Positions 1-64,000 of a stretch of 64,000 nt of DNA are shown piece by piece. This DNA is from an uncultured Eubacteriales bacterium (GTDB lineage: Bacteria; Bacillota; Clostridia; Christensenellales; Aristaeellaceae). The stretch is from the NCBI GenBank assembly GCA_902799045.1, contig CADBZH010000017.1, positions 21,058 to 85,057 of the forward strand, read 5' to 3'. A program made the translations under genes and the position numbers. The notes beneath the pieces are model-generated. The model was not told where the DNA came from and made no database searches. It worked only from the letters and a program-made list of their open reading frames with translations. The number at the start of each line of letters is the position of its first letter. The first letter of the stretch is position 1.

Positions 1-690
1 CGCGCCGTCGGCGTTCATGTCGTAGACGGTGATTTTCGCGGTGTACTGCTCCACGGTGTCGTCGTCGCGCAGGCCCACGGTGAAATCGTCGATTTGCAGC
101 ATGCGGCCGGTGTCCCCGATGGGCTTCACGTCGCCCGGCACGCCGTAGACGGCGTACTGCTCCTGGGTCATCTGCCCCAGGCCGAAGCCCAGGATCAGCA
201 GCAGGATGCCCAGGTGGCACACCCAGGCGCCCCACAGGCCCGCCCGGTGCTTCGAGGCGAACAGGGCTTCGCGGCCGTCCTCCGTCTGGCAGGCAATGGG
301 CGCGGGCATGCGCAGGCGCGCGAACACGGCCCGCGGGTCCGCGATGTTCGCGGCGGAGACGTCGCCCGGGTCCTTCAGCGCGCCCTCGGGGCGGCCCTCC
401 GCCTTCGCGAGGCGGATCAGCCGGGGCAGCCGCGTCAGGTTGCACAGCGTCAGGTTCAGGCACAGGAAGCCGGTGATGGCGATGAACCAGGCGCTGTGGA
501 AGGCGTCGTCCAGCCCCAGCGCCAGGATCAACGCCGCCGTGCGCTCGGAGTAGCGCTGGGCGTACCAGTCGTAGCTCTGTCCCTGGGTGACCAGGCTGCC
601 CACCGAGCACGCGACGGCCAGCACCACCAGCAGGGCGATGGCGAAGCGCATCGAGGCGATGAATTTGTAGATTCTCTTGAAAACACTCAT
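1..690 (-). CDS. resB: ResB-like cytochrome c biogenesis protein (3' part outside window)
   Basis: The 230 visible residues begin MSVFKRIYKFIASMRFAIAL and have no stop before the window edge, so the C-terminus is missing. There is a first membrane helix (about 13-33) after a short basic N-terminus, a second near 60-80 (HSAWFIAITGFLCLNLTLCN), and a third near 155-175 (WVCHLGILLLILGFG) carrying a His. This is the arrangement of ResB, a core part of the system II (ResBC) machinery that delivers heme to apocytochromes c outside the membrane. It lies 53 bp downstream of nrfA on the same strand, which makes sense because NrfA needs five covalently attached hemes. ResC/CcsA is expected just beyond the window. 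The family call is from recognition of the sequence pattern; the pairing with nrfA is inference. Confidence 0.8.
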   Translation of the reverse strand, partial: MSVFKRIYKFIASMRFAIALLVVLAVACSVGSLVTQGQSYDWYAQRYSERTAALILALGLDDAFHSAWFIAITGFLCLNLTLCNLTRLPRLIRLAKAEGRPEGALKDPGDVSAANIADPRAVFARLRMPAPIACQTEDGREALFASKHRAGLWGAWVCHLGILLLILGFGLGQMTQEQYAVYGVPGDVKPIGDTGRMLQIDDFTVGLRDDDTVEQYTAKITVYDMNADGA

Positions 691-743
691 TTTGCTTCAA
701 AAAACGGGGGCGTCGTTGCGACGCCCCTGCGGGAATTTCCTTG

Positions 744-2036
744 CTATGCGTCTTCCGCGTCCAGCAGCGCCATGGCCTCGCCGATCTTCGCCTCGGCGGT
801 GTCCAGGCAGCGCATGGACAGCTCGGAGTTGTGCGCGCCCTCGGAGTTCTCGACATAGCAGAAGTCGAAGAACCACTGGGCCTCGCGGTGCAGCCTGCGC
901 ACGGCCTCCAGGTCCTCCTCGGCCCACGTGCCGGAGGCCGCGGCGTCGGCCAGGGCCGTCTTCATGGCGCTGAGGGCGTTGCCCACCTCGGTTTCCCGGG
1001 CGGTGACGCGATCCTGGATGCCGCGCACCATCTTCACCATGTCGGTGTCGCCGTGGCAGGTGGCGCAGTTCTCCAGCAGCATCTGGTTTTCCAGCGGGCT
1101 CACCAGCAGGTGGCTGTGGTACACGGCGCCGTCCTCGCTCATCTCCATGGGCATGTGGCAGTCCGCGCAGTTGAGCAGCGCGGCGTGCTTGCCGGACAGG
1201 AAGGTCTCCATCTCCGGGTGCTGGGCCTTGAGCAGGCGGGTGCCGGTGCTCTCCTGGGTCCAGTCGGCAAAGTCGATGGAATCGTAGTAGGCCAGGATCG
1301 CCTCGGGGGTCATGGCGGCCACGCCGTCATAGGGCATCATGGTCTCGCTGTCGGCGGGGGTGAAGTAGTATTCGATGTGGCACTGGCCGCAGGACAGCGT
1401 GGCCGGGTCGATGGCGGCGGCGTTCTCGCCCAGGGCCTTGTTCACGTAGCTGTGGGTCACCACCAGGGCGCCGCCGTTGCCGGCGTCGTTGCCGTGGCAG
1501 GTGTAGCAGCTGACGTTCTCCTCCATCATGGCCTCGACCTCTTCAAAGGGCATGCTGTACACGCCCACGCCCTGGTCGTTCACTAGCTTGGCGAAGTTCG
1601 GGGTCTTGCAGGTCAGGCAGTTGGCCTTGGCGTGGGGGCGCTGGGTCTTGTGCACGTCCTCCAGCGTGTATTCGTGGCCGCGGGCGCTGCCGTAATCCTT
1701 GGCGAAGCCGTAGCCCTCGTAGATGTTGACGAGGTACGGGTCCTCCTCCAGATAGTCGGTCACGTAGCTGTTCTTGGAATTGTCGCCCATCGTGGCCACG
1801 ATTTCCGGGTACACCGCGGCCCAGTCGGAGGCGTTCACGGTGCCGTCCCTGCCGGTGGCCTCGGGGGCCTCCACGTTCAGATACTGAATGTCCGAGCGCG
1901 AAAGCGGGCCCAGCTCGCCGCGGTTTTGCAGGTGGTACATCAGCTTGCCGCCGGTGAACAGGCCCGCCAGGCCCAGCACCGTCGCGACCACCACCGCGCC
2001 CGCGCCGATCAGTTTGATGCGTTGCTTCTTATCCAT
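744..2036 (-). CDS. nrfA: Cytochrome c nitrite reductase, ammonia-forming (NrfA)
   Basis: This 430-residue protein reduces nitrite to ammonium with six electrons outside the cytoplasmic membrane. Five heme motifs are visible in the NrfA order: CLTCK (140-144, the lysine-ligated catalytic heme that defines the family), CYTCH (177-181), CGQCH (216-220), CADCH (290-294) and CATCH (324-328). The active-site Arg119 (ARGHEY), the EYY segment after the third motif and His273 (LKAQHPEMET) are all present. The end is shorter than in the 478-residue E. coli enzyme. Residues 8-30 form a membrane helix that may act as an uncleaved anchor. No nrfH quinol dehydrogenase is next to it; instead it follows rnfB by 15 bp with its own SD (GAGGAGG), so it appears co-transcribed with the Rnf complex. 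Confidence 0.93.
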   Translation of the reverse strand: MDKKQRIKLIGAGAVVVATVLGLAGLFTGGKLMYHLQNRGELGPLSRSDIQYLNVEAPEATGRDGTVNASDWAAVYPEIVATMGDNSKNSYVTDYLEEDPYLVNIYEGYGFAKDYGSARGHEYTLEDVHKTQRPHAKANCLTCKTPNFAKLVNDQGVGVYSMPFEEVEAMMEENVSCYTCHGNDAGNGGALVVTHSYVNKALGENAAAIDPATLSCGQCHIEYYFTPADSETMMPYDGVAAMTPEAILAYYDSIDFADWTQESTGTRLLKAQHPEMETFLSGKHAALLNCADCHMPMEMSEDGAVYHSHLLVSPLENQMLLENCATCHGDTDMVKMVRGIQDRVTARETEVGNALSAMKTALADAAASGTWAEEDLEAVRRLHREAQWFFDFCYVENSEGAHNSELSMRCLDTAEAKIGEAMALLDAEDA

Positions 2037-2051
2037 GGTATGCCTCCTCGA

Positions 2052-2873
2052 TCACGCGGGAATATCCTGCCGCGCTTCATCGCGCACCGGCGGGGTGATG
2101 ACCCTCACCGGGCACTTCTCGGCGCACTTGCCGCACTGGACGCAATTTTCGTAATTCACGTGGGCCAGGCTGTTCTCCACGTGGATGGCGTCGTACTCGC
2201 ACTGGCGGGTGCACACGCCGCAGCCGATGCAGCCCGCGGAGCAGACCTTCTTCACCATCGGGCCGCGATCGTGGTTGGAGCAGCGCACCGCCACCCGCTT
2301 GAATTCGGGCACCAGCTCGATCAGGCCGCGGGGGCACGCCTTCACGCACAGGCCGCAGCCCACGCATTTCTTGCGGTTCACCATCGCCACGCCGTCGATC
2401 ACGCGGATGGCGTCCTGCGGGCAGACAGTGGCGCAGGAGCCGAAGCCCAGGCAGCCGTAGCCGCAGTCCGTGACGTTCAAGCCGGCCAGGACGGCGCTTC
2501 GGCAGTCCTGGATGCCGATGTAGTTGCCCTGGTTGTGGGTGGCCTCGCAGGTGCCCGCGCAGCGCACGAACGCCACCTTGCGCTCCACCGCCCCGGCGTC
2601 CACGCCCATGATGGCGGCCACCTGCTTCGCCACCGGCGTGCCGCCCACGGGGCAGCCGTTGGCCGGGGCCTCGCCGCTGGCGATGGCGGCGGCCATGGCG
2701 TCGCAGCCGGCGTAGCCGCAGGCGCCGCAGTTGTTGCCGGGCAGCACCTCGCGCACGGCGCTTTCGCGTTCGTCCACCTTCACTTCAAACTTCTTGCCGG
2801 TATAGACCAGGCCCGCGCCGACCACGATGCCGATCACGGCGATCACCAGCGTTGTAATGACAATCGTCTGCAT
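2052..2873 (-). CDS. rnfB: Rnf complex iron-sulfur subunit RnfB
   Basis: RnfB carries electrons between ferredoxin and the membrane part of the Rnf ion-pumping complex. The 273-residue protein starts with one membrane helix (about 3-25), followed by the RnfB-specific [4Fe-4S] site NNCGACGYAGC plus a later CP (about 48-75). Then come several ferredoxin-type clusters: a central CGYGCLGFGSC...CP, CVGCGLCVKACP, CIGCGVCTRQC and a C-terminal CVQCGKCAEKCP. Fe-S density and length match clostridial RnfB. It is the last rnf gene in the operon; rnfA is 13 bp upstream and nrfA 15 bp downstream. Confidence 0.95.
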   Translation of the reverse strand: MQTIVITTLVIAVIGIVVGAGLVYTGKKFEVKVDERESAVREVLPGNNCGACGYAGCDAMAAAIASGEAPANGCPVGGTPVAKQVAAIMGVDAGAVERKVAFVRCAGTCEATHNQGNYIGIQDCRSAVLAGLNVTDCGYGCLGFGSCATVCPQDAIRVIDGVAMVNRKKCVGCGLCVKACPRGLIELVPEFKRVAVRCSNHDRGPMVKKVCSAGCIGCGVCTRQCEYDAIHVENSLAHVNYENCVQCGKCAEKCPVRVITPPVRDEARQDIPA

Positions 2874-2886
2874 ATCGACACCTCCA

Positions 2887-3468
2887 TCAGAACGACAGGC
2901 CGGAGAAGCCCAGGAACGCGATGGACATCAGCGCCGCGGAGATCAGCACGATGGGCGCGCCGCGCAGCGGGGCGGGCAGGTCTTCCTCGTGGATGCGGCT
3001 GCGGATGCCCGCCAGCAGCACGATGGCGATGGTGTAACCCACGGCCGTGCCGAAGCCGGAGAGCACGCTCTCGATGAAGTTATAGCCGTCCTGCACGTTG
3101 GTCAGGGCCACGCCCAGCACGGCGCAGTTGGTGGTGATCAGCGGCAGGTAGATGCCCAGCGCCTTGTACACGGCGGGGGATTTCTTCTTCAGGAACATCT
3201 CCACCACCTGCACCAGCGCGGCGATCACCAGGATGAACACGATGGTCTTCATGAAGTCCAGGCCCAGCGGGGCGAGGACGAAATCGTAGAGCAAGCTCGC
3301 CACGGCGCTGGCGATGGTGATGACGAAGATCACCGCGCCGCCGAGGGAAGCGCTGGCCTTCATCTGCTTGGATACGCCCAGGAATGAGCAGATGCCCAGG
3401 AACTGGTTCAGCACCACGTTGTTGATCAGGGCGCCGGAAATGATGATGAGGATCAGGTTGTGGTTCAC
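2887..3468 (-). CDS. rnfA: Rnf complex membrane subunit RnfA
   Basis: A 193-residue, six-helix membrane protein of the RnfA/RnfE (NqrD/E) family. The early segment NNVVLNQFLGICSFLGVSKQ is the conserved half-channel region that in related complexes places a Cys at a membrane-embedded Fe-S site, paired with the equivalent region of RnfE. TTNCAVLGVAL is the second conserved Cys segment. The start overlaps the end of rnfE by 4 bp, so translation is probably coupled. Role: with RnfE it forms the core through which electrons and ions (Na+ or H+) are coupled. Confidence 0.95.
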   Translation of the reverse strand: MNHNLILIIISGALINNVVLNQFLGICSFLGVSKQMKASASLGGAVIFVITIASAVASLLYDFVLAPLGLDFMKTIVFILVIAALVQVVEMFLKKKSPAVYKALGIYLPLITTNCAVLGVALTNVQDGYNFIESVLSGFGTAVGYTIAIVLLAGIRSRIHEEDLPAPLRGAPIVLISAALMSIAFLGFSGLSF

Positions 3469-4151
3469 TTGCCGGTCACCTCCTCAGACTTGACGCAGGC
3501 CTTGGCGCAGTTGGCGCACACGCCGTCGCAGCCGCTCTCCACCAGCTTGCGCTGGCGCGTCTTGATGCCCAGGGCGTTCATCACCGCGATGATCAGGGCG
3601 ATGATGAGGAACGCTCCCGGAGGCTGCACGAAGATGCCCATCGGCTCGACGCCGGCCGGCAGGAAGGGGACGCCGAAGGCCGTGCCGTTGCCCAGCGCCT
3701 CGCGCAGCAGGCCGGCCAGGGTCAGCGCCAGCGTGAAGCCCAGGCCCATGCCCACGCCGTCCATCACGGAGAGCAGGGGGGTGTGCTTGTTGGCGTAGGC
3801 CTCCGCGCGGCCCAGGATGATGCAGTTCACGACGATCAGCGGGATATAGATGCCCAGGGCCGTGTACAGCGAGGGCAGGTAGGCCTCGATCAGCAGCTCC
3901 GTCACCGTCACCAGCGAGGCCACCACCACGATGTAGGCCGGCAGGCGCACCTGGTCCGGAATGACCTTGCGCATCAGGCTGATCACCAGGTTGGACAGGA
4001 TCAGCACCGCCGTGGTGGACAGGCCCATGCCGATGCCGTTCATCGCCCGGGTGGACACGGCCAGCGTCGGGCACATGCCCAGCATCAGTATCAGCGTCGG
4101 GTTTTCCTTCACGACGCCGTTGTACAGGCGTTCGAGGTATTTGTTCATCAC
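3465..4151 (-). CDS. rnfE: Rnf complex membrane subunit RnfE
   Basis: A 228-residue membrane protein homologous to RnfA. The hallmarks are the early ENPTLILMLGMCPTLAVSTR segment and the later VVNCIILGRAEAYA segment, each with the conserved Cys. About six helices are visible. The last 30 residues add a Cys-rich tail (GCDGVCANCAKACV, four Cys) beyond the usual fold, as seen in some clostridial RnfE; it might bind metal, which is inference. It overlaps both the preceding rnfDG (4 bp) and the following rnfA (4 bp). Confidence 0.94.
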   Translation of the reverse strand: MMNKYLERLYNGVVKENPTLILMLGMCPTLAVSTRAMNGIGMGLSTTAVLILSNLVISLMRKVIPDQVRLPAYIVVVASLVTVTELLIEAYLPSLYTALGIYIPLIVVNCIILGRAEAYANKHTPLLSVMDGVGMGLGFTLALTLAGLLREALGNGTAFGVPFLPAGVEPMGIFVQPPGAFLIIALIIAVMNALGIKTRQRKLVESGCDGVCANCAKACVKSEEVTGK

Positions 4152-5722
4152 TCGTTGCCTCCCTTCACCACATTCTGGAAGAAGTCGAGGGCGGCGTTCA
4201 CGGCGTTCACCACGGCGCCGGAGGTGGTGCTCGCGCCGGAGATCGTGTCGATCTGCTCCGGCTCGGTGGAGCCGCCAGCCTTGTTCAGCACGAAGGCGCT
4301 CACGGCCTTGCCGGCGAACTGGGCCTTGAATTCCGGCTCGTCCACCCGCATGCCCATGCCGGCGGTCTCGTGCAGCTCGGTAAAGGCGATGCCGTTCACG
4401 GTGCCGTCGGTGGAGAGGCCCACGGCGAAGGTGATGTTGCCGTCGAAGCCGTCGGCGGTGGTGACGCTGATGGCATAGCCCACGGGCTCGCCCGCCGCGT
4501 CCGCGCCGACATACACTTCATTGATGGTGCTGCGGCCGAAGCCGGTGCCGTACACCGCGCCGCCCAGGTCCGCCACGGCCTGATCCAGCGCCGCGTCGCT
4601 TTCGATGCGGTCCGCCTCCGGCACGACCGCCTGGTAGGAGGCCGCCCGCGCCGCGCGGTTCTGCTCGTCGATGGTGTCCTTCGTCATGGAGTAGACGCCG
4701 GACAGCGCCAGGCCTGCCACCAGCGTGATCACGGTCAGCACCACCACGGGGCGGGGGATCCGCTGGGACAGCGGCACCTTGCCCTCGCGCCGCACGGCGT
4801 TGCGCCGGAAGGCGAAGGGCTTCGGGATCACGTAGGTGTCGATCAGGGGGGTGAACAGGTTGGCGATGATCACGGAATAGCTGAACGAATCCGCCGCGCC
4901 GCCCTTGATGCGGAACAGCGCGCCCAGCACGCCGATCAGCGCGCCGTAGACCGCCTGGCCGAGCTTGCCGACGGGGCTGGTCACGTAGTCGGTGGCCATG
5001 TAGAACGCGCCCATCACCACGCCGCCGCCGCACAGGTGGGCCAGCAGGAACTTCCAGTCGAAGCCCTGGCCGCCGAACAGCGCCATGAACAGCGTGAACG
5101 CGCCCAGCACGGAGAAGCAGATCTGGCCGTGGATGATGTCCAGCGCCCACAGCACCAGGCCGCCCGCCAGCAGCGCCAGCACGGAGCCGCCGATGACGCC
5201 GCTGGCCGTGCCGAGGAACATCTTCGAGATGTCCACGGCCTGGCCGGCCTTCATCATCGCGACCGGCGTGGCCGAGGACACGCCGTCCACCATCTGGAAG
5301 GTGGACATCGTGCGCCCGAAGGAGATCAGCAGGAAGCAGCGGGCTGCCAGCGCGGGGTTGACGAAGTTCTTGCCCAGGCCGCCGAAGCAGCACTTCACCA
5401 CGATGATGGCGAACACGCTGCCGATGACCGGCATGCTCAGCGGCACGGTGGGCGAGAGGGAGAGTGCCAGCATCAGCCCGGTGACGACGGCGCTGCCGTC
5501 CTTCCAGGTGTCAGGCTTGTGGCACAGCTTGTCAAAGGCGAATTCGGCGCCCACGGCCGCCGCCACCGCCAGCAGCACCACCAGCAGCGCGTGCAGGCCG
5601 TTGACGGCCACGCCCACGACGGTCGCCGGGAGCAGCGAGAGCGCGACCACGCGCATGATGAACCCGGTGGTCCATTTGTCCCGCGCGTGGGGGCTGGAGG
5701 AGAGGTTCAACGCGGTGTTCAC
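4148..5722 (-). CDS. RnfD-RnfG fusion protein of the Rnf complex
   Basis: One uninterrupted 524-residue frame encodes two subunits that are normally separate. Residues 1 to about 315 are RnfD: many membrane helices and the covalent-FMN motif SSATP (149-153, Thr152). Residues about 325-524 are RnfG: one membrane helix (about 328-345), a periplasmic FMN-binding domain, and the flavinylation motif DTISGASTTSGA near the C-terminus (492-503, probable FMN-Thr500). The linker is short (RREGKVPLSQRIPRP). Two covalent FMNs would therefore sit on one chain. It overlaps rnfC and rnfE by 4 bp each. The order C-DG-E-A-B equals the standard rnfCDGEAB order, so the fusion arose by loss of the D/G boundary. 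Confidence 0.92.
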   Translation of the reverse strand: MNTALNLSSSPHARDKWTTGFIMRVVALSLLPATVVGVAVNGLHALLVVLLAVAAAVGAEFAFDKLCHKPDTWKDGSAVVTGLMLALSLSPTVPLSMPVIGSVFAIIVVKCCFGGLGKNFVNPALAARCFLLISFGRTMSTFQMVDGVSSATPVAMMKAGQAVDISKMFLGTASGVIGGSVLALLAGGLVLWALDIIHGQICFSVLGAFTLFMALFGGQGFDWKFLLAHLCGGGVVMGAFYMATDYVTSPVGKLGQAVYGALIGVLGALFRIKGGAADSFSYSVIIANLFTPLIDTYVIPKPFAFRRNAVRREGKVPLSQRIPRPVVVLTVITLVAGLALSGVYSMTKDTIDEQNRAARAASYQAVVPEADRIESDAALDQAVADLGGAVYGTGFGRSTINEVYVGADAAGEPVGYAISVTTADGFDGNITFAVGLSTDGTVNGIAFTELHETAGMGMRVDEPEFKAQFAGKAVSAFVLNKAGGSTEPEQIDTISGASTTSGAVVNAVNAALDFFQNVVKGGNE

Positions 5723-7068
5723 TTCTTGGCGCCCCCTTCCGCGCGCTTGCGCGCCAGTATTTCAGACTTGGTTTGCTTGAACGTCTGCATCAGCGGCCGC
5801 TTGGCCGGGCAGATGTAGGTGCAGGAGCCGCATTGGATGCACTCCAGGCCGTAGAGCCGCGTCTCATAGCGCTTCAGATCGCCCATCAGCACGGCCTCGG
5901 CCATCAGCTGGGGCAGCAGGCCCACCGGGCACACCGTGGTGCAGCGCCCGCAGCGCAGGCAGGACGTGCGCTGCAGCTCGGCCTTCTCGTTCGGATCGTC
6001 CGCCAGCAGCGTCAGGCCGTTGTTCTGCTTCTGGATCGGCACGTCCAGGCTGGACAGGGCGATGCCCATCATCGGGCCGCCGGCCAGCGCCTTTTTGAGG
6101 GTCACGCCCGCCTTGACGCCGCCCGCGGCCTCCAGCAGCTCTGCAAAGCTGGTGCCGTCGCGCACGATGTAGTTGCCGGGGTTCGCCGCCGCCTCGCCGG
6201 AGAGGGTGAGGCACTGGGAAAACAGCGGCTCGTTGTACAGCGCGGCGCGCTGGATGGCGTAGAGGGTGCCCACGTTGTCCACGATGCAGCCCACGTCCGC
6301 CGGCAGCTTCGACAGCGGGAAATCCACGCCGGCGATGGCCTGGATCAGGCTGCGCTCGCCGCCCTGGGGATACTTGGTCTTCATGGCCTGCACCCGCACG
6401 CGGCTCTTGCCGGAGGCCGCGCCCTGCATGGCGGCGATGGCCTCGGGCTTGTTGTCCTCGATGGCGATGACGCCCTCGGCGTTGGGGAACAGCCTGAGCG
6501 TCAGCTCCAAGCCCTCGACGATCTCGGCGGCCCGGGTGCGCATCAGCTGGTCGTTGCCGGTCAGGTAGGGCTCGCACTCCGCGCCGTTGGCGATCACGAA
6601 GCGGATGGCCTGCGGATCGCGCGGCTTCAGCTTCACGTGGGTGGGGAAGCCCGCGCCGCCCAGGCCGACCACGCCGGCGTCCTGCACGCGCTGGAGGATC
6701 TCGTCGTTGGTGACGGCGGAGGGCTCCTGGCGCCGGCCAAAGCCCTCCATGGGCGTGAACTGGCCGTCGTTGTCCACCACGATGCACTCCATCATGCCGC
6801 CGGTCAGCACCCGCCGCTTCTCCACGGCCTTCACCGTGCCGGAGCAGGAGGACGCGATGTGGGCGGAGACGAAGCCGTCCGCCTCGGCGATGCGCTGGCC
6901 CACCAGCACGGCGTCGCCCTTCTTCACGATGGGCTTGGCGGGCTTTCCGATGTGCTGCGACAGCGGAAAGACCATTTCGCCCGTGGGCAGGAATTCGCGC
7001 AGCGGCATTTCCCGGCTCAGCTCCTTGCGGCCCGCCGGATGCACTCCGCCACGAAAGGTGTCCTTCAA
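5719..7068 (-). CDS. rnfC: Rnf complex NADH/ferredoxin-side subunit RnfC
   Basis: A 449-residue soluble subunit that binds NAD(H) and FMN and docks on the membrane complex. Visible are the N-terminal TFRGGVHPAGRKEL opening, the SCSGTVKAVEKR barrel-sandwich region, the GLGGAGFPTHVKL nucleotide site, the NGAECEPYLTGND segment, and two C-terminal [4Fe-4S] motifs CLRCGRCTTVCP and CIQCGSCTYICP. I choose the TTG at 7068: it has a GGGGAG ribosome site 9 bp upstream and starts exactly where family members start. An upstream in-frame TTG at 7113 would add 15 unconserved residues without a good site. First gene of the rnf-nrfA-resB operon. Confidence 0.93.
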   Translation of the reverse strand: MKDTFRGGVHPAGRKELSREMPLREFLPTGEMVFPLSQHIGKPAKPIVKKGDAVLVGQRIAEADGFVSAHIASSCSGTVKAVEKRRVLTGGMMECIVVDNDGQFTPMEGFGRRQEPSAVTNDEILQRVQDAGVVGLGGAGFPTHVKLKPRDPQAIRFVIANGAECEPYLTGNDQLMRTRAAEIVEGLELTLRLFPNAEGVIAIEDNKPEAIAAMQGAASGKSRVRVQAMKTKYPQGGERSLIQAIAGVDFPLSKLPADVGCIVDNVGTLYAIQRAALYNEPLFSQCLTLSGEAAANPGNYIVRDGTSFAELLEAAGGVKAGVTLKKALAGGPMMGIALSSLDVPIQKQNNGLTLLADDPNEKAELQRTSCLRCGRCTTVCPVGLLPQLMAEAVLMGDLKRYETRLYGLECIQCGSCTYICPAKRPLMQTFKQTKSEILARKRAEGGAKK

Positions 7069-7138
7069 GTTCCTCGACTCCCCTCGTCCTATATTTTTGA
7101 AATGTGCTATCAACCCATATTAGCGATGGTATACAAAT

Positions 7139-7167
7139 ATTCTATCATATATAGGTGACTTTGTAAA
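7139..7167 (-). promoter_or_regulatory. Probable sigma-A promoter of the rnf-nrf operon
   Basis: Read on the minus strand: TTTACA, 17-bp spacer, TAGAAT, ending about 70 bp before the chosen rnfC start. Both boxes are one base from consensus and lie in an AT-rich pocket of an otherwise GC-rich region. Confidence 0.6.
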
Positions 7168-7207
7168 TGGCAGTTCCCATCAAAACGCTTGCAATTCGAC
7201 GCAAAAA

Positions 7208-7263
7208 GCAAATGTAAATTTGAGGCCTTTTCCCTTTACATTTGCGCCGGTTTATAGTAAAAT
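7208..7263 (+). promoter_or_regulatory. PTS operon promoter with overlapping 11-bp inverted repeat
   Basis: TTTACA (7235-7240), 17-bp spacer and TAAAAT (7258-7263) form a good promoter reading into the PTS permease. A perfect inverted repeat, GCAAATGTAAA (7208-7218) and TTTACATTTGC (7235-7245), has its right arm on the -35 box. This suggests an operator for a sugar-responsive regulator, though a 16-bp loop would also allow a hairpin. No regulator gene is adjacent. Confidence 0.6.
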
Positions 7264-7311
7264 AACAGTTAATCAGGGCGTTTACGCCCAATGAAAAGAG
7301 GGGGAGAGATC

Positions 7312-9162
7312 ATGGCACTGGACTATCGCAAGTGCGCGGAGGAGATCGCCGCCAATATCGGCGGGGGCTCCAATGTCATCAGCGCGGCACACTGCGCGAC
7401 CCGGCTTCGACTCGTCATTGCCGACAACAGCAAGGTGAACAAGGAGGTGCTGGAGAACATCGACGGCGTGAAGGGCATGTTCGAATCCAACGGACAGCTC
7501 CAGCTGATCATCGGCACCGGCACCGTGAACAAGGTCTACGACGAATTCCTGTCCGTCACGGGCGCGTCCGCGGCCAGCAAGGCCGACGTGAAGGCCGCCG
7601 CGGCCAGCAAGATGCCGTGGTGGAAGAAGGTGTTGAAGACGCCGGGCGACGTGTTCGTGCCGATCCTTCCCGCCATCGTGGCCTCCGGCCTGATGATGGG
7701 CATCGTGGAGGCCATCCCGAAGTTCTGGCCCGCCTTCGGCACCAGCGACTGGTATGCCTTCCTGGACCTCGTGGCCAACACGGCCTTCGCGCTGCTGCCG
7801 GTGCTGGTGGCCATTTCCGCCGCCCGCGTGTTCGGCGGCAACATCTTCCTCGGCGGCGTCATCGGCCTGATGATGGTGCATCCGGCGCTGATCAACGCCT
7901 GGACCGTGGGCAACTATGCCGCCGGAGAGATACCAACCTGGCATCTGTTCTTCTTCAACGTCCAGCAAGTGGGCTACCAGGGGCACGTGATCCCGGTCAT
8001 ACTGGCGGTGCTCCTGATGAGCATCATTGAAAAATGGCTGCACAAGAAGGTGCCCGAGATGATCGACCTGTTCGTCACCCCGCTGGTGACGGTGCTGGTC
8101 ACCTCCTTCGTCACCTTCACCATCATCGGGCCCGTCTTCTCCATCCTGGAGAACTGGGTGCTGACCGGCGCGAAGTGGCTGGCCAGCTCGCTGTTCGGCT
8201 CCGTGGTCATGGGCGCGCTCTATCCCTGGACGGTCGTCATGGGCCTGCACCACATGTACAATGTCATCGAGGCGGGCATGATCGCCCAGACCGGCCTGAA
8301 CACCTGGATGCCCATCGCCTCCGCGGCGAACTTCGCCCAGTTTGGCGCGTGCCTGGCGGTGGCGCTGAAGGTGAAGAACCAGAAGACCAAGTCCGTGGCG
8401 CTGCCCTCGTCGCTGTCCGCTTCGCTGGGCATCACCGAGCCGGCCATCTTCGGCATCAACTTCCGCTTCATGAAGCCCTTCATCTGCGGCATGATCGGCG
8501 GCGCGGTGGGCTCGCTGTTCGGAAGCCTGTTCAAGCTGGGCGCGCCCGTCTACGGCGTCACCGGCATTCCCGCCATCCCCGCGGTGAACAACGTTCCGCT
8601 GTATCTGGTCCAGCTGCTGATCTCCGCGGGCGTGGCCTTCGCGCTGACCACGATCATCTGGAAGGAAGACGCGCCGAAGCCGGTCACGGCGGCGGGCCCG
8701 GCGGTGCAGCCGGCGAAGATCGAGGCCCCGACGGTTTCGGTCATCCGCTGCGCCAACGGCACGGTGCTGCAGCCCGTGAAGGGCAATGTCATCCCCTACG
8801 ACCAGATCCCGGACGACACCTTCGCCTCCGGCGTGCTGGGCGTGGGCGTGGGCGTGCAGCCGACGGACGAGGTGGTCGTCGCGCCCTTTGACGGCGAGAT
8901 CAGCTCCGTCGCGGACAGCAAGCACGCCGTGGGCCTCTCCGCCAACGACATGGAGCTGCTGATCCACGTGGGCGTGGACACCGTGGCCATGAACGGCGAC
9001 GGCTTTGAGTGCCTCGTCAGCGAGGGCGACCAGGTGAAGGCCGGCCAGCCGCTGATCCGCTTCAGCCGCGAGAAGATCAGGGCCGCCGGCTACAGCGACA
9101 CCGTGGCCGTGCTGCTGACCAACTCCGACGACCTCGACGGCGTGGAGTACGGGGCAAAGTGA
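7312..9162 (+). CDS. PTS sugar permease EIIBCA, sucrose/beta-glucoside superfamily
   Basis: A 616-residue three-domain permease that imports and phosphorylates a sugar. EIIB is N-terminal with phospho-Cys28 (AAHCATRLRL). EIIC spans about 105-455 with ten or so helices and the sucrose/trehalose-type segment VGYQGHVIPVILAV. EIIA (Crr type) is C-terminal, with phospho-His552 (ELLIHVGVDTVAMNGDGF). The EIIC pattern looks closest to sucrose-type permeases (ScrA), but no sucrose-6-phosphate hydrolase is nearby, so the substrate is open. The start is the ATG at 7312, with GGGGGAG 5-6 bp upstream, not the in-frame ATG at 7291. It is followed by genes for enzyme I and HPr, giving a complete phosphorelay in one cluster. 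Confidence 0.9.
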   Translation: MALDYRKCAEEIAANIGGGSNVISAAHCATRLRLVIADNSKVNKEVLENIDGVKGMFESNGQLQLIIGTGTVNKVYDEFLSVTGASAASKADVKAAAASKMPWWKKVLKTPGDVFVPILPAIVASGLMMGIVEAIPKFWPAFGTSDWYAFLDLVANTAFALLPVLVAISAARVFGGNIFLGGVIGLMMVHPALINAWTVGNYAAGEIPTWHLFFFNVQQVGYQGHVIPVILAVLLMSIIEKWLHKKVPEMIDLFVTPLVTVLVTSFVTFTIIGPVFSILENWVLTGAKWLASSLFGSVVMGALYPWTVVMGLHHMYNVIEAGMIAQTGLNTWMPIASAANFAQFGACLAVALKVKNQKTKSVALPSSLSASLGITEPAIFGINFRFMKPFICGMIGGAVGSLFGSLFKLGAPVYGVTGIPAIPAVNNVPLYLVQLLISAGVAFALTTIIWKEDAPKPVTAAGPAVQPAKIEAPTVSVIRCANGTVLQPVKGNVIPYDQIPDDTFASGVLGVGVGVQPTDEVVVAPFDGEISSVADSKHAVGLSANDMELLIHVGVDTVAMNGDGFECLVSEGDQVKAGQPLIRFSREKIRAAGYSDTVAVLLTNSDDLDGVEYGAK

Positions 9163-9262
9163 GAGTGAGGAGTGAGGGGTGTGGAGTGAGGAGTTAATGA
9201 CCAGATCCCGACAGGATTCCTGCGACAACTCTACGCTCCATTCTCCACACTCCGCTCTTTTG
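9163..9262. repeat. GA/CT-armed intergenic palindrome
   Basis: It begins directly at the EIIBCA stop codon with a purine-rich run (GAGTGAGGAGTGAGG and GTGTGGAGTGAGGAGTT). It ends with its pyrimidine-rich counterpart (AACTCTACGCTCC, TCTCCACACTCCGCTC). The arms are imperfect inverted repeats that could pair in the transcript between the EIIBCA and EI genes. Similar arms occur at 10985, 12431, 14463, 33063 and 52137. Confidence 0.6.
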
Positions 9263-9298
9263 AAATCAAATAAACACATCGAAAGGAGTAAAAAGCAA

Positions 9299-10978
9299 AT
9301 GATTTCCATCCAGGGCAAAGGTGTATCCACCGGCGTGGCGATGGGTCCGCTCTATTTCTACACCCGCGCCAAGAGCACCATCCGCCGCATCAAGGTGACG
9401 GACACCGAGGCCGAGTGGGGCCGCTTCAAGGCCGCCCAGGCCAAGGCCATCGAGCAGCTGGGCGAGCTGTATGAAAAGGCGCTGGCCGAGGCCGGCGAGG
9501 AGGCCGCCATCCTGTTCGAGACCCACCAGATGATGGCCGAGGACGACGACTATGTGGAGTCCATCGAAAACCTCATCAAGGAGGACAAGCTGAACGCCGA
9601 GGCCGCCGTGACCGACACCGCCGCGCAGTTTGCCGACATGTTCGCCCAGATGGACGACGCCTACATGCAGGCCCGCGCCGCGGACGTGAAGGACGTGTCC
9701 GGCCGCATCATCGGCATCCTGACCGGCGTGGTGCAGGGCGGCATCGATTCCGACGTGCCCGTGGTGCTGGCGGCGGACGACCTGGCCCCCAGCGAGACCG
9801 TGCAGCTGGACAAGGCCAAGATCCTGGGCTTCATCACCGAGGGCGGCAGCGGCTCCAGCCACACCGCCATACTGGCCCGCACGATGGGCATTCCCGCCAT
9901 CATCGGCGTGGGCAAGCAGCTGAAGGAGGAGTATGAGGGCCGCGAGGTGATCGTGGACGGCTCCACCGGCGGCATCGTCATCGACGCCGACGAAGCCACC
10001 CGCAACGTGATGATGGCCAAGCGCGAGGAGCAGCTGAAGCAGCGCAAGCTGCTGGAGCAGCTGAAGGGCCAGGAGAACATCACCCGCGACGGCCAGAAGA
10101 TCCGCGTCTACTGCAACATCGGCAATCCCGAGGACGTGTCCACCGTGCTGTCGAACGACGGCGGCGGCGTGGGCCTGTTCCGCTCGGAGTTTCTGTACCT
10201 GAACTGCTCGGACTATCCTTCCGAGGACTATCAGTTCGAGGCCTACAAGCAGGTGCTCTCCGACATGGGCGACAAGGAGGTCATCATCCGCACGCTGGAC
10301 ATCGGCGCGGACAAGCAGATCGACTACTTCCAGATGCCCAAGGAGGAGAACCCGGCGCTGGGCAACCGCGCGCTGCGCATCTGCCTGAACCGGCCGGAGA
10401 TCTTCAAGACCCAGCTGCGCGCGCTCTATCGCGCCTCCGCCTACGGCAAGCTCGGCATCATGTTCCCGATGGTCACCAGCGTTTGGGAGGTCAAGGAAGC
10501 CAAGAAGCTGTGCGAGGTCGTGAAGAAGGAGCTGGACGCCGAGGGCAAGCCCTACAGCCCGGACGTGGAGATTGGCATCATGATCGAGACCCCCGCCGCG
10601 GCGGTGATGAGCGACCGGCTTTCCAAGTTGGTGGACTTCTTCTCCTGCGGCACCAACGACCTGACTCAGTATACGCTGGCCTGCGACCGGCAGAACAACG
10701 ACCTGGGCCGCTTCTTCAACCCCCACCATCCGGCCGTGCTGCGCCTTTTGAAGATGGTGTGCGACAACGCCCACAAGAACGGCGTGTGGGTCGGCATCTG
10801 CGGCGAGCTGGGCGCCGACCTGGAGCTGACGGAGACCTTCCTCTCCATCGGCATCGACGAGCTGTCCGTCTCCCCGCGCAGCGTGCTGCCGCTGCGCCAG
10901 AAGATCCGCGAGACCACCGTCTCCGCCGTGAAGGAGAAGGTCCTGGCGGACCTGCTGGGGGATGGAAACGCGATCTGA
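9299..10978 (+). CDS. ptsI: PTS enzyme I (phosphoenolpyruvate-protein phosphotransferase)
   Basis: This 559-residue cytoplasmic enzyme takes phosphate from PEP and passes it to HPr. Phospho-His188 lies in GGSGSSHTAILAR, matching His189 of E. coli. The PEP-binding segments DIGADKQIDYF and EENPALGNRALR, the FFSCGTNDLTQYTLACDR region and the acid/base Cys501 (GICGELG) are all present. The ATG at 9299 has GAAAGGAG 10 bp upstream; an open frame extends further upstream but only through repeat DNA. It is flanked by the EIIBCA gene and the HPr-LDH fusion on the same strand. Confidence 0.96.
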   Translation: MISIQGKGVSTGVAMGPLYFYTRAKSTIRRIKVTDTEAEWGRFKAAQAKAIEQLGELYEKALAEAGEEAAILFETHQMMAEDDDYVESIENLIKEDKLNAEAAVTDTAAQFADMFAQMDDAYMQARAADVKDVSGRIIGILTGVVQGGIDSDVPVVLAADDLAPSETVQLDKAKILGFITEGGSGSSHTAILARTMGIPAIIGVGKQLKEEYEGREVIVDGSTGGIVIDADEATRNVMMAKREEQLKQRKLLEQLKGQENITRDGQKIRVYCNIGNPEDVSTVLSNDGGGVGLFRSEFLYLNCSDYPSEDYQFEAYKQVLSDMGDKEVIIRTLDIGADKQIDYFQMPKEENPALGNRALRICLNRPEIFKTQLRALYRASAYGKLGIMFPMVTSVWEVKEAKKLCEVVKKELDAEGKPYSPDVEIGIMIETPAAAVMSDRLSKLVDFFSCGTNDLTQYTLACDRQNNDLGRFFNPHHPAVLRLLKMVCDNAHKNGVWVGICGELGADLELTETFLSIGIDELSVSPRSVLPLRQKIRETTVSAVKEKVLADLLGDGNAI

Positions 10979-10984
10979 TGTTTT

Positions 10985-11098
10985 GATTGAGGGATCAGGG
11001 AGTAGGGAGTAGGGAGTAGGAATAGCTGCTGCCGCGCATACTAACGGCATCTTCTGCACGGAAAACGCGGCAGCCCCTACTCCCTGCTCCCGCTTCAA
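10985..11098. repeat. GA/CT-armed palindrome with GCGGCAG core
   Basis: The left arm is GGGAGTAGGGAGTAGGGAG-like, followed by GCTGCCGC; the right arm is GCGGCAGCCCCTACTCCCTG. The outer arms and the inner GCTGCCGC/GCGGCAGC pair are both complementary, so the spacer after ptsI can fold into a long hairpin. The copy at 14463 has the same GCGGCAG core. Confidence 0.65.
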
Positions 11099-11128
11099 AA
11101 CCACCATTTGCAAGGAGCCAAACCAACC

Positions 11129-12430
11129 ATGACCACCATCACCTATGAAGTCACCGGCCCGCTGGGGCTGCACGCCCGACCGGCGGCGTTCCTGGCGCAG
11201 ACCTGCGTGAACCTTACCTCGCAGATCACCGTGAAGTATGACGGAAGGACCGCCAGCGGCTCGAATGTGCTGGAGCTGCTGGCGCTGCACGCCGGAAGGG
11301 GCGCGATGCTGGAGATCAGCGCCGAGGGCGGCGACGAGCGGGCGGCGCTGGACGAGATCAACCGGGTGCTGCGGGAGAAGCTGTGGGACCGGAACAAGAC
11401 CCGTCTGCTGCGCATCGCCTTCTTCGGCACGAAGGATTATGACCGGCTGTTCTTCAGCGAGCTGGCAAAGGACCGGGGCGCGGGCACCTACAACTGCGAC
11501 ATCCGCTATTTCAACTGCCGCCTGACGCCGGAGACGGCGAACCTGGCCCGGGGCTACGACGCGGTGTGCGTGTTCGTGAACGACGAGCTGCCCCGGGCGG
11601 CGGTGGAGACGCTGCGCAACGGCGGCGTGCGGCTGATCCTGCTGCGCTGCGCCGGCTTCAACAACGTGGATCTGCAGGCCGCGAAGGAATGCGGCATCAA
11701 GGTGGCGCGGGTGCCGGCCTATTCGCCCTACGCCGTGGCCGAGCACGCGATGAGCCTCATCATGACGGCCAACCGCCGGCTGCACAAGGCCGTGAACAAG
11801 GTGCGCGACAACAACTTCTCCCTCTCCGGCCTGCTGGGGCTGGATCTGCACAACAAGGCGGCGGGCATCGTCGGCACCGGCAAGATCGGCGTCTGCATGG
11901 CCCGCATCTGCAAGGGCTTCGGCATGACCGTGCTGGCCTGGGACGCCTACCCGAACCGGGCGCTGGAGGAGGAGGGGCTTCTGAGCTACGTGCCCCTGGA
12001 GGAGCTGCTGGAGCGGGCGGACCTGATCTCGCTCCACGCGCCGCTGATCGAAGGCCCGAACGGCACCTGGCACCTGATCGACGAGCGGGCCATCGCCCGC
12101 ATGAAGGACACCGCCATGCTGGTGAACACCGCCCGAGGCGGCCTGATCGACACCGAGGCGCTGATCGAGGCGCTGAAGAACGGCAAGTTCCACGCCGTGG
12201 CGCTGGACGTGTACGAGGGCGAGGACGCCAACGTGTACACCGACCGGTCCGACGAGTTCCTGAACAACGATATCACGGCGCGGCTGCAGATGTTCCCCAA
12301 CGTGGTGCTCACCAGCCACCAGGCCTTCTTCACCCGCGAGGCCCTGCAGGCCATCGCCGCCGAGACGCTGGAAAACGCCCGTCGCTTCAACGAGGGGGCG
12401 GACCTGGGCGCGGCGGAGTGCAAGGCGTGA
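11129..12430 (+). CDS. HPr domain fused to D-lactate dehydrogenase
   Basis: One continuous 433-residue frame joins two complete proteins. Residues 1-88 are HPr with phospho-His15 in LGLHARPAA, the site that enzyme I phosphorylates. The position equal to regulatory Ser46 is Asn46 (SGSNVLELLAL), so control by HPr kinase should be absent. Residues about 93-433 are a D-2-hydroxyacid dehydrogenase close to LdhA: the NAD site GIVGTGKIGVCMARICKGFG, and catalytic Arg336 (TARGG), Glu363 (DVYEGE) and His397 (TSHQAFFT). The expected reaction is pyruvate + NADH to D-lactate. The ATG at 11129 has AAGGAG 11 bp upstream. It directly follows ptsI, where a plain ptsH would be expected. The domain calls are firm; physical coupling of sugar uptake to lactate formation is inference. 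Confidence 0.93.
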   Translation: MTTITYEVTGPLGLHARPAAFLAQTCVNLTSQITVKYDGRTASGSNVLELLALHAGRGAMLEISAEGGDERAALDEINRVLREKLWDRNKTRLLRIAFFGTKDYDRLFFSELAKDRGAGTYNCDIRYFNCRLTPETANLARGYDAVCVFVNDELPRAAVETLRNGGVRLILLRCAGFNNVDLQAAKECGIKVARVPAYSPYAVAEHAMSLIMTANRRLHKAVNKVRDNNFSLSGLLGLDLHNKAAGIVGTGKIGVCMARICKGFGMTVLAWDAYPNRALEEEGLLSYVPLEELLERADLISLHAPLIEGPNGTWHLIDERAIARMKDTAMLVNTARGGLIDTEALIEALKNGKFHAVALDVYEGEDANVYTDRSDEFLNNDITARLQMFPNVVLTSHQAFFTREALQAIAAETLENARRFNEGADLGAAECKA

Positions 12431-12690
12431 GGAGGGAGGAGTTGTGGTTCAAATCCCTTCGGGATTTGTCGAATTGAATGAGTCCCGGATTGCCACGGCC
12501 CTGCGGGCCTCGCAATGACGCGGTCATGTGCCGACGCACCATTCCTGCAGGCGTGAAAGATGAGAGCAAAGCCACGTCATTGCGAGGAGGGCCCAGGCCC
12601 GACGTGGCAATCTGGTTTCCCCTGAATTCTGAAATCCGAAGGATTTCTTCCACAACTCCTCCTCCTCGCTCCGGCCTTCCAAAGTATACG
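12431..12690. repeat. Nested palindrome: GA/CT arms around GTCATTGCGAGG-type repeats
   Basis: From outside to inside: GGAGGGAGGAGTTGTGG pairs with CCACAACTCCTCCTCC; AAATCCCTTCGGGATTT faces AAATCCGAAGGATTT; and GATTGCCACGG..CCTCGCAATGACG faces CGTCATTGCGAGG..GACGTGGCAATC. The layers are symmetric about about 12555. The element fills nearly all of the gap between the HPr-LDH fusion and the Dabb gene. No coding signal seen. Confidence 0.75.
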
Positions 12691-12713
12691 ACCATTACAA
12701 GGAGGTTCCTTCC

Positions 12714-13001
12714 ATGAAACACATCATGCTGATCAAACTGAAGCCCGGCACCGACGCCATGGCGATTCAGGAGAGGCTCTTCAAGACCTTCCGCAAGCTG
12801 GACGACGAGCTGGACTGGCTGAACCATCCGGTGATCGTGCGCCGCTGCGAGGGCACGGACGCCAGCTATGACCTGATGGCCTCCTTCGAGCTGGAAAAGG
12901 AGGAGCAGGTGGCCGAGTACCAGGCCCTGCCGCAGGTGGAAAAGCTGCGGGGAAAGATCCTGGAGTTCGTCGAGCACAAGGCGACCTTCGATCACTATTG
13001 A
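12714..13001 (+). CDS. Dabb-family stress-responsive alpha/beta barrel protein
   Basis: A 95-residue protein resembling the Dabb (dimeric alpha-beta barrel, 'stress responsive') family: MKHIMLIKLKPGTDA opening strand, a helix with charged residues, and a central SYDLMASFELEKEEQVAEYQ typical of the fold. Its biochemical role is unknown; members are small cytoplasmic proteins often placed near oxidoreductases. SD AAGGAGG lies about 8 bp before the ATG. It is in the same direction as the PTS/LDH genes but separated by a large palindrome, so co-transcription is uncertain. Confidence 0.75.
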   Translation: MKHIMLIKLKPGTDAMAIQERLFKTFRKLDDELDWLNHPVIVRRCEGTDASYDLMASFELEKEEQVAEYQALPQVEKLRGKILEFVEHKATFDHY

Positions 13002-13019
13002 CGGACAGTATCTGCTGTC

Positions 13020-13165
13020 CCGAGGGCGAAGCGATCGCGTCCGACCTCGCTTCGTTCGCTGACGGAATGTACAGATCTTTCGCTTCGCTCAGGATAACAG
13101 GGATCGCGATGCGTTGTCATCCTGAGCGAAGCGATGTTGCAATCTGCTCCTCCGGCTTTCGCATC
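13020..13165. repeat. CTTCGCT..CAGGATAACA-type palindromic repeat
   Basis: AGATCTTTCGCTTCGCTCAGGATAACA faces TTGTCATCCTGAGCGAAGCGA about 25 bp later (imperfect inverted repeat). Further complementary pieces flank it (CGAGGGCGAAGCGATCGCG and CGACCTCGCTTCG). Related copies lie at 31450 and 52220, and a fragment at 45523. The DNA from 13166 to 13248 shows no gene. Confidence 0.65.
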
Positions 13166-13248
13166 GGCGCTCCTGCGTGATAATGCGACGCCATTTCATC
13201 CATTATTCGCCGTTTATGCGTGAGTCGCGATTGTTAACCCTTCGGGGG

Positions 13249-13277
13249 TTGACAAGCGCGCCTTTTTGTGATACCAT
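13249..13277 (+). promoter_or_regulatory. dapA leader promoter
   Basis: TTGACA (perfect -35), 17-bp spacer, TACCAT (-10), placed about 30 bp upstream of the lysine riboswitch core. Confidence 0.7.
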
Positions 13278-13304
13278 GCCACCACAGTCGAATACCGCAA
13301 TTAA

Positions 13305-13468
13305 AGGATAGAGGCGCAGCTGTCATCAGTAAGCCCCGGCGCGCAAGGCTTCGCAGGCCGTTGCCGGGAACGAAAGGGGCCGCTGCCGAAGGGAAGGGAG
13401 CGCGAGCCCGGCCCTGGGCAAACGGACAACATCCGTTTGACTGCCGCACCAGCGGAGCGCTATGGATT
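13305..13468 (+). promoter_or_regulatory. Lysine riboswitch (L box) upstream of dapA
   Basis: The conserved L-box elements appear in order: GATAGAGGCGCAGC, then ATCAGTAAG, GGGGCCGCTGCCGAAGGGA, a CTGGG segment, the small hairpin ACGGACAACATCCGT followed by TTGACTGC, and the closing AGCGGAGCGCTATGG. It binds lysine and represses downstream lysine-pathway genes when lysine is plentiful. It sits directly upstream of dapA-dapB-dapH. Confidence 0.9.
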
Positions 13469-13513
13469 AATTGTGATTTCCCAGGTCGGGCTGCGTCCGG
13501 CGCGGGAACCACA

Positions 13514-13571
13514 GTCAATGCACGGCGTGTATTGGCTGATTCTTTTATACCGACGAGTGAGGTGCATTGAC
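13514..13571 (+). promoter_or_regulatory. Candidate ribosome-site-sequestering stem of the lysine riboswitch
   Basis: GTCAATGCAC (13514-13523) and GTGCATTGAC (13562-13571) are perfect 10-bp inverted repeats; the right arm ends at the dapA ATG and touches the AGGTG ribosome site. There is no T-run typical of an intrinsic terminator. This suggests translational rather than transcriptional control, as inference. Confidence 0.5.
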
Positions 13572-14459
13572 ATGAAGAAGCATACCGTGTTCCGCGGCGC
13601 CGCCACAGCGCTGATCACGCCCCTGAATGAAACGGGCGTGGACTATGAGGCCTTCGGCAGGCTGATCGACTGGCAGATCGAAAAGGGCATCGACGGCCTG
13701 GTGATCGCCGGCACCACCGGCGAGGGCGCCACGCTCACCTATCAGGAGCACGAGGAGTGCATCCGCTTTGCCGTGGAGCGGGCGGCGGGCCGCGTGCCGA
13801 TCATCGCGGGCAGCGGCTCCAACGACACCAACCGCGCCATCACGCTCTCGAAGTTCTCCTGCCGGGCCGGCGCGGACGCGCTGCTGGTGGTGACGCCCTA
13901 CTACAACAAGGCTACCCAGAAGGGTCTGATCGCCAGCTACAACGCCATCGCCGACGCGGTGGACAGGCCCATCATACTCTACAACGTGCCCAGCCGCACC
14001 GGCGTGAACATCGAGCCCGCCACCTATGTGGAGCTGGCGAAGCACCCGAACATCGTGGGCATCAAGGAGGCCAGCGGCAACATCTCCAAGATCGTGGAGA
14101 CGGCCATGCTGGTGGGCGACGCCATCGACATCTATTCCGGCAACGACGACCAGGTGGTGCCGGTGCTGAGCATGGGCGGCAGCGGCGTGATCTCCGTGCT
14201 GTCCAACGTCATGCCCGCCGAGACCCACGCGATGTGCCAGAAGTTCTTCGATGGCGACGTGGCCGGCAGCGCCCGCATGCAGATGGACCTGCTGCCCCTG
14301 ATCAACGCGCTGTTCAGCGAGGTGAACCCCATTCCCGTCAAGGCCGCCATGGCCGCCATGGGCTGGTGTGAAAACCGCGTCCGCCTGCCCCTCACCCCGA
14401 TGGAGGAGGCGCACTGGCAGAAGCTGGAAGCGATCATGAAAGGGCATGGGCTGATTTGA
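13572..14459 (+). CDS. dapA: 4-hydroxy-tetrahydrodipicolinate synthase
   Basis: A 295-residue class I aldolase that condenses pyruvate with aspartate semialdehyde, the first committed step to DAP and lysine. Visible are GTTGEGATL (substrate-binding Thr pair), the YYNKATQKGL loop with the catalytic Tyr region, the Schiff-base Lys in VGIKEASGN, and GSGVISVLSNVMP. The ATG at 13572 is preceded by the riboswitch stem; earlier in-frame starts fall inside the riboswitch and are rejected. First gene of the lysine-regulated cluster. Confidence 0.96.
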   Translation: MKKHTVFRGAATALITPLNETGVDYEAFGRLIDWQIEKGIDGLVIAGTTGEGATLTYQEHEECIRFAVERAAGRVPIIAGSGSNDTNRAITLSKFSCRAGADALLVVTPYYNKATQKGLIASYNAIADAVDRPIILYNVPSRTGVNIEPATYVELAKHPNIVGIKEASGNISKIVETAMLVGDAIDIYSGNDDQVVPVLSMGGSGVISVLSNVMPAETHAMCQKFFDGDVAGSARMQMDLLPLINALFSEVNPIPVKAAMAAMGWCENRVRLPLTPMEEAHWQKLEAIMKGHGLI

Positions 14460-14462
14460 CAT

Positions 14463-14556
14463 TGAGGGAGTAGGGAGCAGGGAACAGGGAGCAGGAAATG
14501 CCGGGAACGCGGCAGCCACTATTCCTGCTCCCTACTGCCTGCTGCCTGCTCCCTGG
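14463..14556. repeat. GA/CT-armed palindrome with GCGGCAG core
   Basis: GGGAGTAGGGAGCAGGG and AGGGAGCAGG pair with CCTGCTCCCTACTGCCTG and GCCTGCTCCCTGG; the loop contains AACGCGGCAGCCA. It begins 4 bp after the dapA stop. Same family as 10985-11098. Confidence 0.65.
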
Positions 14557-14583
14557 ACGAAGCAACAAAAGATGGAGGTACCC

Positions 14584-15315
14584 ATGAACATCATCATCAA
14601 CGGTGCGAACGGGCGCATGGGGCGCATCGTTTCACAGGCGATCGAAGAGGGCGGCGCGCACAGCGTGGCCGCGCGGGTGGACTGGAGCTACGCCGCCGGG
14701 GACGGCCTGTCGGAGCTGAAGCAGTATCAGGGCCCGGCGGACATCGTGATCGACTTTTCAAACCACGCGGCCACGGCCTCCGTGGCGGAGTATTGCGCCG
14801 GACGCGGCCTGCCGGTGGTGATCGGCACCACGGGCCAGACCGACGAGGAGCGCGCGCAGATCGAGGCGCTCTCGAAGGAGGTGCCGGTGTTCCTGTCGGG
14901 GAACATGTCGCTGGGCATCGCGCTGCTGGCGAACATGGCCAGGCAGGCCGCGGCGATGTTCCCGAACGCCGACATCGAGATCGTCGAGCGTCACCACAAC
15001 CAGAAGCTGGACGTGCCCAGCGGCACGGCGCTGCTGCTGGCCGACCGGGTGCGCGAGGCGCGGCCGGAGGCGACGATCGTCGTCGGGCGGCATGAAAACG
15101 GCAAGCGCGAGCGCAATGAAATCGGCATCCACTCGCTGCGCTACGGCGGCGAGGTGGGCACCCATGAGGTCATTATCGCCGCGGGCAGCGAGACCATCAC
15201 GCTGAAGCACGAGGCGGAGGACCGCGGCCTGTTCGCCCAGGGGGCGCTGGCGGTGGCGGAGTTCCTGGCCGGGCAGGCGCCAGGCCTGTATGACATGCGG
15301 GACATCGTGAAATAG
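14584..15315 (+). CDS. dapB: 4-hydroxy-tetrahydrodipicolinate reductase
   Basis: A 243-residue NAD(P)H-dependent reductase, second DAP step. N-terminal GANGRMGR nucleotide motif, VVIGTTGQ, the catalytic ERHHNQKLDVPSGTAL signature (His-His and Lys), and C-terminal GLFAQGALAVAEFL. The ATG at 14584 follows GATGGAGG by 6 bp; the ATG within that ribosome site (14572) is rejected. dapH follows after 9 bp. Confidence 0.96.
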   Translation: MNIIINGANGRMGRIVSQAIEEGGAHSVAARVDWSYAAGDGLSELKQYQGPADIVIDFSNHAATASVAEYCAGRGLPVVIGTTGQTDEERAQIEALSKEVPVFLSGNMSLGIALLANMARQAAAMFPNADIEIVERHHNQKLDVPSGTALLLADRVREARPEATIVVGRHENGKRERNEIGIHSLRYGGEVGTHEVIIAAGSETITLKHEAEDRGLFAQGALAVAEFLAGQAPGLYDMRDIVK

Positions 15316-15324
15316 GAGAGAGAC

Positions 15325-16017
15325 ATGAACGCACAGGACTTGATCAACTACATCGCCACCGCACCGAAGAAGACGCCGGTGAAGCTGTATGTGAAGGAGC
15401 GCGCGCCCGTGGATTTCGGCGGCGCGAAGGTGTTTGGCGCGGGGGACAAGGTGGTATTCGGCGATTGGAGCGAGCTTGAGCCGATCCTCGAGGCCAACCG
15501 CGACAACATCGAGGATATCGTCATCGAAAACGACCGGCGCAACAGCGCGGTGCCGCTGCTGGACATGAAGGGCATTCCCGCCCGCATCGAGCCCGGCGCG
15601 CTGATCCGCGAGAACGTTTCCATCGGCAAGAACGCCGTCATCATGATGGGCGCGGTGATCAACATCGGCGCGGTCATCGGCGACGGCACCATGATCGACA
15701 TGGGCGCGGTGCTGGGCGGCCGGGCCATCGTGGGCAAGAACTGCCACGTGGGCGCGGGCGCGGTGCTGGCGGGCGTGATCGAGCCGGCCTCCGCGACCCC
15801 CGTGATCGTCGAGGACGGCGTGCTGATCGGCGCGAACGCCGTGGTGATCGAGGGCGTGCACGTGGGCAGGGGCGCGGTGGTTGCCGCCGGGGCCGTCGTC
15901 ATCGAGGACGTGCCCGAGAACGCCGTCGTCGCCGGGTGTCCCGCGCGCGTCATCAAGCAGAAGGACGCCGGCACCACCCAGAAGACGGCGCTGGAGGCGG
16001 CGCTGAGGCAGTTATGA
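15325..16017 (+). CDS. dapH: Tetrahydrodipicolinate N-acetyltransferase
   Basis: A 230-residue left-handed beta-helix transferase. The N-terminal DapH domain (about 1-80) leads into hexapeptide repeats ([40 protein letters not shown]) and the closing [17 protein letters not shown]. It acetylates tetrahydrodipicolinate using acetyl-CoA, marking the acetylase branch of DAP synthesis as in Bacillus. SD GGAGAGAG sits just before the ATG. The next gene encodes the matching deacetylase; the acetyl-DAP aminotransferase must lie elsewhere. Confidence 0.95.
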
Positions 16018-16018
16018 G

Positions 16019-16045
16019 AGGGCGGGGGACCTGCTTCCCCCGCCA
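16019..16045 (+). other. GC hairpin between dapH and the deacetylase gene
   Basis: GGCGGGGGA, short loop, TCCCCCGCC. No T-run follows, so it is a weak terminator or an mRNA stability element. Similar GGGGGAG-type hairpins occur at 18021, 23849 and 35220. Confidence 0.4.
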
Positions 16046-16088
16046 TTGCCATTCCTTTGACAGATTCGCCTGAAATAGGGAGGTTGTT

Positions 16089-17240
16089 ATGACCGATTAC
16101 CTTGCCCAAGCCCAGGCCATTGCGGATGAACTGGCCGCCCTGCGCCACGCCTTTCACCGCCAGCCGGAGCTGGGCAACCAGGAGCGTCAGACCGCCGCGC
16201 GGATCGAAGCGTATCTGCGCGGGCTGAACATTCCCACGCAGAGGCTGCTGGACACGGCGGTGGTGGCGCGGTTGGAGGGCGGCGGGCCGGGAAAGACCGT
16301 GGCGCTGCGCGCGGACATGGACGCGCTGCCGCTGACGGAGGCCACCGGCGCGGATTTCGCCTCTGAAACCCCGGGCGTGATGCATGCCTGCGGCCACGAC
16401 GTGCACATGACCGCCGCCCTGGGCGCGGCCAGGCTGCTGTCGGCGCGGCGGGCGTCGCTGAAGGGCGCGGTGGTGTTCCTGTTCCAGCCGGACGAGGAGG
16501 GCCGCGGCGGCGCCCGACGGATGATCGAGGCCGGGGCGCTGGAGGGCGTGGACGCGGTGTTCGGCGCGCACGTCTCGCCGGAGCTGCCGCTGGGCGCGGT
16601 CGGCGTGCGCTACGGCAAGTTCTACGCGGCCTCGGACACGTTCAGGATCGCCGTGAAGGGCAGGAGCGCCCACGCCGCTGAGCGCGAGAAGGGCATCGAC
16701 GCCCTGGGCGCGGCGGCGGAGCTGGCGACGCGGCTGATCGCGCTGCCCGGCGAGGTGCTGCCGGGGGAGCGCGCGGTGGTGACCGTGGGCACGCTGCACG
16801 CCGGAACCGCCGAAAACGCGCTGGCGGAGCGGGCGGAGCTGTCCGGCATCATTCGCACGCTGGGCCCGGACGCCCGGGCGAGGCTGAAGGCGCGCTTTGC
16901 CGGGGTGGTGCGCGAGACCCTGGCAAATTGGGGCGCGGAGGCGGAGGTCCGGCTGCGGGAGAGCTATCCCGGCGTGGTGAATCACGACGGCATGACCGCC
17001 CTGGCCGAGGGCGCGCTGAAGGGGCTGCTCGGCGCGGAGCAGGTGCGGGTGATCGACCGGCCAACCCTCACGACGGAGGACTTTGGCGAATTCCTGCTGG
17101 AGCGCCCGGGCAGCTTCTATCACGTCGGCGCGGGCTGCCCCCTGCCGCTGCACAACACGGCCTTCCTGCCGGACGACCGGGCCGCCGTGGTGGCCGCCGC
17201 TGCCCACGCCGCGGTGATCGAGGCGTTCCTGGGCGCATAA
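16089..17240 (+). CDS. M20D amidohydrolase, probable N-acetyl-diaminopimelate deacetylase
   Basis: A 383-residue M20 family metallohydrolase. Metal ligands are visible in MHACGHDVHMT (Cys-His) and in FQPDEEGRGGARRMI (Glu-Glu); FGAHVSPELPLG and the C-terminal YHVGAGCPLPLHN (His) complete the site. The dimerisation domain runs about 180-290. Family members remove acyl groups from N-acetyl-amino acids. Its place right after dapA-dapB-dapH argues for N-acetyl-LL-DAP deacetylase (as DapL/YkuR), but other M20D substrates cannot be excluded. Confidence 0.85.
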   Translation: MTDYLAQAQAIADELAALRHAFHRQPELGNQERQTAARIEAYLRGLNIPTQRLLDTAVVARLEGGGPGKTVALRADMDALPLTEATGADFASETPGVMHACGHDVHMTAALGAARLLSARRASLKGAVVFLFQPDEEGRGGARRMIEAGALEGVDAVFGAHVSPELPLGAVGVRYGKFYAASDTFRIAVKGRSAHAAEREKGIDALGAAAELATRLIALPGEVLPGERAVVTVGTLHAGTAENALAERAELSGIIRTLGPDARARLKARFAGVVRETLANWGAEAEVRLRESYPGVVNHDGMTALAEGALKGLLGAEQVRVIDRPTLTTEDFGEFLLERPGSFYHVGAGCPLPLHNTAFLPDDRAAVVAAAAHAAVIEAFLGA

Positions 17241-17345
17241 TTAAGTAGACGATGATTAATTCGAGCATCGAGGCTGCGAGTGCATTTTTCGGCAGGTGGC
17301 CTTGCAGATTTCGAAGGTTTACTGGAGGTAAATCGAGATAATGAT
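17241..17345. repeat. GTAGACGATGATTAATTC-type palindromic element, copy 1
   Basis: The 54 bases 17245-17298 are identical, in inverted orientation, to 55855-55908, more than 38 kb away. The rest (GGAGGTAAATCGAGA) is also shared in part with the second copy. Probably a small non-coding mobile or REP-like element. Confidence 0.7.
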
Positions 17346-17357
17346 CGCCCCCGCGCG

Positions 17358-17386
17358 TTGACAGCGCCGCGGGGGCATGCTATACT
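17358..17386 (+). promoter_or_regulatory. mntP promoter
   Basis: TTGACA, 17-bp spacer, TATACT. The start codon is only about 30 bp downstream of the likely transcription start, so there is no room for a yybP-ykoY manganese riboswitch. Confidence 0.75.
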
Positions 17387-17422
17387 GGACGGGTCAATAC
17401 CGAACAACGGAGGGCCGCGCCG

Positions 17423-18013
17423 ATGGAATGGAGCCTCTCTTTTTTTGTCAACAGCGCGCTGCTGGGCGTGGGCCTGGCGATGGACGCCTTTTCGGTCTCC
17501 CTGGCGAACGGCCTGAACGACCCCGGCATGTCCCGCCGACGCATGGCGCTGGTGGCGGGCACGTTCGCGTTTTTCCAGTTCCTGATGCCAATGGTCGGCT
17601 GGCTGTGCGTGCGCACGGTGGCGACAGCCTTCGCGGCGTTCCAGAAGGCCGTGCCGTGGATCGCGCTGGCGCTGCTGGGCTGCATCGGCGGCAAGATGCT
17701 CTATGAGGGCAGCATCCACCGCGAGGGCGGCGAGGACGGCGAGGGCGCGGCGCTGGGCGGCGGCACGCTGCTGATGCAGGGGGTGGCCACCTCCATCGAC
17801 GCGCTGTCCGTGGGCTTCACGATCGAGCGCTATGGCTGGCCCCAGGCGCTGACGGCTTCGACGATCATCGCGGCGGTGACGTTCGCCATCTGCGCCGTCG
17901 GCCTCGTCCTCGGCCGCAAATTCGGCACGAGGCTGGCGGGCAAGGCCAGCCTCCTCGGCGGCGCCATCCTGGTGCTGATCGGGGTCGAGATCTTCATCAC
18001 CCATATGTATTGA
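17423..18013 (+). CDS. mntP: Manganese efflux pump MntP
   Basis: A 196-residue, six-helix membrane protein of the MntP (DUF204) family, which exports Mn2+. The duplicated hallmark is visible: GLAMDAFSVSLANGL in helix 1 and VATSIDALSVGFTIE in helix 4, with the membrane Asp residues needed for metal transport. Between helices 3 and 4 is a short acidic loop. Single gene with its own promoter. Confidence 0.93.
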   Translation: MEWSLSFFVNSALLGVGLAMDAFSVSLANGLNDPGMSRRRMALVAGTFAFFQFLMPMVGWLCVRTVATAFAAFQKAVPWIALALLGCIGGKMLYEGSIHREGGEDGEGAALGGGTLLMQGVATSIDALSVGFTIERYGWPQALTASTIIAAVTFAICAVGLVLGRKFGTRLAGKASLLGGAILVLIGVEIFITHMY

Positions 18014-18017
18014 CGCA

Positions 18018-18110
18018 AGGCGGGGAGCGATCCCCGCCTTAAGCAGACGCTGATTCATTCCCGCACCGCAGAGTTGGTGCGCGAATGAATCAGCGACTGC
18101 TTGACCGCCC
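18018..18110. repeat. Paired hairpins between mntP and a convergent small gene
   Basis: GCGGGGAGCGATCCCCGC is a compact hairpin at the end of mntP. Next, GCAGACGCTGATTCATTC..GCACC pairs with GGTGC..GAATGAATCAGCGACTGC. Together they may end transcription from both sides. Confidence 0.5.
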
Positions 18111-18112
18111 GG

Positions 18113-18328
18113 TCAGCGCATCTCCCCGTCCGGTTCGCTCACGCGCTCGCGGAACAGCAGGGATATGCACCACAGCGCCGCCACGCCCACGATGGTGTAG
18201 ATGACGCGGCTGATCGTCGCCGCCTGCCCGCCGAACAGGTAGGCCACCAGGTCGAAGCGGAACAGGCCCACCAGCAGCCAGTTGATGCCGCCGATGATGC
18301 TCAGCACCAATGAAACGCGATCCAGCAT
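18113..18328 (-). CDS. DUF378 family small membrane protein
   Basis: A 71-residue protein with two membrane helices: LDRVSLVLSIIGGINWLLVG (the DUF378 signature GGINWLLVG) and ISRVIYTIVGVAALWCISLL. Members such as YuzA are widespread in Firmicutes and of unknown function. I choose the ATG at 18328, 9 bp after AAGGAG; the ATG at 18337 overlaps that ribosome site. Convergent with mntP. Confidence 0.85.
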   Translation of the reverse strand: MLDRVSLVLSIIGGINWLLVGLFRFDLVAYLFGGQAATISRVIYTIVGVAALWCISLLFRERVSEPDGEMR

Positions 18329-18453
18329 GAATAACATCTCCTTCTCTCAGCCGGTTTTCCGGCGTAGTGCTCTTAGATTGGCCCGTTTTCGCACAAAATA
18401 TACCACTGCCGGTAAAAAATGCGGGGCGAAGTGTGAATTCTTGCCGCGCGTTG

Positions 18454-18481
18454 TTGACAAAGGTGGGGGAGATGTTATACT
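18454..18481 (+). promoter_or_regulatory. Promoter of the SH3b protein gene
   Basis: TTGACA, 16-bp spacer, TATACT, about 60 bp before the start codon. Confidence 0.65.
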
Positions 18482-18548
18482 GTTTTTGAACTCCGGAAGG
18501 GGTTTTATCGTCTCAGAGACACACTGTTTTTCAGGAGGTACATATTCC

Positions 18549-19403
18549 ATGAAGCGTTCCATCAAGAGGATCGCCGCGCTGGCGCTGGCGCTGATGCTGC
18601 TGTGCGGCCTGGCGCTGGCGGAGGTGCGCACCACGGCCAACGTCAACCTGCGCTCCGGCCCCGGCCTGAACTATGAGATCGTCACCAGCTACAAGGAGGG
18701 CAGGCAGCTGACCTACCTGAACGAGAGCAGCGCGGACGACCGCGGCGTCACCTGGTACAAGGTGTCCGACGGCAAGCACACCGGCTGGATCTCGGAGAAG
18801 TATGTCGAGCTGAAGGGCGAGGACGTCCAGCCCGCCGCCACGGCCCAGCCCACCGCCGCGCCCACTGCCGCGCCCTCGGCCCAGCCCTGGCCCAGCAGCG
18901 AGGCGGGGGACAACGCCCTGAACGCCGGCGGATTGTTTGCCGACAGCCTGGGCGGCGAACAGCCCCAGCCCACCGCCGGGGTGGCCCTGCCGGACCTTTC
19001 CCGGAGCGTGGAGCTGTCCGGCTACTACGGCATCGACCTGGTCACCGCTGCGAACGAGATCGGCCTGATCTCCTATCGCGAGGTGGTTTCCGAGGCCCCG
19101 TACCAGTATTACGACGCCGCGCTGATCCTCGCCGGCAACCAGACCGTGGAGAGCATCGTGGTCTACGGCGCGGGCTATGAGGTCTACGGCGTCAGCGTGG
19201 GCATGGACGCCCAGACCGCCATGGCCTGCCTGAACGCCGCGGGCCTGGATTACATGGATTCCATGAACGGCATCACCTATGAGCATCGCGCCGCCGAGGG
19301 CGCGCCGTTTGCCGATGCCAACGGCCACGATTCCTGCCTCAACCTGTGGATCAGCCCGGAGAACACCGTCACCGAGATCGATTGGTCCACCTATACGGGC
19401 TGA
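18549..19403 (+). CDS. Secreted SH3b-domain protein
   Basis: A 284-residue exported protein. A signal peptide (1-24, ending LALAEV) precedes one bacterial SH3 domain (about 25-90; TTANVNLRSGPGLNYEIV, WYKVSDGKHTGWISEKYVEL). Such domains bind cell-wall peptide. An Ala/Pro/Thr-rich linker (about 95-150) leads to a C-terminal domain (about 160-284) that I do not recognise; it contains ELSGYYGIDLVTAANEIGL and looks folded. SD CAGGAGG is 9 bp upstream. A wall-associated role is likely; no enzymatic motif is visible. Confidence 0.75.
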   Translation: MKRSIKRIAALALALMLLCGLALAEVRTTANVNLRSGPGLNYEIVTSYKEGRQLTYLNESSADDRGVTWYKVSDGKHTGWISEKYVELKGEDVQPAATAQPTAAPTAAPSAQPWPSSEAGDNALNAGGLFADSLGGEQPQPTAGVALPDLSRSVELSGYYGIDLVTAANEIGLISYREVVSEAPYQYYDAALILAGNQTVESIVVYGAGYEVYGVSVGMDAQTAMACLNAAGLDYMDSMNGITYEHRAAEGAPFADANGHDSCLNLWISPENTVTEIDWSTYTG

Positions 19404-19524
19404 CCGGATAGAGAAGCCGTGACCCGTGGAAGCCGCGTTCCGGGCAAGGAAGGACCCGGATCGCAAGGGCGCCCCACCGGCCTGCGGCCACCTCCCCACC
19501 GCAGCGGGGTGGGGGACTCCTGAA

Positions 19525-19555
19525 CCTCCCCACCGCAATGGGGAGGCTTGCTTTT
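19525..19555. terminator. Terminator-like hairpin CCTCCCC..GGGGAGG
   Basis: CCTCCCCACCGCAATGGGGAGG followed by CTTGCTTTTC. A sister hairpin (CCTCCCCACCGCAGCGGGGTGGGGG) lies just upstream at about 19491-19514. Together they separate two convergent genes. Confidence 0.5.
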
Positions 19556-19563
19556 CCCCGCCG

Positions 19564-20775
19564 TCAGCCCTCGAGGATCAGCCGCTGGGTGGCCTCGTCC
19601 GCCTCACCGGAGGGTTCGAGCCCGTGGGCGGCCTGGAAGTCGGACACGGCCCGGGCGGTCTTTTTGCCGAAGTAGCCGGTGCTGGGGCCGTCCATCACCA
19701 GGTAACCCTGGCTGCGCAGGGCGTCCTGCAGCCGCACGGTCGTCCAGGTGTAGTCGCCGAACTTCTGGGTGCGGTGGTCGTCGGTGAAGGACGCGGGCTG
19801 CGGCATGGCCTGCTCGGTGAGCGGCGCGGCGGCGTTCTCCGGGATGCCCAGCAGCGCGTTCATGGTCACCAGCTCGTAGCCCTGGGACACGGCCCAGGGG
19901 ATGAACTCCTTCAGCTTCGCGGTGTCCGCGTCGGTGGTGTGGAACAGGTAGACCTGGCCCGGAGCCAGGGCGCTCTTGATGTGTGCCATGTCGGAATCGG
20001 AGCCGCTGACGCTCCACTTGGCGATGCCCAGGTAGCCCAGCTGCTTCAGATAGTTGTGGGTGCGCTGGTCGGTCTCGCCGTCGCCACCCATCAGGCGCAG
20101 GAAATGCTGCTCGTAGTCGCAGCCCAGCGCCTGGTTCAGCGCCACGCGCTGGTTCCAGATCTCCGCGGCCATCTCCTCCTCCGGCAGGCGGAAGATGCGT
20201 GCGTGGGTGTAAGTGTGGTTTTCGATCTCAAAGCCCAGGTCGAAGGCGCTGTGGCGCATCAGCTCCGGCATGCCGGACTTGGCGAGGTTTTCGCCCACCG
20301 GGAACAGCGTCAGCTTCGCGCCGCAATCCTCCGCGAGGCGGACGATGGCCTTCAGGTTCGCGACCTGATAGCAGTCGTCCACGGTCACGGCGATGCGCTT
20401 TTTCTCGGTGTGGGCCTGGTAGACGACCGGCAGGTACACGAAGGGCGTCGGCTCGGGCGTGGGCGCCAGCGTCGGTTCGCTCGTCGGCTCGGGCGTGGGC
20501 TGGGGGGTCGGCTCGATGGTCGGCATCGGGATGATCGGGTCGTCCGCCCGCTGGGGCGCCGGGGCCTCGGTCACCCGGGGCATGTTCACGTCCGCCAGCT
20601 CCAGGCCGGCCTGGGAATAGCCCGCGTCGGGGGCGTTCTGTCGCGCCCGCTGCGACAGCGTCAGCAGCACCGGCACCAGCGCCAGCGCCACGAACGCCAG
20701 CACCGCCACCGTCGCCACGAACGCGCCGAAGCGATTGCGCCTGCGTTTGCGATTTCCTCTCCGCTTGCGGTCCAT
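19564..20775 (-). CDS. Membrane-anchored polysaccharide deacetylase with peptidoglycan-binding domain
   Basis: A 403-residue protein. A very basic N-terminus and one membrane helix (about 17-40) precede a Pro/Glu/Thr linker (PTPEPTSEPT repeats, about 75-112). A carbohydrate esterase 4 (NodB) domain follows, with metal/catalytic TVDDCYQ (Asp-Asp) and HTYTH (His/His). The C-terminus carries a PG_binding_1 module (about 335-403; LQDALRSQGYLVMDGPSTGY). Note that the catalytic TFDDG of typical members is TVDDC here. Probable function: deacetylation of peptidoglycan or another wall glycan, outside the membrane. Confidence 0.82.
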   Translation of the reverse strand: MDRKRRGNRKRRRNRFGAFVATVAVLAFVALALVPVLLTLSQRARQNAPDAGYSQAGLELADVNMPRVTEAPAPQRADDPIIPMPTIEPTPQPTPEPTSEPTLAPTPEPTPFVYLPVVYQAHTEKKRIAVTVDDCYQVANLKAIVRLAEDCGAKLTLFPVGENLAKSGMPELMRHSAFDLGFEIENHTYTHARIFRLPEEEMAAEIWNQRVALNQALGCDYEQHFLRLMGGDGETDQRTHNYLKQLGYLGIAKWSVSGSDSDMAHIKSALAPGQVYLFHTTDADTAKLKEFIPWAVSQGYELVTMNALLGIPENAAAPLTEQAMPQPASFTDDHRTQKFGDYTWTTVRLQDALRSQGYLVMDGPSTGYFGKKTARAVSDFQAAHGLEPSGEADEATQRLILEG

Positions 20776-20821
20776 AACCGTCCCTCCCCGTCTTGACGCG
20801 CCGAACGATTCGGCTTATACT

Positions 20822-20985
20822 AGAGCGTGTTTCTAAAATCCCTGAAGCGCATTTTCGGCGTTTTTGACTGCATTTCTGTGTTGCTTTTCCTCGACTTGCA
20901 ACCAGCAAGCCTTCGGAAAATCGCCTTGAAATGCAGCCAAAACCACTCGAAACTGCATCTCCCGGCATTTTAAAACACGCTCTGG
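20822..20985. repeat. AGAGCGTGTTTCTAAAAT-type palindromic element
   Basis: AGAGCGTGTTTCTAAAAT starts the element and ATTTTAAAACACGCTCT closes it. Inside are GCATTTTCGGCG, TGCATTTCTGTGTTGCTTTTCC and inverted versions (GAAATGCAGCC). A plus-strand promoter-like pair, TTGACG-17-TATACT (20793-20821), abuts the left end. Related pieces lie at 33097-33166 and 33352-33445. The DNA from 20986 to 21176 has no gene. Confidence 0.75.
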
Positions 20986-21176
20986 AACCAGGCCGTGCGG
21001 CCTGTCGATAGTCATTTGCCCTCATTATAGCTGCAAAGGGCGAATGTATCTATCATTTTTGCGGTACTAAGACGGGACTTTATTTCGAAAAGTTGCGGTT
21101 CAATGACACAGGAAAATCATAACTGAAACGGCTTTGTAAATATTTAGCAAATTTGGGAAAAATTGGAGGCGAGCGC

Positions 21177-21890
21177 ATGCGATTGGACAAGGCCGCGGCG
21201 CTGGCGGGGCTGACCCGCAGCGAGGCGCGCAAGGCGATTGCCGCCGGCCGCGTGCGGGTGGACGGGCAGATCGCCCGGGACGCGGGGATGCAGGTCGATC
21301 CGGCGCGGGTGCGCGTGGACGGCGCTCAGCCCGCCGAAGCGGGGGAGCTGTACGTGATGGTGCACAAGCCCGCCGGGGTGGTCACCGCCACGGAGGACCG
21401 GCGCTTCCAGACCGTCGTGGACCTGCTGCCGGAGCCGCTGCGAAGGCGAAGCATCGGCCCGGTGGGGCGGCTGGACCGGGACGTGACCGGCCTGGTGCTG
21501 CTCACCACTGACGGCCAGCTGGCCCACCGGCTGATTTCGCCCCGCTGGAAGGCCGGGAAGGTGTATCGCGCGAGGTGCGAGGGGCGGCTCACCGACGGCG
21601 AGGTCGCGGCCTTCGCAAGCGGCCTGGTCCTCTCCGATTTCACCGCCCGGCCCGCGGCGCTCGAGATCCTGGAGGCCGGGGAGGCGGAATCCCTCGCGGA
21701 CGTGACGCTTTCCGAGGGCAAGTTTCACCAGGTCAAGCGCATGTTTGCCGCCGTCGGCCACCCGCTGATCGCGCTCGAGCGGCGGCGCATCGGCAGCCTC
21801 GCCCTCGACCCCGCGCTTCAGCCGGGGGAGTGCCGCGAGCTGCGCGAGGATGAAGTGGCCGCGCTGAAGCGGCTGTGCGAATTGGATTGA
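21177..21890 (+). CDS. RsuA/RluB-family rRNA pseudouridine synthase
   Basis: A 237-residue enzyme. N-terminal S4 RNA-binding domain (about 1-55; MRLDKAAALAGLTRSEARKA) and a catalytic domain with the active-site Asp in GPVGRLDRDVTGLVLLT, then SEGKFHQVKRMFAAVGHPL. Members isomerise a specific uridine of 16S (RsuA) or 23S (RluB/E/F) rRNA; length favours the RsuA type. The ATG at 21177 follows TTGGAGG. The next gene, an RsmC-type methyltransferase, is 21 bp downstream, suggesting a small rRNA-modification operon. Confidence 0.9.
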   Translation: MRLDKAAALAGLTRSEARKAIAAGRVRVDGQIARDAGMQVDPARVRVDGAQPAEAGELYVMVHKPAGVVTATEDRRFQTVVDLLPEPLRRRSIGPVGRLDRDVTGLVLLTTDGQLAHRLISPRWKAGKVYRARCEGRLTDGEVAAFASGLVLSDFTARPAALEILEAGEAESLADVTLSEGKFHQVKRMFAAVGHPLIALERRRIGSLALDPALQPGECRELREDEVAALKRLCELD

Positions 21891-21911
21891 CGCGTAAAGA
21901 AGGAGTCCATC

Positions 21912-22508
21912 ATGAACGATCACTACTATACCGAGCATCCCGCCTCCGATCATGCCGAGCGAACGGTGCGCCTGACGGCGCTGGGAAACGCGCTGACCTT
22001 CACCACGGACGCGGGCGTATTCTCCCGGGACGGGCTGGACAGGGGCACGGAGGCGCTGCTGGAGGCGCTGCCGGAGCCGATGACGGGCCGGGTGCTGGAC
22101 CTGGGCTGCGGCTGGGGGCCGGTGGGCGTGGCGCTGGGCAGGAGGTATCCGGCGCTGGAGATCGTGATGACCGACATCAACCAGCGGGCGGCGGACCTGG
22201 CCCGGCGCAACCTCGCCGCCAACGGCGTGTGGGCCGAGGTGGCGCAGGGCGACGGCTTTGAGCACGTGACGGGGCGCTTTGACGCGATCGTCACCAATCC
22301 GCCCATCCGCGCCGGCAAGGCCGTGATCTACGGCCTGTTTGACCGCGCGCGGGACTTCCTCGTTCCCGGCGGCGCGCTGTACATCGTCATTCGCAAGCAG
22401 CAGGGCGCGCCCTCGGCCCTCAAGTACCTGCGCGGGATCTACGCCGGGGCAGAGGTCATCGCCCGCAGCGGCGGATTCCACGTGATGCGGGCGTGGGTGG
22501 AGGAATAA
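21912..22508 (+). CDS. RsmC-type rRNA guanine-N2 methyltransferase
   Basis: A 198-residue SAM-dependent methyltransferase of the small RsmC/YbxB type. The N-terminus has HYYTEHPASDHAERTVRL; the AdoMet site is VLDLGCGWGPVGVALG; the catalytic NPPIR motif that acts on guanine exocyclic amines is in IVTNPPIRAGK. The C-terminal IVIRKQQGAPS is typical. In many Firmicutes this gene sits near ribosomal loci. Its stop codon merges with the palindrome that follows. Confidence 0.88.
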   Translation: MNDHYYTEHPASDHAERTVRLTALGNALTFTTDAGVFSRDGLDRGTEALLEALPEPMTGRVLDLGCGWGPVGVALGRRYPALEIVMTDINQRAADLARRNLAANGVWAEVAQGDGFEHVTGRFDAIVTNPPIRAGKAVIYGLFDRARDFLVPGGALYIVIRKQQGAPSALKYLRGIYAGAEVIARSGGFHVMRAWVEE

Positions 22509-22619
22509 TACTAAATTCCATCTAATCCATGCACATCTGCGGGTGCCTTTTTTGCCCTGGCTGTGCTTCGCTTCGGTCAACGATGCGCTGCATCGCCTCC
22601 CTCAGAAGGAATTTAGTAT
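22508..22619. repeat. ATACTAAATTCC palindromic element
   Basis: Perfect 12-bp end repeats ATACTAAATTCC (22508-22519) and GGAATTTAGTAT (22608-22619) bound a 112-bp element. The inside contains TGTGCTTCGCTTCGGTCAAC and GATGCGCTGCATCGC hairpins. The left end uses the last base of the methyltransferase stop codon. It resembles a MITE or REP element. Confidence 0.7.
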
Positions 22620-22630
22620 AAGGATTATTC

Positions 22631-22660
22631 AAGCGCCTGCCGCGAACGCGGCAGGCGCTT
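22631..22660. terminator. Hairpin between convergent genes
   Basis: AAGCGCCTGCCGC, loop GAAC, GCGGCAGGCGCTT: a perfect 13-bp stem at the 3' ends of the methyltransferase (plus) and ABC ATPase (minus) genes. T-runs are weak on both sides. Confidence 0.6.
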
Positions 22661-22679
22661 GATGTGCGGATGTGATGCT

Positions 22680-23804
<1,125 letters not shown>

Positions 23805-23880
23805 ATTGTACAATCCTCCAATTCAACAACGGGTATACCCATTTCAATCGGGGGGAGCCTGCTCCCCCGTCCACAGGGCG

Positions 23881-25209
23881 TCAGCCCTTCACCGCGCCGC
23901 CGGTGACGCCTTCGACATAGTACTTCTGCAGCGCCAGGAACAGCGCCGTGATCGGCACCGCCACCAGCACGCCGCCCGCGCAGAAGCGGGTGAAGTAGTT
24001 CTGGAAGTCGTTGGTGTTCACCCAGTTGTACAGACCCACCGCCACGTTGTAGCCGTCCTGGTGGCCGAAGGCCACGTAGCTGGCGAACACGTAATCGCCC
24101 CAGGGCGCCATGAAGGCCATCAGGATCGTGTAGATCACGATGGGCTTGGCCAGCGGCATGATGATCTTCAGGAACACCTGGAAGCGGGTCGCGCCGTCGA
24201 TGCGGGCGGATTCGTCCAGGGACTTGGGGATCGTGTCAAAGAAGCCCTTGGAGATGTAATAGCCCATGCCCGAGGAGGCGCAGTAGATCAGGATCAGGCC
24301 GGGCACCGCGCCCGCCTGGGTCAGGCCCATCTGCTTCAGCAGGAAGTAGAGGGTGATCATGGTCAAGAAGCCCGGGAACAGGCCCAGGATCAGCACCACG
24401 TTCATGATCAGCTTCCGGCCTTTGAAGCGCAGGCGGGACAGGGCATAGCTGACGGACAGCACGATCACCGTCTGGATCACGGAGGTGAACAGCGCGATGG
24501 TCAGCGTGTTGCCGTACCAGCGGACGTACTGGCTCATGGTCATCGGCGCGAGGATGCACTGCGCGATCAGGGCCAGCGCCCCGAATTCCGCAAACATCGC
24601 GCAGAACTTCTTCAGCCCCTCGTGTTTGTCCTCCACCACATAGCCGGGGATGGAGCGCAGCAGCTTGCTGTCTTGCTTCAGGTAGACGCGGGCCATGATC
24701 CAGCCCGCCAGCACGAACAGCGCCAGCGAAATCAGCGCCTTGACCCAGCTGCCCGCGAGGGCGAAGCCCTGCAGCGCCATGGTCAGGCCCACCAGCGCGA
24801 CAAAGCCGATCAGCAGGCTGCCGCCCAGCAGGGCGACGCGCGTGCCGCGGCCCTCGCCTTCGCCCTTGTCCAGCAGCCTTCCGCACACGTGGATCAGCAC
24901 CGCCGTCACGGCGGCGACGGCGACGGCCACGATCAGCGCCTGGCCCAGCCAGGAGAAGAAGTTGCTGCCCTCGAACAGGAAGGCGTAGTTGTCCAGGGAG
25001 AAGGTCTTGGGGATCAGATAGTCCACCATGCCGCCCTTCTCCAGCTTGTAGGAGCGGAAGGACTGGAGGACCAGGAACACGAAGGGCACCAGCCACACGA
25101 TGCTCATGATGACCAGCACCGTGTAGATCGTGCCGTTGATTCGGCGCTCGTGGCCCCTTTTGCTGCGCAGCTTCTGCTGGCCCGCAGCCACGTTTGCGTT
25201 GTTCGTCAT
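23881..25209 (-). CDS. malG: Maltodextrin ABC permease, MalG type with a large insertion
   Basis: A 442-residue inner-membrane permease. The N-terminal helix (about 26-48) and the C-terminal transport core from about 240 are standard: RLRFKGRKLIMN and the EAA loop ESARIDGATRFQVFLKIIMP, ending YYVEGVTGGAVKG. The usual length is about 280. The excess is an insertion of about 150 residues (about 88-235) after the first periplasmic segment, with roughly four extra membrane helices (e.g. LGGSLLIGFVALVGLTMALQ) and a charged cytoplasmic-type loop. The ATG at 25209 overlaps the malF stop (TGATG). Confidence 0.9.
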   Translation of the reverse strand: MTNNANVAAGQQKLRSKRGHERRINGTIYTVLVIMSIVWLVPFVFLVLQSFRSYKLEKGGMVDYLIPKTFSLDNYAFLFEGSNFFSWLGQALIVAVAVAAVTAVLIHVCGRLLDKGEGEGRGTRVALLGGSLLIGFVALVGLTMALQGFALAGSWVKALISLALFVLAGWIMARVYLKQDSKLLRSIPGYVVEDKHEGLKKFCAMFAEFGALALIAQCILAPMTMSQYVRWYGNTLTIALFTSVIQTVIVLSVSYALSRLRFKGRKLIMNVVLILGLFPGFLTMITLYFLLKQMGLTQAGAVPGLILIYCASSGMGYYISKGFFDTIPKSLDESARIDGATRFQVFLKIIMPLAKPIVIYTILMAFMAPWGDYVFASYVAFGHQDGYNVAVGLYNWVNTNDFQNYFTRFCAGGVLVAVPITALFLALQKYYVEGVTGGAVKG

Positions 25210-26684
25210 CACTGGAAATCCTCCTCATTCTTCACGGACGGTATCAGGTTGTAGACCACCAGGTTGATCACGGCCAGCACTACGAACACCATGATGCCGA
25301 TGACGGCGGCGATCTTGTAGTTCGTGTCGGACACGGTCATGCGGTAGAGCCAGGTGATCAGCAGGTCTGTGTGGCCGGCGTTGCCCGCCAGGCCCATCGG
25401 CTTGCCCTGGCTGAGCAGGAAGATGACGTTGAAGTTGTTGATGTTGCCGGTGAAGCTCGTCAGCAGGTACGGCCCCGTGACGAACAGCATGTAGGGCAGG
25501 GTGATCTTGCCGTACATCTGCACGGCGTTGGCGCCGTCGATGCGGGCGGATTCATACAGGTCCGCCGGGATGTTCATCAATATGCCCGTGGCGATCAGCA
25601 TCAGATAGGGGATGCCGATCCAGATGTTGATGAGGATGATGGTGAAGCGCGCCCAGCCCGGGTTCGTCCAGAAGGGGATGGGCTGGCTGATCCAGTGCCA
25701 CTTCATCAGGTAGGTGTTGATCAGGCCGTCCGCCGCGAACATCTTGGACACGTACAAAAGCGACACGAACTGGGGAATGGCGATGGTCATGACCAGGATC
25801 GTGCGCCAGACCTTCTTCAGCTTGATGCCCTTTTTGTTGATCATGATGGCCACGAACATGCCCAGGAAGTAGTTCAGGAACGTGGCAAAGAAGGCCCACA
25901 CCAGCGTCCAGAACAGCACCTGCTTGAAGGTGTCGCCATAGCTGGCCGAGCCGGAGGACAGCAGCGTCTTGAAGTTTTCAAAGCCCACCCAGGTGAACAG
26001 CTTGGCGGGGGGCTGGTGGTTGTAGTCAAAGTTGGTGAAGGCCACCAGGATCATGAAGAAGATGGGCAGGATCGTGAACACGAACACGCCCAGCGTGGGC
26101 AGGGCCAGCAGCGTCTTGTGGAACTGGCTGTCCATCAGCGATTGCAGGTCGTCCTTCGTGCGCTTCAGCTTCCTGCCGGAGGCGAGGATCTGCTGGCTGA
26201 TCTTGTTCTGCTTGATGTTCATGCGCCAGGTGTAGATGAAGGCCAGCACGAAGAACAGCGTCAGCACGCCGTAGAGCAGGATCAGGAAGGAATTGTCGCC
26301 GTAGACGGTCTTGCGGCCCACCTTCTCGGTGGCCACGGTGCCCAGCGTGTTCAACTTGGCCAGGTAGGCCATGCCGAAATTCACCATGTACAGGTTGAAC
26401 ACCGTCTGGAACAGGAAAAACAGCAGGCCGCGGCCCCACTGGCCCCGGGCCATCGAGCCGGAGCCCATGACGAGATAGGACAGGCGGGTCTTCCAGTCGC
26501 CGTCGCGGAAGGTGGTGATCAGGTCGACCACGGACAGCCACAGCCCCTTGAAGCAGCGGCCGATGTTCAGCCCCAGCTTCATGAAGCCCCGGCCGACGCG
26601 CCCCGGCAGCCCCGTGAAGAAGCGCCCCAGATCGTGGAGCATCTTCTGGGGCTTGCTCATTTTGAGATAGTCCAAATCAACCAT
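25209..26684 (-). CDS. malF: Maltodextrin ABC permease, MalF type
   Basis: A 491-residue permease, partner of MalG. The N-terminal region (about 1-70) is basic and amphipathic; RLSYLVMGSGSMARGQWGRG precedes the first helix. Then come a loop with many Lys (about 160-195), five or more core helices, and the EAA loop ESARIDGANAVQMYGKITLP. It belongs to the gram-positive MalF/MdxF type. The ATG at 26684 has GGGGGAG close upstream; an in-frame ATG 36 bp earlier is less likely. Together with MalG it imports maltooligosaccharides, judged from the neighbouring phosphorylase gene. Confidence 0.9.
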   Translation of the reverse strand: MVDLDYLKMSKPQKMLHDLGRFFTGLPGRVGRGFMKLGLNIGRCFKGLWLSVVDLITTFRDGDWKTRLSYLVMGSGSMARGQWGRGLLFFLFQTVFNLYMVNFGMAYLAKLNTLGTVATEKVGRKTVYGDNSFLILLYGVLTLFFVLAFIYTWRMNIKQNKISQQILASGRKLKRTKDDLQSLMDSQFHKTLLALPTLGVFVFTILPIFFMILVAFTNFDYNHQPPAKLFTWVGFENFKTLLSSGSASYGDTFKQVLFWTLVWAFFATFLNYFLGMFVAIMINKKGIKLKKVWRTILVMTIAIPQFVSLLYVSKMFAADGLINTYLMKWHWISQPIPFWTNPGWARFTIILINIWIGIPYLMLIATGILMNIPADLYESARIDGANAVQMYGKITLPYMLFVTGPYLLTSFTGNINNFNVIFLLSQGKPMGLAGNAGHTDLLITWLYRMTVSDTNYKIAAVIGIMVFVVLAVINLVVYNLIPSVKNEEDFQ

Positions 26685-26726
26685 ATGCACTCCCCCTTTT
26701 TGTCGGTTATTTTGCTTCAATCTAAA

Positions 26727-26753
26727 ACGGACCGAGGCTGAACCCCGGTCCGT
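26727..26753 (-). terminator. Partial terminator between malE and malF
   Basis: On the minus strand: CGGACCGGGGTTCAGCCTCGGTCCG followed by TTTTAGATT. Such a hairpin after the binding-protein gene usually lets malE be expressed more than the permease genes. Confidence 0.7.
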
Positions 26754-26765
26754 CGGACGGTCGGA

Positions 26766-27965
26766 TTAGCCGACGTAGGAAGCGCAGGTCTCCTGGAACT
26801 CGGTCAGGACGCCCATCAGGGCCTCGTCGTCCATGTCGTCGAATTCCTTGCCGATGATCCTGTCGCCCAGGCCGGTGGCCAGGCTCCAGTAGTCGCCGGG
26901 ATACTGGCCCTGCGGGATGGTGAAGGCCAGCTGCTCGCCCAGAGCGGACAGCGCCACGTCAGCCTGCACGGCTTCGCTCTTCTGGGCCTCCAGGTTGGAG
27001 GGACCCCAGCCCAGCGCCTCGTAGCGGGCCAGCTGCACGTCGCCGGAGGTCAGCCAGGCAGCCAGAGCGTCGCAGGCGGCCAGCTTGGCCTCGTCCTCCT
27101 GGGGCTTCACGCCCAGCAGCTTGAAGCCGCCGAAGCCGGACAGCTGATAGCCGTCGCACATGGGCAGCTTGGCCGCGGCGTAGTTCTCGCCGAACAGCTC
27201 CTTGGCGGCCTCGGAATCCCAGGTGCCGTCCACGATCGCGGCCACGTTGGTGGCGTTGGAGATGGAGGAGCCGTTCTGGAAGGCGGGGCTCTTGGCCAGC
27301 TTGATCATGCTCTTCAGGGCCTTCAGGCCTTCCTCGGAGGCGTAGGTGGCGTTGCAGGCGGTCAGGTTGCCGTCGTTGTCGGAATCATAGGTCAGGGTGC
27401 AGCCCGCGCCGAAGAAGAACGCGGTCTGATACCAGCCGGAGTTGATCTCCATGTAGAAGCTCTTGCCGGCGGCTTCGCAGTCGGCCAGGACGGCGTCCAG
27501 GTCGGACGGATCGGTCACGACGCTGGAATCATAGTACATGAAATAGCCGTTGTCGCTGGTCAGCGGATAGGCGTACAGGGTGTCGCCCATGGTGGCGGCG
27601 GCCACGGAGCCGGCGTCGTTCTCGGCCTTGACGGCCTCGGCGTTGCCCTCTTCAACCACTTCCAGGGCGCCGGCGGCGACCATGCGGGCCAGCTGGTCCT
27701 GCGCGAAGTTGAACACGTCCGCGGCGGCATCCACGTCGGTGATGACCTTGCCGGCGGCGTCGCCCTCGCCCACGGGCTCGATGACGACGTTCATGTCGGC
27801 GTACTCGGGATTGGCGGCCTTGAAGGCCTCAACCTGCTCGGCGGTGAAATCCACGGCGGCGTCCGGCACCCACACCTTCAGATCGCCGCTGTAGCCCTCC
27901 GCGAACGCGGAGCACAGGGTCAGCGCCAGCGCCAGGGCCAGCACCAGAGTCAACAGTTTCTTCAT
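26766..27965 (-). CDS. malE: Maltodextrin-binding protein, MalE type
   Basis: A 399-residue extracellular solute-binding protein. The signal peptide (1-22; LTLVLALALALTLCSAFAEG) lacks a clear lipobox at the usual place apart from Cys at the LTLCSA site; lipid anchoring is possible. The mature part has the MalE pattern: GDLKVWVPDAAVDFT, YPLTSDNGYFMYYDSS, FFFGAGCTLTYDSDNDGN, MCDGYQLSGFGGFKLLGV and WLTSGDVQLARYEALGWGPS. The ATG at 27965 is preceded by AGGAGG. First gene of malEFG, driven by a near-perfect promoter. Confidence 0.92.
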   Translation of the reverse strand: MKKLLTLVLALALALTLCSAFAEGYSGDLKVWVPDAAVDFTAEQVEAFKAANPEYADMNVVIEPVGEGDAAGKVITDVDAAADVFNFAQDQLARMVAAGALEVVEEGNAEAVKAENDAGSVAAATMGDTLYAYPLTSDNGYFMYYDSSVVTDPSDLDAVLADCEAAGKSFYMEINSGWYQTAFFFGAGCTLTYDSDNDGNLTACNATYASEEGLKALKSMIKLAKSPAFQNGSSISNATNVAAIVDGTWDSEAAKELFGENYAAAKLPMCDGYQLSGFGGFKLLGVKPQEDEAKLAACDALAAWLTSGDVQLARYEALGWGPSNLEAQKSEAVQADVALSALGEQLAFTIPQGQYPGDYWSLATGLGDRIIGKEFDDMDDEALMGVLTEFQETCASYVG

Positions 27966-28021
27966 GGTAGTTCCTCCTTTTGATTCGGCGCGCCAGGGAC
28001 GCACCGTTTTCATTCAACCGT

Positions 28022-28050
28022 ATTATAGCACTCTGTTAAGGGAATGTCAA
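28022..28050 (-). promoter_or_regulatory. malE promoter
   Basis: Read on the minus strand: TTGACA, 17-bp spacer, TATAAT, a perfect consensus promoter about 55 bp before the malE start. Strong promoters like this usually need repression or attenuation. Confidence 0.85.
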
Positions 28051-28077
28051 AAGAAAACCTGCCTTTTTTGGCAGGTT
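28050..28077 (-). terminator. Terminator of the AraC regulator gene
   Basis: On the minus strand: AACCTGCC, AAAAAA loop, GGCAGGTT, then TTCTTTT. It insulates the regulator transcript from malE; the malE -35 box begins right after it. Confidence 0.85.
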
Positions 28078-28117
28078 GATAGAAATTTCCGATATCTGTG
28101 ATAGGAAAGTATCAATT

Positions 28118-28999
28118 TTACGTATTCTTTGCGAGCCTCCGGTATCGCCCGGGGGAGGTGCCGTACTTGGCGCGGAAGCGGCGGATGAAGTAGCTGATGT
28201 TCTCAAAGCCGCAGTTCGCCGCCACGGAGCCCACGTCGTCCTCCGTCTCCTTTAAATAGTACACCGCCGCCGAGAGCCGATAGTCCGTCAGGTATTCCAC
28301 GAAGGTGCGGCCCGTCACCTGGCGGAAGATGCGCATGAAGTGGGAGGGGCTGTAGCCCGCCACCGCCGCCGCCTCCGCCACGGAGATGGGCTCGCGGAAG
28401 TGGGCGCTGACATAGCTGACCAGGCCCTTCAGCTTTTCCGCGTCCTCGCTGGGGCGGGGGTGGGAAGCCGCGTCGCGATGGGTGTGCAGCGCGTGGAGCA
28501 GCCGGAACAGCTCGCTCTTCACCAGCAGCGCGTAGCCCGGGGCGCGCTCGGCGCAGGCCGCGTCCGCCCTGTCCAGCGCCGCGCTCACCAGCCGGTGCAG
28601 CTCCGTGCCCGGGCGGATGGGCCGCTCGAAGCGCAGCTTGCCCTGGCGCAGGGCGTCCACCACGCTGCGGCACCAGTCGTCCGCCTCCAGGCTGTCCAGC
28701 AGCCCCAGCGAGAAGATGATGTTTTCATATTCCATGCGCACGCCGGCGTCGCCCTCGATGGCGTGCAGCTCCCCGGGCAGCACCGGCACCACGCAGCCCG
28801 CCGACACCGGATGGCGCACCAGGTCCACCCACACGGCGCCGCTGCCCTTCTTGATGTAGACCAGCTCCATCTGCTCGTGCCAGTGGGGGTTCACGCGGTC
28901 AAAATCCTGGGGGATCGTGCACAGGTAGGTGTTGTAGGCGAAGCCCGGCTGCTCGTGCACGCGGGTCTCCTGGTATTGGGTGTAGTTCGCCAGATCCAT
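28118..28999 (-). CDS. AraC-family regulator, probable maltodextrin regulator
   Basis: A 293-residue transcription factor. An N-terminal cupin sensor (about 10-150) contains NPHWHEQMELVYIKKGSG and VVPVLPGELHAIEG. The C-terminal double helix-turn-helix (about 195-293) has the AraC signature: ISVAEAAAVAGYSPSHFMRIFRQ and VGSVAANCGFENISYFIRRF, ending GTSPGRYRR. The ATG at 28999 is preceded by AAAGGTGG. It lies between malE and glgP and so probably controls both, sensing a sugar in its cupin domain. Confidence 0.9.
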   Translation of the reverse strand: MDLANYTQYQETRVHEQPGFAYNTYLCTIPQDFDRVNPHWHEQMELVYIKKGSGAVWVDLVRHPVSAGCVVPVLPGELHAIEGDAGVRMEYENIIFSLGLLDSLEADDWCRSVVDALRQGKLRFERPIRPGTELHRLVSAALDRADAACAERAPGYALLVKSELFRLLHALHTHRDAASHPRPSEDAEKLKGLVSYVSAHFREPISVAEAAAVAGYSPSHFMRIFRQVTGRTFVEYLTDYRLSAAVYYLKETEDDVGSVAANCGFENISYFIRRFRAKYGTSPGRYRRLAKNT

Positions 29000-29069
29000 A
29001 ACGACCACCTTTTGAAGCGCCCTTATAATGGTAGCGGGAGGAGCGCTCCCCGCCCCGCCGAATGATAGT

Positions 29070-29099
29070 ATTGTATCACAAACTGCGCCAATCCTGCAA
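29070..29099 (-). promoter_or_regulatory. Promoter of the AraC regulator gene
   Basis: Minus strand: TTGCAG, 18-bp spacer, TACAAT. A plus-strand TATAAT (29121-29126) for glgP lies back to back with it, without a good -35, which fits activator-dependent expression of glgP. Confidence 0.55.
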
Positions 29100-29156
29100 G
29101 ATTTCCTAACAAAACGCGGCTATAATACTGGCAAAACACAGATGGAGGGATGTGCC

Positions 29157-31412
29157 ATGAAGCATACCACCCTGCGGGAATATGTCGGAAGGCCGCTGGA
29201 GGAACTGACGCGGGCGGAGCTGTTCAACGCCCTGCTGCGCTACGCGGACGAGGCCGCGAAGGCCCGGGGCTTCAACGCCGGCAAAAAGAAGCTGTATTAC
29301 ATCTCGGCGGAATTCCTGATCGGCAGGCTGCTGAGCAACAACCTGATCAACCTGGGCCTGTACGACGCCGTGCGCGACGAGCTGGCGGCGGCGGGCATCG
29401 CGCTGGCCGACCTGGAGGAGCTTGAGCTGGAGCCGAGCCTGGGCAACGGCGGCCTGGGGCGGCTGGCGGCCTGCTTCCTGGACAGCCTGGCCACGCTGGG
29501 CCTGCCGGCGGACGGCGTGGGCCTGGCCTACCACTGCGGCCTGTTCCGCCAGTGCTTCGAGGCCAACAAGCAGGCGGAGACGCCGGACGGCTGGCTGCGC
29601 TGGGGCACGGAGAGCTGGATGCGCCGTACCGACACCCATTACGAGATCCCCTTCGGCGGCATGACGCTGAAGAGCACGATGTATGAGATCGTCGTGACCG
29701 GCTATGAGGGCAAGTGCGACCGGCTGCGCCTGTTCGACGTGGACACCGTGGACGAGCGGCTCATCAAGACCGGCATCGCCTTCGACCAGGCGGCGCTGGA
29801 GAAGAACCTGACGCTGTTCCTCTATCCCGACGATTCCACCGACGCCGGCCGCCTGCTGCGCGTGTACCAGGAGTACTTCATGGTCGCCAACGCGGCGCGG
29901 CTGATCCTGGACGAGTGCGAGGCGAAGGGCGGTGACGTGCGCGAGCTGGCGGATTACGCCGCCGTGCAGATCAACGACACCCATCCCACGCTGGTGATCC
30001 CGGAGCTGATCCGGCTGCTCGCCGAGCGCGGCGTGGACGAGGACGAGGCCATTGAGATCGTCACGAAGGTCTGCGGCTACACGAACCACACCATCCTGGC
30101 CGAGGCGCTGGAGAAGTGGCCCATCGGCTATCTGGAGCAGGCCGTGCCCCACCTGATGCCCATCATCCGCCGGCTGGACGAGGTGGCGAAGGCGCGCTGC
30201 GGCGAGCCGTTCACCCACATCATCGACGGCGCGGGCTTCGTGCACATGGCGAACATCGACATCCACTTCAGCCATTCCGTCAACGGCGTGGCCCGGCTGC
30301 ACACGGAGATTCTGAAGAACAGCGAGCTGGCGCCGTTCTACGCGCTGTATCCGGAGAAGTTCAACAACAAGACCAACGGCATCACCTTCCGCCGCTGGCT
30401 GATGAGCTGCAACCCGGAGCTGTCCGCCCTGATCGACGAGACCATTGGCAAGGGCTGGCGCAGGGACGCGGACGAGCTTGAAAAGCTGCTGAAGCACGCG
30501 GGCGAGCCCGCGCTGCTGGAGCGGCTGGCCGCGGTGAAGCGGGTGAACAAGCAGCGGTTCGCCGACTGGATCTTCGAGCACCAGGGCGCGGTGATTGACC
30601 CGGATTCCGTGTTCGACGTGCAGAGCAAGCGGCTGCATGAGTACAAGCGCCAGCAGCTGAACCTGCTGTGGCTGATCCGCGAATACCTGCGCATCCGCCT
30701 CGGCGCGACCCCGGCGCGGCCCATCACCGCCATCTTCGGCGCGAAGGCGGCCCCGGCCTACACCATCGCCAAGGACATCATCCATGCCATCCTGTGCCTG
30801 TCGAAGGTGATCGAGAGCGACCCGGTGGCCGGAAAGTGGCTGAAGGTCGTGATGGTGGAGAACTACAACGTCTCCGCCGCCGAGAAGCTGATCCCCGCCT
30901 GCGACCTGTCCGAGCAGATCTCCCTGGCCTCCAAGGAGGCCAGCGGCACCGGCAACATGAAGTTCATGCTCAACGGCGCCGTCACCCTGGGCACCATGGA
31001 CGGCGCGAACGTGGAGATCGCCGAGCTGGTGGGCGAGGACAACATATACACCTTCGGCGCGTCCTCGGACGAGGTCATCGAGCGCTATCGCCGCGGCGAT
31101 TACAACCCCCGCGCGTATCTGGACGCCGACCCGGCCCTGTCCGCCGCCGTGGATTTCCTCACCGACGGGCGCATGTTGGCCGTGGGCGACCGGACGTGCC
31201 TGGAGCGGCTGAAGAACGAGCTGGTGAACAAGGACTGGTTCATGACCTTCCCGGATTTCGCCGACTACTGCCGCGCCAAGTCCGCGGCCCTCGCCGACTA
31301 CGAGGACGCCGCCGCCTGGAACAAAAAGACCCTGGCGAACATCGCCCGGGCGGGATACTTCTCCTCCGACCGCACCATCGCGCAGTACAACGAGGAGATC
31401 TGGGGACTCTGA
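29157..31412 (+). CDS. glgP: Glycogen/maltodextrin phosphorylase
   Basis: A 751-residue PLP enzyme that splits alpha-1,4-glucans with phosphate to release glucose-1-phosphate. The PLP lysine is Lys602 in ASGTGNMKFMLNG. Also visible are GNGGLGRLAACFLDS, VQINDTHPTLVIPELIR, FNNKTNGITFRRWL, VQSKRLHEYKRQQLN and GTMDGANVEI. It lacks the N-terminal extension of regulated eukaryotic enzymes. It is divergent from the AraC/mal importer block, so its natural substrate is probably imported maltodextrin. SD GATGGAGG precedes the ATG at 29157. Confidence 0.96.
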   Translation: MKHTTLREYVGRPLEELTRAELFNALLRYADEAAKARGFNAGKKKLYYISAEFLIGRLLSNNLINLGLYDAVRDELAAAGIALADLEELELEPSLGNGGLGRLAACFLDSLATLGLPADGVGLAYHCGLFRQCFEANKQAETPDGWLRWGTESWMRRTDTHYEIPFGGMTLKSTMYEIVVTGYEGKCDRLRLFDVDTVDERLIKTGIAFDQAALEKNLTLFLYPDDSTDAGRLLRVYQEYFMVANAARLILDECEAKGGDVRELADYAAVQINDTHPTLVIPELIRLLAERGVDEDEAIEIVTKVCGYTNHTILAEALEKWPIGYLEQAVPHLMPIIRRLDEVAKARCGEPFTHIIDGAGFVHMANIDIHFSHSVNGVARLHTEILKNSELAPFYALYPEKFNNKTNGITFRRWLMSCNPELSALIDETIGKGWRRDADELEKLLKHAGEPALLERLAAVKRVNKQRFADWIFEHQGAVIDPDSVFDVQSKRLHEYKRQQLNLLWLIREYLRIRLGATPARPITAIFGAKAAPAYTIAKDIIHAILCLSKVIESDPVAGKWLKVVMVENYNVSAAEKLIPACDLSEQISLASKEASGTGNMKFMLNGAVTLGTMDGANVEIAELVGEDNIYTFGASSDEVIERYRRGDYNPRAYLDADPALSAAVDFLTDGRMLAVGDRTCLERLKNELVNKDWFMTFPDFADYCRAKSAALADYEDAAAWNKKTLANIARAGYFSSDRTIAQYNEEIWGL

Positions 31413-31447
31413 ATAATCTGAGGCGCACCCCCGATGCCGCAGGGCAA

Positions 31448-31535
31448 CGGAACGCACAGATCCTTCGCTCACGCTCAGGATGGCAGACGACGCGATGCTG
31501 TCATCCTGAGCGAAGCGAAGGATCTGTGCGCAGCG
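31448..31535. repeat. GATCCTTCGCT..CAGGATGGCA-type palindrome
   Basis: GCACAGATCCTTCGCT..CGCTCAGGATGGCAG faces CTGTCATCCTGAGCGAAGCGAAGGATCTGTGC. A stem of about 30 bp with few mismatches; same family as 13020 and 52220. Confidence 0.75.
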
Positions 31536-31584
31536 TCAGGGGGCTGTGTTTGGCAAATCCATCCGCTTTTCGCGGTGGGCCTGT

Positions 31585-32115
31585 TCATTTGAACACCTTC
31601 GGCCGCAGCTTCTTCAGGTAGATCACCGCCATCACGCCCAGCAGCCGGTCGTACAGCAGCAGCGTGACGTTGGCCGTCAGGATGAACACGATCAGCATGG
31701 CGCGGCCCATCTCGCGGTATTCGGCGATCACCTGGTCCATGCGGAATACATGGAAGATCATCAGCGCCATGGCGCCGGCGCAGGCGTTCCACAGGAGCAG
31801 CTTCACCGGCACGCCCTTCAGGCCCCGCAGCCGCTCATCCAGCTTCCACTTCATCGCCGGATACCAGCCCAGGAACGCGAACAGCAGCGCCGCCTCCTTG
31901 TCCGCGCACAGGATCAGCGCAAGCGTGCTGACCGCCAGCCACGCGCCCAGGGCGTACTTTTGCCCGCCTTCCGCGAACACCGGCACCAGCAGGATCCCCG
32001 CCAGCGCCGGGCCGACGAACGTCGCCGCCGGGATCACCCCGCCCATCAGCAATATCGCCACCGCCAGCGCCACCATCATGCCGCTGATCGCGATTTTGCG
32101 CGTGCTCTTGTTCAT
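31585..32115 (-). CDS. Polytopic membrane protein resembling ECF transporter S components
   Basis: A 176-residue hydrophobic protein with about five or six helices. The opening STRKIAISGMMVALAVAILL is typical of ECF-transporter substrate-binding (S) subunits and relatives; ATFVGPALAGILLVPVFAE follows. No ATPase or T-component is adjacent, so a shared energy module would be needed. Substrate cannot be read from the sequence. SD GGAGG lies 7-8 bp before the ATG. Divergent from the SDR gene. Confidence 0.55.
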   Translation of the reverse strand: MNKSTRKIAISGMMVALAVAILLMGGVIPAATFVGPALAGILLVPVFAEGGQKYALGAWLAVSTLALILCADKEAALLFAFLGWYPAMKWKLDERLRGLKGVPVKLLLWNACAGAMALMIFHVFRMDQVIAEYREMGRAMLIVFILTANVTLLLYDRLLGVMAVIYLKKLRPKVFK

Positions 32116-32213
32116 AAAATCGCCTCCGTCGCGTCAATCATTCGACGCGAGGAGGCCGGTTTCCTGCTTTGACGGACGGACAACCGGAGGGATCGTCTTG
32201 GCGCTCTTTATGG

Positions 32214-32254
32214 CTTGTATCCTTTCCATTCATCCTGTATAATATGGATACAAG
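32214..32254 (+). promoter_or_regulatory. SDR promoter inside a perfect 9-bp inverted repeat
   Basis: TTGTAT (32215-32220), 17-bp spacer, TATAAT (32238-32243). CTTGTATCC (32214-32222) and GGATACAAG (32246-32254) are perfect inverted repeats covering the -35 box and the region just after the -10. This fits a repressor operator (TetR/MarR-like spacing), with the regulator elsewhere. Confidence 0.6.
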
Positions 32255-32276
32255 AATCACTTTCGGAGGGGATAGC

Positions 32277-33065
32277 ATGGAGAAGGTCGTCATACTGACC
32301 GGCGGGACCAGCGGCATCGGCCAGGCCACGGTGCGGCAGCTGCGGGAGAAGGGCTGCCGGGTGTACGAGTTCAGCCGCCGGGACGCGGCGGACCCGATGC
32401 ACTTCAGCGTGGACGTGACCGACGCGGCGCAGGTGAGGGCCGCGGTGGAGGCGGTGTTTGAGAGGGAGGGGCGGATCGACCTGCTGATCAACAACGCGGG
32501 CTTCGGCATCTCCGGCGCGATGGAGTTCACCGACAGCGCCGACGCCCACCGGCTGATGGAGGTGAACCTGTTCGGCATGGACAACGCCATCAAGGCCGTG
32601 CTGCCCCACATGCGCAAGGCCGGCTCGGGCCGCATCGTGAACATCTCCAGCGTGGCGGGCGTGTTCGCCATCCCGTTCCAGGCCTGGTATTCGATCTCCA
32701 AGGCCGCGGTGCGCTCGCTGACGATGGCGCTGTACAACGAGGTGGCACCCTATGGCGTCGAGGTGTGCAGCGTGATGCCCGGCGACATCAAGACCGGCTT
32801 CACCGCCGCCCGCGTCAAGAGCGCGGCGGGGGACGCGGAGTACGGCGGGCGCATTTCAAAGTCTGTGGCGAAGATGGAAAAGGACGAGCAGACCGGCATG
32901 TCGCCCGAGGCCGCCGCGAAGACCATCGTGAAGGTCGCGCTGAAATCGGGCCGGGTCAAGCCCTATTACACCATCGGCCTCTCCTACAAGCTGCTGGTGC
33001 TGCTGGACAGCCTGCTGCCCTGCCGCACGGTGCGCTGGCTGCTGGGGATACTGTATGGGAAGTGA
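32277..33065 (+). CDS. Short-chain dehydrogenase/reductase
   Basis: A 262-residue classical SDR. Cofactor site TGGTSGIGQAT, NNAGFG, catalytic Ser in NISSVAGVFA, and the YSISK Tyr-Lys pair. SRRDAA after the second strand suggests an NADPH preference. The C-terminal LLDSLLPCRTVRWLLGILYG could sit on the membrane. Substrate unknown. SD CGGAGGGG precedes the ATG at 32277. Confidence 0.88.
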   Translation: MEKVVILTGGTSGIGQATVRQLREKGCRVYEFSRRDAADPMHFSVDVTDAAQVRAAVEAVFEREGRIDLLINNAGFGISGAMEFTDSADAHRLMEVNLFGMDNAIKAVLPHMRKAGSGRIVNISSVAGVFAIPFQAWYSISKAAVRSLTMALYNEVAPYGVEVCSVMPGDIKTGFTAARVKSAAGDAEYGGRISKSVAKMEKDEQTGMSPEAAAKTIVKVALKSGRVKPYYTIGLSYKLLVLLDSLLPCRTVRWLLGILYGK

Positions 33066-33530
33066 GGCGTGAGGAGTTAGGTGGCGGTAAATCAAGGAAA
33101 AGCAACGCAGAAATGCAGCCAAATCCGCCGAAAATGCGCTTCGGGGATTTTAGAAACACACTCTAGGAGTTCAGGTGGAAATCCTTCGGATTTCTTTGAT
33201 TGATGGGGAACCGGATTGCCACGGCCTTCGGCCTCGCAATGACGTGGCAATGGAAGAGATGCTTCATTCCTGTCGAAAGGGTATTCATGTTTCCCGCAAC
33301 GTCATTGCGAGGAGGCCATGGGCCGACGCGGCAATCCGGGTCCCCGGCATTCTAGAGTGTGTTTCTAAAATCCTGAACATGCATTTTCGGCGTCTAAGGC
33401 TGCATTTCTGTGTTGCTTTTCCTCGACTTGCAACCAGTAAGCCTTCGGAAAATGCCTCACTCCTCACTCATAAAACTCCACACGCCACACGCCACACTCC
33501 TGACTCACGCAAATTGGGCCGCGGCAAACG
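33063..33530. repeat. Three-layer nested palindromic repeat array
   Basis: Outer layer: GTGAGGCGTGAGGAGTTAGG near 33063 and TGCCTCACTCCTCACTC plus CCACACGCCACACTCC near 33450-33500. Middle layer: an AGAGTGTGTTTCTAAAAT-type element, inverted at 33097-33166 and direct at 33352-33445. Inner layer: GGATTGCCACGG..CCTCGCAATGACG (33210-33245) facing CGTCATTGCGAGG..GCGGCAATCCGGG (33300-33343), flanked by GGAAATCCTTCGGATTTC. No coding signal. A -10-like TATACT at 33592 precedes the motor genes. Confidence 0.8.
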
Positions 33531-33728
33531 CCGCGGCCCAATTGTCACGATTTAGTCACCTTTTCTACCCATTAATACTCCATTGTAATGCTATACTGGT
33601 AAATGAATAAATAGATACAGGGTGGGGAAGGCTGCCCACCCGTGCGGCGATATGGAAGAACGTGGAACCCGACCGGCCTGGGCCGCGTCAGAGGGAGTAT
33701 GAAACCCACGACGGAACCGGAGGTGCGC

Positions 33729-35216
33729 ATGGATTTTATACAGTCGATCTTTTCCAATGCCTTCACCGGCATATTCAACCTGGTAGTCTACGCGGCCATC
33801 GTGGCGCTGTTCGTGGTGGGGCTGATCCGGTGCATTGCGCCGGTGGTGCACACGCGCAACACGCTGCGCCGGGCCGTGCGCAGCATCCGCTCGGAGGGGG
33901 ACAAGTACGCCTGGCAGCAGGATGACTTCCTGGGCAAGGGCACGCTGTTTCCCCACTGGAGCGAATACCTGAACAACCTGTTCTTCGCCGACGGCGTCTA
34001 CCACAACGCCAGCAACGTGGAGGATTACATCAACGAGGAGACCGTGATGTACGGCCCGGGCCGGGCGTCGTTCGCGGAGTCGATCCCGGGGTTGATGACC
34101 TCGCTGGGCTTCCTGGGCACACTGATCGGCCTGGCCCAGGGCCTGTCCGGCTTCAACATGACGGATTCCGCCGCCGTGCAGCAGTCCATCGTCACGCTGA
34201 TCCCCGGCATGCGCTATGCCTTCACCACGTCCATCTTCGGCGTGGTGGGCAGCGTGCTGTTCACGCTGATCACCCGCGCGGTGTACGGCTCCAGCGAGCA
34301 CACGCTGAAGAGCTTCTACGGCGCCATGAGCCGCCACGCGGGCGTGCTGAGCGTGGACCCGATGACCCAGATCGCCATCTATCAGCAGGAGCAGACCGCC
34401 CTGATCCAGACCATGGCCAAGGACCTGAACGGCGCCTTCACCGAGAACATGGCCGCCGCCGTGCGCGAGGCCGTGGAGCCGCTGAACCAGTCGTTCAAGA
34501 ACTTCGTCAGCGTCTCCACCAAGGAGCAGATGCGCTTCATGGACGCGGTGATGCAGCGCTTTGCCGACCGCCTGGACGAGACCATGCGCGACAAGCTGAA
34601 GCGCTTCGGCGAGGTGCTGGAGGAGACCAGCCGCCTCCAGCAGGAGAACTGCGTGCTGGTGCGGGCCAGCCTGGGCGGCGCGAAGGACGCCGTGGAGGAC
34701 CTGCAGGCGCTGCAAAAGATGAGCCGCGAGATCCTGACCGGCCTGGCGGGCTATGCCCAGCAGCTGGAGGACGCCCGCAGGCAGGCCGACGACGCCTATA
34801 TGCGCGTGGCCGGGACCGTGGAGCAGATGGAGCTGGTCTCCCGCCAGCAGAACAACTACCTCAAGACCGTCAGCGCCATGCAGGCCGAGCTCACCCGCGT
34901 CAGCGACGCCATGCAGAAGGCCGCCGGCGATCTGCGCGGCTCCGCCGGCAGCATCGAGAAGGTGCACATGCAGGCCAGCAAGGCCCTTCAGGACGAGTTC
35001 AACAGCACCATGGACGCCTATCGCGACTATGTGAATCAGTTCACCCAGCGGGTGGACTACCTCGCCAGCAGCATCTCCCGCTCGCTGAACGGCCTGCCCG
35101 ACGCGGTGAGCGATGCTAACAACCGCTTCCTCGACCAGGTGGACCGCCTCACCGACGCCATGGTGCAGGCCCAGCGGGCGCTGGAGGACACGGCGGACCG
35201 GATCTACCGAGGATGA
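33729..35216 (+). CDS. ZorA/MotA-like proton channel protein with long coiled-coil tail
   Basis: A 495-residue MotA/TolQ/ExbB-family protein. Helix 1 is about 14-38. The family core is helix 2 (117-141; ESIPGLMTSLGFLGTLIGLA) and helix 3 (about 160-182; GMRYAFTTSIFGVVGSVLFT), which line the ion channel. After the channel, about 310 residues are predicted helical and coiled coil with few Pro or Gly. This shape, a MotA core plus a long intracellular tail, is that of ZorA in Zorya defence systems and of related 5TM ion-driven motors; flagellar MotA is much shorter. The ATG at 33729 follows GGAGG. The next gene is a MotB-like partner. Confidence 0.8.
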   Translation: MDFIQSIFSNAFTGIFNLVVYAAIVALFVVGLIRCIAPVVHTRNTLRRAVRSIRSEGDKYAWQQDDFLGKGTLFPHWSEYLNNLFFADGVYHNASNVEDYINEETVMYGPGRASFAESIPGLMTSLGFLGTLIGLAQGLSGFNMTDSAAVQQSIVTLIPGMRYAFTTSIFGVVGSVLFTLITRAVYGSSEHTLKSFYGAMSRHAGVLSVDPMTQIAIYQQEQTALIQTMAKDLNGAFTENMAAAVREAVEPLNQSFKNFVSVSTKEQMRFMDAVMQRFADRLDETMRDKLKRFGEVLEETSRLQQENCVLVRASLGGAKDAVEDLQALQKMSREILTGLAGYAQQLEDARRQADDAYMRVAGTVEQMELVSRQQNNYLKTVSAMQAELTRVSDAMQKAAGDLRGSAGSIEKVHMQASKALQDEFNSTMDAYRDYVNQFTQRVDYLASSISRSLNGLPDAVSDANNRFLDQVDRLTDAMVQAQRALEDTADRIYRG

Positions 35217-35307
35217 TGTGGACGGGGGAGCCAGCTCCCCCGCCACTGCCGCCCCCGATGCCCCGGCAGGTTTGTGATTGGTTTACCCTTGTGGAAAGGA
35301 ATTGCCT

Positions 35308-36327
35308 ATGCGAAACACCCGACAGCGCGTGTCCCATCGCCGCGCGGGCAACAACGGCACGCAGTGGCTGAGCTTTTCGGACCTGATGAGCGCGCTTTTG
35401 CTGATCTTCATACTGATCATGTTCTACATCATGTATCAGTATTTCGATATGTATGAGATTAACATGGCGGAGATCGCCCGCCAGCAGTTCGACCTGGACC
35501 AGGCCAACGCCAGCCTGGAGGAGGAGCGGACGAAGCTGAGCGAGGCCGAGGCCCAGATGGTGGTGCAGCAGATCCGGCTGAACGCGGCCCAGGCCGACCT
35601 GGAGGACGCCCAGAGCGTGCTCACCGCCCAGCAGGACGAGCTGAACGCGGCCCAGTCGCTGCTGGAGGAAAAGGAGGACGAGATCGCCGCCCAGCAGGAG
35701 CAGCTGGACGCGCTGAGCATCCAGCTGGGCGACCAGCAGAGCCAGATCGACGCCCAGCAGGCGGCGCTGGATAACCAGCAGCGCCAGCTGGAGGCGCTGG
35801 TGGGCATGCGCACGCGCATCATCACCTCGCTCTCCACGGCCCTGCGGGAGGCCGCCATCTCCGCCCAGGTGGACCCGACCAACGGCTCCATCGCCCTGGA
35901 ATCGGACGTGCTGTTCGAGCTGGGCCGGTACGACCTGTCCGAGCGCGGCGAGCGCTTCATCGACCGGTTCCTGCCGGTCTACCTGAACGTGTTGTTCTCC
36001 GAGGAATATCGGGGCTACGTGGCCGAGATCATCATCGAGGGCCACACCGATTCCACCGGCAGCTACATCGACAACCTGGAGCTTTCCCAGCAGCGCGCCC
36101 TGGCGGTGGCCGCCTACGTGCTGGACGACGACTATCGCGGCATCACCGCCGAGCAGAAGCGCCAGCTGCGCGTCGTCGCCACGGCGAACGGCCGCTCCTT
36201 CAGCGACCCGGTGCTGGACGCGAACGGCAACGAGGACATGGACGCCTCCCGCCGCGTGGTGTTCAAGTTCCGCCTGACCGACGAGCAGATGATCCGCCAG
36301 CTGCAGGCGATCCTGGAAGAAAACTGA
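35308..36327 (+). CDS. ZorB/MotB-like stator protein with OmpA-type wall-binding domain
   Basis: A 339-residue partner of the preceding channel protein. A short basic N-terminus leads to one helix (about 22-46; FSDLMSALLLIFILIMFYIM) with Asp25 at the place of the proton-carrying Asp of MotB. A long Gln/Glu/Ala-rich coiled coil (about 50-170) is followed by an OmpA/MotB C-terminal domain (about 180-335) with EGHTDSTGSYIDNLELSQQR, the peptidoglycan-binding signature. Typical ZorB has no such long outer coiled coil, so the stator would reach farther into the wall. ATG at 35308, with GGAAAGGA upstream. Confidence 0.82.
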   Translation: MRNTRQRVSHRRAGNNGTQWLSFSDLMSALLLIFILIMFYIMYQYFDMYEINMAEIARQQFDLDQANASLEEERTKLSEAEAQMVVQQIRLNAAQADLEDAQSVLTAQQDELNAAQSLLEEKEDEIAAQQEQLDALSIQLGDQQSQIDAQQAALDNQQRQLEALVGMRTRIITSLSTALREAAISAQVDPTNGSIALESDVLFELGRYDLSERGERFIDRFLPVYLNVLFSEEYRGYVAEIIIEGHTDSTGSYIDNLELSQQRALAVAAYVLDDDYRGITAEQKRQLRVVATANGRSFSDPVLDANGNEDMDASRRVVFKFRLTDEQMIRQLQAILEEN

Positions 36328-36348
36328 CACTGATATGGAGAGATAACT

Positions 36349-36915
36349 GTGCAATATGTACGCCGATTGACCTGGTTCGTCGCCGGACGCATGATATTGA
36401 TCTGCGTGCTGGCGGGCATGCTGCTGTGCGGCTTCTTCATGGCCCTGAACGGCGCGAACATCTATGTGGTGCTGAACGACGGCATGGAGAAGCGCGTGGA
36501 CGTGATCCTCACGCGCCAGCAGGCCGAGGAATTGAACAAGTATTTCCACGCCGACTTCCTGATCGCCGACGAGGCGCTGGAGGGCGCGCTGAACGGCATG
36601 AGCGCCTATTCGGACTACAGCATCACCGGCTTCGATTACGAGCTGACCATCGAAAAGCTGTGGGCCTGGCCCTGGGACAGCTATGCCAACTGCACCGTGG
36701 TGGAGCGCGTGCCGTCCATCTCCGGCAGCGTCATCTCCAGCCGGCGCAGCGAGGTGTCCGAGCGCATCCCCCGCTGGCAGGGCGGCCGCTATGACGTGAC
36801 GCTGGTGAAGGTCGGCGGCAGCTGGAAGATCATCGGCATGCAGCAGAAGACCGTGCTGGTCGAGCCGGAGACCGGCGATGACGACGGCCTGGAGACCGAG
36901 GTGCTGGTCTCGTAA
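36349..36915 (+). CDS. Single-pass membrane protein of the motor operon, unknown family
   Basis: A 188-residue protein starting at GTG (36349) with GGAG 8 bp upstream. One helix (about 11-34; GRMILICVLAGMLLCGFFMA), then a domain of about 150 residues outside. The closing pattern YDVTLVKVGGSWKIIGMQQ resembles NTF2/SnoaL-like folds, as inference. I do not recognise the family. Only 21 bp separates it from the ZorB-like gene and a terminator follows, so it is the third and last gene of the unit. It has no nuclease or helicase motif. Confidence 0.6.
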   Translation: MQYVRRLTWFVAGRMILICVLAGMLLCGFFMALNGANIYVVLNDGMEKRVDVILTRQQAEELNKYFHADFLIADEALEGALNGMSAYSDYSITGFDYELTIEKLWAWPWDSYANCTVVERVPSISGSVISSRRSEVSERIPRWQGGRYDVTLVKVGGSWKIIGMQQKTVLVEPETGDDDGLETEVLVS

Positions 36916-36929
36916 ATCAACGCGACGCT

Positions 36930-36962
36930 CCGAATTGCCGCGCAAGCGGCAATTCGGCTTTA
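36930..36962 (+). terminator. Terminator after the motor operon
   Basis: CCGAATTGCCGC, loop GCAA, GCGGCAATTCGG, then CTTTAT. Perfect 12-bp stem placed between the third motor gene and mnmA. Confidence 0.75.
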
Positions 36963-36973
36963 TGGAGGGTATC

Positions 36974-38050
36974 ATGCGGGTAGTGGTAGGCATGTCCGGC
37001 GGCGTGGACAGCTCGGTGGCGGCGCTGATGATGAAGCGGGCCGGTCACGAGGTGATCGGCGTGTTCATGAAGAACTGGGAGGAGAAGGACGAGAGCGGCG
37101 TCTGCACCAGCGAGGCCGATTGGGCCGACGCCCGCGCCGTGTGCGAAAAGCTGGACATTCCCTATTACTCGGTGAACTTCGCCAAGCAGTACATGGACCG
37201 GGTGTTCACCCACTTCCTGGAGGAATATCGGAAGGGGCGCACGCCGAACCCGGACGTGCTGTGCAACCGGGAGATCAAGTTCAACGTGTTTTTGGACTTC
37301 GCCGAGCAACTGGGGGCCGAGAAGCTGGTGACGGGCCACTTCGCGAACGTCGATTGCGCAAACGGGGAATACCGGCTGCTTCGGGCGGCGGACGAGAACA
37401 AGGACCAGACCTACTTCCTCTACATGATTGACCAGCGCGCGCTGTCGAAGGCGTGCTTCCCGGTGGGCGGGCTGCTCAAGAGCGAGGTGCGCCAAATCGC
37501 CCGGGAGGCGGGCCTGCCCGTCAGCGAGAAGAAGGATTCCACCGGCGTGTGCTTCATCGGCGAGCGCAACTTCAAGCAGTTTCTGTCCAATTATCTGCCC
37601 GCCATGCCGGGGGACATGGTCGACACCTCCGGGCGCGTGGTGGGCCGCCACGACGGGCTGATGTACTACACGCTCGGCCAGCGCCGGGGCCTGGGCATCG
37701 GCGGCGGCGGCAACGGCCAGCGCTGGTTCGTGGTGCGCAAGGATTTGAAGAACAACGTGCTGGTGGTGCACCAGGGCGAGGACGAGGCGCTGCTTTACAC
37801 CCACGAGGCCGTGGGCAGCGACCTGACCTGGCTCTCCGGCCGCGCGCCGGTGGGCGAGGGTGGCACGATCGAATGCCAGGCGCGCCTGCGCCATCGCCAG
37901 CCGCTGCAGGATTGCCGGCTTACGCTGTCGCAGGGTCGGGCCTTCATGGAATTCCCGGTGGCCCAGCGCGCCGTCACGCCGGGGCAGTCGGCGGTGTTCT
38001 ATCAGGGCCAGGTGTGCCTCGGCGGCGCGATCATCGACGAAAAAACCTGA
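36974..38050 (+). CDS. mnmA: tRNA-specific 2-thiouridylase
   Basis: A 358-residue enzyme that makes s2U34 in tRNA Lys, Glu and Gln, using sulfur from a cysteine desulfurase relay. PP-loop GMSGGVDSSVAAL, the first catalytic Cys in TPNPDVLCNREIKF, the second in KKDSTGVCFIGERNF, and the LGQRRGLGIGGGG segment. The ATG at 36974 follows GGAGGG. It overlaps nothing and probably reads from its own or read-through transcription. Confidence 0.95.
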   Translation: MRVVVGMSGGVDSSVAALMMKRAGHEVIGVFMKNWEEKDESGVCTSEADWADARAVCEKLDIPYYSVNFAKQYMDRVFTHFLEEYRKGRTPNPDVLCNREIKFNVFLDFAEQLGAEKLVTGHFANVDCANGEYRLLRAADENKDQTYFLYMIDQRALSKACFPVGGLLKSEVRQIAREAGLPVSEKKDSTGVCFIGERNFKQFLSNYLPAMPGDMVDTSGRVVGRHDGLMYYTLGQRRGLGIGGGGNGQRWFVVRKDLKNNVLVVHQGEDEALLYTHEAVGSDLTWLSGRAPVGEGGTIECQARLRHRQPLQDCRLTLSQGRAFMEFPVAQRAVTPGQSAVFYQGQVCLGGAIIDEKT

Positions 38051-38134
38051 AAAAGTTCTCGCGAGGGCTGTTCATCCGCGGGGTTTCATGCTATAATATA
38101 ATATAGATACGTGTAAACACAGGGAGGCCGTCAT

Positions 38135-39937
38135 ATGAATTCCAAAAGCAAAGTCTGGCAGATCGTGCTGCTGGTGCTGTTGGTGCTCGCCATCGTCGCC
38201 ATACTGCTGTTCAACAACAAGCTGAACGCCAGCAAGGAATCCCTCTCCAACACCATGGCCCAGCTGACCGAGGAGCAGGAGAATTCCGCGACGCTGAAGG
38301 CCAGCCTCGATTCCACCCAGGCCGACCTGGACGCCACGAAGGCGGATCTCGAAGCCGCGCAGTCCGATTACGCGGACGTGAGCGCTCAGCTGGACGAAGC
38401 GAACGCCAACGCGACCCAACTGCAGAGCGACCTGGACGAGGCCAACGCGAACGCCACCCAGCTGCAGAGCGACCTGGATGTGGCCAACGCGAACGCCACC
38501 CAGCTGCAGAGTGACCTGGATGTGGCCAACGCGAACGCCACCCAGCTGCAGAGTGACCTGGATGTGGCCAACGCGAACGCCACCCAGCTGCAGAGCGACC
38601 TGGACGAGGCCAACGCGCGGGTGACCGAGCTGGAGGCCGCCGCCGAGGAGGCCCAGGGCCGCATCACCGAGCTGGAGGCCGCTGCCACCGAGAAGGACGA
38701 GACCATCGCCCAGCTCGAGGGCGCCGTGGCCGAGCGGGACGAGGCTATCGAGACCATGAGCGCGGCCCAGGCTGCCGCCCCCGCCGAAGGGGACGGGACG
38801 GAGCCTGTCGAAGAGGACGGCACGGAGGTCGCCGCCCAGAGCGGAGCGGAGACCACCGAAGACAACGGCGCGGAAGCCGCCGACCAGAGCGGAGCGGAGA
38901 CCACCGAGGACAACGGCACGGAGGTCGCCGCCCAGAGCGGAGCGGAGACTACCGAGGACAACGGCGCGGAAGCCGCCGACCAGAGCGGAGCGGAGACCAC
39001 CGAGGACAACGGCGCGGAAGCCGCCGACCAGAGCGGAACGGAGACCGGCGCGGAGCCGGAGACCGAGGCCGGGCACGGGGAGACGATTCAGGCTCCCAGC
39101 TCGCTGATGCTGGCGCAGGCGGGCGTCCTGGACGCCATCAACGCCCTGGAGGTGCTGCAGTCCACTGAAAACGCGCCGGAAGCCGCGACGGCGATCGACC
39201 TGGAGCAGACCCGCGCGGACGTGGACGCCATCCTGGCCGACGAGACCCTGACCCCCGAGGCGCAGGCCGAGGCCCTGACGGCCATCGAGCAGACGCTGAG
39301 CGAAGCGCTGCCGGCGGAAGTCGCCGACGCGGTGGAGGACCTGGCGGAGGTGCAGGCGCGCCTGGAGGTTTCCGAGCAGCAGGTGGAGCAGCTCTCCGGC
39401 GAGCTTCAGGAGAAGCTGGACACCATCGACGCGCTGAATCAGCAGATCGGCGAGCTGGACGCCCAGGCCGAGACCGACGCCGCCCAGCTGGGCGAGCTGC
39501 AGACGCAGCTGGCCGCGGCCGAGGGCGAAGCCCAGGCCATGAGCCAGGAGCTGGAAGCGGCCCGCACGGAATATGAGCAGAACGTCGCCGAGCTGGAGGC
39601 CTATCGCGTGCAGCGCGATCCCGCCGCCGGCGAGGCCCACATTGCCACCGCCGTGAACAACGCCATCGAGGTGGCCGCGGACGGCGTGACCGCCACCTGG
39701 CAGTACGCCAACAGCGATCTCTCCGGCAACGCCGCCACGCTGAGCCTGGTGCTGGACGGCGAGGCGATCTACACCTCCGAGGCGCTGAAGCCCGGCGAGG
39801 TGATCGACAGCGTGACCCTCGACAGGAAGCTGGAGCCCGGCACCTACGAGGCCGTGGCCGTCACCACCGTCTACGACGACAACGGCGAGATGCAGCTCAC
39901 CAGCCGCGTGCCCGTGACGCTGAACGTGGCGGGCTGA
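38135..39937 (+). CDS. Membrane-anchored coiled-coil protein with tandem repeats
   Basis: A 600-residue protein. A short N-terminus and one helix (about 8-26; VWQIVLLVLLVLAIVAILLF) anchor it. Residues about 30-205 are coiled coil, including five tandem 14-residue units (DEANANATQLQSDL). Then four 16-residue acidic units (QSGAETTEDNGAEAAD) form a likely disordered linker (about 235-300). A second coiled coil (about 395-490) is followed by a beta-rich C-terminal domain (about 505-600; AATLSLVLDGEAIYTSEALK), an Ig-like fold I cannot name. Function unknown; possibly an envelope spacer. A TATAAT box (38092-38097) precedes it. Confidence 0.75.
   Translation: MNSKSKVWQIVLLVLLVLAIVAILLFNNKLNASKESLSNTMAQLTEEQENSATLKASLDSTQADLDATKADLEAAQSDYADVSAQLDEANANATQLQSDLDEANANATQLQSDLDVANANATQLQSDLDVANANATQLQSDLDVANANATQLQSDLDEANARVTELEAAAEEAQGRITELEAAATEKDETIAQLEGAVAERDEAIETMSAAQAAAPAEGDGTEPVEEDGTEVAAQSGAETTEDNGAEAADQSGAETTEDNGTEVAAQSGAETTEDNGAEAADQSGAETTEDNGAEAADQSGTETGAEPETEAGHGETIQAPSSLMLAQAGVLDAINALEVLQSTENAPEAATAIDLEQTRADVDAILADETLTPEAQAEALTAIEQTLSEALPAEVADAVEDLAEVQARLEVSEQQVEQLSGELQEKLDTIDALNQQIGELDAQAETDAAQLGELQTQLAAAEGEAQAMSQELEAARTEYEQNVAELEAYRVQRDPAAGEAHIATAVNNAIEVAADGVTATWQYANSDLSGNAATLSLVLDGEAIYTSEALKPGEVIDSVTLDRKLEPGTYEAVAVTTVYDDNGEMQLTSRVPVTLNVAG
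38393..38602 (+). repeat. Five tandem 42-bp coding repeats
   Basis: Each encodes the 14-residue unit D(E/V)ANANATQLQSDL; copies 3-5 are almost identical at the DNA level, pointing to recent duplication. 14 residues equal two heptads, so copy number can change without breaking the coiled coil. Confidence 0.85.
38837..39028 (+). repeat. Four tandem 48-bp coding repeats
   Basis: Each encodes QSGAETTEDNG(A/T)E(A/V)A(D/A). A partial fifth unit (QSGTETG) follows. Low-complexity acidic linker, likely to vary in copy number. Confidence 0.8.
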
Positions 39938-39950
39938 CGCCGAACGATTC

Positions 39951-40240
39951 TGAAAGCGCCTTCGCTGCGCCCAGGCTGACAGCATCGATCTGCTGTCAGC
40001 CTGGGCGCAGCGGTTTTCGGGGGAAAGCGCGGCGCCGCGCCTCCCCTGTGTAAGGGGAGGTGGCGCGAAGCGCCGGAGGGGTTGTCAGGCCTCCCCTTTC
40101 ACAGGGGAGGCGAGGTGCTGCACTTTCCAAAAGCCTTCCCCGGGTGGGGGTTCGAGCGCTCGGAAAACAGTCCAGTGGACTGTTTTCAGTGAGAACGGGC
40201 TGGTAAGCCCCCGGTAGGTGGCCCGCGAAGCGGGTCGGAT
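39951..40240. repeat. Cluster of palindromes between the coiled-coil gene and larE
   Basis: First, CGCTGCGCCCAGGCTGACAG..CTGTCAGCCTGGGCGCAGCG, a stem of about 20 bp that can act as terminator. Then CCTCCCCTGTGTAAGGGGAGG, GGCGCGAAGCGCC and CCTCCCCTTTCACAGGGGAGG. Finally, AAAACAGTCCAGTGGACTGTTTT and GGCCCGCGAAGCGGGTC. The 419-bp gap has no gene. Confidence 0.7.
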
Positions 40241-40298
40241 GAGGTCTTTTGCACCAACGAAGAGTAAACGATGTCGCCCTGCGGGGGCTTCGTGGATG

Positions 40299-40327
40299 TT
40301 GCACAAATCCTTCCGTTGTGATATGAT
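40299..40327 (+). promoter_or_regulatory. lar operon promoter
   Basis: TTGCAC, 17-bp spacer, TATGAT, about 30 bp before larE. Confidence 0.6.
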
Positions 40328-40356
40328 ATTACGGTAAATCGAAGGGAGGCGGAGGC

Positions 40357-41124
40357 ATGGGGGAGCACAACGCGGTCCCGACGTCCCTGCGGGCGTTTTT
40401 TGAGGCGCATCCCCGCCTCGCGCTGGCCTTCTCCGGCGGGGTGGACAGCGCCTACCTGCTCTATGCGGCGAAGGCCTGCGGCTGCGACGTGCGCGCCTTC
40501 TACGCCCAGTCGGCGTTCCAGCCGGCATTCGAGCGGGAGGACGCCCGCTGCCTGGCGGATCAGCTGCACGCGGCGCTGACGTTCGTGCCGCTGGACGTGC
40601 TGTCGGTGGAGGCGGTGCGCGCCAATCCCGCCGACCGCTGTTACCACTGCAAGCGGGCCATCTTCACCCCGCTGCTGCGGGCCGCGGCGGAGGCGGGCTG
40701 CGAGGTCGTCATCGACGGCACCAACGCCTCTGACGACGCGGGCGACCGCCCCGGCATGCGGGCGCTGGAGGAGCTCTCGGTGCTCTCGCCGCTGCGGCTG
40801 TGCGGCATCGCCAAGGCCGACGTGCGGCGCTTTTCCCGGGAGGCGGGGCTGTTCACCTGGGACAAGCCCGCCTATGCCTGCCTCGCCACCCGCGTCCCCA
40901 CGGGGACGCCCATCACCACGGAGCTGCTTCAGCGGGTCGAGGGCGCGGAGGCGGCGCTGTTTGCCCTGGGCTTCACCGATTTCCGCGTGCGCCTGTTCCA
41001 CGACGCCGCCCGGCTGCAGCTGCCCGCCGGCCAGATGGAGCGGGCCGTCGAGCGCCGGGACGCCATCCGCGGGGCGCTGGCGCCGTGGTTTGACGTGGTG
41101 ATGCTGGACTTGAAGGAGAGATAG
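40357..41124 (+). CDS. larE: Nickel-pincer cofactor sulfur transferase LarE
   Basis: A 255-residue ATP-dependent enzyme that inserts sulfur into the pyridinium precursor of the nickel-pincer nucleotide. PP-loop AFSGGVDSAYLLYAA near the N-terminus. Cys175 in YACLATRVPTG matches the sacrificial Cys of lactobacillus LarE. RCYHCKRAIF near residue 90 is also conserved. First of three overlapping lar genes; the cofactor serves LarA lactate racemase and relatives. larA itself is not in this window. Confidence 0.93.
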   Translation: MGEHNAVPTSLRAFFEAHPRLALAFSGGVDSAYLLYAAKACGCDVRAFYAQSAFQPAFEREDARCLADQLHAALTFVPLDVLSVEAVRANPADRCYHCKRAIFTPLLRAAAEAGCEVVIDGTNASDDAGDRPGMRALEELSVLSPLRLCGIAKADVRRFSREAGLFTWDKPAYACLATRVPTGTPITTELLQRVEGAEAALFALGFTDFRVRLFHDAARLQLPAGQMERAVERRDAIRGALAPWFDVVMLDLKER

Positions 41125-41126
41125 CC

Positions 41127-41885
41127 ATGGAACGCGAGCAAATGCTGCAGGCCCTCCGGGCGGTGCAGGCCGGGATGATGACCCCGGAGGCGGCGCTGGG
41201 CCTGTTCGCCCAGGCCCCCTATGAGGACATCGGCTACGCCAAGATCGACCACCACCGCGCCTTGCGCAACGGCACCGGCGAGGTGATCTACGGCGCGGGC
41301 AAGACCGGCGGGCAGATCGCGGGCATCGTCGAGCGCCTGGCGGCGGCGGGCGCGAGGAACATCCTCATCACCCGGATGGACGCGGAAAAGGCCGGGGTGG
41401 TGGAGCGGGTCGCGCCGCTGTTCTACGACGCGGTGAGCCGCGTGGGAGTGGCCCATCGCGAGGAGCGAACGCTGCGCGGCAGCGTGGTGGTGGCCTCCGG
41501 CGGCACCAGCGACCTGCCCGTGTGCGAGGAGGCGGCGCTGACCGCCGAGACGCTGGGCAGCCGGGTCACGCGCCTCTACGACGTGGGCGTGGCGGGGCTG
41601 CATCGGCTGCTCTCCCACATGGACGAGCTGCAATCGGCCCGGGCGGTGGTGGCCGTGGCCGGCATGGAGGGCGCCCTGGCCAGCGTGATCGGCGGGCTGG
41701 TGGACTGCCCGGTGATCGCCGTGCCCACCTCCGTGGGCTACGGGGCCAACTTCGGCGGGCTCTCCGCGCTGCTTTCCATGCTGAATGCCTGCGCCAGCGG
41801 CCTCTCCGTCGTGAACATCGACAACGGCTTCGGCGCGGGATTTCTGGCCAATCGAATCAATCTGATGAAGGGGCTTGACGAATGA
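41127..41885 (+). CDS. larB: Nickel-pincer cofactor biosynthesis protein LarB
   Basis: A 252-residue carboxylase/hydrolase that converts nicotinic acid adenine dinucleotide to pyridinium-3,5-biscarboxylic acid mononucleotide. It has the PurE-like core: VVVASGGTSDLPVCEEAALTA, YDVGVAGLHRLL, VAVAGMEGALASVIGGL, VPTSVGYGANFGG. It starts 2 bp after larE and overlaps larC by 4 bp (ATGA), so translation is coupled. Confidence 0.94.
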   Translation: MEREQMLQALRAVQAGMMTPEAALGLFAQAPYEDIGYAKIDHHRALRNGTGEVIYGAGKTGGQIAGIVERLAAAGARNILITRMDAEKAGVVERVAPLFYDAVSRVGVAHREERTLRGSVVVASGGTSDLPVCEEAALTAETLGSRVTRLYDVGVAGLHRLLSHMDELQSARAVVAVAGMEGALASVIGGLVDCPVIAVPTSVGYGANFGGLSALLSMLNACASGLSVVNIDNGFGAGFLANRINLMKGLDE

Positions 41886-43162
41886 AGACGCTGTACATTG
41901 AATGCAACATGGGCGCGGCGGGGGACATGCTGATGGCGGCGCTGTCGGAGCTGATCGACGCGCCGGAGGATTTTGTTCGCGCCATGAACGGCCTGGGCCT
42001 GCCGGGCGTGCGCTTTGAGCGCCGGGCAGATGAGAAGTGCGGCATCCGCGGCACCCACATGGCTGTGACCGTGGACGGCGAGGAGGAATACTCCCACGAC
42101 GTGCACGACCACGACCATCACGACCACGACCATGAGCACCCCCACGATCATCATCACGATCATGACCACCATCATGACCATGACCATGAGCATTCCCACG
42201 ACCATCACGACCACGAGCACTCTGAACTCCACACTCATCATCACGCCCACCTGTCGGACATCCGCGCCATCATCGACGGCCTGCCGGTGTCGGAGAAGGT
42301 GAAGGCGGACGCGAACGCCGTGTACGCGTTGATCGCCGAGGCGGAATCCGCCGCCCACGGCCAGAGCGTGGAGCAGATCCACTTCCACGAGGTGGGCACG
42401 CTGGACGCCGTGGCCGACGTGGTGGGCGTCTGCGCGCTGATGGAGCGCCTCGCGCCGGAGCGCGTGGTGGTCTCGCCGATCCACGTGGGCAGCGGCCAGG
42501 TGCGCTGCGCCCACGGCGTGCTGCCGGTGCCGGCGCCCGCCACGGCCTACATCCTGAAGGGCGTGCCGATCTATGGCGGCGCGATCCGCGGCGAGCTCTG
42601 CACCCCCACCGGCGCGGCGCTGCTGAAGCACTTTGCCGACGCCTTCGGGCCGATGCCGACTATGGCCGTCGAGCGGACGGGCTATGGCATGGGCACCAAG
42701 GACTTTGAATGGGCCAACTGCGTGCGGGCGATGCTGGGCGAGGCGGCGGGCGGCGGGGACGCCGTATGCGAGCTGCGCTGCAACCTGGACGACATGACCG
42801 GCGAGGAGATCGCCTTCGCGGCGGACGCGCTGCGCGAGGCCGGGGCGCTGGACGTGTGGACGGAGGCCATCCAGATGAAGAAGGGCCGCCCCGGCACGCT
42901 GCTGGCCTGCCTGTGCGCCGCCGACCGGGAAGGGGAGTTCGCCGCGCGGATGCTGAAGCACACCACGACGATCGGCGTGCGCTGTCAGTCGGCGTGCCGC
43001 TATACCCTCGATCGCGAGGCCGTCACCGTCGAAACCAATTTCGGCCCCGTGCGGGCGAAGCGCTCCCGCGGCTACGGCGTCGACCGCTGCAAGATGGAGT
43101 TCGACGACCTGGCGGAGATCGCCCGGCGCGAGGGAATCGCGCTGAGGGAGATCCGGCGGTGA
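41882..43162 (+). CDS. larC: Nickel-insertion protein LarC, full-length single frame
   Basis: A 426-residue protein that inserts nickel into the pincer nucleotide using CTP. Opening ECNMGAAGDMLMAALSEL, the HFHEVGTLDAVADVVG motif, STPTGAALL-like LCTPTGAALLKHF, and the CNLDDMTGEEIAFA region of the C-terminal domain. A His/Asp-rich stretch (about 70-122), over half His, is a likely nickel reservoir. In Lactiplantibacillus plantarum the two halves (larC1, larC2) are joined by programmed frameshifting; here they are one open frame. Confidence 0.94.
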   Translation: MKTLYIECNMGAAGDMLMAALSELIDAPEDFVRAMNGLGLPGVRFERRADEKCGIRGTHMAVTVDGEEEYSHDVHDHDHHDHDHEHPHDHHHDHDHHHDHDHEHSHDHHDHEHSELHTHHHAHLSDIRAIIDGLPVSEKVKADANAVYALIAEAESAAHGQSVEQIHFHEVGTLDAVADVVGVCALMERLAPERVVVSPIHVGSGQVRCAHGVLPVPAPATAYILKGVPIYGGAIRGELCTPTGAALLKHFADAFGPMPTMAVERTGYGMGTKDFEWANCVRAMLGEAAGGGDAVCELRCNLDDMTGEEIAFAADALREAGALDVWTEAIQMKKGRPGTLLACLCAADREGEFAARMLKHTTTIGVRCQSACRYTLDREAVTVETNFGPVRAKRSRGYGVDRCKMEFDDLAEIARREGIALREIRR

Positions 43163-43194
43163 TCCCCTGAACGACAGACGAAAGGAACCTTGCC

Positions 43195-43794
43195 ATGAAT
43201 ACATCCACCTCCCGCCGCGGTCTGCGCCTGGCGTTCAATTCCCCGGCGGTGCTGGGCTTCGCGGGCGTCTGCCTGCTGGCGATGGTGCTGAACCAGATCA
43301 CCGGCGGGGCCAGCAATCGCGCGGTGTTCAGCGTGTATCGCGCGCCGCTGACGGACCCGCTGACCTGGCTGAGGATGGTGTGCCACGTGTTCGGCCACGC
43401 CGACTGGAACCACCTCCTGAACAACATGATGTACATCCTGCTCCTCGGGCCGATGCTGGAGGAAAAGTACGGCGCGGTGAACCTGATCCTGGTGATGCTG
43501 GCGGCGGCCCTGCTGACCGGCGTGATCAACTTCGTGTTCTTCCCGCACACCATGCTGCTGGGCGCCAGCGGCATCGTGTTCGCGATGATCCTGCTGGCCT
43601 CCATCACCCGCGCGGAGGGCGGCGCGATCCCCGTCACGTTCATACTGGTGGCGATCCTCTACATCGGCCAGCAGGTCTGGCAGGCCATCACCGTGCCAGG
43701 CAACGTGTCCTACATGGCCCACATCGCCGGCGGCGCTGTCGGCGCGGGCCTGGGCTTTCTGCTGAACAAGGCGGGCAGGAAGGCAAACGCATGA
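43195..43794 (+). CDS. Rhomboid-family intramembrane serine protease
   Basis: A 199-residue, six-helix membrane protein. The catalytic Ser125 is in LLGASGIVFAMI and the catalytic His176 in YMAHIAGGAVGAGLGF; the oxyanion-side HADWNHLLNNMMYILLLG segment is also present. It would cleave membrane proteins within the bilayer. No obvious substrate among neighbours. SD AAAGGAA before the ATG. Confidence 0.88.
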   Translation: MNTSTSRRGLRLAFNSPAVLGFAGVCLLAMVLNQITGGASNRAVFSVYRAPLTDPLTWLRMVCHVFGHADWNHLLNNMMYILLLGPMLEEKYGAVNLILVMLAAALLTGVINFVFFPHTMLLGASGIVFAMILLASITRAEGGAIPVTFILVAILYIGQQVWQAITVPGNVSYMAHIAGGAVGAGLGFLLNKAGRKANA

Positions 43795-43810
43795 GCCGGA
43801 ATCGCATCCA

Positions 43811-43877
43811 ATGAGAAATGGGGACGGTTCCTTATCTCATTCTATATGTGAGATGAGGAACCGTCCCCATTTCTCAT
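43811..43877. repeat. AATGGGGACGGTTCC long perfect-armed hairpin
   Basis: ATGAGAAATGGGGACGGTTCC (43811 on) pairs with GGAACCGTCCCCATTTCTCAT (to 43877); inner ATCTCA/TGAGAT extends the stem. The GGGGACGGTTCC repeat type is known from many Firmicutes genomes as REP-like elements. It lies after the rhomboid gene and may also act as terminator. Confidence 0.8.
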
Positions 43878-43939
43878 ATCTCGACCAGGCGAGCCGGAAG
43901 GGTTTTCAATTCGTTCACAAATCATGTAATGTTTGTTTA

Positions 43940-43968
43940 TTGACTTTGATCTTTCCTGATCATATAAT
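43940..43968 (+). promoter_or_regulatory. Promoter of the HtrA-like gene
   Basis: TTGACT, 17-bp spacer, TATAAT in an AT-rich stretch, about 70 bp before the start. Confidence 0.8.
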
Positions 43969-44037
43969 ATTGCCAGCGATCGGGAAGGAATCCCGAACGC
44001 CCCAATGGCAATAATACTTTGAGAGGAGCAGATAGAT

Positions 44038-45345
44038 ATGAAGACGAATATGAAGAAGAACAACCGTCGCCGCGTCCGCGCCAATCGCGGCCTGGCGCTG
44101 GTGACGACGCTGGCGCTGGTATTTGCGCTGGCGGTGGGCGGCGCGCTGATCCTGACGAACGGGCGCACCGCGGCCGTGGCCGAGAGCACCCAGGTGGAGG
44201 TGGCCGCGCCCACCGAGGACACCAGCCCCGCCATCTACGTGGCCCAGAAGAACGCCAATTCCGTGGTGGGCATCATCACCAGCACCGAGGGCTGGAGCCG
44301 CAGCACCGGCGTGCAGAACACGCCCGTGGCCCAGGGCAGCGGCGTGGTGATCGCCGAGGGCGGCTACGTGCTGACGAACAACCACGTCATCGAGGATGGC
44401 AGCGCCTTCCAGGTGCTGATGCCGAACGGCGACAAGGTGGACGCCACGCTGGCCGGCGCGGATTCCGCGATGGACCTGGCCGTGTTGAAGGTGGAGCAGG
44501 GCGCGGACACCCTCGTGCCCGTCACCATCGGCGCTTCCGCCACGCTGCCCGTGGGCAGCACCGTCATCGCCATCGGCAATCCCGGCGGCGAGATCCTGGC
44601 GAACACCGTCACCCGCGGCATCATCTCCGCGCTGGAGCGCAGCAGCGTCTCCGGCAGGAACACTACCCGCAACGTGAACTACATCCAGCATGACGCGCCC
44701 ATCTCCAGCGGCAACTCCGGCGGCGGCCTGTTCGACTACCAGGGCAACCTGATCGGCATCAACACGCTGAAGTACGGCGGCAGCTACTATTCCACCGGCA
44801 GCTATGAGGGCCTGGGCTTCGCCATCCCGATCGAGACGGCCTATCCGATCGCCCAGCAGCTGATGGAGAACGGCAAGGTCATCCGCCCGCAGATCGGCAT
44901 TAATGTCATGGACCAGGAGGGCCCCGACGAGCCGATGAACGACTATGCCCCCGCCAGCGTGTGCATCATGGCCGTGAACCAGGGCGGCCCCGCCGAGGCG
45001 GCCGGTCTGAAGCAGTATGACTTCATCACCGCCGTGAACGGCGAGCGCGTCACCAGCCGCCGCGAGCTGACCACCCTGCTGGACACCTACAAGCCCGGCG
45101 ACACCATCACGCTGAGCATCGTGCGCTACAACAACGCCGGCATCGTGAGCAACAACAACAACGGCTATGACAGCTACTACAACAACCCCTTCGGCTACAG
45201 CTTCGGCTTCCCCTTCGGCGGCTACGGCAACTACTATGGCAACAACAACGGCTATGGCAACTATGCCGACAACGGCACGCTGACCGTCGGCGGCGGCTAT
45301 ACCACCCTGGAGGTTGAGGTCACCCTGGAGGAGAAGGAATACTGA
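44038..45345 (+). CDS. HtrA/DegP-type trypsin-like serine protease
   Basis: A 435-residue membrane-anchored protease of envelope quality control. Basic N-terminus and one helix (about 18-40), then the protease domain with the triad His116 (TNNHVIED), Asp146 (AMDLAVLKV) and Ser227 (GNSGGGLFD). A C-terminal PDZ domain (from about 300; GPAEAAGLKQYDFITAVNGE) is interrupted by about 55 residues rich in Asn, Gly, Tyr and Phe (about 365-420), after which the last PDZ strand resumes (TTLEVEVTLEEKEY). The insertion looks disordered. SD GAGAGGAG is upstream of the ATG. Confidence 0.92.
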   Translation: MKTNMKKNNRRRVRANRGLALVTTLALVFALAVGGALILTNGRTAAVAESTQVEVAAPTEDTSPAIYVAQKNANSVVGIITSTEGWSRSTGVQNTPVAQGSGVVIAEGGYVLTNNHVIEDGSAFQVLMPNGDKVDATLAGADSAMDLAVLKVEQGADTLVPVTIGASATLPVGSTVIAIGNPGGEILANTVTRGIISALERSSVSGRNTTRNVNYIQHDAPISSGNSGGGLFDYQGNLIGINTLKYGGSYYSTGSYEGLGFAIPIETAYPIAQQLMENGKVIRPQIGINVMDQEGPDEPMNDYAPASVCIMAVNQGGPAEAAGLKQYDFITAVNGERVTSRRELTTLLDTYKPGDTITLSIVRYNNAGIVSNNNNGYDSYYNNPFGYSFGFPFGGYGNYYGNNNGYGNYADNGTLTVGGGYTTLEVEVTLEEKEY

Positions 45346-45382
45346 TCCCCGCTGGCCTGAACGATATCCCCCCCTATTGTGG

Positions 45383-45410
45383 CCCCCGGTTCTTCGAAAC
45401 CGGGGGTTTT
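45383..45410 (+). terminator. Terminator of the HtrA-like gene
   Basis: CCCCCGGTTTC-type stem: CCCCCGGTTC, TTC, GAAACCGGGGG, then TTTT. Confidence 0.85.
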
Positions 45411-45425
45411 GCCGTGCCGGGCGGA

Positions 45426-45453
45426 TTGACTTTGCCCGCCGCTTCGATATAAT
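45426..45453 (+). promoter_or_regulatory. Promoter of the binding-protein gene
   Basis: TTGACT, 16-bp spacer, TATAAT. The leader of about 200 bp to the start at 45658 holds a fragment of the CTTCGCT-type repeat (about 45523-45560) and nothing recognisable as a riboswitch. Confidence 0.65.
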
Positions 45454-45657
45454 GAAGTGGGGAATGGGCGCTTCACGGAAACCCGAGGAACTGGGCATAA
45501 CGTTGCCTGTTGACGCTGCAAACAGATCCTGCGCGAAGCGAAGGACCTGTATGTCCCGCTGACTGGCAGCATGGAAAGAGAACCCCCGGGATTGCCTGCT
45601 TTCATCCCACAGCTTTTCGCGATGCGCCAGAAAACGAACGATGACGGAGGAACGACC

Positions 45658-47256
45658 ATGCGCAAAATGACCCGACTGATCTGCCTGATCCTGACGCTGA
45701 CGCTGCTGGGCGCGACCCCTGCGAGGGGTGCGACCCCAGCGAGGGGTGCGACCCCTGCGAGGGGTGCGACCCCTGCGAGGGGTGCGACCCCTGCGAGGGG
45801 TGCGGCCCTGGCGGAGGAAGCGTCCCTTGTGGAAGGGCTTTCCGACGGCGAATACGCGCCGGACGGCTTCACGTTTTCCGGCGGCAGCGGCAAGGTGACG
45901 ATCCAGTGTCCGAAGGTGACGGTGCGGGGCGGGGAAGCGATCGCGACGCTGGTGTTCTCCAGCCCGAACTATCCCCGGGCGATGGCGGACGGCGTGGAGT
46001 ATCTGGCGACGCGCGACGGGGACACGTCCGTCTTCGAGGTGCCCGCGCCGCTGAACGCGGATTTCACGGTGATCGGCACCACCACGGCCATGTCCCAGCC
46101 TCACGACGTGACATACACCCTTCACATCTACATGGGCGCGGAGGCGCCGGAGGAAGCGGCGGCGGAGGCGCCCGAAGCGGCCCCGGCCGTGCGCGTGTCC
46201 GAGCGGGAGCGCGAGCTGCCGGGGCTGGTGTGGCAGTCGGAGCTGCCGCTGCGCTACGCGCGGGAGTTCGCTGTGGACCGCTACGAGGGCGGCTACCGGC
46301 TGGCGACGACCTCGGACGGCAGCCGCTTCCTGGCGGTGCCCGAGGGGGCGGAGGTGCCGCAGGGCTTGGACGCGGATATTCGCGTGCTGCGGATGCCGCT
46401 TTCGCGGGTCTACATGGCGGCGACGGCGACGATGGCACTGTTCGACGCGCTGGACGCGCTGGACGTCGTGCGCTTTTCCGGCACCCGGGAAGCGGGCTGG
46501 TATGTGGAAAACGCCGCCGCGGCGATGGCACGGGGCGACATGGCGTATGCCGGCAAGTACAGCGAGCCGGACTATGAGCTGCTGCTGGGCGAGGGCTGCG
46601 ACCTGGCGATCGAATCGACGATGATCCTGCACACGCCGAAGGCGCGGGAGATGCTGGAGTCGCTGGGCATTCCCGTGTTCGTGGAGCGCTCCAGCTATGA
46701 GGCGCATCCGCTGGGGCGCACCGAGTGGGTAAAGCTCTGGGGCGCGCTGTTGGGCCGGGAGGCGGAGGCCGAGGCCTTCTTCGACGGCCAGGCGGCGGTG
46801 CTGGACGATTTGGCGGGGTTTGCCAACACCGAAAAGACCGTGGCGTTCTTCTACGTCGCCAGCGACGGCGGCGTGGTGGTGCGCGGCCCGGAGGATTACC
46901 TGGCCGTCATGATCGCGCTGGCCGGCGGGCGCTATGCCCTGGGCGACGCGCTGGCGGACGCGGGCGCGCGCTCGTCGGTGTCCGTCAGCATGGAGGATTT
47001 TTACGCCGCCGCCGTGGACGCCGACTTCCTCATCTACAACGGCTCCATCGACGCGCCGCTGAACGCCCTCGACGATCTGCTTCAGAAGAGCTCGCTGTTT
47101 GCCGACTTCCGCGCCGTGCGCGAGGGCCGCGTGTTCACCACCGACCGCTCCCTCTACCAGGCCACCGATGCCATGGGCGATTTCATCGGCGACCTGCATC
47201 GCATGCTGGTGGGAGAGGCGGAGGGCCTGCGGTTTTTGCGGCGGGTGGAGGAGTGA
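45658..47256 (+). CDS. Iron/cobalamin-type ABC transporter substrate-binding protein with N-terminal beta domain
   Basis: A 532-residue exported protein. The signal peptide is split by five tandem ATPARG units (residues 19-48) between the hydrophobic core and AALAEE. A first domain (about 60-165; FTFSGGSGKVTIQCPKVTV, FSSPNYPRAM, TTAMSQPHDVTYTLHIYM) is a beta domain that often precedes such receptors in Clostridia. The second half (about 240-530) is a class III (BtuF/FhuD-like) receptor: VYMAATATMALFDALDAL, GCDLAIESTMILHTPKA, and paired lobes joined by one long helix. No permease or ATPase genes follow. The metal ligand is not decidable from sequence. Confidence 0.8.
   Translation: MRKMTRLICLILTLTLLGATPARGATPARGATPARGATPARGATPARGAALAEEASLVEGLSDGEYAPDGFTFSGGSGKVTIQCPKVTVRGGEAIATLVFSSPNYPRAMADGVEYLATRDGDTSVFEVPAPLNADFTVIGTTTAMSQPHDVTYTLHIYMGAEAPEEAAAEAPEAAPAVRVSERERELPGLVWQSELPLRYAREFAVDRYEGGYRLATTSDGSRFLAVPEGAEVPQGLDADIRVLRMPLSRVYMAATATMALFDALDALDVVRFSGTREAGWYVENAAAAMARGDMAYAGKYSEPDYELLLGEGCDLAIESTMILHTPKAREMLESLGIPVFVERSSYEAHPLGRTEWVKLWGALLGREAEAEAFFDGQAAVLDDLAGFANTEKTVAFFYVASDGGVVVRGPEDYLAVMIALAGGRYALGDALADAGARSSVSVSMEDFYAAAVDADFLIYNGSIDAPLNALDDLLQKSSLFADFRAVREGRVFTTDRSLYQATDAMGDFIGDLHRMLVGEAEGLRFLRRVEE
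45712..45801 (+). repeat. Five tandem 18-bp repeats inside a signal peptide
   Basis: The unit GCGACCCCTGCGAGGGGT encodes ATPARG; unit 2 differs by one base. Each unit is itself a palindrome (ACCCC..GGGGT), so the DNA can form serial hairpins. Confidence 0.9.
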
Positions 47257-47281
47257 AGCGAAAAATGGTGAAAAAAGGGTA

Positions 47282-47312
47282 TTGACCCTGACGTTACGTC
47301 ATGGTGTATACT
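47282..47312 (+). promoter_or_regulatory. MerR-type promoter with 19-bp spacer and palindromic operator
   Basis: TTGACC and TATACT are 19 bp apart, the overlong spacer typical of MerR-activated promoters. The spacer holds the palindrome TGACGTTACGTCA (47289-47301). It drives the MerR gene itself, so autoregulation is likely. Confidence 0.8.
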
Positions 47313-47334
47313 CCCCGTGAAAGGAGGGATTCCG

Positions 47335-48072
47335 ATGAGGACGGTCCACGAGGTGAGCGCGCTGACGGGCGTGAGCGTCCGGGCGCTGCATCACTACGAC
47401 CGGATCGGGCTGCTGAAGCCCGCGGCGGTGTCGGAGGCGGGCTACCGGCTCTATGACGAGGCGTCGCTGGAGCGCCTGCAGCTGATCCTGCTGTTTCGGG
47501 AGCTGCAGTTCCCGCTGAAGGACATTCGCGGCATACTGGAGAGCCCGTCCTTCGACCGGAACAAGGCGCTGGAGCAGCAGATCGGGCTTTTGCGGCTGCG
47601 CCGGGAGCACCTGGACAACCTGATCCTGCTGGCGCAGGGGATACTTTTGAGGGGAGTGAATCACTTGACATTTGATGCTTTTGACATGACGAAGATCGAC
47701 GCGTACGTCGCCGAGGCGAAGAAGAGCTGGGGCGACACGCCGGCCTATCGGGAATATGAACAGCGGCGCGAGGGTCGCGGCCGGAACGAGGAGCTGGCGC
47801 TGGGCGAGGGCCTGATGGACCTCCTCGCGGGCTTTGCCGAGTTGAAGGGCGGCCCCGCGGACGCGCCGGAGGCGCAGGAGACGGTGGCGAGGCTGCAGGC
47901 CTACATCACCGCGCACTTTTACACCTGTACGCCTGAGATCCTGCGCGGACTGGGCGCTCTGTACGGCGGGGGCGGCCGCTTCACCGAGAACATCGACGCC
48001 CGCGGCGGGGAGGGAACCGCCGCCTTCGCCGCGAAGGCGATCGAAGCGTATTGCGATGGGGTGCAGGGATGA
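47335..48072 (+). CDS. MerR-family regulator with TipAS-like ligand domain
   Basis: A 245-residue regulator. An N-terminal winged helix with the MerR signature (VHEVSALTGVSVRALHHYDRIGLLKPA, quoted in part) is followed by a coiled-coil dimer helix (about 75-120). The C-terminal part (about 125-245; YVAEAKKSWGDTPAYREYEQR) matches TipAS antibiotic-recognition domains, which bind diverse small molecules such as thiopeptides. The ATG at 47335 has AAAGGAGG upstream. No efflux or resistance gene is adjacent, so the target beyond its own promoter is unknown. Confidence 0.87.
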   Translation: MRTVHEVSALTGVSVRALHHYDRIGLLKPAAVSEAGYRLYDEASLERLQLILLFRELQFPLKDIRGILESPSFDRNKALEQQIGLLRLRREHLDNLILLAQGILLRGVNHLTFDAFDMTKIDAYVAEAKKSWGDTPAYREYEQRREGRGRNEELALGEGLMDLLAGFAELKGGPADAPEAQETVARLQAYITAHFYTCTPEILRGLGALYGGGGRFTENIDARGGEGTAAFAAKAIEAYCDGVQG

Positions 48073-48256
48073 AGAACGAGGAGGCATGGACAGCGGGCGC
48101 CTGCGCCAATGCCCTGCCTGTGTGAAGGGAATCGCGCGCCGATGCGCCGCCCCTACAAAAAGCCGCGGATTGCCGCGGCGGGGGAAGCCGCCCGTGCGCG
48201 GGCGGGAAGCGGCGATTCCCCTTCCGAATTTCCACAAATTTATCAAAAACGCCCCC

Positions 48257-48285
48257 TTGTCTCGGGGGGCGTTATGCTGTATAAT
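48257..48285 (+). promoter_or_regulatory. rpsF-ssb-rpsR promoter
   Basis: TTGTCT, 17-bp spacer, TATAAT. The -35 lies in a hairpin AACGCCCCC..GGGGGGCGTT that may also end the previous transcript. The gap 48073-48256 otherwise shows nothing recognisable. Confidence 0.65.
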
Positions 48286-48354
48286 AATGGTTGGCGCATC
48301 CTTGCCACGGTTAACCGGCCGTGGCCGAAGTCCACAAGGAGGTGAAAAGAAAAC

Positions 48355-48749
48355 ATGAACCAGTATGAAGTCATGTACGTTATTGATCCGACGCTGGAGG
48401 ACAGCGCGCGGACCGAGCTGATCAACCGCTTTTCCGACCTGGTGAAGAAGAACGGCGGTGAAGTGGATCGCGTTGACGAGTGGGGCAAGCGCCGCCTGGC
48501 CTACGCCATCCAGTACAAGACCGAGGGCTACTATGTGCTGATGTAATGCAGATTTCCGACAGCGTGCTGCGGTATCTGACCGTGCGCTACGAGGGCGAGT
48601 TGCCCGCCAAGCGCGAGCCGCTGAAGCCCTACGCGCCCCGCGAGGCCGCGAATGCCGAGGCCGCGCCCGTGGCCGAGGCTCCCGCTGCTGAGGCGCCCGT
48701 TGAGGCCGCTCCCGTCGACGACGAGAAGCCCGAATCGGAGGCCGAATAA
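48355..48749 (+). pseudogene. rpsF: Ribosomal protein S6, frame-disrupted by an internal deletion
   Basis: The N-terminal 63 residues (MNQYEVMYVIDPTLED to EGYYVLM) are normal S6, after a strong AGGAGGTGA site, but a TAA follows at 48544-48546. The rest of S6 (QISDSVLRYLTVRYEGELP plus an Ala/Glu-rich tail) is in another frame, with an ATG at 48546 that overlaps the stop (TAATG). About 16-17 residues that normally join YYVLM to the final helix are absent, equal to a loss of about 49-52 bases, which also explains the shift. Either the gene is truly split with coupled translation, or the sequence has a local deletion error. The operon rpsF-ssb-rpsR is otherwise intact. Confidence 0.8.
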
Positions 48750-48780
48750 CAGCCTGTCCACACAAAGGATGGTGTGATGT

Positions 48781-49215
48781 ATGAACAAAGTCATCCTGAT
48801 CGGCAACCTCGCCAATGATCCGGAAGCCCGCACCACGCAGAGCGGAATTTCCCAGTCGACGTTCCGCATTGCCGTGCAGCGCCGCTTTGCCAACGCGCAG
48901 GGCGTACGCGAGGCGGATTTCCTGACCGTGGTCGCCTGGCGCCAGACCGCTGATTTCTGCAACCGCTACCTGTCCAAGGGCAGGAAGGTGGCCGTGGAGG
49001 GCAGCATCCAGACCCGTTCCTATGATGCGCAGGACGGATCCAAGCGCTATGTGACCGAGATCATCGCCGACAACATCGAAGCTGTCGGCAGCCGCAGCGA
49101 GGAAGCCGGCGGAGCCGCCCGTCCCCGTGACAACGGCCCCACCCCGCCGCCCGCCGTGCCGACCCCCTCGGCGAATGATTTCACCGAGGTCGACGACGAC
49201 GAGCTGCCTTTCTGA
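48781..49215 (+). CDS. ssb: Single-stranded DNA-binding protein
   Basis: A 144-residue SSB. OB-fold (about 1-105) opening MNKVILIGNLANDPEARTT, then WRQTADFCNRYLSKGRKVAVEG; a Pro-rich linker (GPTPPPAVPTPS); and the acidic tip DDDELPF that recruits repair and replication partners. Second gene of the S6-SSB-S18 operon. Confidence 0.96.
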   Translation: MNKVILIGNLANDPEARTTQSGISQSTFRIAVQRRFANAQGVREADFLTVVAWRQTADFCNRYLSKGRKVAVEGSIQTRSYDAQDGSKRYVTEIIADNIEAVGSRSEEAGGAARPRDNGPTPPPAVPTPSANDFTEVDDDELPF

Positions 49216-49216
49216 T

Positions 49217-49368
49217 CCGGTTGTCGGCGTGTGACCCTTCGGGACCCGCCGACCCGCGAAATGCCTCCGGCATTGCGCTAACCGGGCCAGGAAATCCGGT
49301 TGTCGGCGTGTGACCCTTCGGGACCCGCCGACCCGCGAAATGCCTCCGGCATTGCGCTAACCGGGCCA
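49217..49368 (+). repeat. Tandem duplication of a 73-bp sequence between ssb and rpsR
   Basis: Bases 49217-49289 and 49296-49368 are identical (CCGGTTGTCGGCGTGTGACC to GCTAACCGGGCCA) with a 79-bp period. Each copy has GTCGGCG..CGCCGAC and CCTCCGGCATT pieces and its ends CCGGTT/AACCGG are complementary, so each can form a hairpin. Confidence 0.9.
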
Positions 49369-49448
49369 ATCACCGGTGTTCAAATCGGTATTCTTCTTTG
49401 GGAGCGCCCCGTGACGCGCCCTTATATCCAAAAAGGAGGAACAAAACC

Positions 49449-49703
49449 ATGTCTGAAGAGAGAGGCGAACGCATTCGCCGTCCCCGTGGCCGCAAGCCGC
49501 GCCGGAAGGTCTGTGCTTTCTGCGTAGATAAGATTCAGCACATCGATTACAAGGATGTCGCTCGGCTTCGCCGTTTCACCAGCGAGCGCGGCAAGATTCT
49601 GCCCCGCCGCATGACCGGCACCTGCGCCAAGCACCAGCGCCAGCTCTCCACGGCCATCAAGCGCGCCCGTACCATCGCGCTGATGCCCTACGTGAGCGAA
49701 TAA
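49449..49703 (+). CDS. rpsR: Ribosomal protein S18
   Basis: An 84-residue S18. [21 protein letters not shown] has the CxxC of zinc-type S18; [21 protein letters not shown] and [16 protein letters not shown] are typical. The ATG at 49449 is preceded by AAAAAGGAGGA. S18 binds next to S6 in the 30S platform, which makes the damaged rpsF upstream notable. Confidence 0.96.
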
Positions 49704-49714
49704 GCGCCAGACAG

Positions 49715-49745
49715 CGCCCTTTCCTTGTGAAGGGGCGCTTTTTTT
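49715..49745 (+). terminator. Terminator of the rpsF-ssb-rpsR operon
   Basis: AGCGCC..CTTTCC, loop, GGGGCGCT followed by a run of seven T. The 240 bp from here to the HD-GYP gene contain AT-rich promoter-like DNA without a clear consensus pair. Confidence 0.85.
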
Positions 49746-49984
49746 ATGGTTCTTTACGGAATGTTGTGGGATTGGTATAACGTAGTCTGTAGACGCTGCG
49801 TCCGCAAATTGTGTTCCGCCAGTCCCCCAAGTTTCCGTGAAGAGCCTATTTTATTGCCAATTCTACCGATTGGTCCTTTACAAACCGCGAAATATCTGCG
49901 ATAATAACATCGGACATCTGTCTTTGGTCAGCGTGTAATTGGAAGGAATCACAGTGTGCCCTGCCGGGGCGCGGAGGTTGATAT

Positions 49985-52135
49985 ATGCAGGCACAAGGAA
50001 ACGACAGGCAAAAAGTGAGGCAATCCCGCAGGCTCTATGCCCTGGCCCTGAGCTTGATTGGTCTGGCGATCAACATCCTGGGCGTGAAGCTGGCGCTGGG
50101 CTTGAAGCTGCCGCTGTTCTTGGACAACATCGGCAGCGCCCTGGCCGCGGCGCTGGGCGGCAACGTGCCCGGCATGGCCGTGGGCTTTTTGACGAACCTC
50201 TTCAACGGCCTTTCGGATGTTTCAACGGTCTACTACGCCGCTCTGACGGTGCTGATCGCCGTATTCTCCGCCTGGTTTGCCGGCCGGGGCTTTTATGACT
50301 TCCGAAAGCCGTGGAAGCTGCTGGTGGTGATCGCCACCTTCGCGCTGATCGGCGGCGGGCTGGGCTCGGTGCTCACCTGGACGCTCTACGGCTTCAGCTT
50401 CGGCGAGAGTATTTCCACGCCGCTGGCCCGACAGATCTACCAGGCGGGCACGCTCAATGAGTTCTGGAGCCAGTTCGCGGCGGACATGCTGATCGACCTC
50501 GCGGACAAGACCATCACCGTGCTGATCGTGGCGCTCGTCTACAACCTGCTGCCGGAGTCCCTGAAGAAGAAGCTGTTCTTCACCGGCTGGCAGCAGACGC
50601 CCCTGTCGGAAAAGAGCCGGGCCGCGATGGACGAGAAGCGTTCGCGCAGCTTGTCCCTGCGCTCGAAGATCATCATTCTGGTGGCCGCCGGCATGATCGT
50701 CATCGCCATCGGCATCACCACCATCAGCTTCATCCACTTCCGCCACGCCGCCATTGACGAGCAGGTGAACATGGCCAACGGCGTGGTCCGCGTGGTGGCC
50801 GACGCCGTGGACCCCGATCGCGTGGACGAATTCCTGGAGCTGGGCGAGAAGGCCGAGGGCTACCTGGGCATCGAGGCGCGCCTGGGCGCGCTGGTGCACA
50901 GCTCCGATGACATCCAGTATGTCTATGTCTACAAGATCCTGGAGGACGGCTGCCACGTGGTGTTCGACCCGGATACCAGCGCGGAGACCGGCGCGGACCC
51001 CGGCGACGTCATCGACTTTGACAACGCCTTCCTGCCGGTGCTGGACACGCTGCTGGCGGGCGGGGAGATCGACCCCATCATCTCCAACGAGGAATACGGC
51101 TGGCTGCTGTCCATCTACAAGCCCATCTATGATTCCAACGGCGTCTGCCAGTGCTATGCCTGCGTGGACATCAACATGGACCACATCGCCGTCAGCGGCT
51201 ATCAGTTCCTGGCGCGGGTGCTCTCCGTGTTCCTGGGCTTCTTCCTGCTGATGCTGACGCTGGCGATCTGGTTGGCGGAGTACAACATCATCCTGCCCAT
51301 CAACACCATGGACGTGGCCACCGGCCGCTTTGCCTACAACAGCGAGGAGGCGCGCGCCGACACCGTCGAGCGCATCAAGCAGCTGGACATCCGCACCGGC
51401 GACGAGATCGAAAACCTGTACCACTCCTTCGTCAAGACCACCGAGAACACCGTGCAGTACATCGAGCACGCCCAGGAGCAGAACGAGGTCATCAGCAAGC
51501 TGCAAAACGGCCTGATCCTGGTGCTGGCCGACATGGTGGAGAGCCGCGACAAGTGCACCGGCGACCACGTGCGCAAGACCGCTGCCTACACCGACATCAT
51601 CATGCGCCAGATGAAGGCGGAGGGCATCTATCTGGACCAGCTGACCGACGAGTTCATCTACGACGTGGTGAACTCCGCGCCGCTGCACGACATCGGCAAG
51701 ATCCAGGTCTCCGACGCTATCCTGAACAAGCCCGGCAAGCTGACCGACGAGGAATTCGAGATCATGAAGACGCACACCACCGCCGGCGCGGAGGTGATCG
51801 AGCACGCCATGCGCACGGTGTCCGGCGACGATTCCGGCTACCTGAAGGAGGCGCAGAACCTGGCCCACTACCACCATGAAAAGTGGAACGGCAGGGGCTA
51901 TCCCTGCGGCCTGTCGGGCGAGGATATCCCGCTGTCCGCCCGCATCATGGCCGTGGCCGACGTGTTCGACGCGCTGGTCTCCAAGCGCAGCTACAAGGAC
52001 GGCTTCCCCTTCGAAAAGGCCATGGCCATCATCGAGGAGGGCTCCGGCAGCCACTTCGACCCGAAGGTCGCCAGCGCGTTCCTGCATGCCTCGGATGAGG
52101 TGCGCAGGGTGATGAACATGAATATGGGAGTCTAG
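49985..52135 (+). CDS. Membrane HD-GYP phosphodiesterase with ECF-S-like sensor region
   Basis: A 716-residue signalling protein. The first 190 residues hold about six helices resembling ECF S-component membrane domains (SLIGLAINILGVKLALGLKL, PGMAVGFLTNLFNGLS). A second membrane pair (about 225-247 and 410-435) brackets an extracellular sensor (about 250-405). After a linker comes the HD-GYP domain (about 515-700) with HDIGKIQ, HTTAGAEVI, and HHEKWNGRGYP. HD-GYP enzymes degrade cyclic di-GMP or related nucleotides. GTP-binding GGDEF motifs are absent, so it is only a hydrolase. Confidence 0.9.
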   Translation: MQAQGNDRQKVRQSRRLYALALSLIGLAINILGVKLALGLKLPLFLDNIGSALAAALGGNVPGMAVGFLTNLFNGLSDVSTVYYAALTVLIAVFSAWFAGRGFYDFRKPWKLLVVIATFALIGGGLGSVLTWTLYGFSFGESISTPLARQIYQAGTLNEFWSQFAADMLIDLADKTITVLIVALVYNLLPESLKKKLFFTGWQQTPLSEKSRAAMDEKRSRSLSLRSKIIILVAAGMIVIAIGITTISFIHFRHAAIDEQVNMANGVVRVVADAVDPDRVDEFLELGEKAEGYLGIEARLGALVHSSDDIQYVYVYKILEDGCHVVFDPDTSAETGADPGDVIDFDNAFLPVLDTLLAGGEIDPIISNEEYGWLLSIYKPIYDSNGVCQCYACVDINMDHIAVSGYQFLARVLSVFLGFFLLMLTLAIWLAEYNIILPINTMDVATGRFAYNSEEARADTVERIKQLDIRTGDEIENLYHSFVKTTENTVQYIEHAQEQNEVISKLQNGLILVLADMVESRDKCTGDHVRKTAAYTDIIMRQMKAEGIYLDQLTDEFIYDVVNSAPLHDIGKIQVSDAILNKPGKLTDEEFEIMKTHTTAGAEVIEHAMRTVSGDDSGYLKEAQNLAHYHHEKWNGRGYPCGLSGEDIPLSARIMAVADVFDALVSKRSYKDGFPFEKAMAIIEEGSGSHFDPKVASAFLHASDEVRRVMNMNMGV

Positions 52136-52136
52136 G

Positions 52137-52400
52137 GGAGTGAGGAGTTAGAGTGTGGAGTGAAAGAGCGCCCTGACTTCGCAACCCCCGCAGGCCGAAC
52201 CAAACCCCATTCTTGCTGCAATAAACAGATCCTTCGCCGCGCTCAGGATGACAGGTATAGCATTGCTTGTCATCCTGAGCGCAGCGAAGGATCTGTTTGT
52301 TGCGCAAGTGAATCCATTGGAGCAGAGGGGGAATCATGTGCGTCAGCCGCTAATCACTCCACACTCCACGCTCCACACTCCACACTTCACTCTCAGTCTT
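52137..52400. repeat. GA/CT-armed palindrome enclosing a CTTCGCT-type repeat
   Basis: The left arm GTGAGGAGTTAGAGTGTGG starts at the HD-GYP stop; the right arm is a run of CTCCACACTCCACGCTCC units ending near the next gene. Inside, AAACAGATCCTTCGC..CTCAGGATGACA faces TGTCATCCTGAG..GCGAAGGATCTGTTT. This is the same nested design as at 12431 and 33063. Confidence 0.75.
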
Positions 52401-52743
52401 CCCGCTGCCAGGCGGCATAGGCGTCCGGCGCGTATCCCACGGCGGCCTTCTTTCCGTTGCGCACGATGGGCTGGCGGAGCACCTGCGGGTGCTCGAGGAT
52501 CGCGTCCTCCTTCTGGGAGGGGGCCAGGTAGGTGACCAGCGCCAGGGCGTCCCGGTCCCTGCAATCGGGGTCGATCAGCGCGTCCAGCCCGCCGCAGGCG
52601 GCGGCGACGTTCCTCAGCTCGCCCTTGCTGATGCCCTTGTCCAGCAGGTCGATGAACTGGGCCCTGATCCGCCGCTCCTTGAACCAGCGCTCCGCCTTTC
52701 GGGCGTCGCTGTTCTTTTTTGTGCCGAAGATCTGGATGTTCAT
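52393..52743 (-). CDS. ArsC/Spx-family thioredoxin-fold protein without the active-site cysteine
   Basis: A 116-residue protein of the ArsC/Spx/YffB fold. The usual opening FGTKKC is FGTKKN here (KKNSDARKAERWFKERRI), so the catalytic Cys is replaced by Asn. Later family features are kept: FIDLLDKGISKGEL and LRQPIVRNGKKAAVGYAP with the cis-Pro region. Without the Cys it is unlikely to reduce arsenate; a regulatory or unknown role is more plausible. It overlaps the end of the Na/Pi cotransporter gene by 4 bp and is probably coupled to it. Confidence 0.75.
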   Translation of the reverse strand: MNIQIFGTKKNSDARKAERWFKERRIRAQFIDLLDKGISKGELRNVAAACGGLDALIDPDCRDRDALALVTYLAPSQKEDAILEHPQVLRQPIVRNGKKAAVGYAPDAYAAWQRED

Positions 52744-54560
52744 GGCGCCAGCTCCTCCTCGCGCAGCCGGGCGAAGTAGTGGTCGTGGGCCGCGTGGTAT
52801 TCGCGGTTGAAGCTTTCATCCTTGCCGGCGTGCAGGCTGGACACGTAATCGTGGATCTCGTGCTTCAGCTGGGGCTCCATGCGGGCGATGGTGGCCACGC
52901 CCACGTTGGAGCAGATGTCGGAGATGCGCTCGATGTCCGAGAGCAGGTTCAGGAACTCCGTGCCCGCCAGCACCGAGCACTTGCGCTCGCGCAGGCGGTC
53001 CAGGTGGTTCTGCTTCAGGGCGTTCACCATGTCGTCCACCACTTCCTCCAGCGGCTCGATGTGGCGGGCGGCCTTCACGTCGCACTTTTCAAAGGCCTTG
53101 CCGGTGTAGCTCATCACGGCGCTGATCAGCCCGCGCAGCACGTGCAGCTCCTTCAGCGCGTACTCGGAGAAGGCCGTGTTCTCGTTGTGCAGCTCCTCGG
53201 CGTAATCGGCGATGTTCATCGCGTGGTCGCCCAGGCGCTCGAAGTCCGAGATGGCGGCGTAGTAGTGGTCCATGATCTCCACGTGTCCCGGCAGGTTCAC
53301 GTGGCCGGACAGCTGCACCAGGTAGTTGCTCACCCGGTCGGCCATGTGGTCGATCTGGTCCTCCACGGTGCGCACCTCCTGAAGCTGGGCCTCATCCCAG
53401 CGCTTCAACAGGTCGAAGGCGCGGTTCACGTTTTCGCGGGACAGGGCGAACATCTGCATCAGCACCTTGTAGCAGCTGTTCAGCGCCAGCGCGGGTGTGC
53501 TAAAGAACACGGGGTTCAGCGCGTCCAGCACCTGCGGCTCGGCGGGGAGCGCCGCCACGGCGCCGTCCGGCGCGTCCTTCACGAGCTTGCGGCTCAGCTT
53601 CTCATAGACGCCCAGCATCGGGAACATCAATACCGCGCAGGACAGGTTGAACACGGTGTTGGTGTTGGCGATGGCGCCGGAGTAGACGGTGCTGTTCCAC
53701 AGGCCGTCCAGCAGGCCCAGCCGGTGCGCCACGTTCACGCCCACCAGGATCAGCACGGTTTTGGACAGGTTGAACAGGATGTTCACCACGCCGACGCGCT
53801 TGGAATCCGGCTTGGCGCCGATGTTGCAGACGATGGCGGTGGTCACGCAGTCGCCCAGGTAGATGCCCACCAGCACGGCGTAGATGGCGTTGAACGTCAA
53901 CTGGCCAGAGGTGGAGAAGGCCTGCAATATGCCGATGGTGGCCGACGAGCTCTGCAGCACGAAGGCCACGCCCGCGCCGATCAGGTAGCCGATGAACGGG
54001 TTTTCGCCCAGCCGGGAGAACAGGTTTTCGATGATGCCGCTCTCAGACAGCGTGCTCACCGCGTCCGTCATGTTCAAAAGGCCGGAGAACAGTATGCCGA
54101 AGCCGATGACGATCTGGCCGATCTTGTCGCCGTTCTTGAGCTTGCCGCTCATTACGATGATGATGCCCACGATCAGCGCCAGCGGGGCCAGCGTGGAGGG
54201 CTTGAAGAACTGGAGGAACGACGCGCCGCCGGAGGCGTTCAGGTCCAGCAGGCGGATGATCTGGCCCGTGACCGTGGTGCCCACGTTTGCGCCGACGATG
54301 ATGCCCAGCGACTGGTGCAGCGAGATGATGCCCGCGCCCACCAGGCCGCTGGTGATGACGATGGTGGCCGTGGAGGACTGGATCACCGCTGTCATGATCA
54401 GGCCCAGCAAAAAGGCCTTGAAGGGCGTGCCCGTGACCTTCTCCATCACGCTCTTCAGCGCGCCGGAGCTGCTCTCCTTCAGGCCGTCGCCCATCAGCCG
54501 CATGCCGTAGAGGAACATTGCCAGGCCGCCGAACAGGGTGATGATGTTGAATACATTCAT
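52740..54560 (-). CDS. Na+/phosphate cotransporter with C-terminal PhoU-like domain
   Basis: A 606-residue NptA-type (Na/Pi-cotransporter II related) protein. Two inverted membrane repeats carry the signature MTAVIQSSTATIVIT and GAGVAFVLQSSSATIGIL. The C-terminal 220 residues (from about 380) are helical and PhoU-like (MADRVSNYLVQLSG, SDFERLGDHAMNIADYAEEL). It takes up or balances phosphate using sodium. The upstream region has a 10-bp inverted repeat that may be an operator. Confidence 0.92.
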   Translation of the reverse strand: MNVFNIITLFGGLAMFLYGMRLMGDGLKESSSGALKSVMEKVTGTPFKAFLLGLIMTAVIQSSTATIVITSGLVGAGIISLHQSLGIIVGANVGTTVTGQIIRLLDLNASGGASFLQFFKPSTLAPLALIVGIIIVMSGKLKNGDKIGQIVIGFGILFSGLLNMTDAVSTLSESGIIENLFSRLGENPFIGYLIGAGVAFVLQSSSATIGILQAFSTSGQLTFNAIYAVLVGIYLGDCVTTAIVCNIGAKPDSKRVGVVNILFNLSKTVLILVGVNVAHRLGLLDGLWNSTVYSGAIANTNTVFNLSCAVLMFPMLGVYEKLSRKLVKDAPDGAVAALPAEPQVLDALNPVFFSTPALALNSCYKVLMQMFALSRENVNRAFDLLKRWDEAQLQEVRTVEDQIDHMADRVSNYLVQLSGHVNLPGHVEIMDHYYAAISDFERLGDHAMNIADYAEELHNENTAFSEYALKELHVLRGLISAVMSYTGKAFEKCDVKAARHIEPLEEVVDDMVNALKQNHLDRLRERKCSVLAGTEFLNLLSDIERISDICSNVGVATIARMEPQLKHEIHDYVSSLHAGKDESFNREYHAAHDHYFARLREEELAP

Positions 54561-54585
54561 AAATGCTTACTCATTCTTTCCATTG

Positions 54586-54625
54586 CGATAACATATCGTT
54601 TTGCCTTGCCAAGAATATGTTATCG
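54586..54625. promoter_or_regulatory. Perfect 10-bp inverted repeat upstream of the Na/Pi gene
   Basis: CGATAACATA (54586-54595) and TATGTTATCG (54616-54625), 20-bp spacer, 26 bp upstream of the start codon. Spacing suggests an operator bound on one DNA face, or a leader hairpin. Confidence 0.5.
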
Positions 54626-54693
54626 TAACTGGCGAACACACTCAACGGTATTTGTGTTATTTTGATATAATGATTGCTTATGCCATCGAAGCC

Positions 54694-54722
54694 TTGCATG
54701 GCGGGGCCGGTGGTGCTATAAT
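54694..54722 (+). promoter_or_regulatory. cysK promoter
   Basis: TTGCAT, 17-bp spacer, TATAAT, about 75 bp before the chosen start. Confidence 0.65.
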
Positions 54723-54798
54723 GAGTCCGATGCGCCGACGGCGGAAATATAGTTTTTTTCTATGATTCGGTGCGACTGAAGACACGGAGGCCTTGGAA

Positions 54799-55728
54799 AT
54801 GGTGTATGACAATATCCTCGGGGCGGTGGGCGGCACGCCCATGGTGCGCCTGAACCGCATGCCGGAGCCGGGCAGCGCGGAGGTTCTGGTGAAGGTGGAG
54901 GCGCTGAACGTGGGCGGCTCCATCAAGACGCGCACGGCGCTGAACATGATCGAGCAGGCCGAGCGCGAAGGGCTGATCGGCCCGGACAGCATCATCGTGG
55001 AGCCGACCAGCGGCAACCAGGGCATCGGCCTGGCGCTGGTGGGGGCGGTGAAGGGCTATCGCACGATCATCATCATGCCCGATTCCGTCAGCGAGGAGCG
55101 CCGCAAGCTGGTGCGCCACTACGGCGCGGAGGTGAAGCTGATCCACGACGCCGGGGATATCGGCAAGTGCATCGAGGAATGCCTGAACTGCGCGCTGAAG
55201 ATGAAGGCGAAGAACCCGAAGGTGTTCGTACCCCAGCAGTTTGAAAACCCAAACAACACCCTGGCGCACAAGAAGCACACGGCCCTGGAGCTGATGCACC
55301 AGGTGGCCCGGCCTATCCACGGCTTCTGCAGCGGCATCGGCACCGGCGGCACCCTCACCGGCATCGGCGAGGTGCTGAAGGCGCAGTATCCGGAAATCGA
55401 GATCTGGGCCGTGGAGCCGGAAAACGCCGCCATCCTGGCCGGGGGCACCATCGGCACCCACATCCAGATGGGCATCGGCGACGGCATCATCCCGGACATC
55501 CTGAACAGGGACATTTACGACGCCATCTACGTGGTCACCGATTCCGAGGCCATCGAGACTGCCCGCCGCCTGGCCCGGGAGGAGGGCCTGATGTGCGGCA
55601 TCTCCAGCGGCACCAACGTGGCCGCCGCGCTGAAGCTGGCGAAGAAGCTGGGCCCGGGCAAGACCGTGGTGACCGTGCTGCCCGATACCGCCGAGCGCTA
55701 TTATTCCACGCAGCTGTTCGGGGAATGA
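54799..55728 (+). CDS. cysK: Cysteine synthase (O-acetylserine sulfhydrylase)
   Basis: A 309-residue PLP enzyme that makes cysteine from O-acetylserine and sulfide. PLP Lys43 is in NVGGSIKTRTALNMI (the common form is NPxxSxKDR, so this is a variant). Also TSGNQGIGLAL (substrate loop), GIGTGGTLTGIGEVL (phosphate clamp) and GISSGTNVAAALKLA. The ATG at 54799 is 8 bp after GGAGG; the TTG at 54793 is too close. No cysE nearby. Confidence 0.92.
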   Translation: MVYDNILGAVGGTPMVRLNRMPEPGSAEVLVKVEALNVGGSIKTRTALNMIEQAEREGLIGPDSIIVEPTSGNQGIGLALVGAVKGYRTIIIMPDSVSEERRKLVRHYGAEVKLIHDAGDIGKCIEECLNCALKMKAKNPKVFVPQQFENPNNTLAHKKHTALELMHQVARPIHGFCSGIGTGGTLTGIGEVLKAQYPEIEIWAVEPENAAILAGGTIGTHIQMGIGDGIIPDILNRDIYDAIYVVTDSEAIETARRLAREEGLMCGISSGTNVAAALKLAKKLGPGKTVVTVLPDTAERYYSTQLFGE

Positions 55729-55732
55729 GGGC

Positions 55733-55912
55733 TAGGTAGCCGCTGATTTATTCCTGCACCGATTCTGCGGCGCCTTTTCCGGCATCTGTCTCTTGCAAAT
55801 TTCTCGATTTACCTCCGGGGCTTCCCAGCCCGTTCTTGCTGAAAACAGTCCACTCACCTGCCGAAAAATGCACTCGCAGCCTCGATGCTCGAATTAATCA
55901 TCGTCTACCTAG
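55733..55912. repeat. GTAGACGATGATTAATTC-type palindromic element, copy 2
   Basis: Bases 55855-55908 are the exact inverted copy of 17245-17298. The left part (TAGCCGCTGATTTATTCCTGC) weakly mirrors the right end, giving an overall palindrome of about 180 bp after cysK. It also contains TCTCGATTTACCTCC, shared with copy 1 on the opposite strand. Confidence 0.7.
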
Positions 55913-55918
55913 AAAACA

Positions 55919-55975
55919 AAAAGGGGCTGCCTCAAATTGACCTCTTCCAGTCACTTTGAGACGGCCCCCTTTGGG
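55919..55975. terminator. Bidirectional terminator between cysK and the NYN gene
   Basis: AAAAAGGGGCTGCCTCAAA and TTTGAGACGGCCCCCTTT form a long stem with A and T runs on both sides, at the convergent 3' ends. Confidence 0.75.
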
Positions 55976-55979
55976 CTGT

Positions 55980-57203
55980 TTACTGCCGGCTGGCGATGTC
56001 CTTCACCTGGTAATAGTAGTCGCGGCCGGCGGTGTTGCCGAAGGTGGAGCGCAGCTTGTTGTAGGCCTCGCGCAGGGAGGCGCTGCCGGAGAAGATCTCG
56101 GTGATCCGGCTCGCCACGTCCGCCTCGATGCCCTCGGCGATCAGGATGGCCGTCGGGTCGGGCGCGCCGTCCACGACGACGACCTCCTCCTCGACGGGGG
56201 CGGGCTCGGCCGCTTCGGCGGGCGCTTCGGCCTCGGCCCGGGCCTTCCGGCCGCGGGAGCGGGAGGAGCGGGAGCGCTTCGGCTTGGCCTCCGCCGGCGC
56301 TTCCTCAACGACGGGCGCCTCATCGATTGCGGGGGATTCCTCGATTGCGGGCGCTTCTTCGACGGCGGGTGCTTCCTCAACGGGGGCGGCGTCCGCCACG
56401 GGGGCGGCGTCCGCCAGGCTCACGTAGCTCTGGCCGTCGGCGGCTTCCTCAAAGTGGAACAGTTCGCCGAAGGTGCTGGTCAGGTAGTTCAGCGGCTTCT
56501 TGCCGGCGTCCTGCTTGTCCACGCGATACTCCGCCAGCTGGTTCAGCGACGGGAACAGGTTCGACACCTGCACCTTGTCGTGGCCCTTCAGGCGCTTTTC
56601 GATCTGCCCGGCGATCACGGCCACGCGCTCCTCATGGGTCATGGCGGCGGCGCGGGCGGCGCGGCCGACGGGCTTCGGCGCGGGCTCCGGCTGGGGCGCG
56701 GGCTCCGGCTGGGGCGCGGGCTTGGCGGCGCGGGCGCTGGAACGGGCGGGCTGCCTGGCGGGCTGGGGCTTCTTGGCCTCCAGCACCACGAATTCGGAGC
56801 AGGCCGTGCGCCACAGCTCGTTGCTCTTTTCCATGCCCATGCCGATCACGTCGATGCCGGCGTTGCGCAGCCGCACGGACAGGGCGGAGAAGTCGCTGTC
56901 GCTGGAGGCGATGATGACGGTGTCGATGCCGCCCTCCACCAGCAGGTCCATCGCGCCGATCACCAGCGCGATGTCCGAGGAATTCTTGCCCTTGCTGGCC
57001 TTGATGGTCAGGTTCGGGTGGATGGCGTACTTCAGCACGGGGCCGACCCACGTGCCCAGGGCCGAGGCCGCGCCGAAGATCTCCTTGCGGGCGATGCGGC
57101 CCAGCGATGCGGCGTGCTCGAAGATCAGGTCCGCCTGGGCGGCCAGCACGTTCTCCGCGTCGATCAGTATCGCCAGATTCTTGCGGTTTTCCTTCGTTTC
57201 CAT
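55980..57203 (-). CDS. NYN (PIN-like) domain protein with LOTUS-like domain
   Basis: A 407-residue protein. An N-terminal NYN domain (about 8-145) shows the acidic residues of the nuclease site: AILIDAENV, KNSSDIALVIGAMDLL, and ASSDSDFSALSVRLRNAG. A Pro/Ala linker leads to a domain like OST-HTH/LOTUS (about 190-265), which in other proteins binds RNA or helicases. After a long Glu/Ala/Pro-rich stretch with a basic KPKRSRSSRSRGRK patch comes a small helical C-terminal domain (about 350-407). A ribonuclease acting on a specific RNA is likely; the target is unknown. Confidence 0.82.
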   Translation of the reverse strand: METKENRKNLAILIDAENVLAAQADLIFEHAASLGRIARKEIFGAASALGTWVGPVLKYAIHPNLTIKASKGKNSSDIALVIGAMDLLVEGGIDTVIIASSDSDFSALSVRLRNAGIDVIGMGMEKSNELWRTACSEFVVLEAKKPQPARQPARSSARAAKPAPQPEPAPQPEPAPKPVGRAARAAAMTHEERVAVIAGQIEKRLKGHDKVQVSNLFPSLNQLAEYRVDKQDAGKKPLNYLTSTFGELFHFEEAADGQSYVSLADAAPVADAAPVEEAPAVEEAPAIEESPAIDEAPVVEEAPAEAKPKRSRSSRSRGRKARAEAEAPAEAAEPAPVEEEVVVVDGAPDPTAILIAEGIEADVASRITEIFSGSASLREAYNKLRSTFGNTAGRDYYYQVKDIASRQ

Positions 57204-57348
57204 AAAAATATCCTTTCGGGTTGATGCGTTTGAAGCTCACCCCACTATTATAGCACACAAAGCGGCCCGCCGTCCACTGTTATCTGTCAGGGTGTGGCGG
57301 TTCGCGGAAAAATGGTGTATAATGGAGGGGAAAAGGAGGCGGATCGCT

Positions 57349-58350
57349 TTGAAAAAGGGCATTGCCATCGCGGGCACCACAGTGCTGGACATCCTCTATC
57401 CCATCGGCGGGTTTCCGAAGCCGGGGGAGCTGACGTACATCCTGGGCGAATCCCGGCGCTCCACCGGGGGTCTGATGTGCAACGACCTGATGGACCTGGC
57501 GGCGCTGGATCCGGCCCTGCCGCTGGTGGCCCTGGGCCGCGTGGGCGCGGACGAGCAGGGGGACGCCATCCTCTCGCGCCTGAGGGCGTATGAAAACGTG
57601 GACGTCTCGCGGATCGTGCGCGCGGGCACCACGTCCTTCACGCTGGTGATGGCCGACGAGGTGACCAAGCAGCGCTCGTTCTACTACTGCAAGGGGGCCA
57701 GCGCCGATTTCTGCGAGGCGGACATCGACTTTGACGCCCTGGACGTGGATCTCCTGCACATCGGCTACATCCTGCTGCTGGACGCGCTGGACGCGCCGGA
57801 CGACGCGTATGGCACGAAGCTGGCGCGGCTGCTGTGCGAGGCGAAGCGGCGGGGGATCAAGACCTCCGTGGACATGGTGACCGAGCCGGGGGAGCGCAGC
57901 CGCCGCGTGGTCGCGCCGGCGCTTAGGTACGCCGACTACTGCATCATCAACGAGGCCGAGGCCCAGGCCGTCACCGGCGTCGGGCTGGTCGGCGCGGACG
58001 GGAAGCTGCGCCGGGAGAACGTGCGCGCCGCGCTTGGGGCCCTGCGGGACATGGGCGTCGCCGAATGGGCGGTGATCCACAGCCCGGAGGGCGGCTTCGG
58101 CCTGGACGCGCGCGGGGAATACGCCGAGGCGCCGAGCCTGAAGCTGCCGGAGGGCTACATCAAGGGCTCCGTGGGCGCGGGCGACGCCTTCTGCTCCGGC
58201 GTGCTCTACGCCGCCTGGAAGGGGTGGACGCTTCGCCAGGGCATCGAGCTGGGCATCGCCGCGGCGGCCTGCTCGCTCAGCCAGCCCGACGCCACCGGCG
58301 GCATGCGGAATGTCGAGGAGACGATGGCGCTCTATCGCGCGTTAAGATAA
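57349..58350 (+). CDS. PfkB-family carbohydrate kinase
   Basis: A 333-residue ribokinase-like kinase. The substrate region has RRSTGGLMCNDLMDLA and LGRVGADEQGDAIL; the C-terminal signature GSVGAGDAFCSGVLYAAW holds the catalytic Asp. The start is a TTG at 57349, 9 bp after GGAGG, where the fold begins (KKGIAIAGTTVLDILYP). The sugar cannot be assigned. Confidence 0.88.
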   Translation: MKKGIAIAGTTVLDILYPIGGFPKPGELTYILGESRRSTGGLMCNDLMDLAALDPALPLVALGRVGADEQGDAILSRLRAYENVDVSRIVRAGTTSFTLVMADEVTKQRSFYYCKGASADFCEADIDFDALDVDLLHIGYILLLDALDAPDDAYGTKLARLLCEAKRRGIKTSVDMVTEPGERSRRVVAPALRYADYCIINEAEAQAVTGVGLVGADGKLRRENVRAALGALRDMGVAEWAVIHSPEGGFGLDARGEYAEAPSLKLPEGYIKGSVGAGDAFCSGVLYAAWKGWTLRQGIELGIAAAACSLSQPDATGGMRNVEETMALYRALR

Positions 58351-58360
58351 GCGACCGCGC

Positions 58361-58389
58361 TTGATTGCACCGCGGGATTGTGATACAAT
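58361..58389 (+). promoter_or_regulatory. scpB promoter
   Basis: TTGATT, 17-bp spacer, TACAAT, immediately after the kinase gene. Confidence 0.55.
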
Positions 58390-58418
58390 ACTGCGGCATA
58401 CCAGGGAGAGTGATAGGT

Positions 58419-58949
58419 TTGGAGAATCTTTCCGCGATCATCGAGGCGATCCTGTTTGTTTCCGGCGACCCGGTGCGCACGGACGCGCTGGCCCACGCCA
58501 TGAACCTGACGGTTTCGGAGCTGAACGAAGCGCTGGCGGCGCTGGGGGATCACCTGGCGCTGGAGGACCGGGGCCTGCAGCTGAACCGCAGCGGCGACAC
58601 CGTGTTTTTGTCCATCTGCCCGAAGTATGCCGGGCAGGTCGAGGCGTTTTTGCAGCCGCTGCAAAAGCAGCCGCTTTCCCAGGCCGTGCTGGAGACGCTC
58701 TCGATCATCGCCTATCGCCAGCCCGTCACCAAGGGTGACATCGAGGCCGTGCGCGGCGTGAAGTGCGATTACTCGGTGCAGAGCCTGCTGAACAAGGGCT
58801 TCATCGAGGAGCAGGGACGCCGGGAAACGCTGGGCCGGCCCATCCTCTACGGCACCACCGACAAGTTCCTCCAGCACTTCGGCATGGAGACCCTGGCGGA
58901 TCTTCCCGCCGTGGAGGCGTTGAACCCGCAGGAGGAAATCGGCGTCTAA
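58419..58949 (+). CDS. scpB: Segregation and condensation protein B
   Basis: A 176-residue winged-helix subunit of the SMC-ScpA-ScpB condensin. Opening LSAIIEAILFVSGDPVRTDA and the strongly conserved LETLSIIAYRQPVTKGDIEAVRGV (quoted in pieces), then LLNKGFIEEQGRRETLGRP and YGTTDKFLQHFG. TTG start at 58419, 10 bp after GGGAG. scpA, usually just upstream, is not here. Confidence 0.94.
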   Translation: MENLSAIIEAILFVSGDPVRTDALAHAMNLTVSELNEALAALGDHLALEDRGLQLNRSGDTVFLSICPKYAGQVEAFLQPLQKQPLSQAVLETLSIIAYRQPVTKGDIEAVRGVKCDYSVQSLLNKGFIEEQGRRETLGRPILYGTTDKFLQHFGMETLADLPAVEALNPQEEIGV

Positions 58950-58990
58950 GTATAGAGCCGCATTTCGGTCACAATTTCATCAAGAAGTTT

Positions 58991-59044
58991 TAGCCGCCGC
59001 GCCGCGGTTGTTGCTTGACGATGCCGTGACGCGGCGGCTATAAT
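58991..59044 (+). promoter_or_regulatory. Promoter with 11-bp inverted repeat before the peptidoglycan-binding protein gene
   Basis: TTGACG (59015-59020), 18-bp spacer, TATAAT (59039-59044). TAGCCGCCGCG (58991-59001) and CGCGGCGGCTA (59030-59040) are perfect inverted repeats; the right arm runs into the -10 box. Could be an operator or the scpB terminator stem. Confidence 0.6.
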
Positions 59045-59088
59045 GTTGATACGTATGAATATGGGATACCATCAGGAGGTATAGCGCC

Positions 59089-60846
59089 ATGAAAGAAGAA
59101 TCCACGAGGCAGAGCGCGGCCATGAGGGCCCGCATGCGCCGTATGCGTGTCCAATACCGCAGGCGAATCATCATCGTCGGCGTGCTGCTGTTTATCCTCG
59201 GCGTGGTGGCCGGCATCTTCGCCCACCGCTGGTACGCCGGCGCCAAGCCCACTGAGACCGCCCTGCCGGACACAGCCGTGACGGTGCCGCCGGAGGCGAC
59301 CGAAGCCCCCGTGGAGGCGACCGAGGCCCCCGTCGAAGAGGCCGCGCCGGAGGCGTCCGAGGCGGACTCCTTCGGTTGGGAGCTGTTTGACGGCAGCGAG
59401 GACGAGGCCGAAGCGGGCGACGTGGAGGCCGTGATCTTCCCGGAGGGCGACGAGAGCGAAGAAGCCGAGGCCCCCGAGGGCGCGGAAGCCATCGCCAGCG
59501 GCGAGGACCTGGCCTTCCCGGAGGTCGAGGCCCCCGTCGAGATGCCCACCGAAGCGCCCGCCGAGACGCCCACGGAAGCACCTACCGAAGCGCCCGCCGA
59601 GACGCCCACGGAAGCACCTACCGAAGCGCCCACGGAAGCGCCCGTGGTCGAGGCCGAGCCGACGCCCGTGCCGGAGATGTCCTCCGAGGACGTGGCGGAG
59701 TATGACCCCGCCGAGGCCGAGGTGCCCGAGGAATACCTGAATCTGCAGGACGAGAACGGCCAGGCCGAGGGAGCGCCCGCCGAGGACGAAGCCGCGTCCA
59801 CTGAGGAGGCAGAGTCCACTGAGGAGGCCGCCCCCGTTGAGGAAGCCGCCCCCGCCGAGGAGGCCGCGCCCACCGGGCCGCAGGTGATCGCCATCGTGCC
59901 CTACGGCGAGAGCTTCACCTACTCCACCCAGATCAAGGCCGACGGCAACGCCCGGGTGGAGGTCACCGACGAGCCCTATGAGACCGTCAGCTTCACCCAG
60001 ACCATGAAGAGCTTCCTGCGCCCGACCGACTTTGCCAACAAGTATTCCACGAAGTACAAGCTGCAGGGCAACGAGGCCGGCGCGGGCTTCGAGCTGGTGC
60101 TGAACGACTACACCGGCGACGCCACCGTGGTGCCCCAGAACGTGGTGGACATCAGCCTGCGCAGCGAGAGCGGCAACACCGTGGAGCGCGGCTATCAGCT
60201 GATGGACGCGGAGATCGCCGGCAACTACAACGTGGCCCTGAACACCAACGTGCCCCAGACGCTGTACAAGCGCTATCAATACGCCAACACCGGCGAGGAG
60301 ATGTTCTACCTGGTGGTGACCACCTACAACGACGGCGTGGCCCAGCAGATCCTGTTCCAGCTGGAGAGCGACGAGCCCGAGCAGGAGCAGGAGATCGTCT
60401 ACACCACGCTGCAGCGCGGCGTGAAGAGCGACGAGGTGCAGGCCCTGCAGCAGCGGCTGATCGACCTGGGCTACCTGTCCGGCACCGCCGACGGCTCCTT
60501 CGGCCAGATGACCGAGGACGCCATCAAGGCCGCCCAGGAGGCCTTCGGCATGGAGGTCACCGGCATCGCCGACAACGCCTTCCAGCAGAAGCTGTACGAG
60601 GGCGTGGAGCCGCCCGTTCCCGCCCAGACCACCTATGAGACGCTGAACACCAGCTCCACCGGCGAGGCCGTGATGAACATGCAGCTACGGCTGCGCGAGC
60701 TGGGCTTCTACAGCGGCAAGGCCGACGGCGGCTATGGCCCGATGACCGAGTCCGCCGTGAAGAAGGCGCAACAGGCCTACGGCATGGAGGCCACCGGCAT
60801 CGCCGACGACGCCTTCCTGCAGCGGCTCTACAGCGCCGAGCAGTAA
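59089..60846 (+). CDS. Membrane protein with two peptidoglycan-binding domains
   Basis: A 585-residue protein. Basic N-terminus and one helix (about 26-46). Residues about 50-260 are low-complexity, rich in Glu, Ala, Pro and Thr with TEAPTEAPAE repeats, likely disordered and wall-spanning. A beta domain follows (about 265-430; YGESFTYSTQIKADGNARVE). Two PG_binding_1 modules close the chain (about 440-510 and 520-585; each LGY/LGF..SGxADGxxGxMTE). It probably binds the wall at a distance from the membrane. SD AGGAGG before the ATG. Confidence 0.8.
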   Translation: MKEESTRQSAAMRARMRRMRVQYRRRIIIVGVLLFILGVVAGIFAHRWYAGAKPTETALPDTAVTVPPEATEAPVEATEAPVEEAAPEASEADSFGWELFDGSEDEAEAGDVEAVIFPEGDESEEAEAPEGAEAIASGEDLAFPEVEAPVEMPTEAPAETPTEAPTEAPAETPTEAPTEAPTEAPVVEAEPTPVPEMSSEDVAEYDPAEAEVPEEYLNLQDENGQAEGAPAEDEAASTEEAESTEEAAPVEEAAPAEEAAPTGPQVIAIVPYGESFTYSTQIKADGNARVEVTDEPYETVSFTQTMKSFLRPTDFANKYSTKYKLQGNEAGAGFELVLNDYTGDATVVPQNVVDISLRSESGNTVERGYQLMDAEIAGNYNVALNTNVPQTLYKRYQYANTGEEMFYLVVTTYNDGVAQQILFQLESDEPEQEQEIVYTTLQRGVKSDEVQALQQRLIDLGYLSGTADGSFGQMTEDAIKAAQEAFGMEVTGIADNAFQQKLYEGVEPPVPAQTTYETLNTSSTGEAVMNMQLRLRELGFYSGKADGGYGPMTESAVKKAQQAYGMEATGIADDAFLQRLYSAEQ

Positions 60847-60866
60847 AAGAAATCGTTCAGCATTAT

Positions 60867-60912
60867 GCGCCGGCCCTTCAACCCATATGCGGGTTGAAGG
60901 GCCGGCGTCTTT
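60867..60912 (+). terminator. Terminator, long perfect stem
   Basis: CGCCGGCCCTTCAACCC, ATATGC loop, GGGTTGAAGGGCCGGCG, then TCTTTCATTT. The 17-bp stem serves the gene ending at 60846 and perhaps the convergent XRE gene. Confidence 0.85.
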
Positions 60913-60922
60913 CATTTGAGCG

Positions 60923-61147
60923 TCACGGCTTCGATGTACCTTTCCCGTCGTCCAACCCCAGCACGTAATCCGCGCTCACCCTGTAATATCGGCACAGCGT
61001 TCGCAGGTGCCGTATGGGCATTTCGTTGATGCCGTTTTCATATCGTGAATACACCTGCTGGGTGGTGCCGAGCACTTCGGCGATCGCGCTTTGCTTCAAA
61101 TCCCTGTCCTCCCGCAGGTCGCGCAGGATTTCCCAATACTCCTTCAT
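60923..61147 (-). CDS. XRE-family helix-turn-helix regulator
   Basis: A 74-residue single-domain repressor-type protein: LREDRDLKQSAIAEVLGTTQ and QVYSRYENGINEMPI are the HTH_3 helices, followed by LCRYYRVSADYVLGL. I choose the ATG at 61147, with GGAAAGGGTG upstream. It is divergent from the large secreted protein, and twin 18-bp sites lie between them, so it probably represses that gene and itself. Confidence 0.88.
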   Translation of the reverse strand: MKEYWEILRDLREDRDLKQSAIAEVLGTTQQVYSRYENGINEMPIRHLRTLCRYYRVSADYVLGLDDGKGTSKP

Positions 61148-61185
61148 TGCAAACACCCTTTCCATCATTCTATGAAAAGTGTACT

Positions 61186-61232
61186 TACATCAGAAGTGGC
61201 GTATTGACTTTACACCAGAAGTGGTGTACAAT
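61186..61232 (+). promoter_or_regulatory. Promoter with twin XRE-type operators
   Basis: Two 18-bp sites, TACATCAGAAGTGGCGTA (61186-61203) and TACACCAGAAGTGGTGTA (61211-61228), 25 bp apart. The second is a perfect palindrome around AGAAGT. It lies in the 17-bp spacer of TTGACT (61204-61209) and TACAAT (61227-61232), so binding would block transcription of the secreted protein gene. Confidence 0.8.
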
Positions 61233-61295
61233 TGAAGTGATAATGTAACTTTGACGGAAATCAAAGTAGAAATATGCGTAAAGGAGCGAAGGAGA

Positions 61296-64000
61296 ATGAA
61301 GAGGTTTTGGGCGAGTGTGCTGGCGATGCTGGTGGCCTGTGCGATGCTGGCGACAGGCGCGTGGGCGGAATTCGGCGAGGTGTCCGATGCCTTCGAGCCG
61401 GAAGTGGAAGAGGTGGAGGAATTCCTGTTTGCCGGGGAAGAGGACGGCGAATTGGAATTGGAATATGAGGATGAAGAATCCGATGCTTCTGATGCGACTG
61501 AATCTGTTACGGAAGAGGTTGTGGAGGACGAGGAAAGCATAACCGTTGATTTGGCTATGGCGCAAGCCTTCAATACCTATACCGTACACGGAAAGCAGGT
61601 AGCCGCAAACTCTGTAGCGTCTCCGGGCGATGGACAGTGCTGGGAGTATGCCAATAAGATCTACAACATTATTTGGGGTGTGCGCTTTGACTCCTCCTTT
61701 ACTGGATCTGCGAATACAGGTTACAACACGCTTCGCAATCTTTCCCAGGAAGAAAGAAAGCTTACGGCGGAGCATATCAGGGATTTCATAGGCGCGTCTG
61801 AACTCGGGGCGGTAATCAGAATAACGGCCTGCAATCCGAGTTGCCCCAATTGGGGCGGAGACGGCTGCGCGGCTCACAATTATGGCCATAACCTCGTTTT
61901 GGTGGCAAAGAGCAGCGGCGGCTTTACAACATTTGATAACTGGGAAGGCGCGGTCCGCGAAAAGACATGGACATGGAGCAGCTTTTATAGTGCCATGGTT
62001 GGCAAATATCCCAATGTCAAGTATATAAAGTGGCCGAATGCTATCGAATTTAAGAAAGAAGGCTTCAATCTCTACCCAAGCCAACCTGCATTATCAGTTT
62101 CGCCTGCAAATGATCGTCATTCAACGATAGTTTCTTGGGAAACAACGCAGAATACCACATATTATGATATCCATATTCGTGATGCTAAAGGGAATGTTGT
62201 AATTGATGATACCACAGGGAAGAATACATCATACACAACAAAACTTCCTGTTGGCGTTTACTATGTTTATGTTGGAGCAGTAAATACCAATGCTGATGAG
62301 TGGAAAGCAACAGATAGTTCTCATGTATGGTTTGGAGTATCGGAGTATAATGCAATTCCTGGCAAGGTGAAGCTATGTGTAACTGCGACTGACAACTTAC
62401 ATGAAACTGTATTCTCGTGGGATAGAGTTGAAAACGCAGATCATTATGACGTCCATCTGCTTGATGCTGAGCGGAATAGTGTTGTAAGTGAAAGTGTCGG
62501 TGTTGATACACAGTTTAAAACATATCTGAAATCCGGCACGTATACAGCATATATTGGCGCGGTCAATGCCTATGCGGATGAATGGAAATGGAATGACAGT
62601 GATCGAGTTAGTATTACTGTGAAAAATGGATATGCTTATCCCGAAAAACCTGTTCTTGTCGTGAAAGCGACAACTGAAAATGAAGATGTCGAGTTCTTAT
62701 GGAATTCAACGGCGAATACGACTTACTATGATTTGCATATCTGTGACTCATCAGGCACTTTGATAGCTACGGATACGGTTGGAAAGTCAACAAATTATAA
62801 AAAGAGATTTAGCGCTGGTACATACTGGGCTTATGTAGGCGCAGTGAATACGAGTGTGCCAGAATGGACAACGAAGGATAGTGATAGAGTCAAGTTTATC
62901 GTAACGACCTACAATCAGGCTCATACACATGTCATAGTCGAAGACAGAGCTATTGCAGCTACTTGCACATCAGCAGGAAAAACGTCAGGAAGTCACTGCT
63001 CTGTGTGTGGTGAAGTAATTAATTCCCAGCAGATTATTCCCGCCACCGGTCACACCCCGGTGACCGTGAAGGGCAAGGCGGCGACGTGCACGGTGACCGG
63101 CCTGACGGACGGGACGAAGTGCAGCGTCTGCGGCGTGATGCTGACGGCGCAGCAGACCATCGCCAAGACGGCGCACACCCCGGTGACCGTAAAGGGGAAG
63201 GCGGCGACGTGTACCGCCACAGGGCTTACTGACGGCAGCAAGTGCTCCGTCTGCGGCGTGACGCTGACAGCCCAGCAGACCATCGCGAAGAAGGCGCACA
63301 CTCCCGTGACCGTGAAGGGCATGGCCGCGACGTGCACACAGGCGGGCCTGACGGACGGGAGCAAGTGCTCCGTGTGTGGCGTGACGCTGACGGCGCAGCA
63401 GACCATCGCGAAGAAGGCGCACACCCCTGTGACTGTGAAGGGCTACGCGGCGACGTATGAACGGGCGGGCCTGACGGACGGCACGAAGTGCTCGGTCTGC
63501 GGCGCGTGGATCACGCCGCAGAAGGCCATCGCGAAGCTTCAATATCCCACGCGGGTGCTGGACAGGAAAAAGAGCAACGGCACCGTCACCGTGAACCTGG
63601 GCGACAAAATCCGGCTCGTGCCGCAGTTCGCGACCGCGGCGGGCGCTTCTGTGACCGGCTACAAGTCCGGCAAGGCGAAGGTCGCGGCGGTGGACGGCAG
63701 CGGCCTGGTGACGGCACTGGCCGAAGGCAAGGCGAAGATCACCGTCACGACGAACAACAAGAAGGTGAAGGCGACGATCACCGTGGTGGTGGTTGATCCG
63801 TACAAGCCGACGGGGATCAGCATCAAGCAGGGCAAGAGCCTGACGATGACGCTGGGGCAGAGCCAGTCGCTGACGGCGGTGCTGGAGCCGGGCTCGGCGA
63901 GGTCGAACCTGACGTGGAAGACGAGCAAGGCGAAGGTGGTCGCCGTGGACGGAAACGGCAAGCTGACGGCACTGGCCGAGGGCAAGGCGAAGATCACCGT
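61296..64000 (+). CDS. Large mosaic secreted protein with papain-like peptidase domain (3' part outside window)
   Basis: The frame is open from 61296 to the window edge (901 residues). Signal peptide (1-25; ending TGAWAE) and an acidic stretch (25-88). A Cys-peptidase-like domain (about 95-245) follows: Cys in SPGDGQCWEYANKIYN, His in AAHNYGHNLVLVAKS and FDNWEGA after it, the C-H-N/D order of CHAP/papain-like wall or protein hydrolases. Three fibronectin-type modules of about 90 residues (about 265-540; TTYYDIHIRDAKGN, DHYDVHLLDAERN, TTYYDLHICDSSG) come next, then four 41-residue Cys repeats, then two Big_2 domains (KVAAVDGSGLVTALAEGKAK). SD GAAGGAG. Base composition is markedly AT-richer from about 61.6 to 63.0 kb than on either side. 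Confidence 0.82.
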   Translation, partial: MKRFWASVLAMLVACAMLATGAWAEFGEVSDAFEPEVEEVEEFLFAGEEDGELELEYEDEESDASDATESVTEEVVEDEESITVDLAMAQAFNTYTVHGKQVAANSVASPGDGQCWEYANKIYNIIWGVRFDSSFTGSANTGYNTLRNLSQEERKLTAEHIRDFIGASELGAVIRITACNPSCPNWGGDGCAAHNYGHNLVLVAKSSGGFTTFDNWEGAVREKTWTWSSFYSAMVGKYPNVKYIKWPNAIEFKKEGFNLYPSQPALSVSPANDRHSTIVSWETTQNTTYYDIHIRDAKGNVVIDDTTGKNTSYTTKLPVGVYYVYVGAVNTNADEWKATDSSHVWFGVSEYNAIPGKVKLCVTATDNLHETVFSWDRVENADHYDVHLLDAERNSVVSESVGVDTQFKTYLKSGTYTAYIGAVNAYADEWKWNDSDRVSITVKNGYAYPEKPVLVVKATTENEDVEFLWNSTANTTYYDLHICDSSGTLIATDTVGKSTNYKKRFSAGTYWAYVGAVNTSVPEWTTKDSDRVKFIVTTYNQAHTHVIVEDRAIAATCTSAGKTSGSHCSVCGEVINSQQIIPATGHTPVTVKGKAATCTVTGLTDGTKCSVCGVMLTAQQTIAKTAHTPVTVKGKAATCTATGLTDGSKCSVCGVTLTAQQTIAKKAHTPVTVKGMAATCTQAGLTDGSKCSVCGVTLTAQQTIAKKAHTPVTVKGYAATYERAGLTDGTKCSVCGAWITPQKAIAKLQYPTRVLDRKKSNGTVTVNLGDKIRLVPQFATAAGASVTGYKSGKAKVAAVDGSGLVTALAEGKAKITVTTNNKKVKATITVVVVDPYKPTGISIKQGKSLTMTLGQSQSLTAVLEPGSARSNLTWKTSKAKVVAVDGNGKLTALAEGKAKIT
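63051..63542 (+). repeat. Four tandem 123-bp coding repeats with CxxC motif
   Basis: Units at 63051, 63174, 63297 and 63420 encode HTPVTVKGxAATC...KCSVCG...QQTIAK (41 residues). The fourth has Tyr for the first Cys. A more diverged AT-rich unit (HTHVIVEDRAIAATC...CSVCG) precedes them at about 62922. The Cys triplets suggest disulfide or metal knots. Confidence 0.85.

Follow-up and report, generated by a model that had tools for sequence, protein, structure and literature searches.

An HPr domain joined to an LdhA-type D-lactate dehydrogenase recurs among gut and rumen bacteria and may serve as a built-in PTS sensor

The window analysed here, a 64,000-nucleotide stretch of contig CADBZH010000017.1 from an uncultured Eubacteriales bacterium, carries a gene for a PTS EIIBCA permease, an enzyme I gene and an open reading frame in which HPr is joined to a D-lactate dehydrogenase (LDH) (Table 1). 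The EIIBCA matches TIGR01996 and TIGR01995 with scores under their cut-offs, and the enzyme I (EI) gene is the only EI match (PF05524, one match) in its genome, which is about 93% complete. The start codon of the fusion is preceded by AAGGAG and lies 150 nt beyond the end of the enzyme I gene; as this gap holds a palindromic repeat, co-transcription of the two genes is plausible. Further palindromic intergenic repeats occur around the fusion gene and its neighbours (12435-12662 and 13080-13134). Elsewhere in the window, a lysine riboswitch (RF00168, 71.5 bits; 13301-13470, forward strand) stands ahead of dapA, followed by dapB, and on the reverse strand an ORF at 4148-5722, located directly after the RnfC gene (5719-7113, reverse strand), joins, within a single frame, a membrane part of the NQR2/RnfD type to an FMN-binding part resembling RnfG, a possible RnfD-RnfG fusion.

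Table 1. Features of the HPr-LDH locus, in coordinates of the window.
Feature	Position	Strand	Evidence
PTS EIIBCA permease, sucrose/beta-glucoside-like	7291..9162	+	PF02378, PF00358, PF00367
Enzyme I (ptsI)	9296..10978	+	TIGR01417, 604 bits
Palindromic intergenic repeat, enzyme I/fusion gap	10976..11106	.	Inverted repeats I1, I4, I6, I7
HPr-LDH fusion ORF, 433 aa	11129-12430	+	Single uninterrupted frame, ATG start
HPr domain (PTS-HPr, PF00381), residues 1-84, His15/Arg17 kept, Asn46	11129..11380	+	Pfam, E 8.5e-20
Linker, residues 85-93 (nine residues), variable	11381..11407	+	Column identity and structure model
LdhA-type D-lactate dehydrogenase, residues 94-433	11408..12427	+	Pfam, PDB sequence matches, Foldseek

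The protein is comprised of a complete HPr and a complete LdhA-type D-lactate dehydrogenase in one chain. Pfam places PTS-HPr at residues 4-82 (E 8.5e-20), 2-Hacid_dh_C (PF02826) at 208-399 (2.9e-48) and 2-Hacid_dh (PF00389) at 122-425 (3.1e-28), all above the curated cut-offs. The HPr part reaches 71 bits with PF00381 (cut-off 23) and 63.1 bits with TIGR01003 (cut-off 47.9), and scores below the cut-offs of the phosphocarrier equivalogs PRK13780 and PRK10850. Its partner is a 2-hydroxyacid dehydrogenase and Pfam finds no second PTS phosphotransfer domain, which places the protein outside the multiphosphoryl transfer proteins. The LDH part contains an NAD motif (249-254) with Asp272, and Arg336, Glu365 and His397, to which we assign the catalytic roles of the family. 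Its nearest solved structures are D-LDHs: a sequence search aligns it with nearly the full length of those of E. coli, P. aeruginosa and F. nucleatum (E 8.3e-97 to 1.9e-95). With an AlphaFold model as query (mean pLDDT 87.1, pTM 0.79), Foldseek recovered these enzymes as well, with a best E of 3.8e-38 and 45-48% identity for the top-ranked chains. In this model residues 85-93 form neither helix nor strand, and pLDDT is 74 at residues 81-90. The NCBIfam D-LDH equivalog PRK12480 scores 187.4 bits against a cut-off of 579, the VanH models likewise stay below cut-off, and the E. coli LdhA subfamily name is absent among the best 25 of 31 NCBIfam families. Pfam and the alignment thus bear out the preliminary description of this DNA, in which HPr was considered complete with His15 and with Asn at position 46, and the LdhA-like part complete with its catalytic residues.

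A search of genome contigs retrieved 183 stretches encoding relatives, and the best 80 of these 183 encode the full fusion in every case, with 66-91% identity to that of the window and alignments starting at residue 1 (n = 77) or residue 8 (n = 3). The reading frame through the HPr/LDH joint is open in all of these best 80 of 183 loci, which establishes the joint as real. Although many of the loci are contigs of metagenome-assembled genomes, isolates also carry the fusion: Sharpea azabuensis, S. porci, Eggerthia catenaformis, Floccifex porci, Faecalibacillus faecis, Faecalibacillus intestinalis and [Clostridium] spiroforme. Within the genus of the window the in-frame fusion is present in six of 25 genomes, its own genome included, and a seventh (G013) encodes it in two frames, its copy (L011) being broken by a frame change within the HPr part. 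Another 16 genomes of the order gave no fusion (0/16), and a larger sample of this order gave two among 396, both of the same genus. Three of 398 genomes in a phylum sample carry the fusion. It is also present in 70 of 294 genomes sampled from the Sharpea order, where four fragmentary cases were found in addition (G729, G699, G685 and G698), and in 13 of 397 in the family of the genome with locus L103, whose record is titled Lachnospiraceae; in these 70 and 13 genomes, too, the joint is read without interruption. Family labels of fusion loci are record titles throughout. The fusion is thus not confined to one assembly, and a D-lactate enzyme joined to the HPr phosphate carrier is apparently common to many gut and rumen bacteria.

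The phosphotransfer residues of HPr and the catalytic residues of LDH are strictly retained. In the 115 distinct fused proteins compared, the window's own excluded, Gly13, His15, Arg17 and Pro18 of HPr and Arg173, Glu205, His206, Asp272, Arg336, Glu365 and His397 of LDH are invariant; His15, Arg17 and Pro18 are likewise present in 81 of 81 aligned fusion sequences. The regulatory Ser46 of Gram-positive HPr is absent from the window's fusion and from 114 of the 115 others, in which position 46 is Asn (110), Asp (3), Glu (1) or Ser (1). The sole Ser46 case (L181, genome G987) is 58% identical to the window's fusion and has a long HPr branch. Mean column identity in the 81-sequence alignment amounts to 66% for residues 1-85, 42% for 84-93 and 84% for 94-426. 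Within HPr, conservation is higher at the positions that we assign to the EI/EII docking face, as PTS background and not from a structure (0.83), than at the remaining positions (0.62), with a permutation p of ~0.002 in a comparison that pools buried core and surface positions. Of 18 close pairs picked by hand, one was saturated; in the other 17, Nei-Gojobori dN/dS of the HPr part ranged from 0 to 0.42. That of the LDH part ranged from 0.01 to 0.23, and the HPr value exceeded the LDH value in 13 of 17 pairs. The HPr part is thus maintained by purifying selection, less strictly than the LDH part.

A tree of 142 LDH parts, built by a quick method without bootstrap, places all 112 fused rows and the frame-broken L011 in a single clade (SH-aLRT 99); two far rows, L019 and L021, attach to the tree as long branches. 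The record titles within the clade are mixed and include Lachnospiraceae, Oscillospiraceae, Erysipelotrichaceae, Coprobacillaceae and others. This tree, together with the position of the window's genus as an island in its own order in the samples used here, points to movement of the fusion between lineages and families. Just outside the fused clade, at an unresolved fork, are two genomes in which HPr and LDH are separate genes (G769, locus L182, and G1087, locus L183). Their LDHs are the nearest unfused LDHs (63-64% identical to the fused LDH), and each is preceded by an HPr gene (PF00381, E 1.8e-22 and 6.8e-23) that ends 102 nt (L182) or 80 nt (L183) before it and encodes Cys where the fused HPr has Pro18. 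Behind the pair, both genomes have a similar large ORF (382-387 aa), which by eye only looks like a regulator. In an HPr tree, which leaves out L214 as too short, a branch with a support of 93/75, not starred, separates the paired HPr and 27 sampled fused HPr domains from 43 other HPr sequences, a grouping that we take as a hint and not as firm. Most simply, an HPr-LDH gene pair would have been fused once, and a single fusion event agrees with the LDH tree; the gene pair of L182 and L183 could also be read, not firmly, as a later split of the fusion.

The genomic surroundings were compared by tblastn of the window's own EI and EIIBCA against the best 80 of the 183 loci. The preliminary description had placed the fusion in a PTS operon, which is correct for the window, where EIIBCA and EI lie upstream, and for three further loci (L025, L027 and L028). 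The flanks of the remaining 77 of the 80 gave neither an EI nor a like EIIBCA; of the 80 loci, 65 have at least 2 kb of sequence upstream and 54 on both sides, so that some neighbours lie outside the view. A PTS operon as the general rule is thereby rejected, and the EIIBCA-EI-fusion operon is best regarded as a local arrangement of one genus. Outside these loci the neighbours vary by group, and ten flanking genes annotated in six loci belong to no PTS family by Pfam. A lactate permease cluster adjoins the fusion in nine of the 80 loci, which supports a role of the fusion in lactate metabolism. The permease lies at 4298-5884 (reverse strand) in L078 and at 4311-5861 (reverse strand) in L098, with PF02652 confirmed in both, and the cluster is also found in L053, L059, L066, L080, L085, L094 and L104, mostly divergent from the fusion. 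A second 2-hydroxyacid dehydrogenase-like stretch, 31-33% identical, is located directly downstream of the fusion in L070, L076, L082 and L086.

The expectation that carriers would lack a separate ptsH was not borne out: another HPr-family gene was present in all 22 carriers tested, and we therefore reject the fusion as a ptsH replacement. A separate HPr with His15 was seen in 21 of these 22, the one inspected in G055 having Ala15; in the window's genome the canonical ptsH was found only as two truncated pieces on contigs C45 (at the contig edge) and C34. Position 46 of the separate proteins was compared in a table of 31 matches, from which L133 was excluded as a fusion, in which two matches end before this position, and to which L004 contributed none. 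The ordinary ptsH has Gln46 in five carriers of the window's genus and Lys46 or Arg46 in carriers titled Lachnospiraceae or Clostridiales, some of which also have extra Ser46 proteins, several of them without His15. An HPr with Ser46 alongside the fusion was seen only in eight Erysipelotrichales-type loci inspected. The replacement of Ser46, which had been singled out earlier, therefore stands as an observation, but not as a signature of the fusion, the contrast holding only in these eight loci. Crh is an HPr paralogue that has Ser46 and lacks His15. The fusion resembles it as an HPr-fold paralogue accompanying another HPr gene and is at the same time its mirror image, keeping His15 and lacking Ser46 in 114 of 115 cases. 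Carrier genomes also encode HPr-like proteins resembling Crh, in which Ser46 goes together with Glu, Asp or Ala in place of His15 (L105, L110, L125, L128, L129 and L131).

Exactly one EI was found in each of 18 carriers tested. EI is near-universal in the Sharpea order sample (278 of 294 genomes), so its co-occurrence with the fusion says little; two carriers of the full-length fusion in this sample, G515 and G593, gave no EI match. Of 22 carriers searched for L-LDH (TIGR01771), 16 gave no match, among them the window's genome, five gave one over the cut-off and one gave one below it. As the only further match to the fusion in the window's genome is a 34% partial one, the fusion is the only lactate dehydrogenase recognised there by the L-LDH search and the search with the fusion.

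No description of HPr joined to lactate dehydrogenase was found in the literature searched, most subscription papers being outside its scope, which agrees with the statement in the preliminary description that no characterised protein has this architecture. HPr fusions surveyed in the accessible part of PMC2405797 join HPr to EIIA and/or EI, and the word 'dehydrogenase' has no occurrence in that part of the text. Multiphosphoryl transfer proteins, FruB/FPr and DhaM resemble the fusion in that HPr is a domain within a larger chain, but their partners are PTS phosphotransfer domains (PMC2405797, in part), whereas the partner here is a fermentation enzyme. The LdhA-type D-LDHs, which are tetrameric and allosteric (E. 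coli, P. aeruginosa and F. nucleatum; PDB 3wx0, 5z20 and 5z21), align with the fusion over almost the whole chain and share its catalytic residues, but an N-terminal HPr domain is missing from the matched PDB chains (329-358 aa); their known regulation is by pyruvate, fructose 1,6-bisphosphate (FBP) and metal ions, and the F. nucleatum and P. aeruginosa enzymes are activated by FBP (PMC4230899, in part). A parallel is offered by free HPr, the unphosphorylated form of which activates E. coli glycogen phosphorylase, so that the phosphorylation state of HPr controls a metabolic enzyme as proposed here (PMC1156936, in part); free HPr regulates in trans, whereas fused HPr would act in cis, with one sensor per enzyme subunit. 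The fusion is made of known domains in a seemingly new, conserved pairing. Annotation pipelines presumably see both domains, and a description or test of the pairing appears to be missing.

We propose that the fusion is a D-lactate dehydrogenase that carries its own PTS sensor, in which the phosphorylation state of His15 controls the LDH in cis, a reading to which we give close to an even chance. The HPr domain would dock on enzyme I as free HPr does, and His15 would be phosphorylated when PEP is plentiful and no sugar arrives; sugar flow through the PTS would drain the phosphate and leave His15 bare, and this state would be relayed via the short linker to the catalytic domain. Since bare HPr means active uptake, the bare form would most likely be the active one and the phosphorylated form less so, a sign of control that we guess on physiological grounds. 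An increase in PTS sugar influx would then raise lactate formation and NADH re-oxidation before metabolites have built up, and the speed of sugar entry may thus act as a direct switch of lactate fermentation. The loss of Ser46 would shield the HPr domain from HPr kinase, if such a kinase acts in the hosts. The wider proposal, that enzyme I switches the D-LDH through His15 and that the module has been passed between Bacillota gut lineages as a single trait of lactate producers, is put forward tentatively, as falling somewhat short of an even chance.

That enzyme I sets the state of His15 and thereby tunes LDH is suggested by the allostery of some LdhA-type enzymes and by the activation of an E. 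coli enzyme by free HPr. A role as sensor or actuator for the enzyme best explains why the phosphohistidine is always kept and always joined to one enzyme in hosts that already have HPr, and the additional HPr-family gene in every carrier tested argues that fused HPr is unneeded as a general carrier. Also in favour are the invariance of His15, Arg17, Pro18 and the LDH catalytic residues, the conservation of the docking face, the low dN/dS of HPr, the single EI in all 18 carriers tested, and the HPr gene before the nearest unfused LDH in two genomes, with an LDH tree compatible with one fusion event. Against the sensor reading count the higher dN/dS of HPr than of LDH in 13 of 17 pairs, the Cys in place of Pro18 in the paired HPr genes, the lack of a detected EI or like EIIBCA near 77 of 80 loci, and the two full-length carriers without an EI match.

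The fused HPr might instead be a working phosphocarrier for particular EIIs, with LDH attached for a fixed ratio and no cross-talk between the domains. The complete retention of the phosphotransfer residues would agree with this, as would the EIIBCA and EI genes preceding the fusion in the window and in L025, L027 and L028, but we consider it unlikely given the further HPr-family gene in 22 of 22 carriers, the 77 of 80 flanks in which a search covering EI and window-like EIIBCA, not other kinds of EII, found neither, and the lack of PTS families among the ten annotated flanking genes (0/10, six loci). A role of proximity, the idea of the preliminary description, in which HPr would bring LDH to enzyme I, or to the membrane at EII, and LDH would reduce the pyruvate at the site where EI releases it, is distinctly improbable. 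EI yields one pyruvate per phosphate and HPr docks on it, and the EI gene is adjacent in the window and in three other genomes; however, HPr docks only transiently, pyruvate diffuses quickly and has a second source in pyruvate kinase, and 77 of 80 loci showed no EI gene next to the fusion. Control of LDH by phosphorylation of His15 would fit better than this hand-over of pyruvate. Equally doubtful is HPr as a binding module for another protein, or as an aid to folding or oligomerization, with His15 kept for docking and not for phosphorylation: the dN/dS excess over LDH in 13 of 17 pairs would allow a domain under looser constraint, but the invariance of His15 and Arg17 across families points at phosphotransfer chemistry. 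An error of sequencing or assembly, or a functionless fusion that arose recently by chance, for which the frame-broken copy in G013 might speak, can practically be discounted in view of the same fusion in the best 80 of 183 loci, isolates among them, its presence in the Sharpea order (70 of 294 genomes) and in the family of L103 (13 of 397), and purifying selection.

If HPr controls LDH as the sensor reading has it, sugar uptake and a fermentation end product would be hard-wired in one chain, and HPr fusions would extend from parts of the PTS relay to central metabolism. All the evidence gathered on the fusion is sequence-based, and one published expression study probably bears on it. D-lactate producers are of importance in the rumen: the D-lactate dehydrogenase gene of S. 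azabuensis was highly expressed, 12-fold up, in sheep with low methane output (PMC5069950, in part). As the fusion (L067) is the only match at E <= 1e-60 in the S. azabuensis genome, the gene expressed in these animals is probably the HPr-LDH fusion. S. azabuensis also has an L-LDH.
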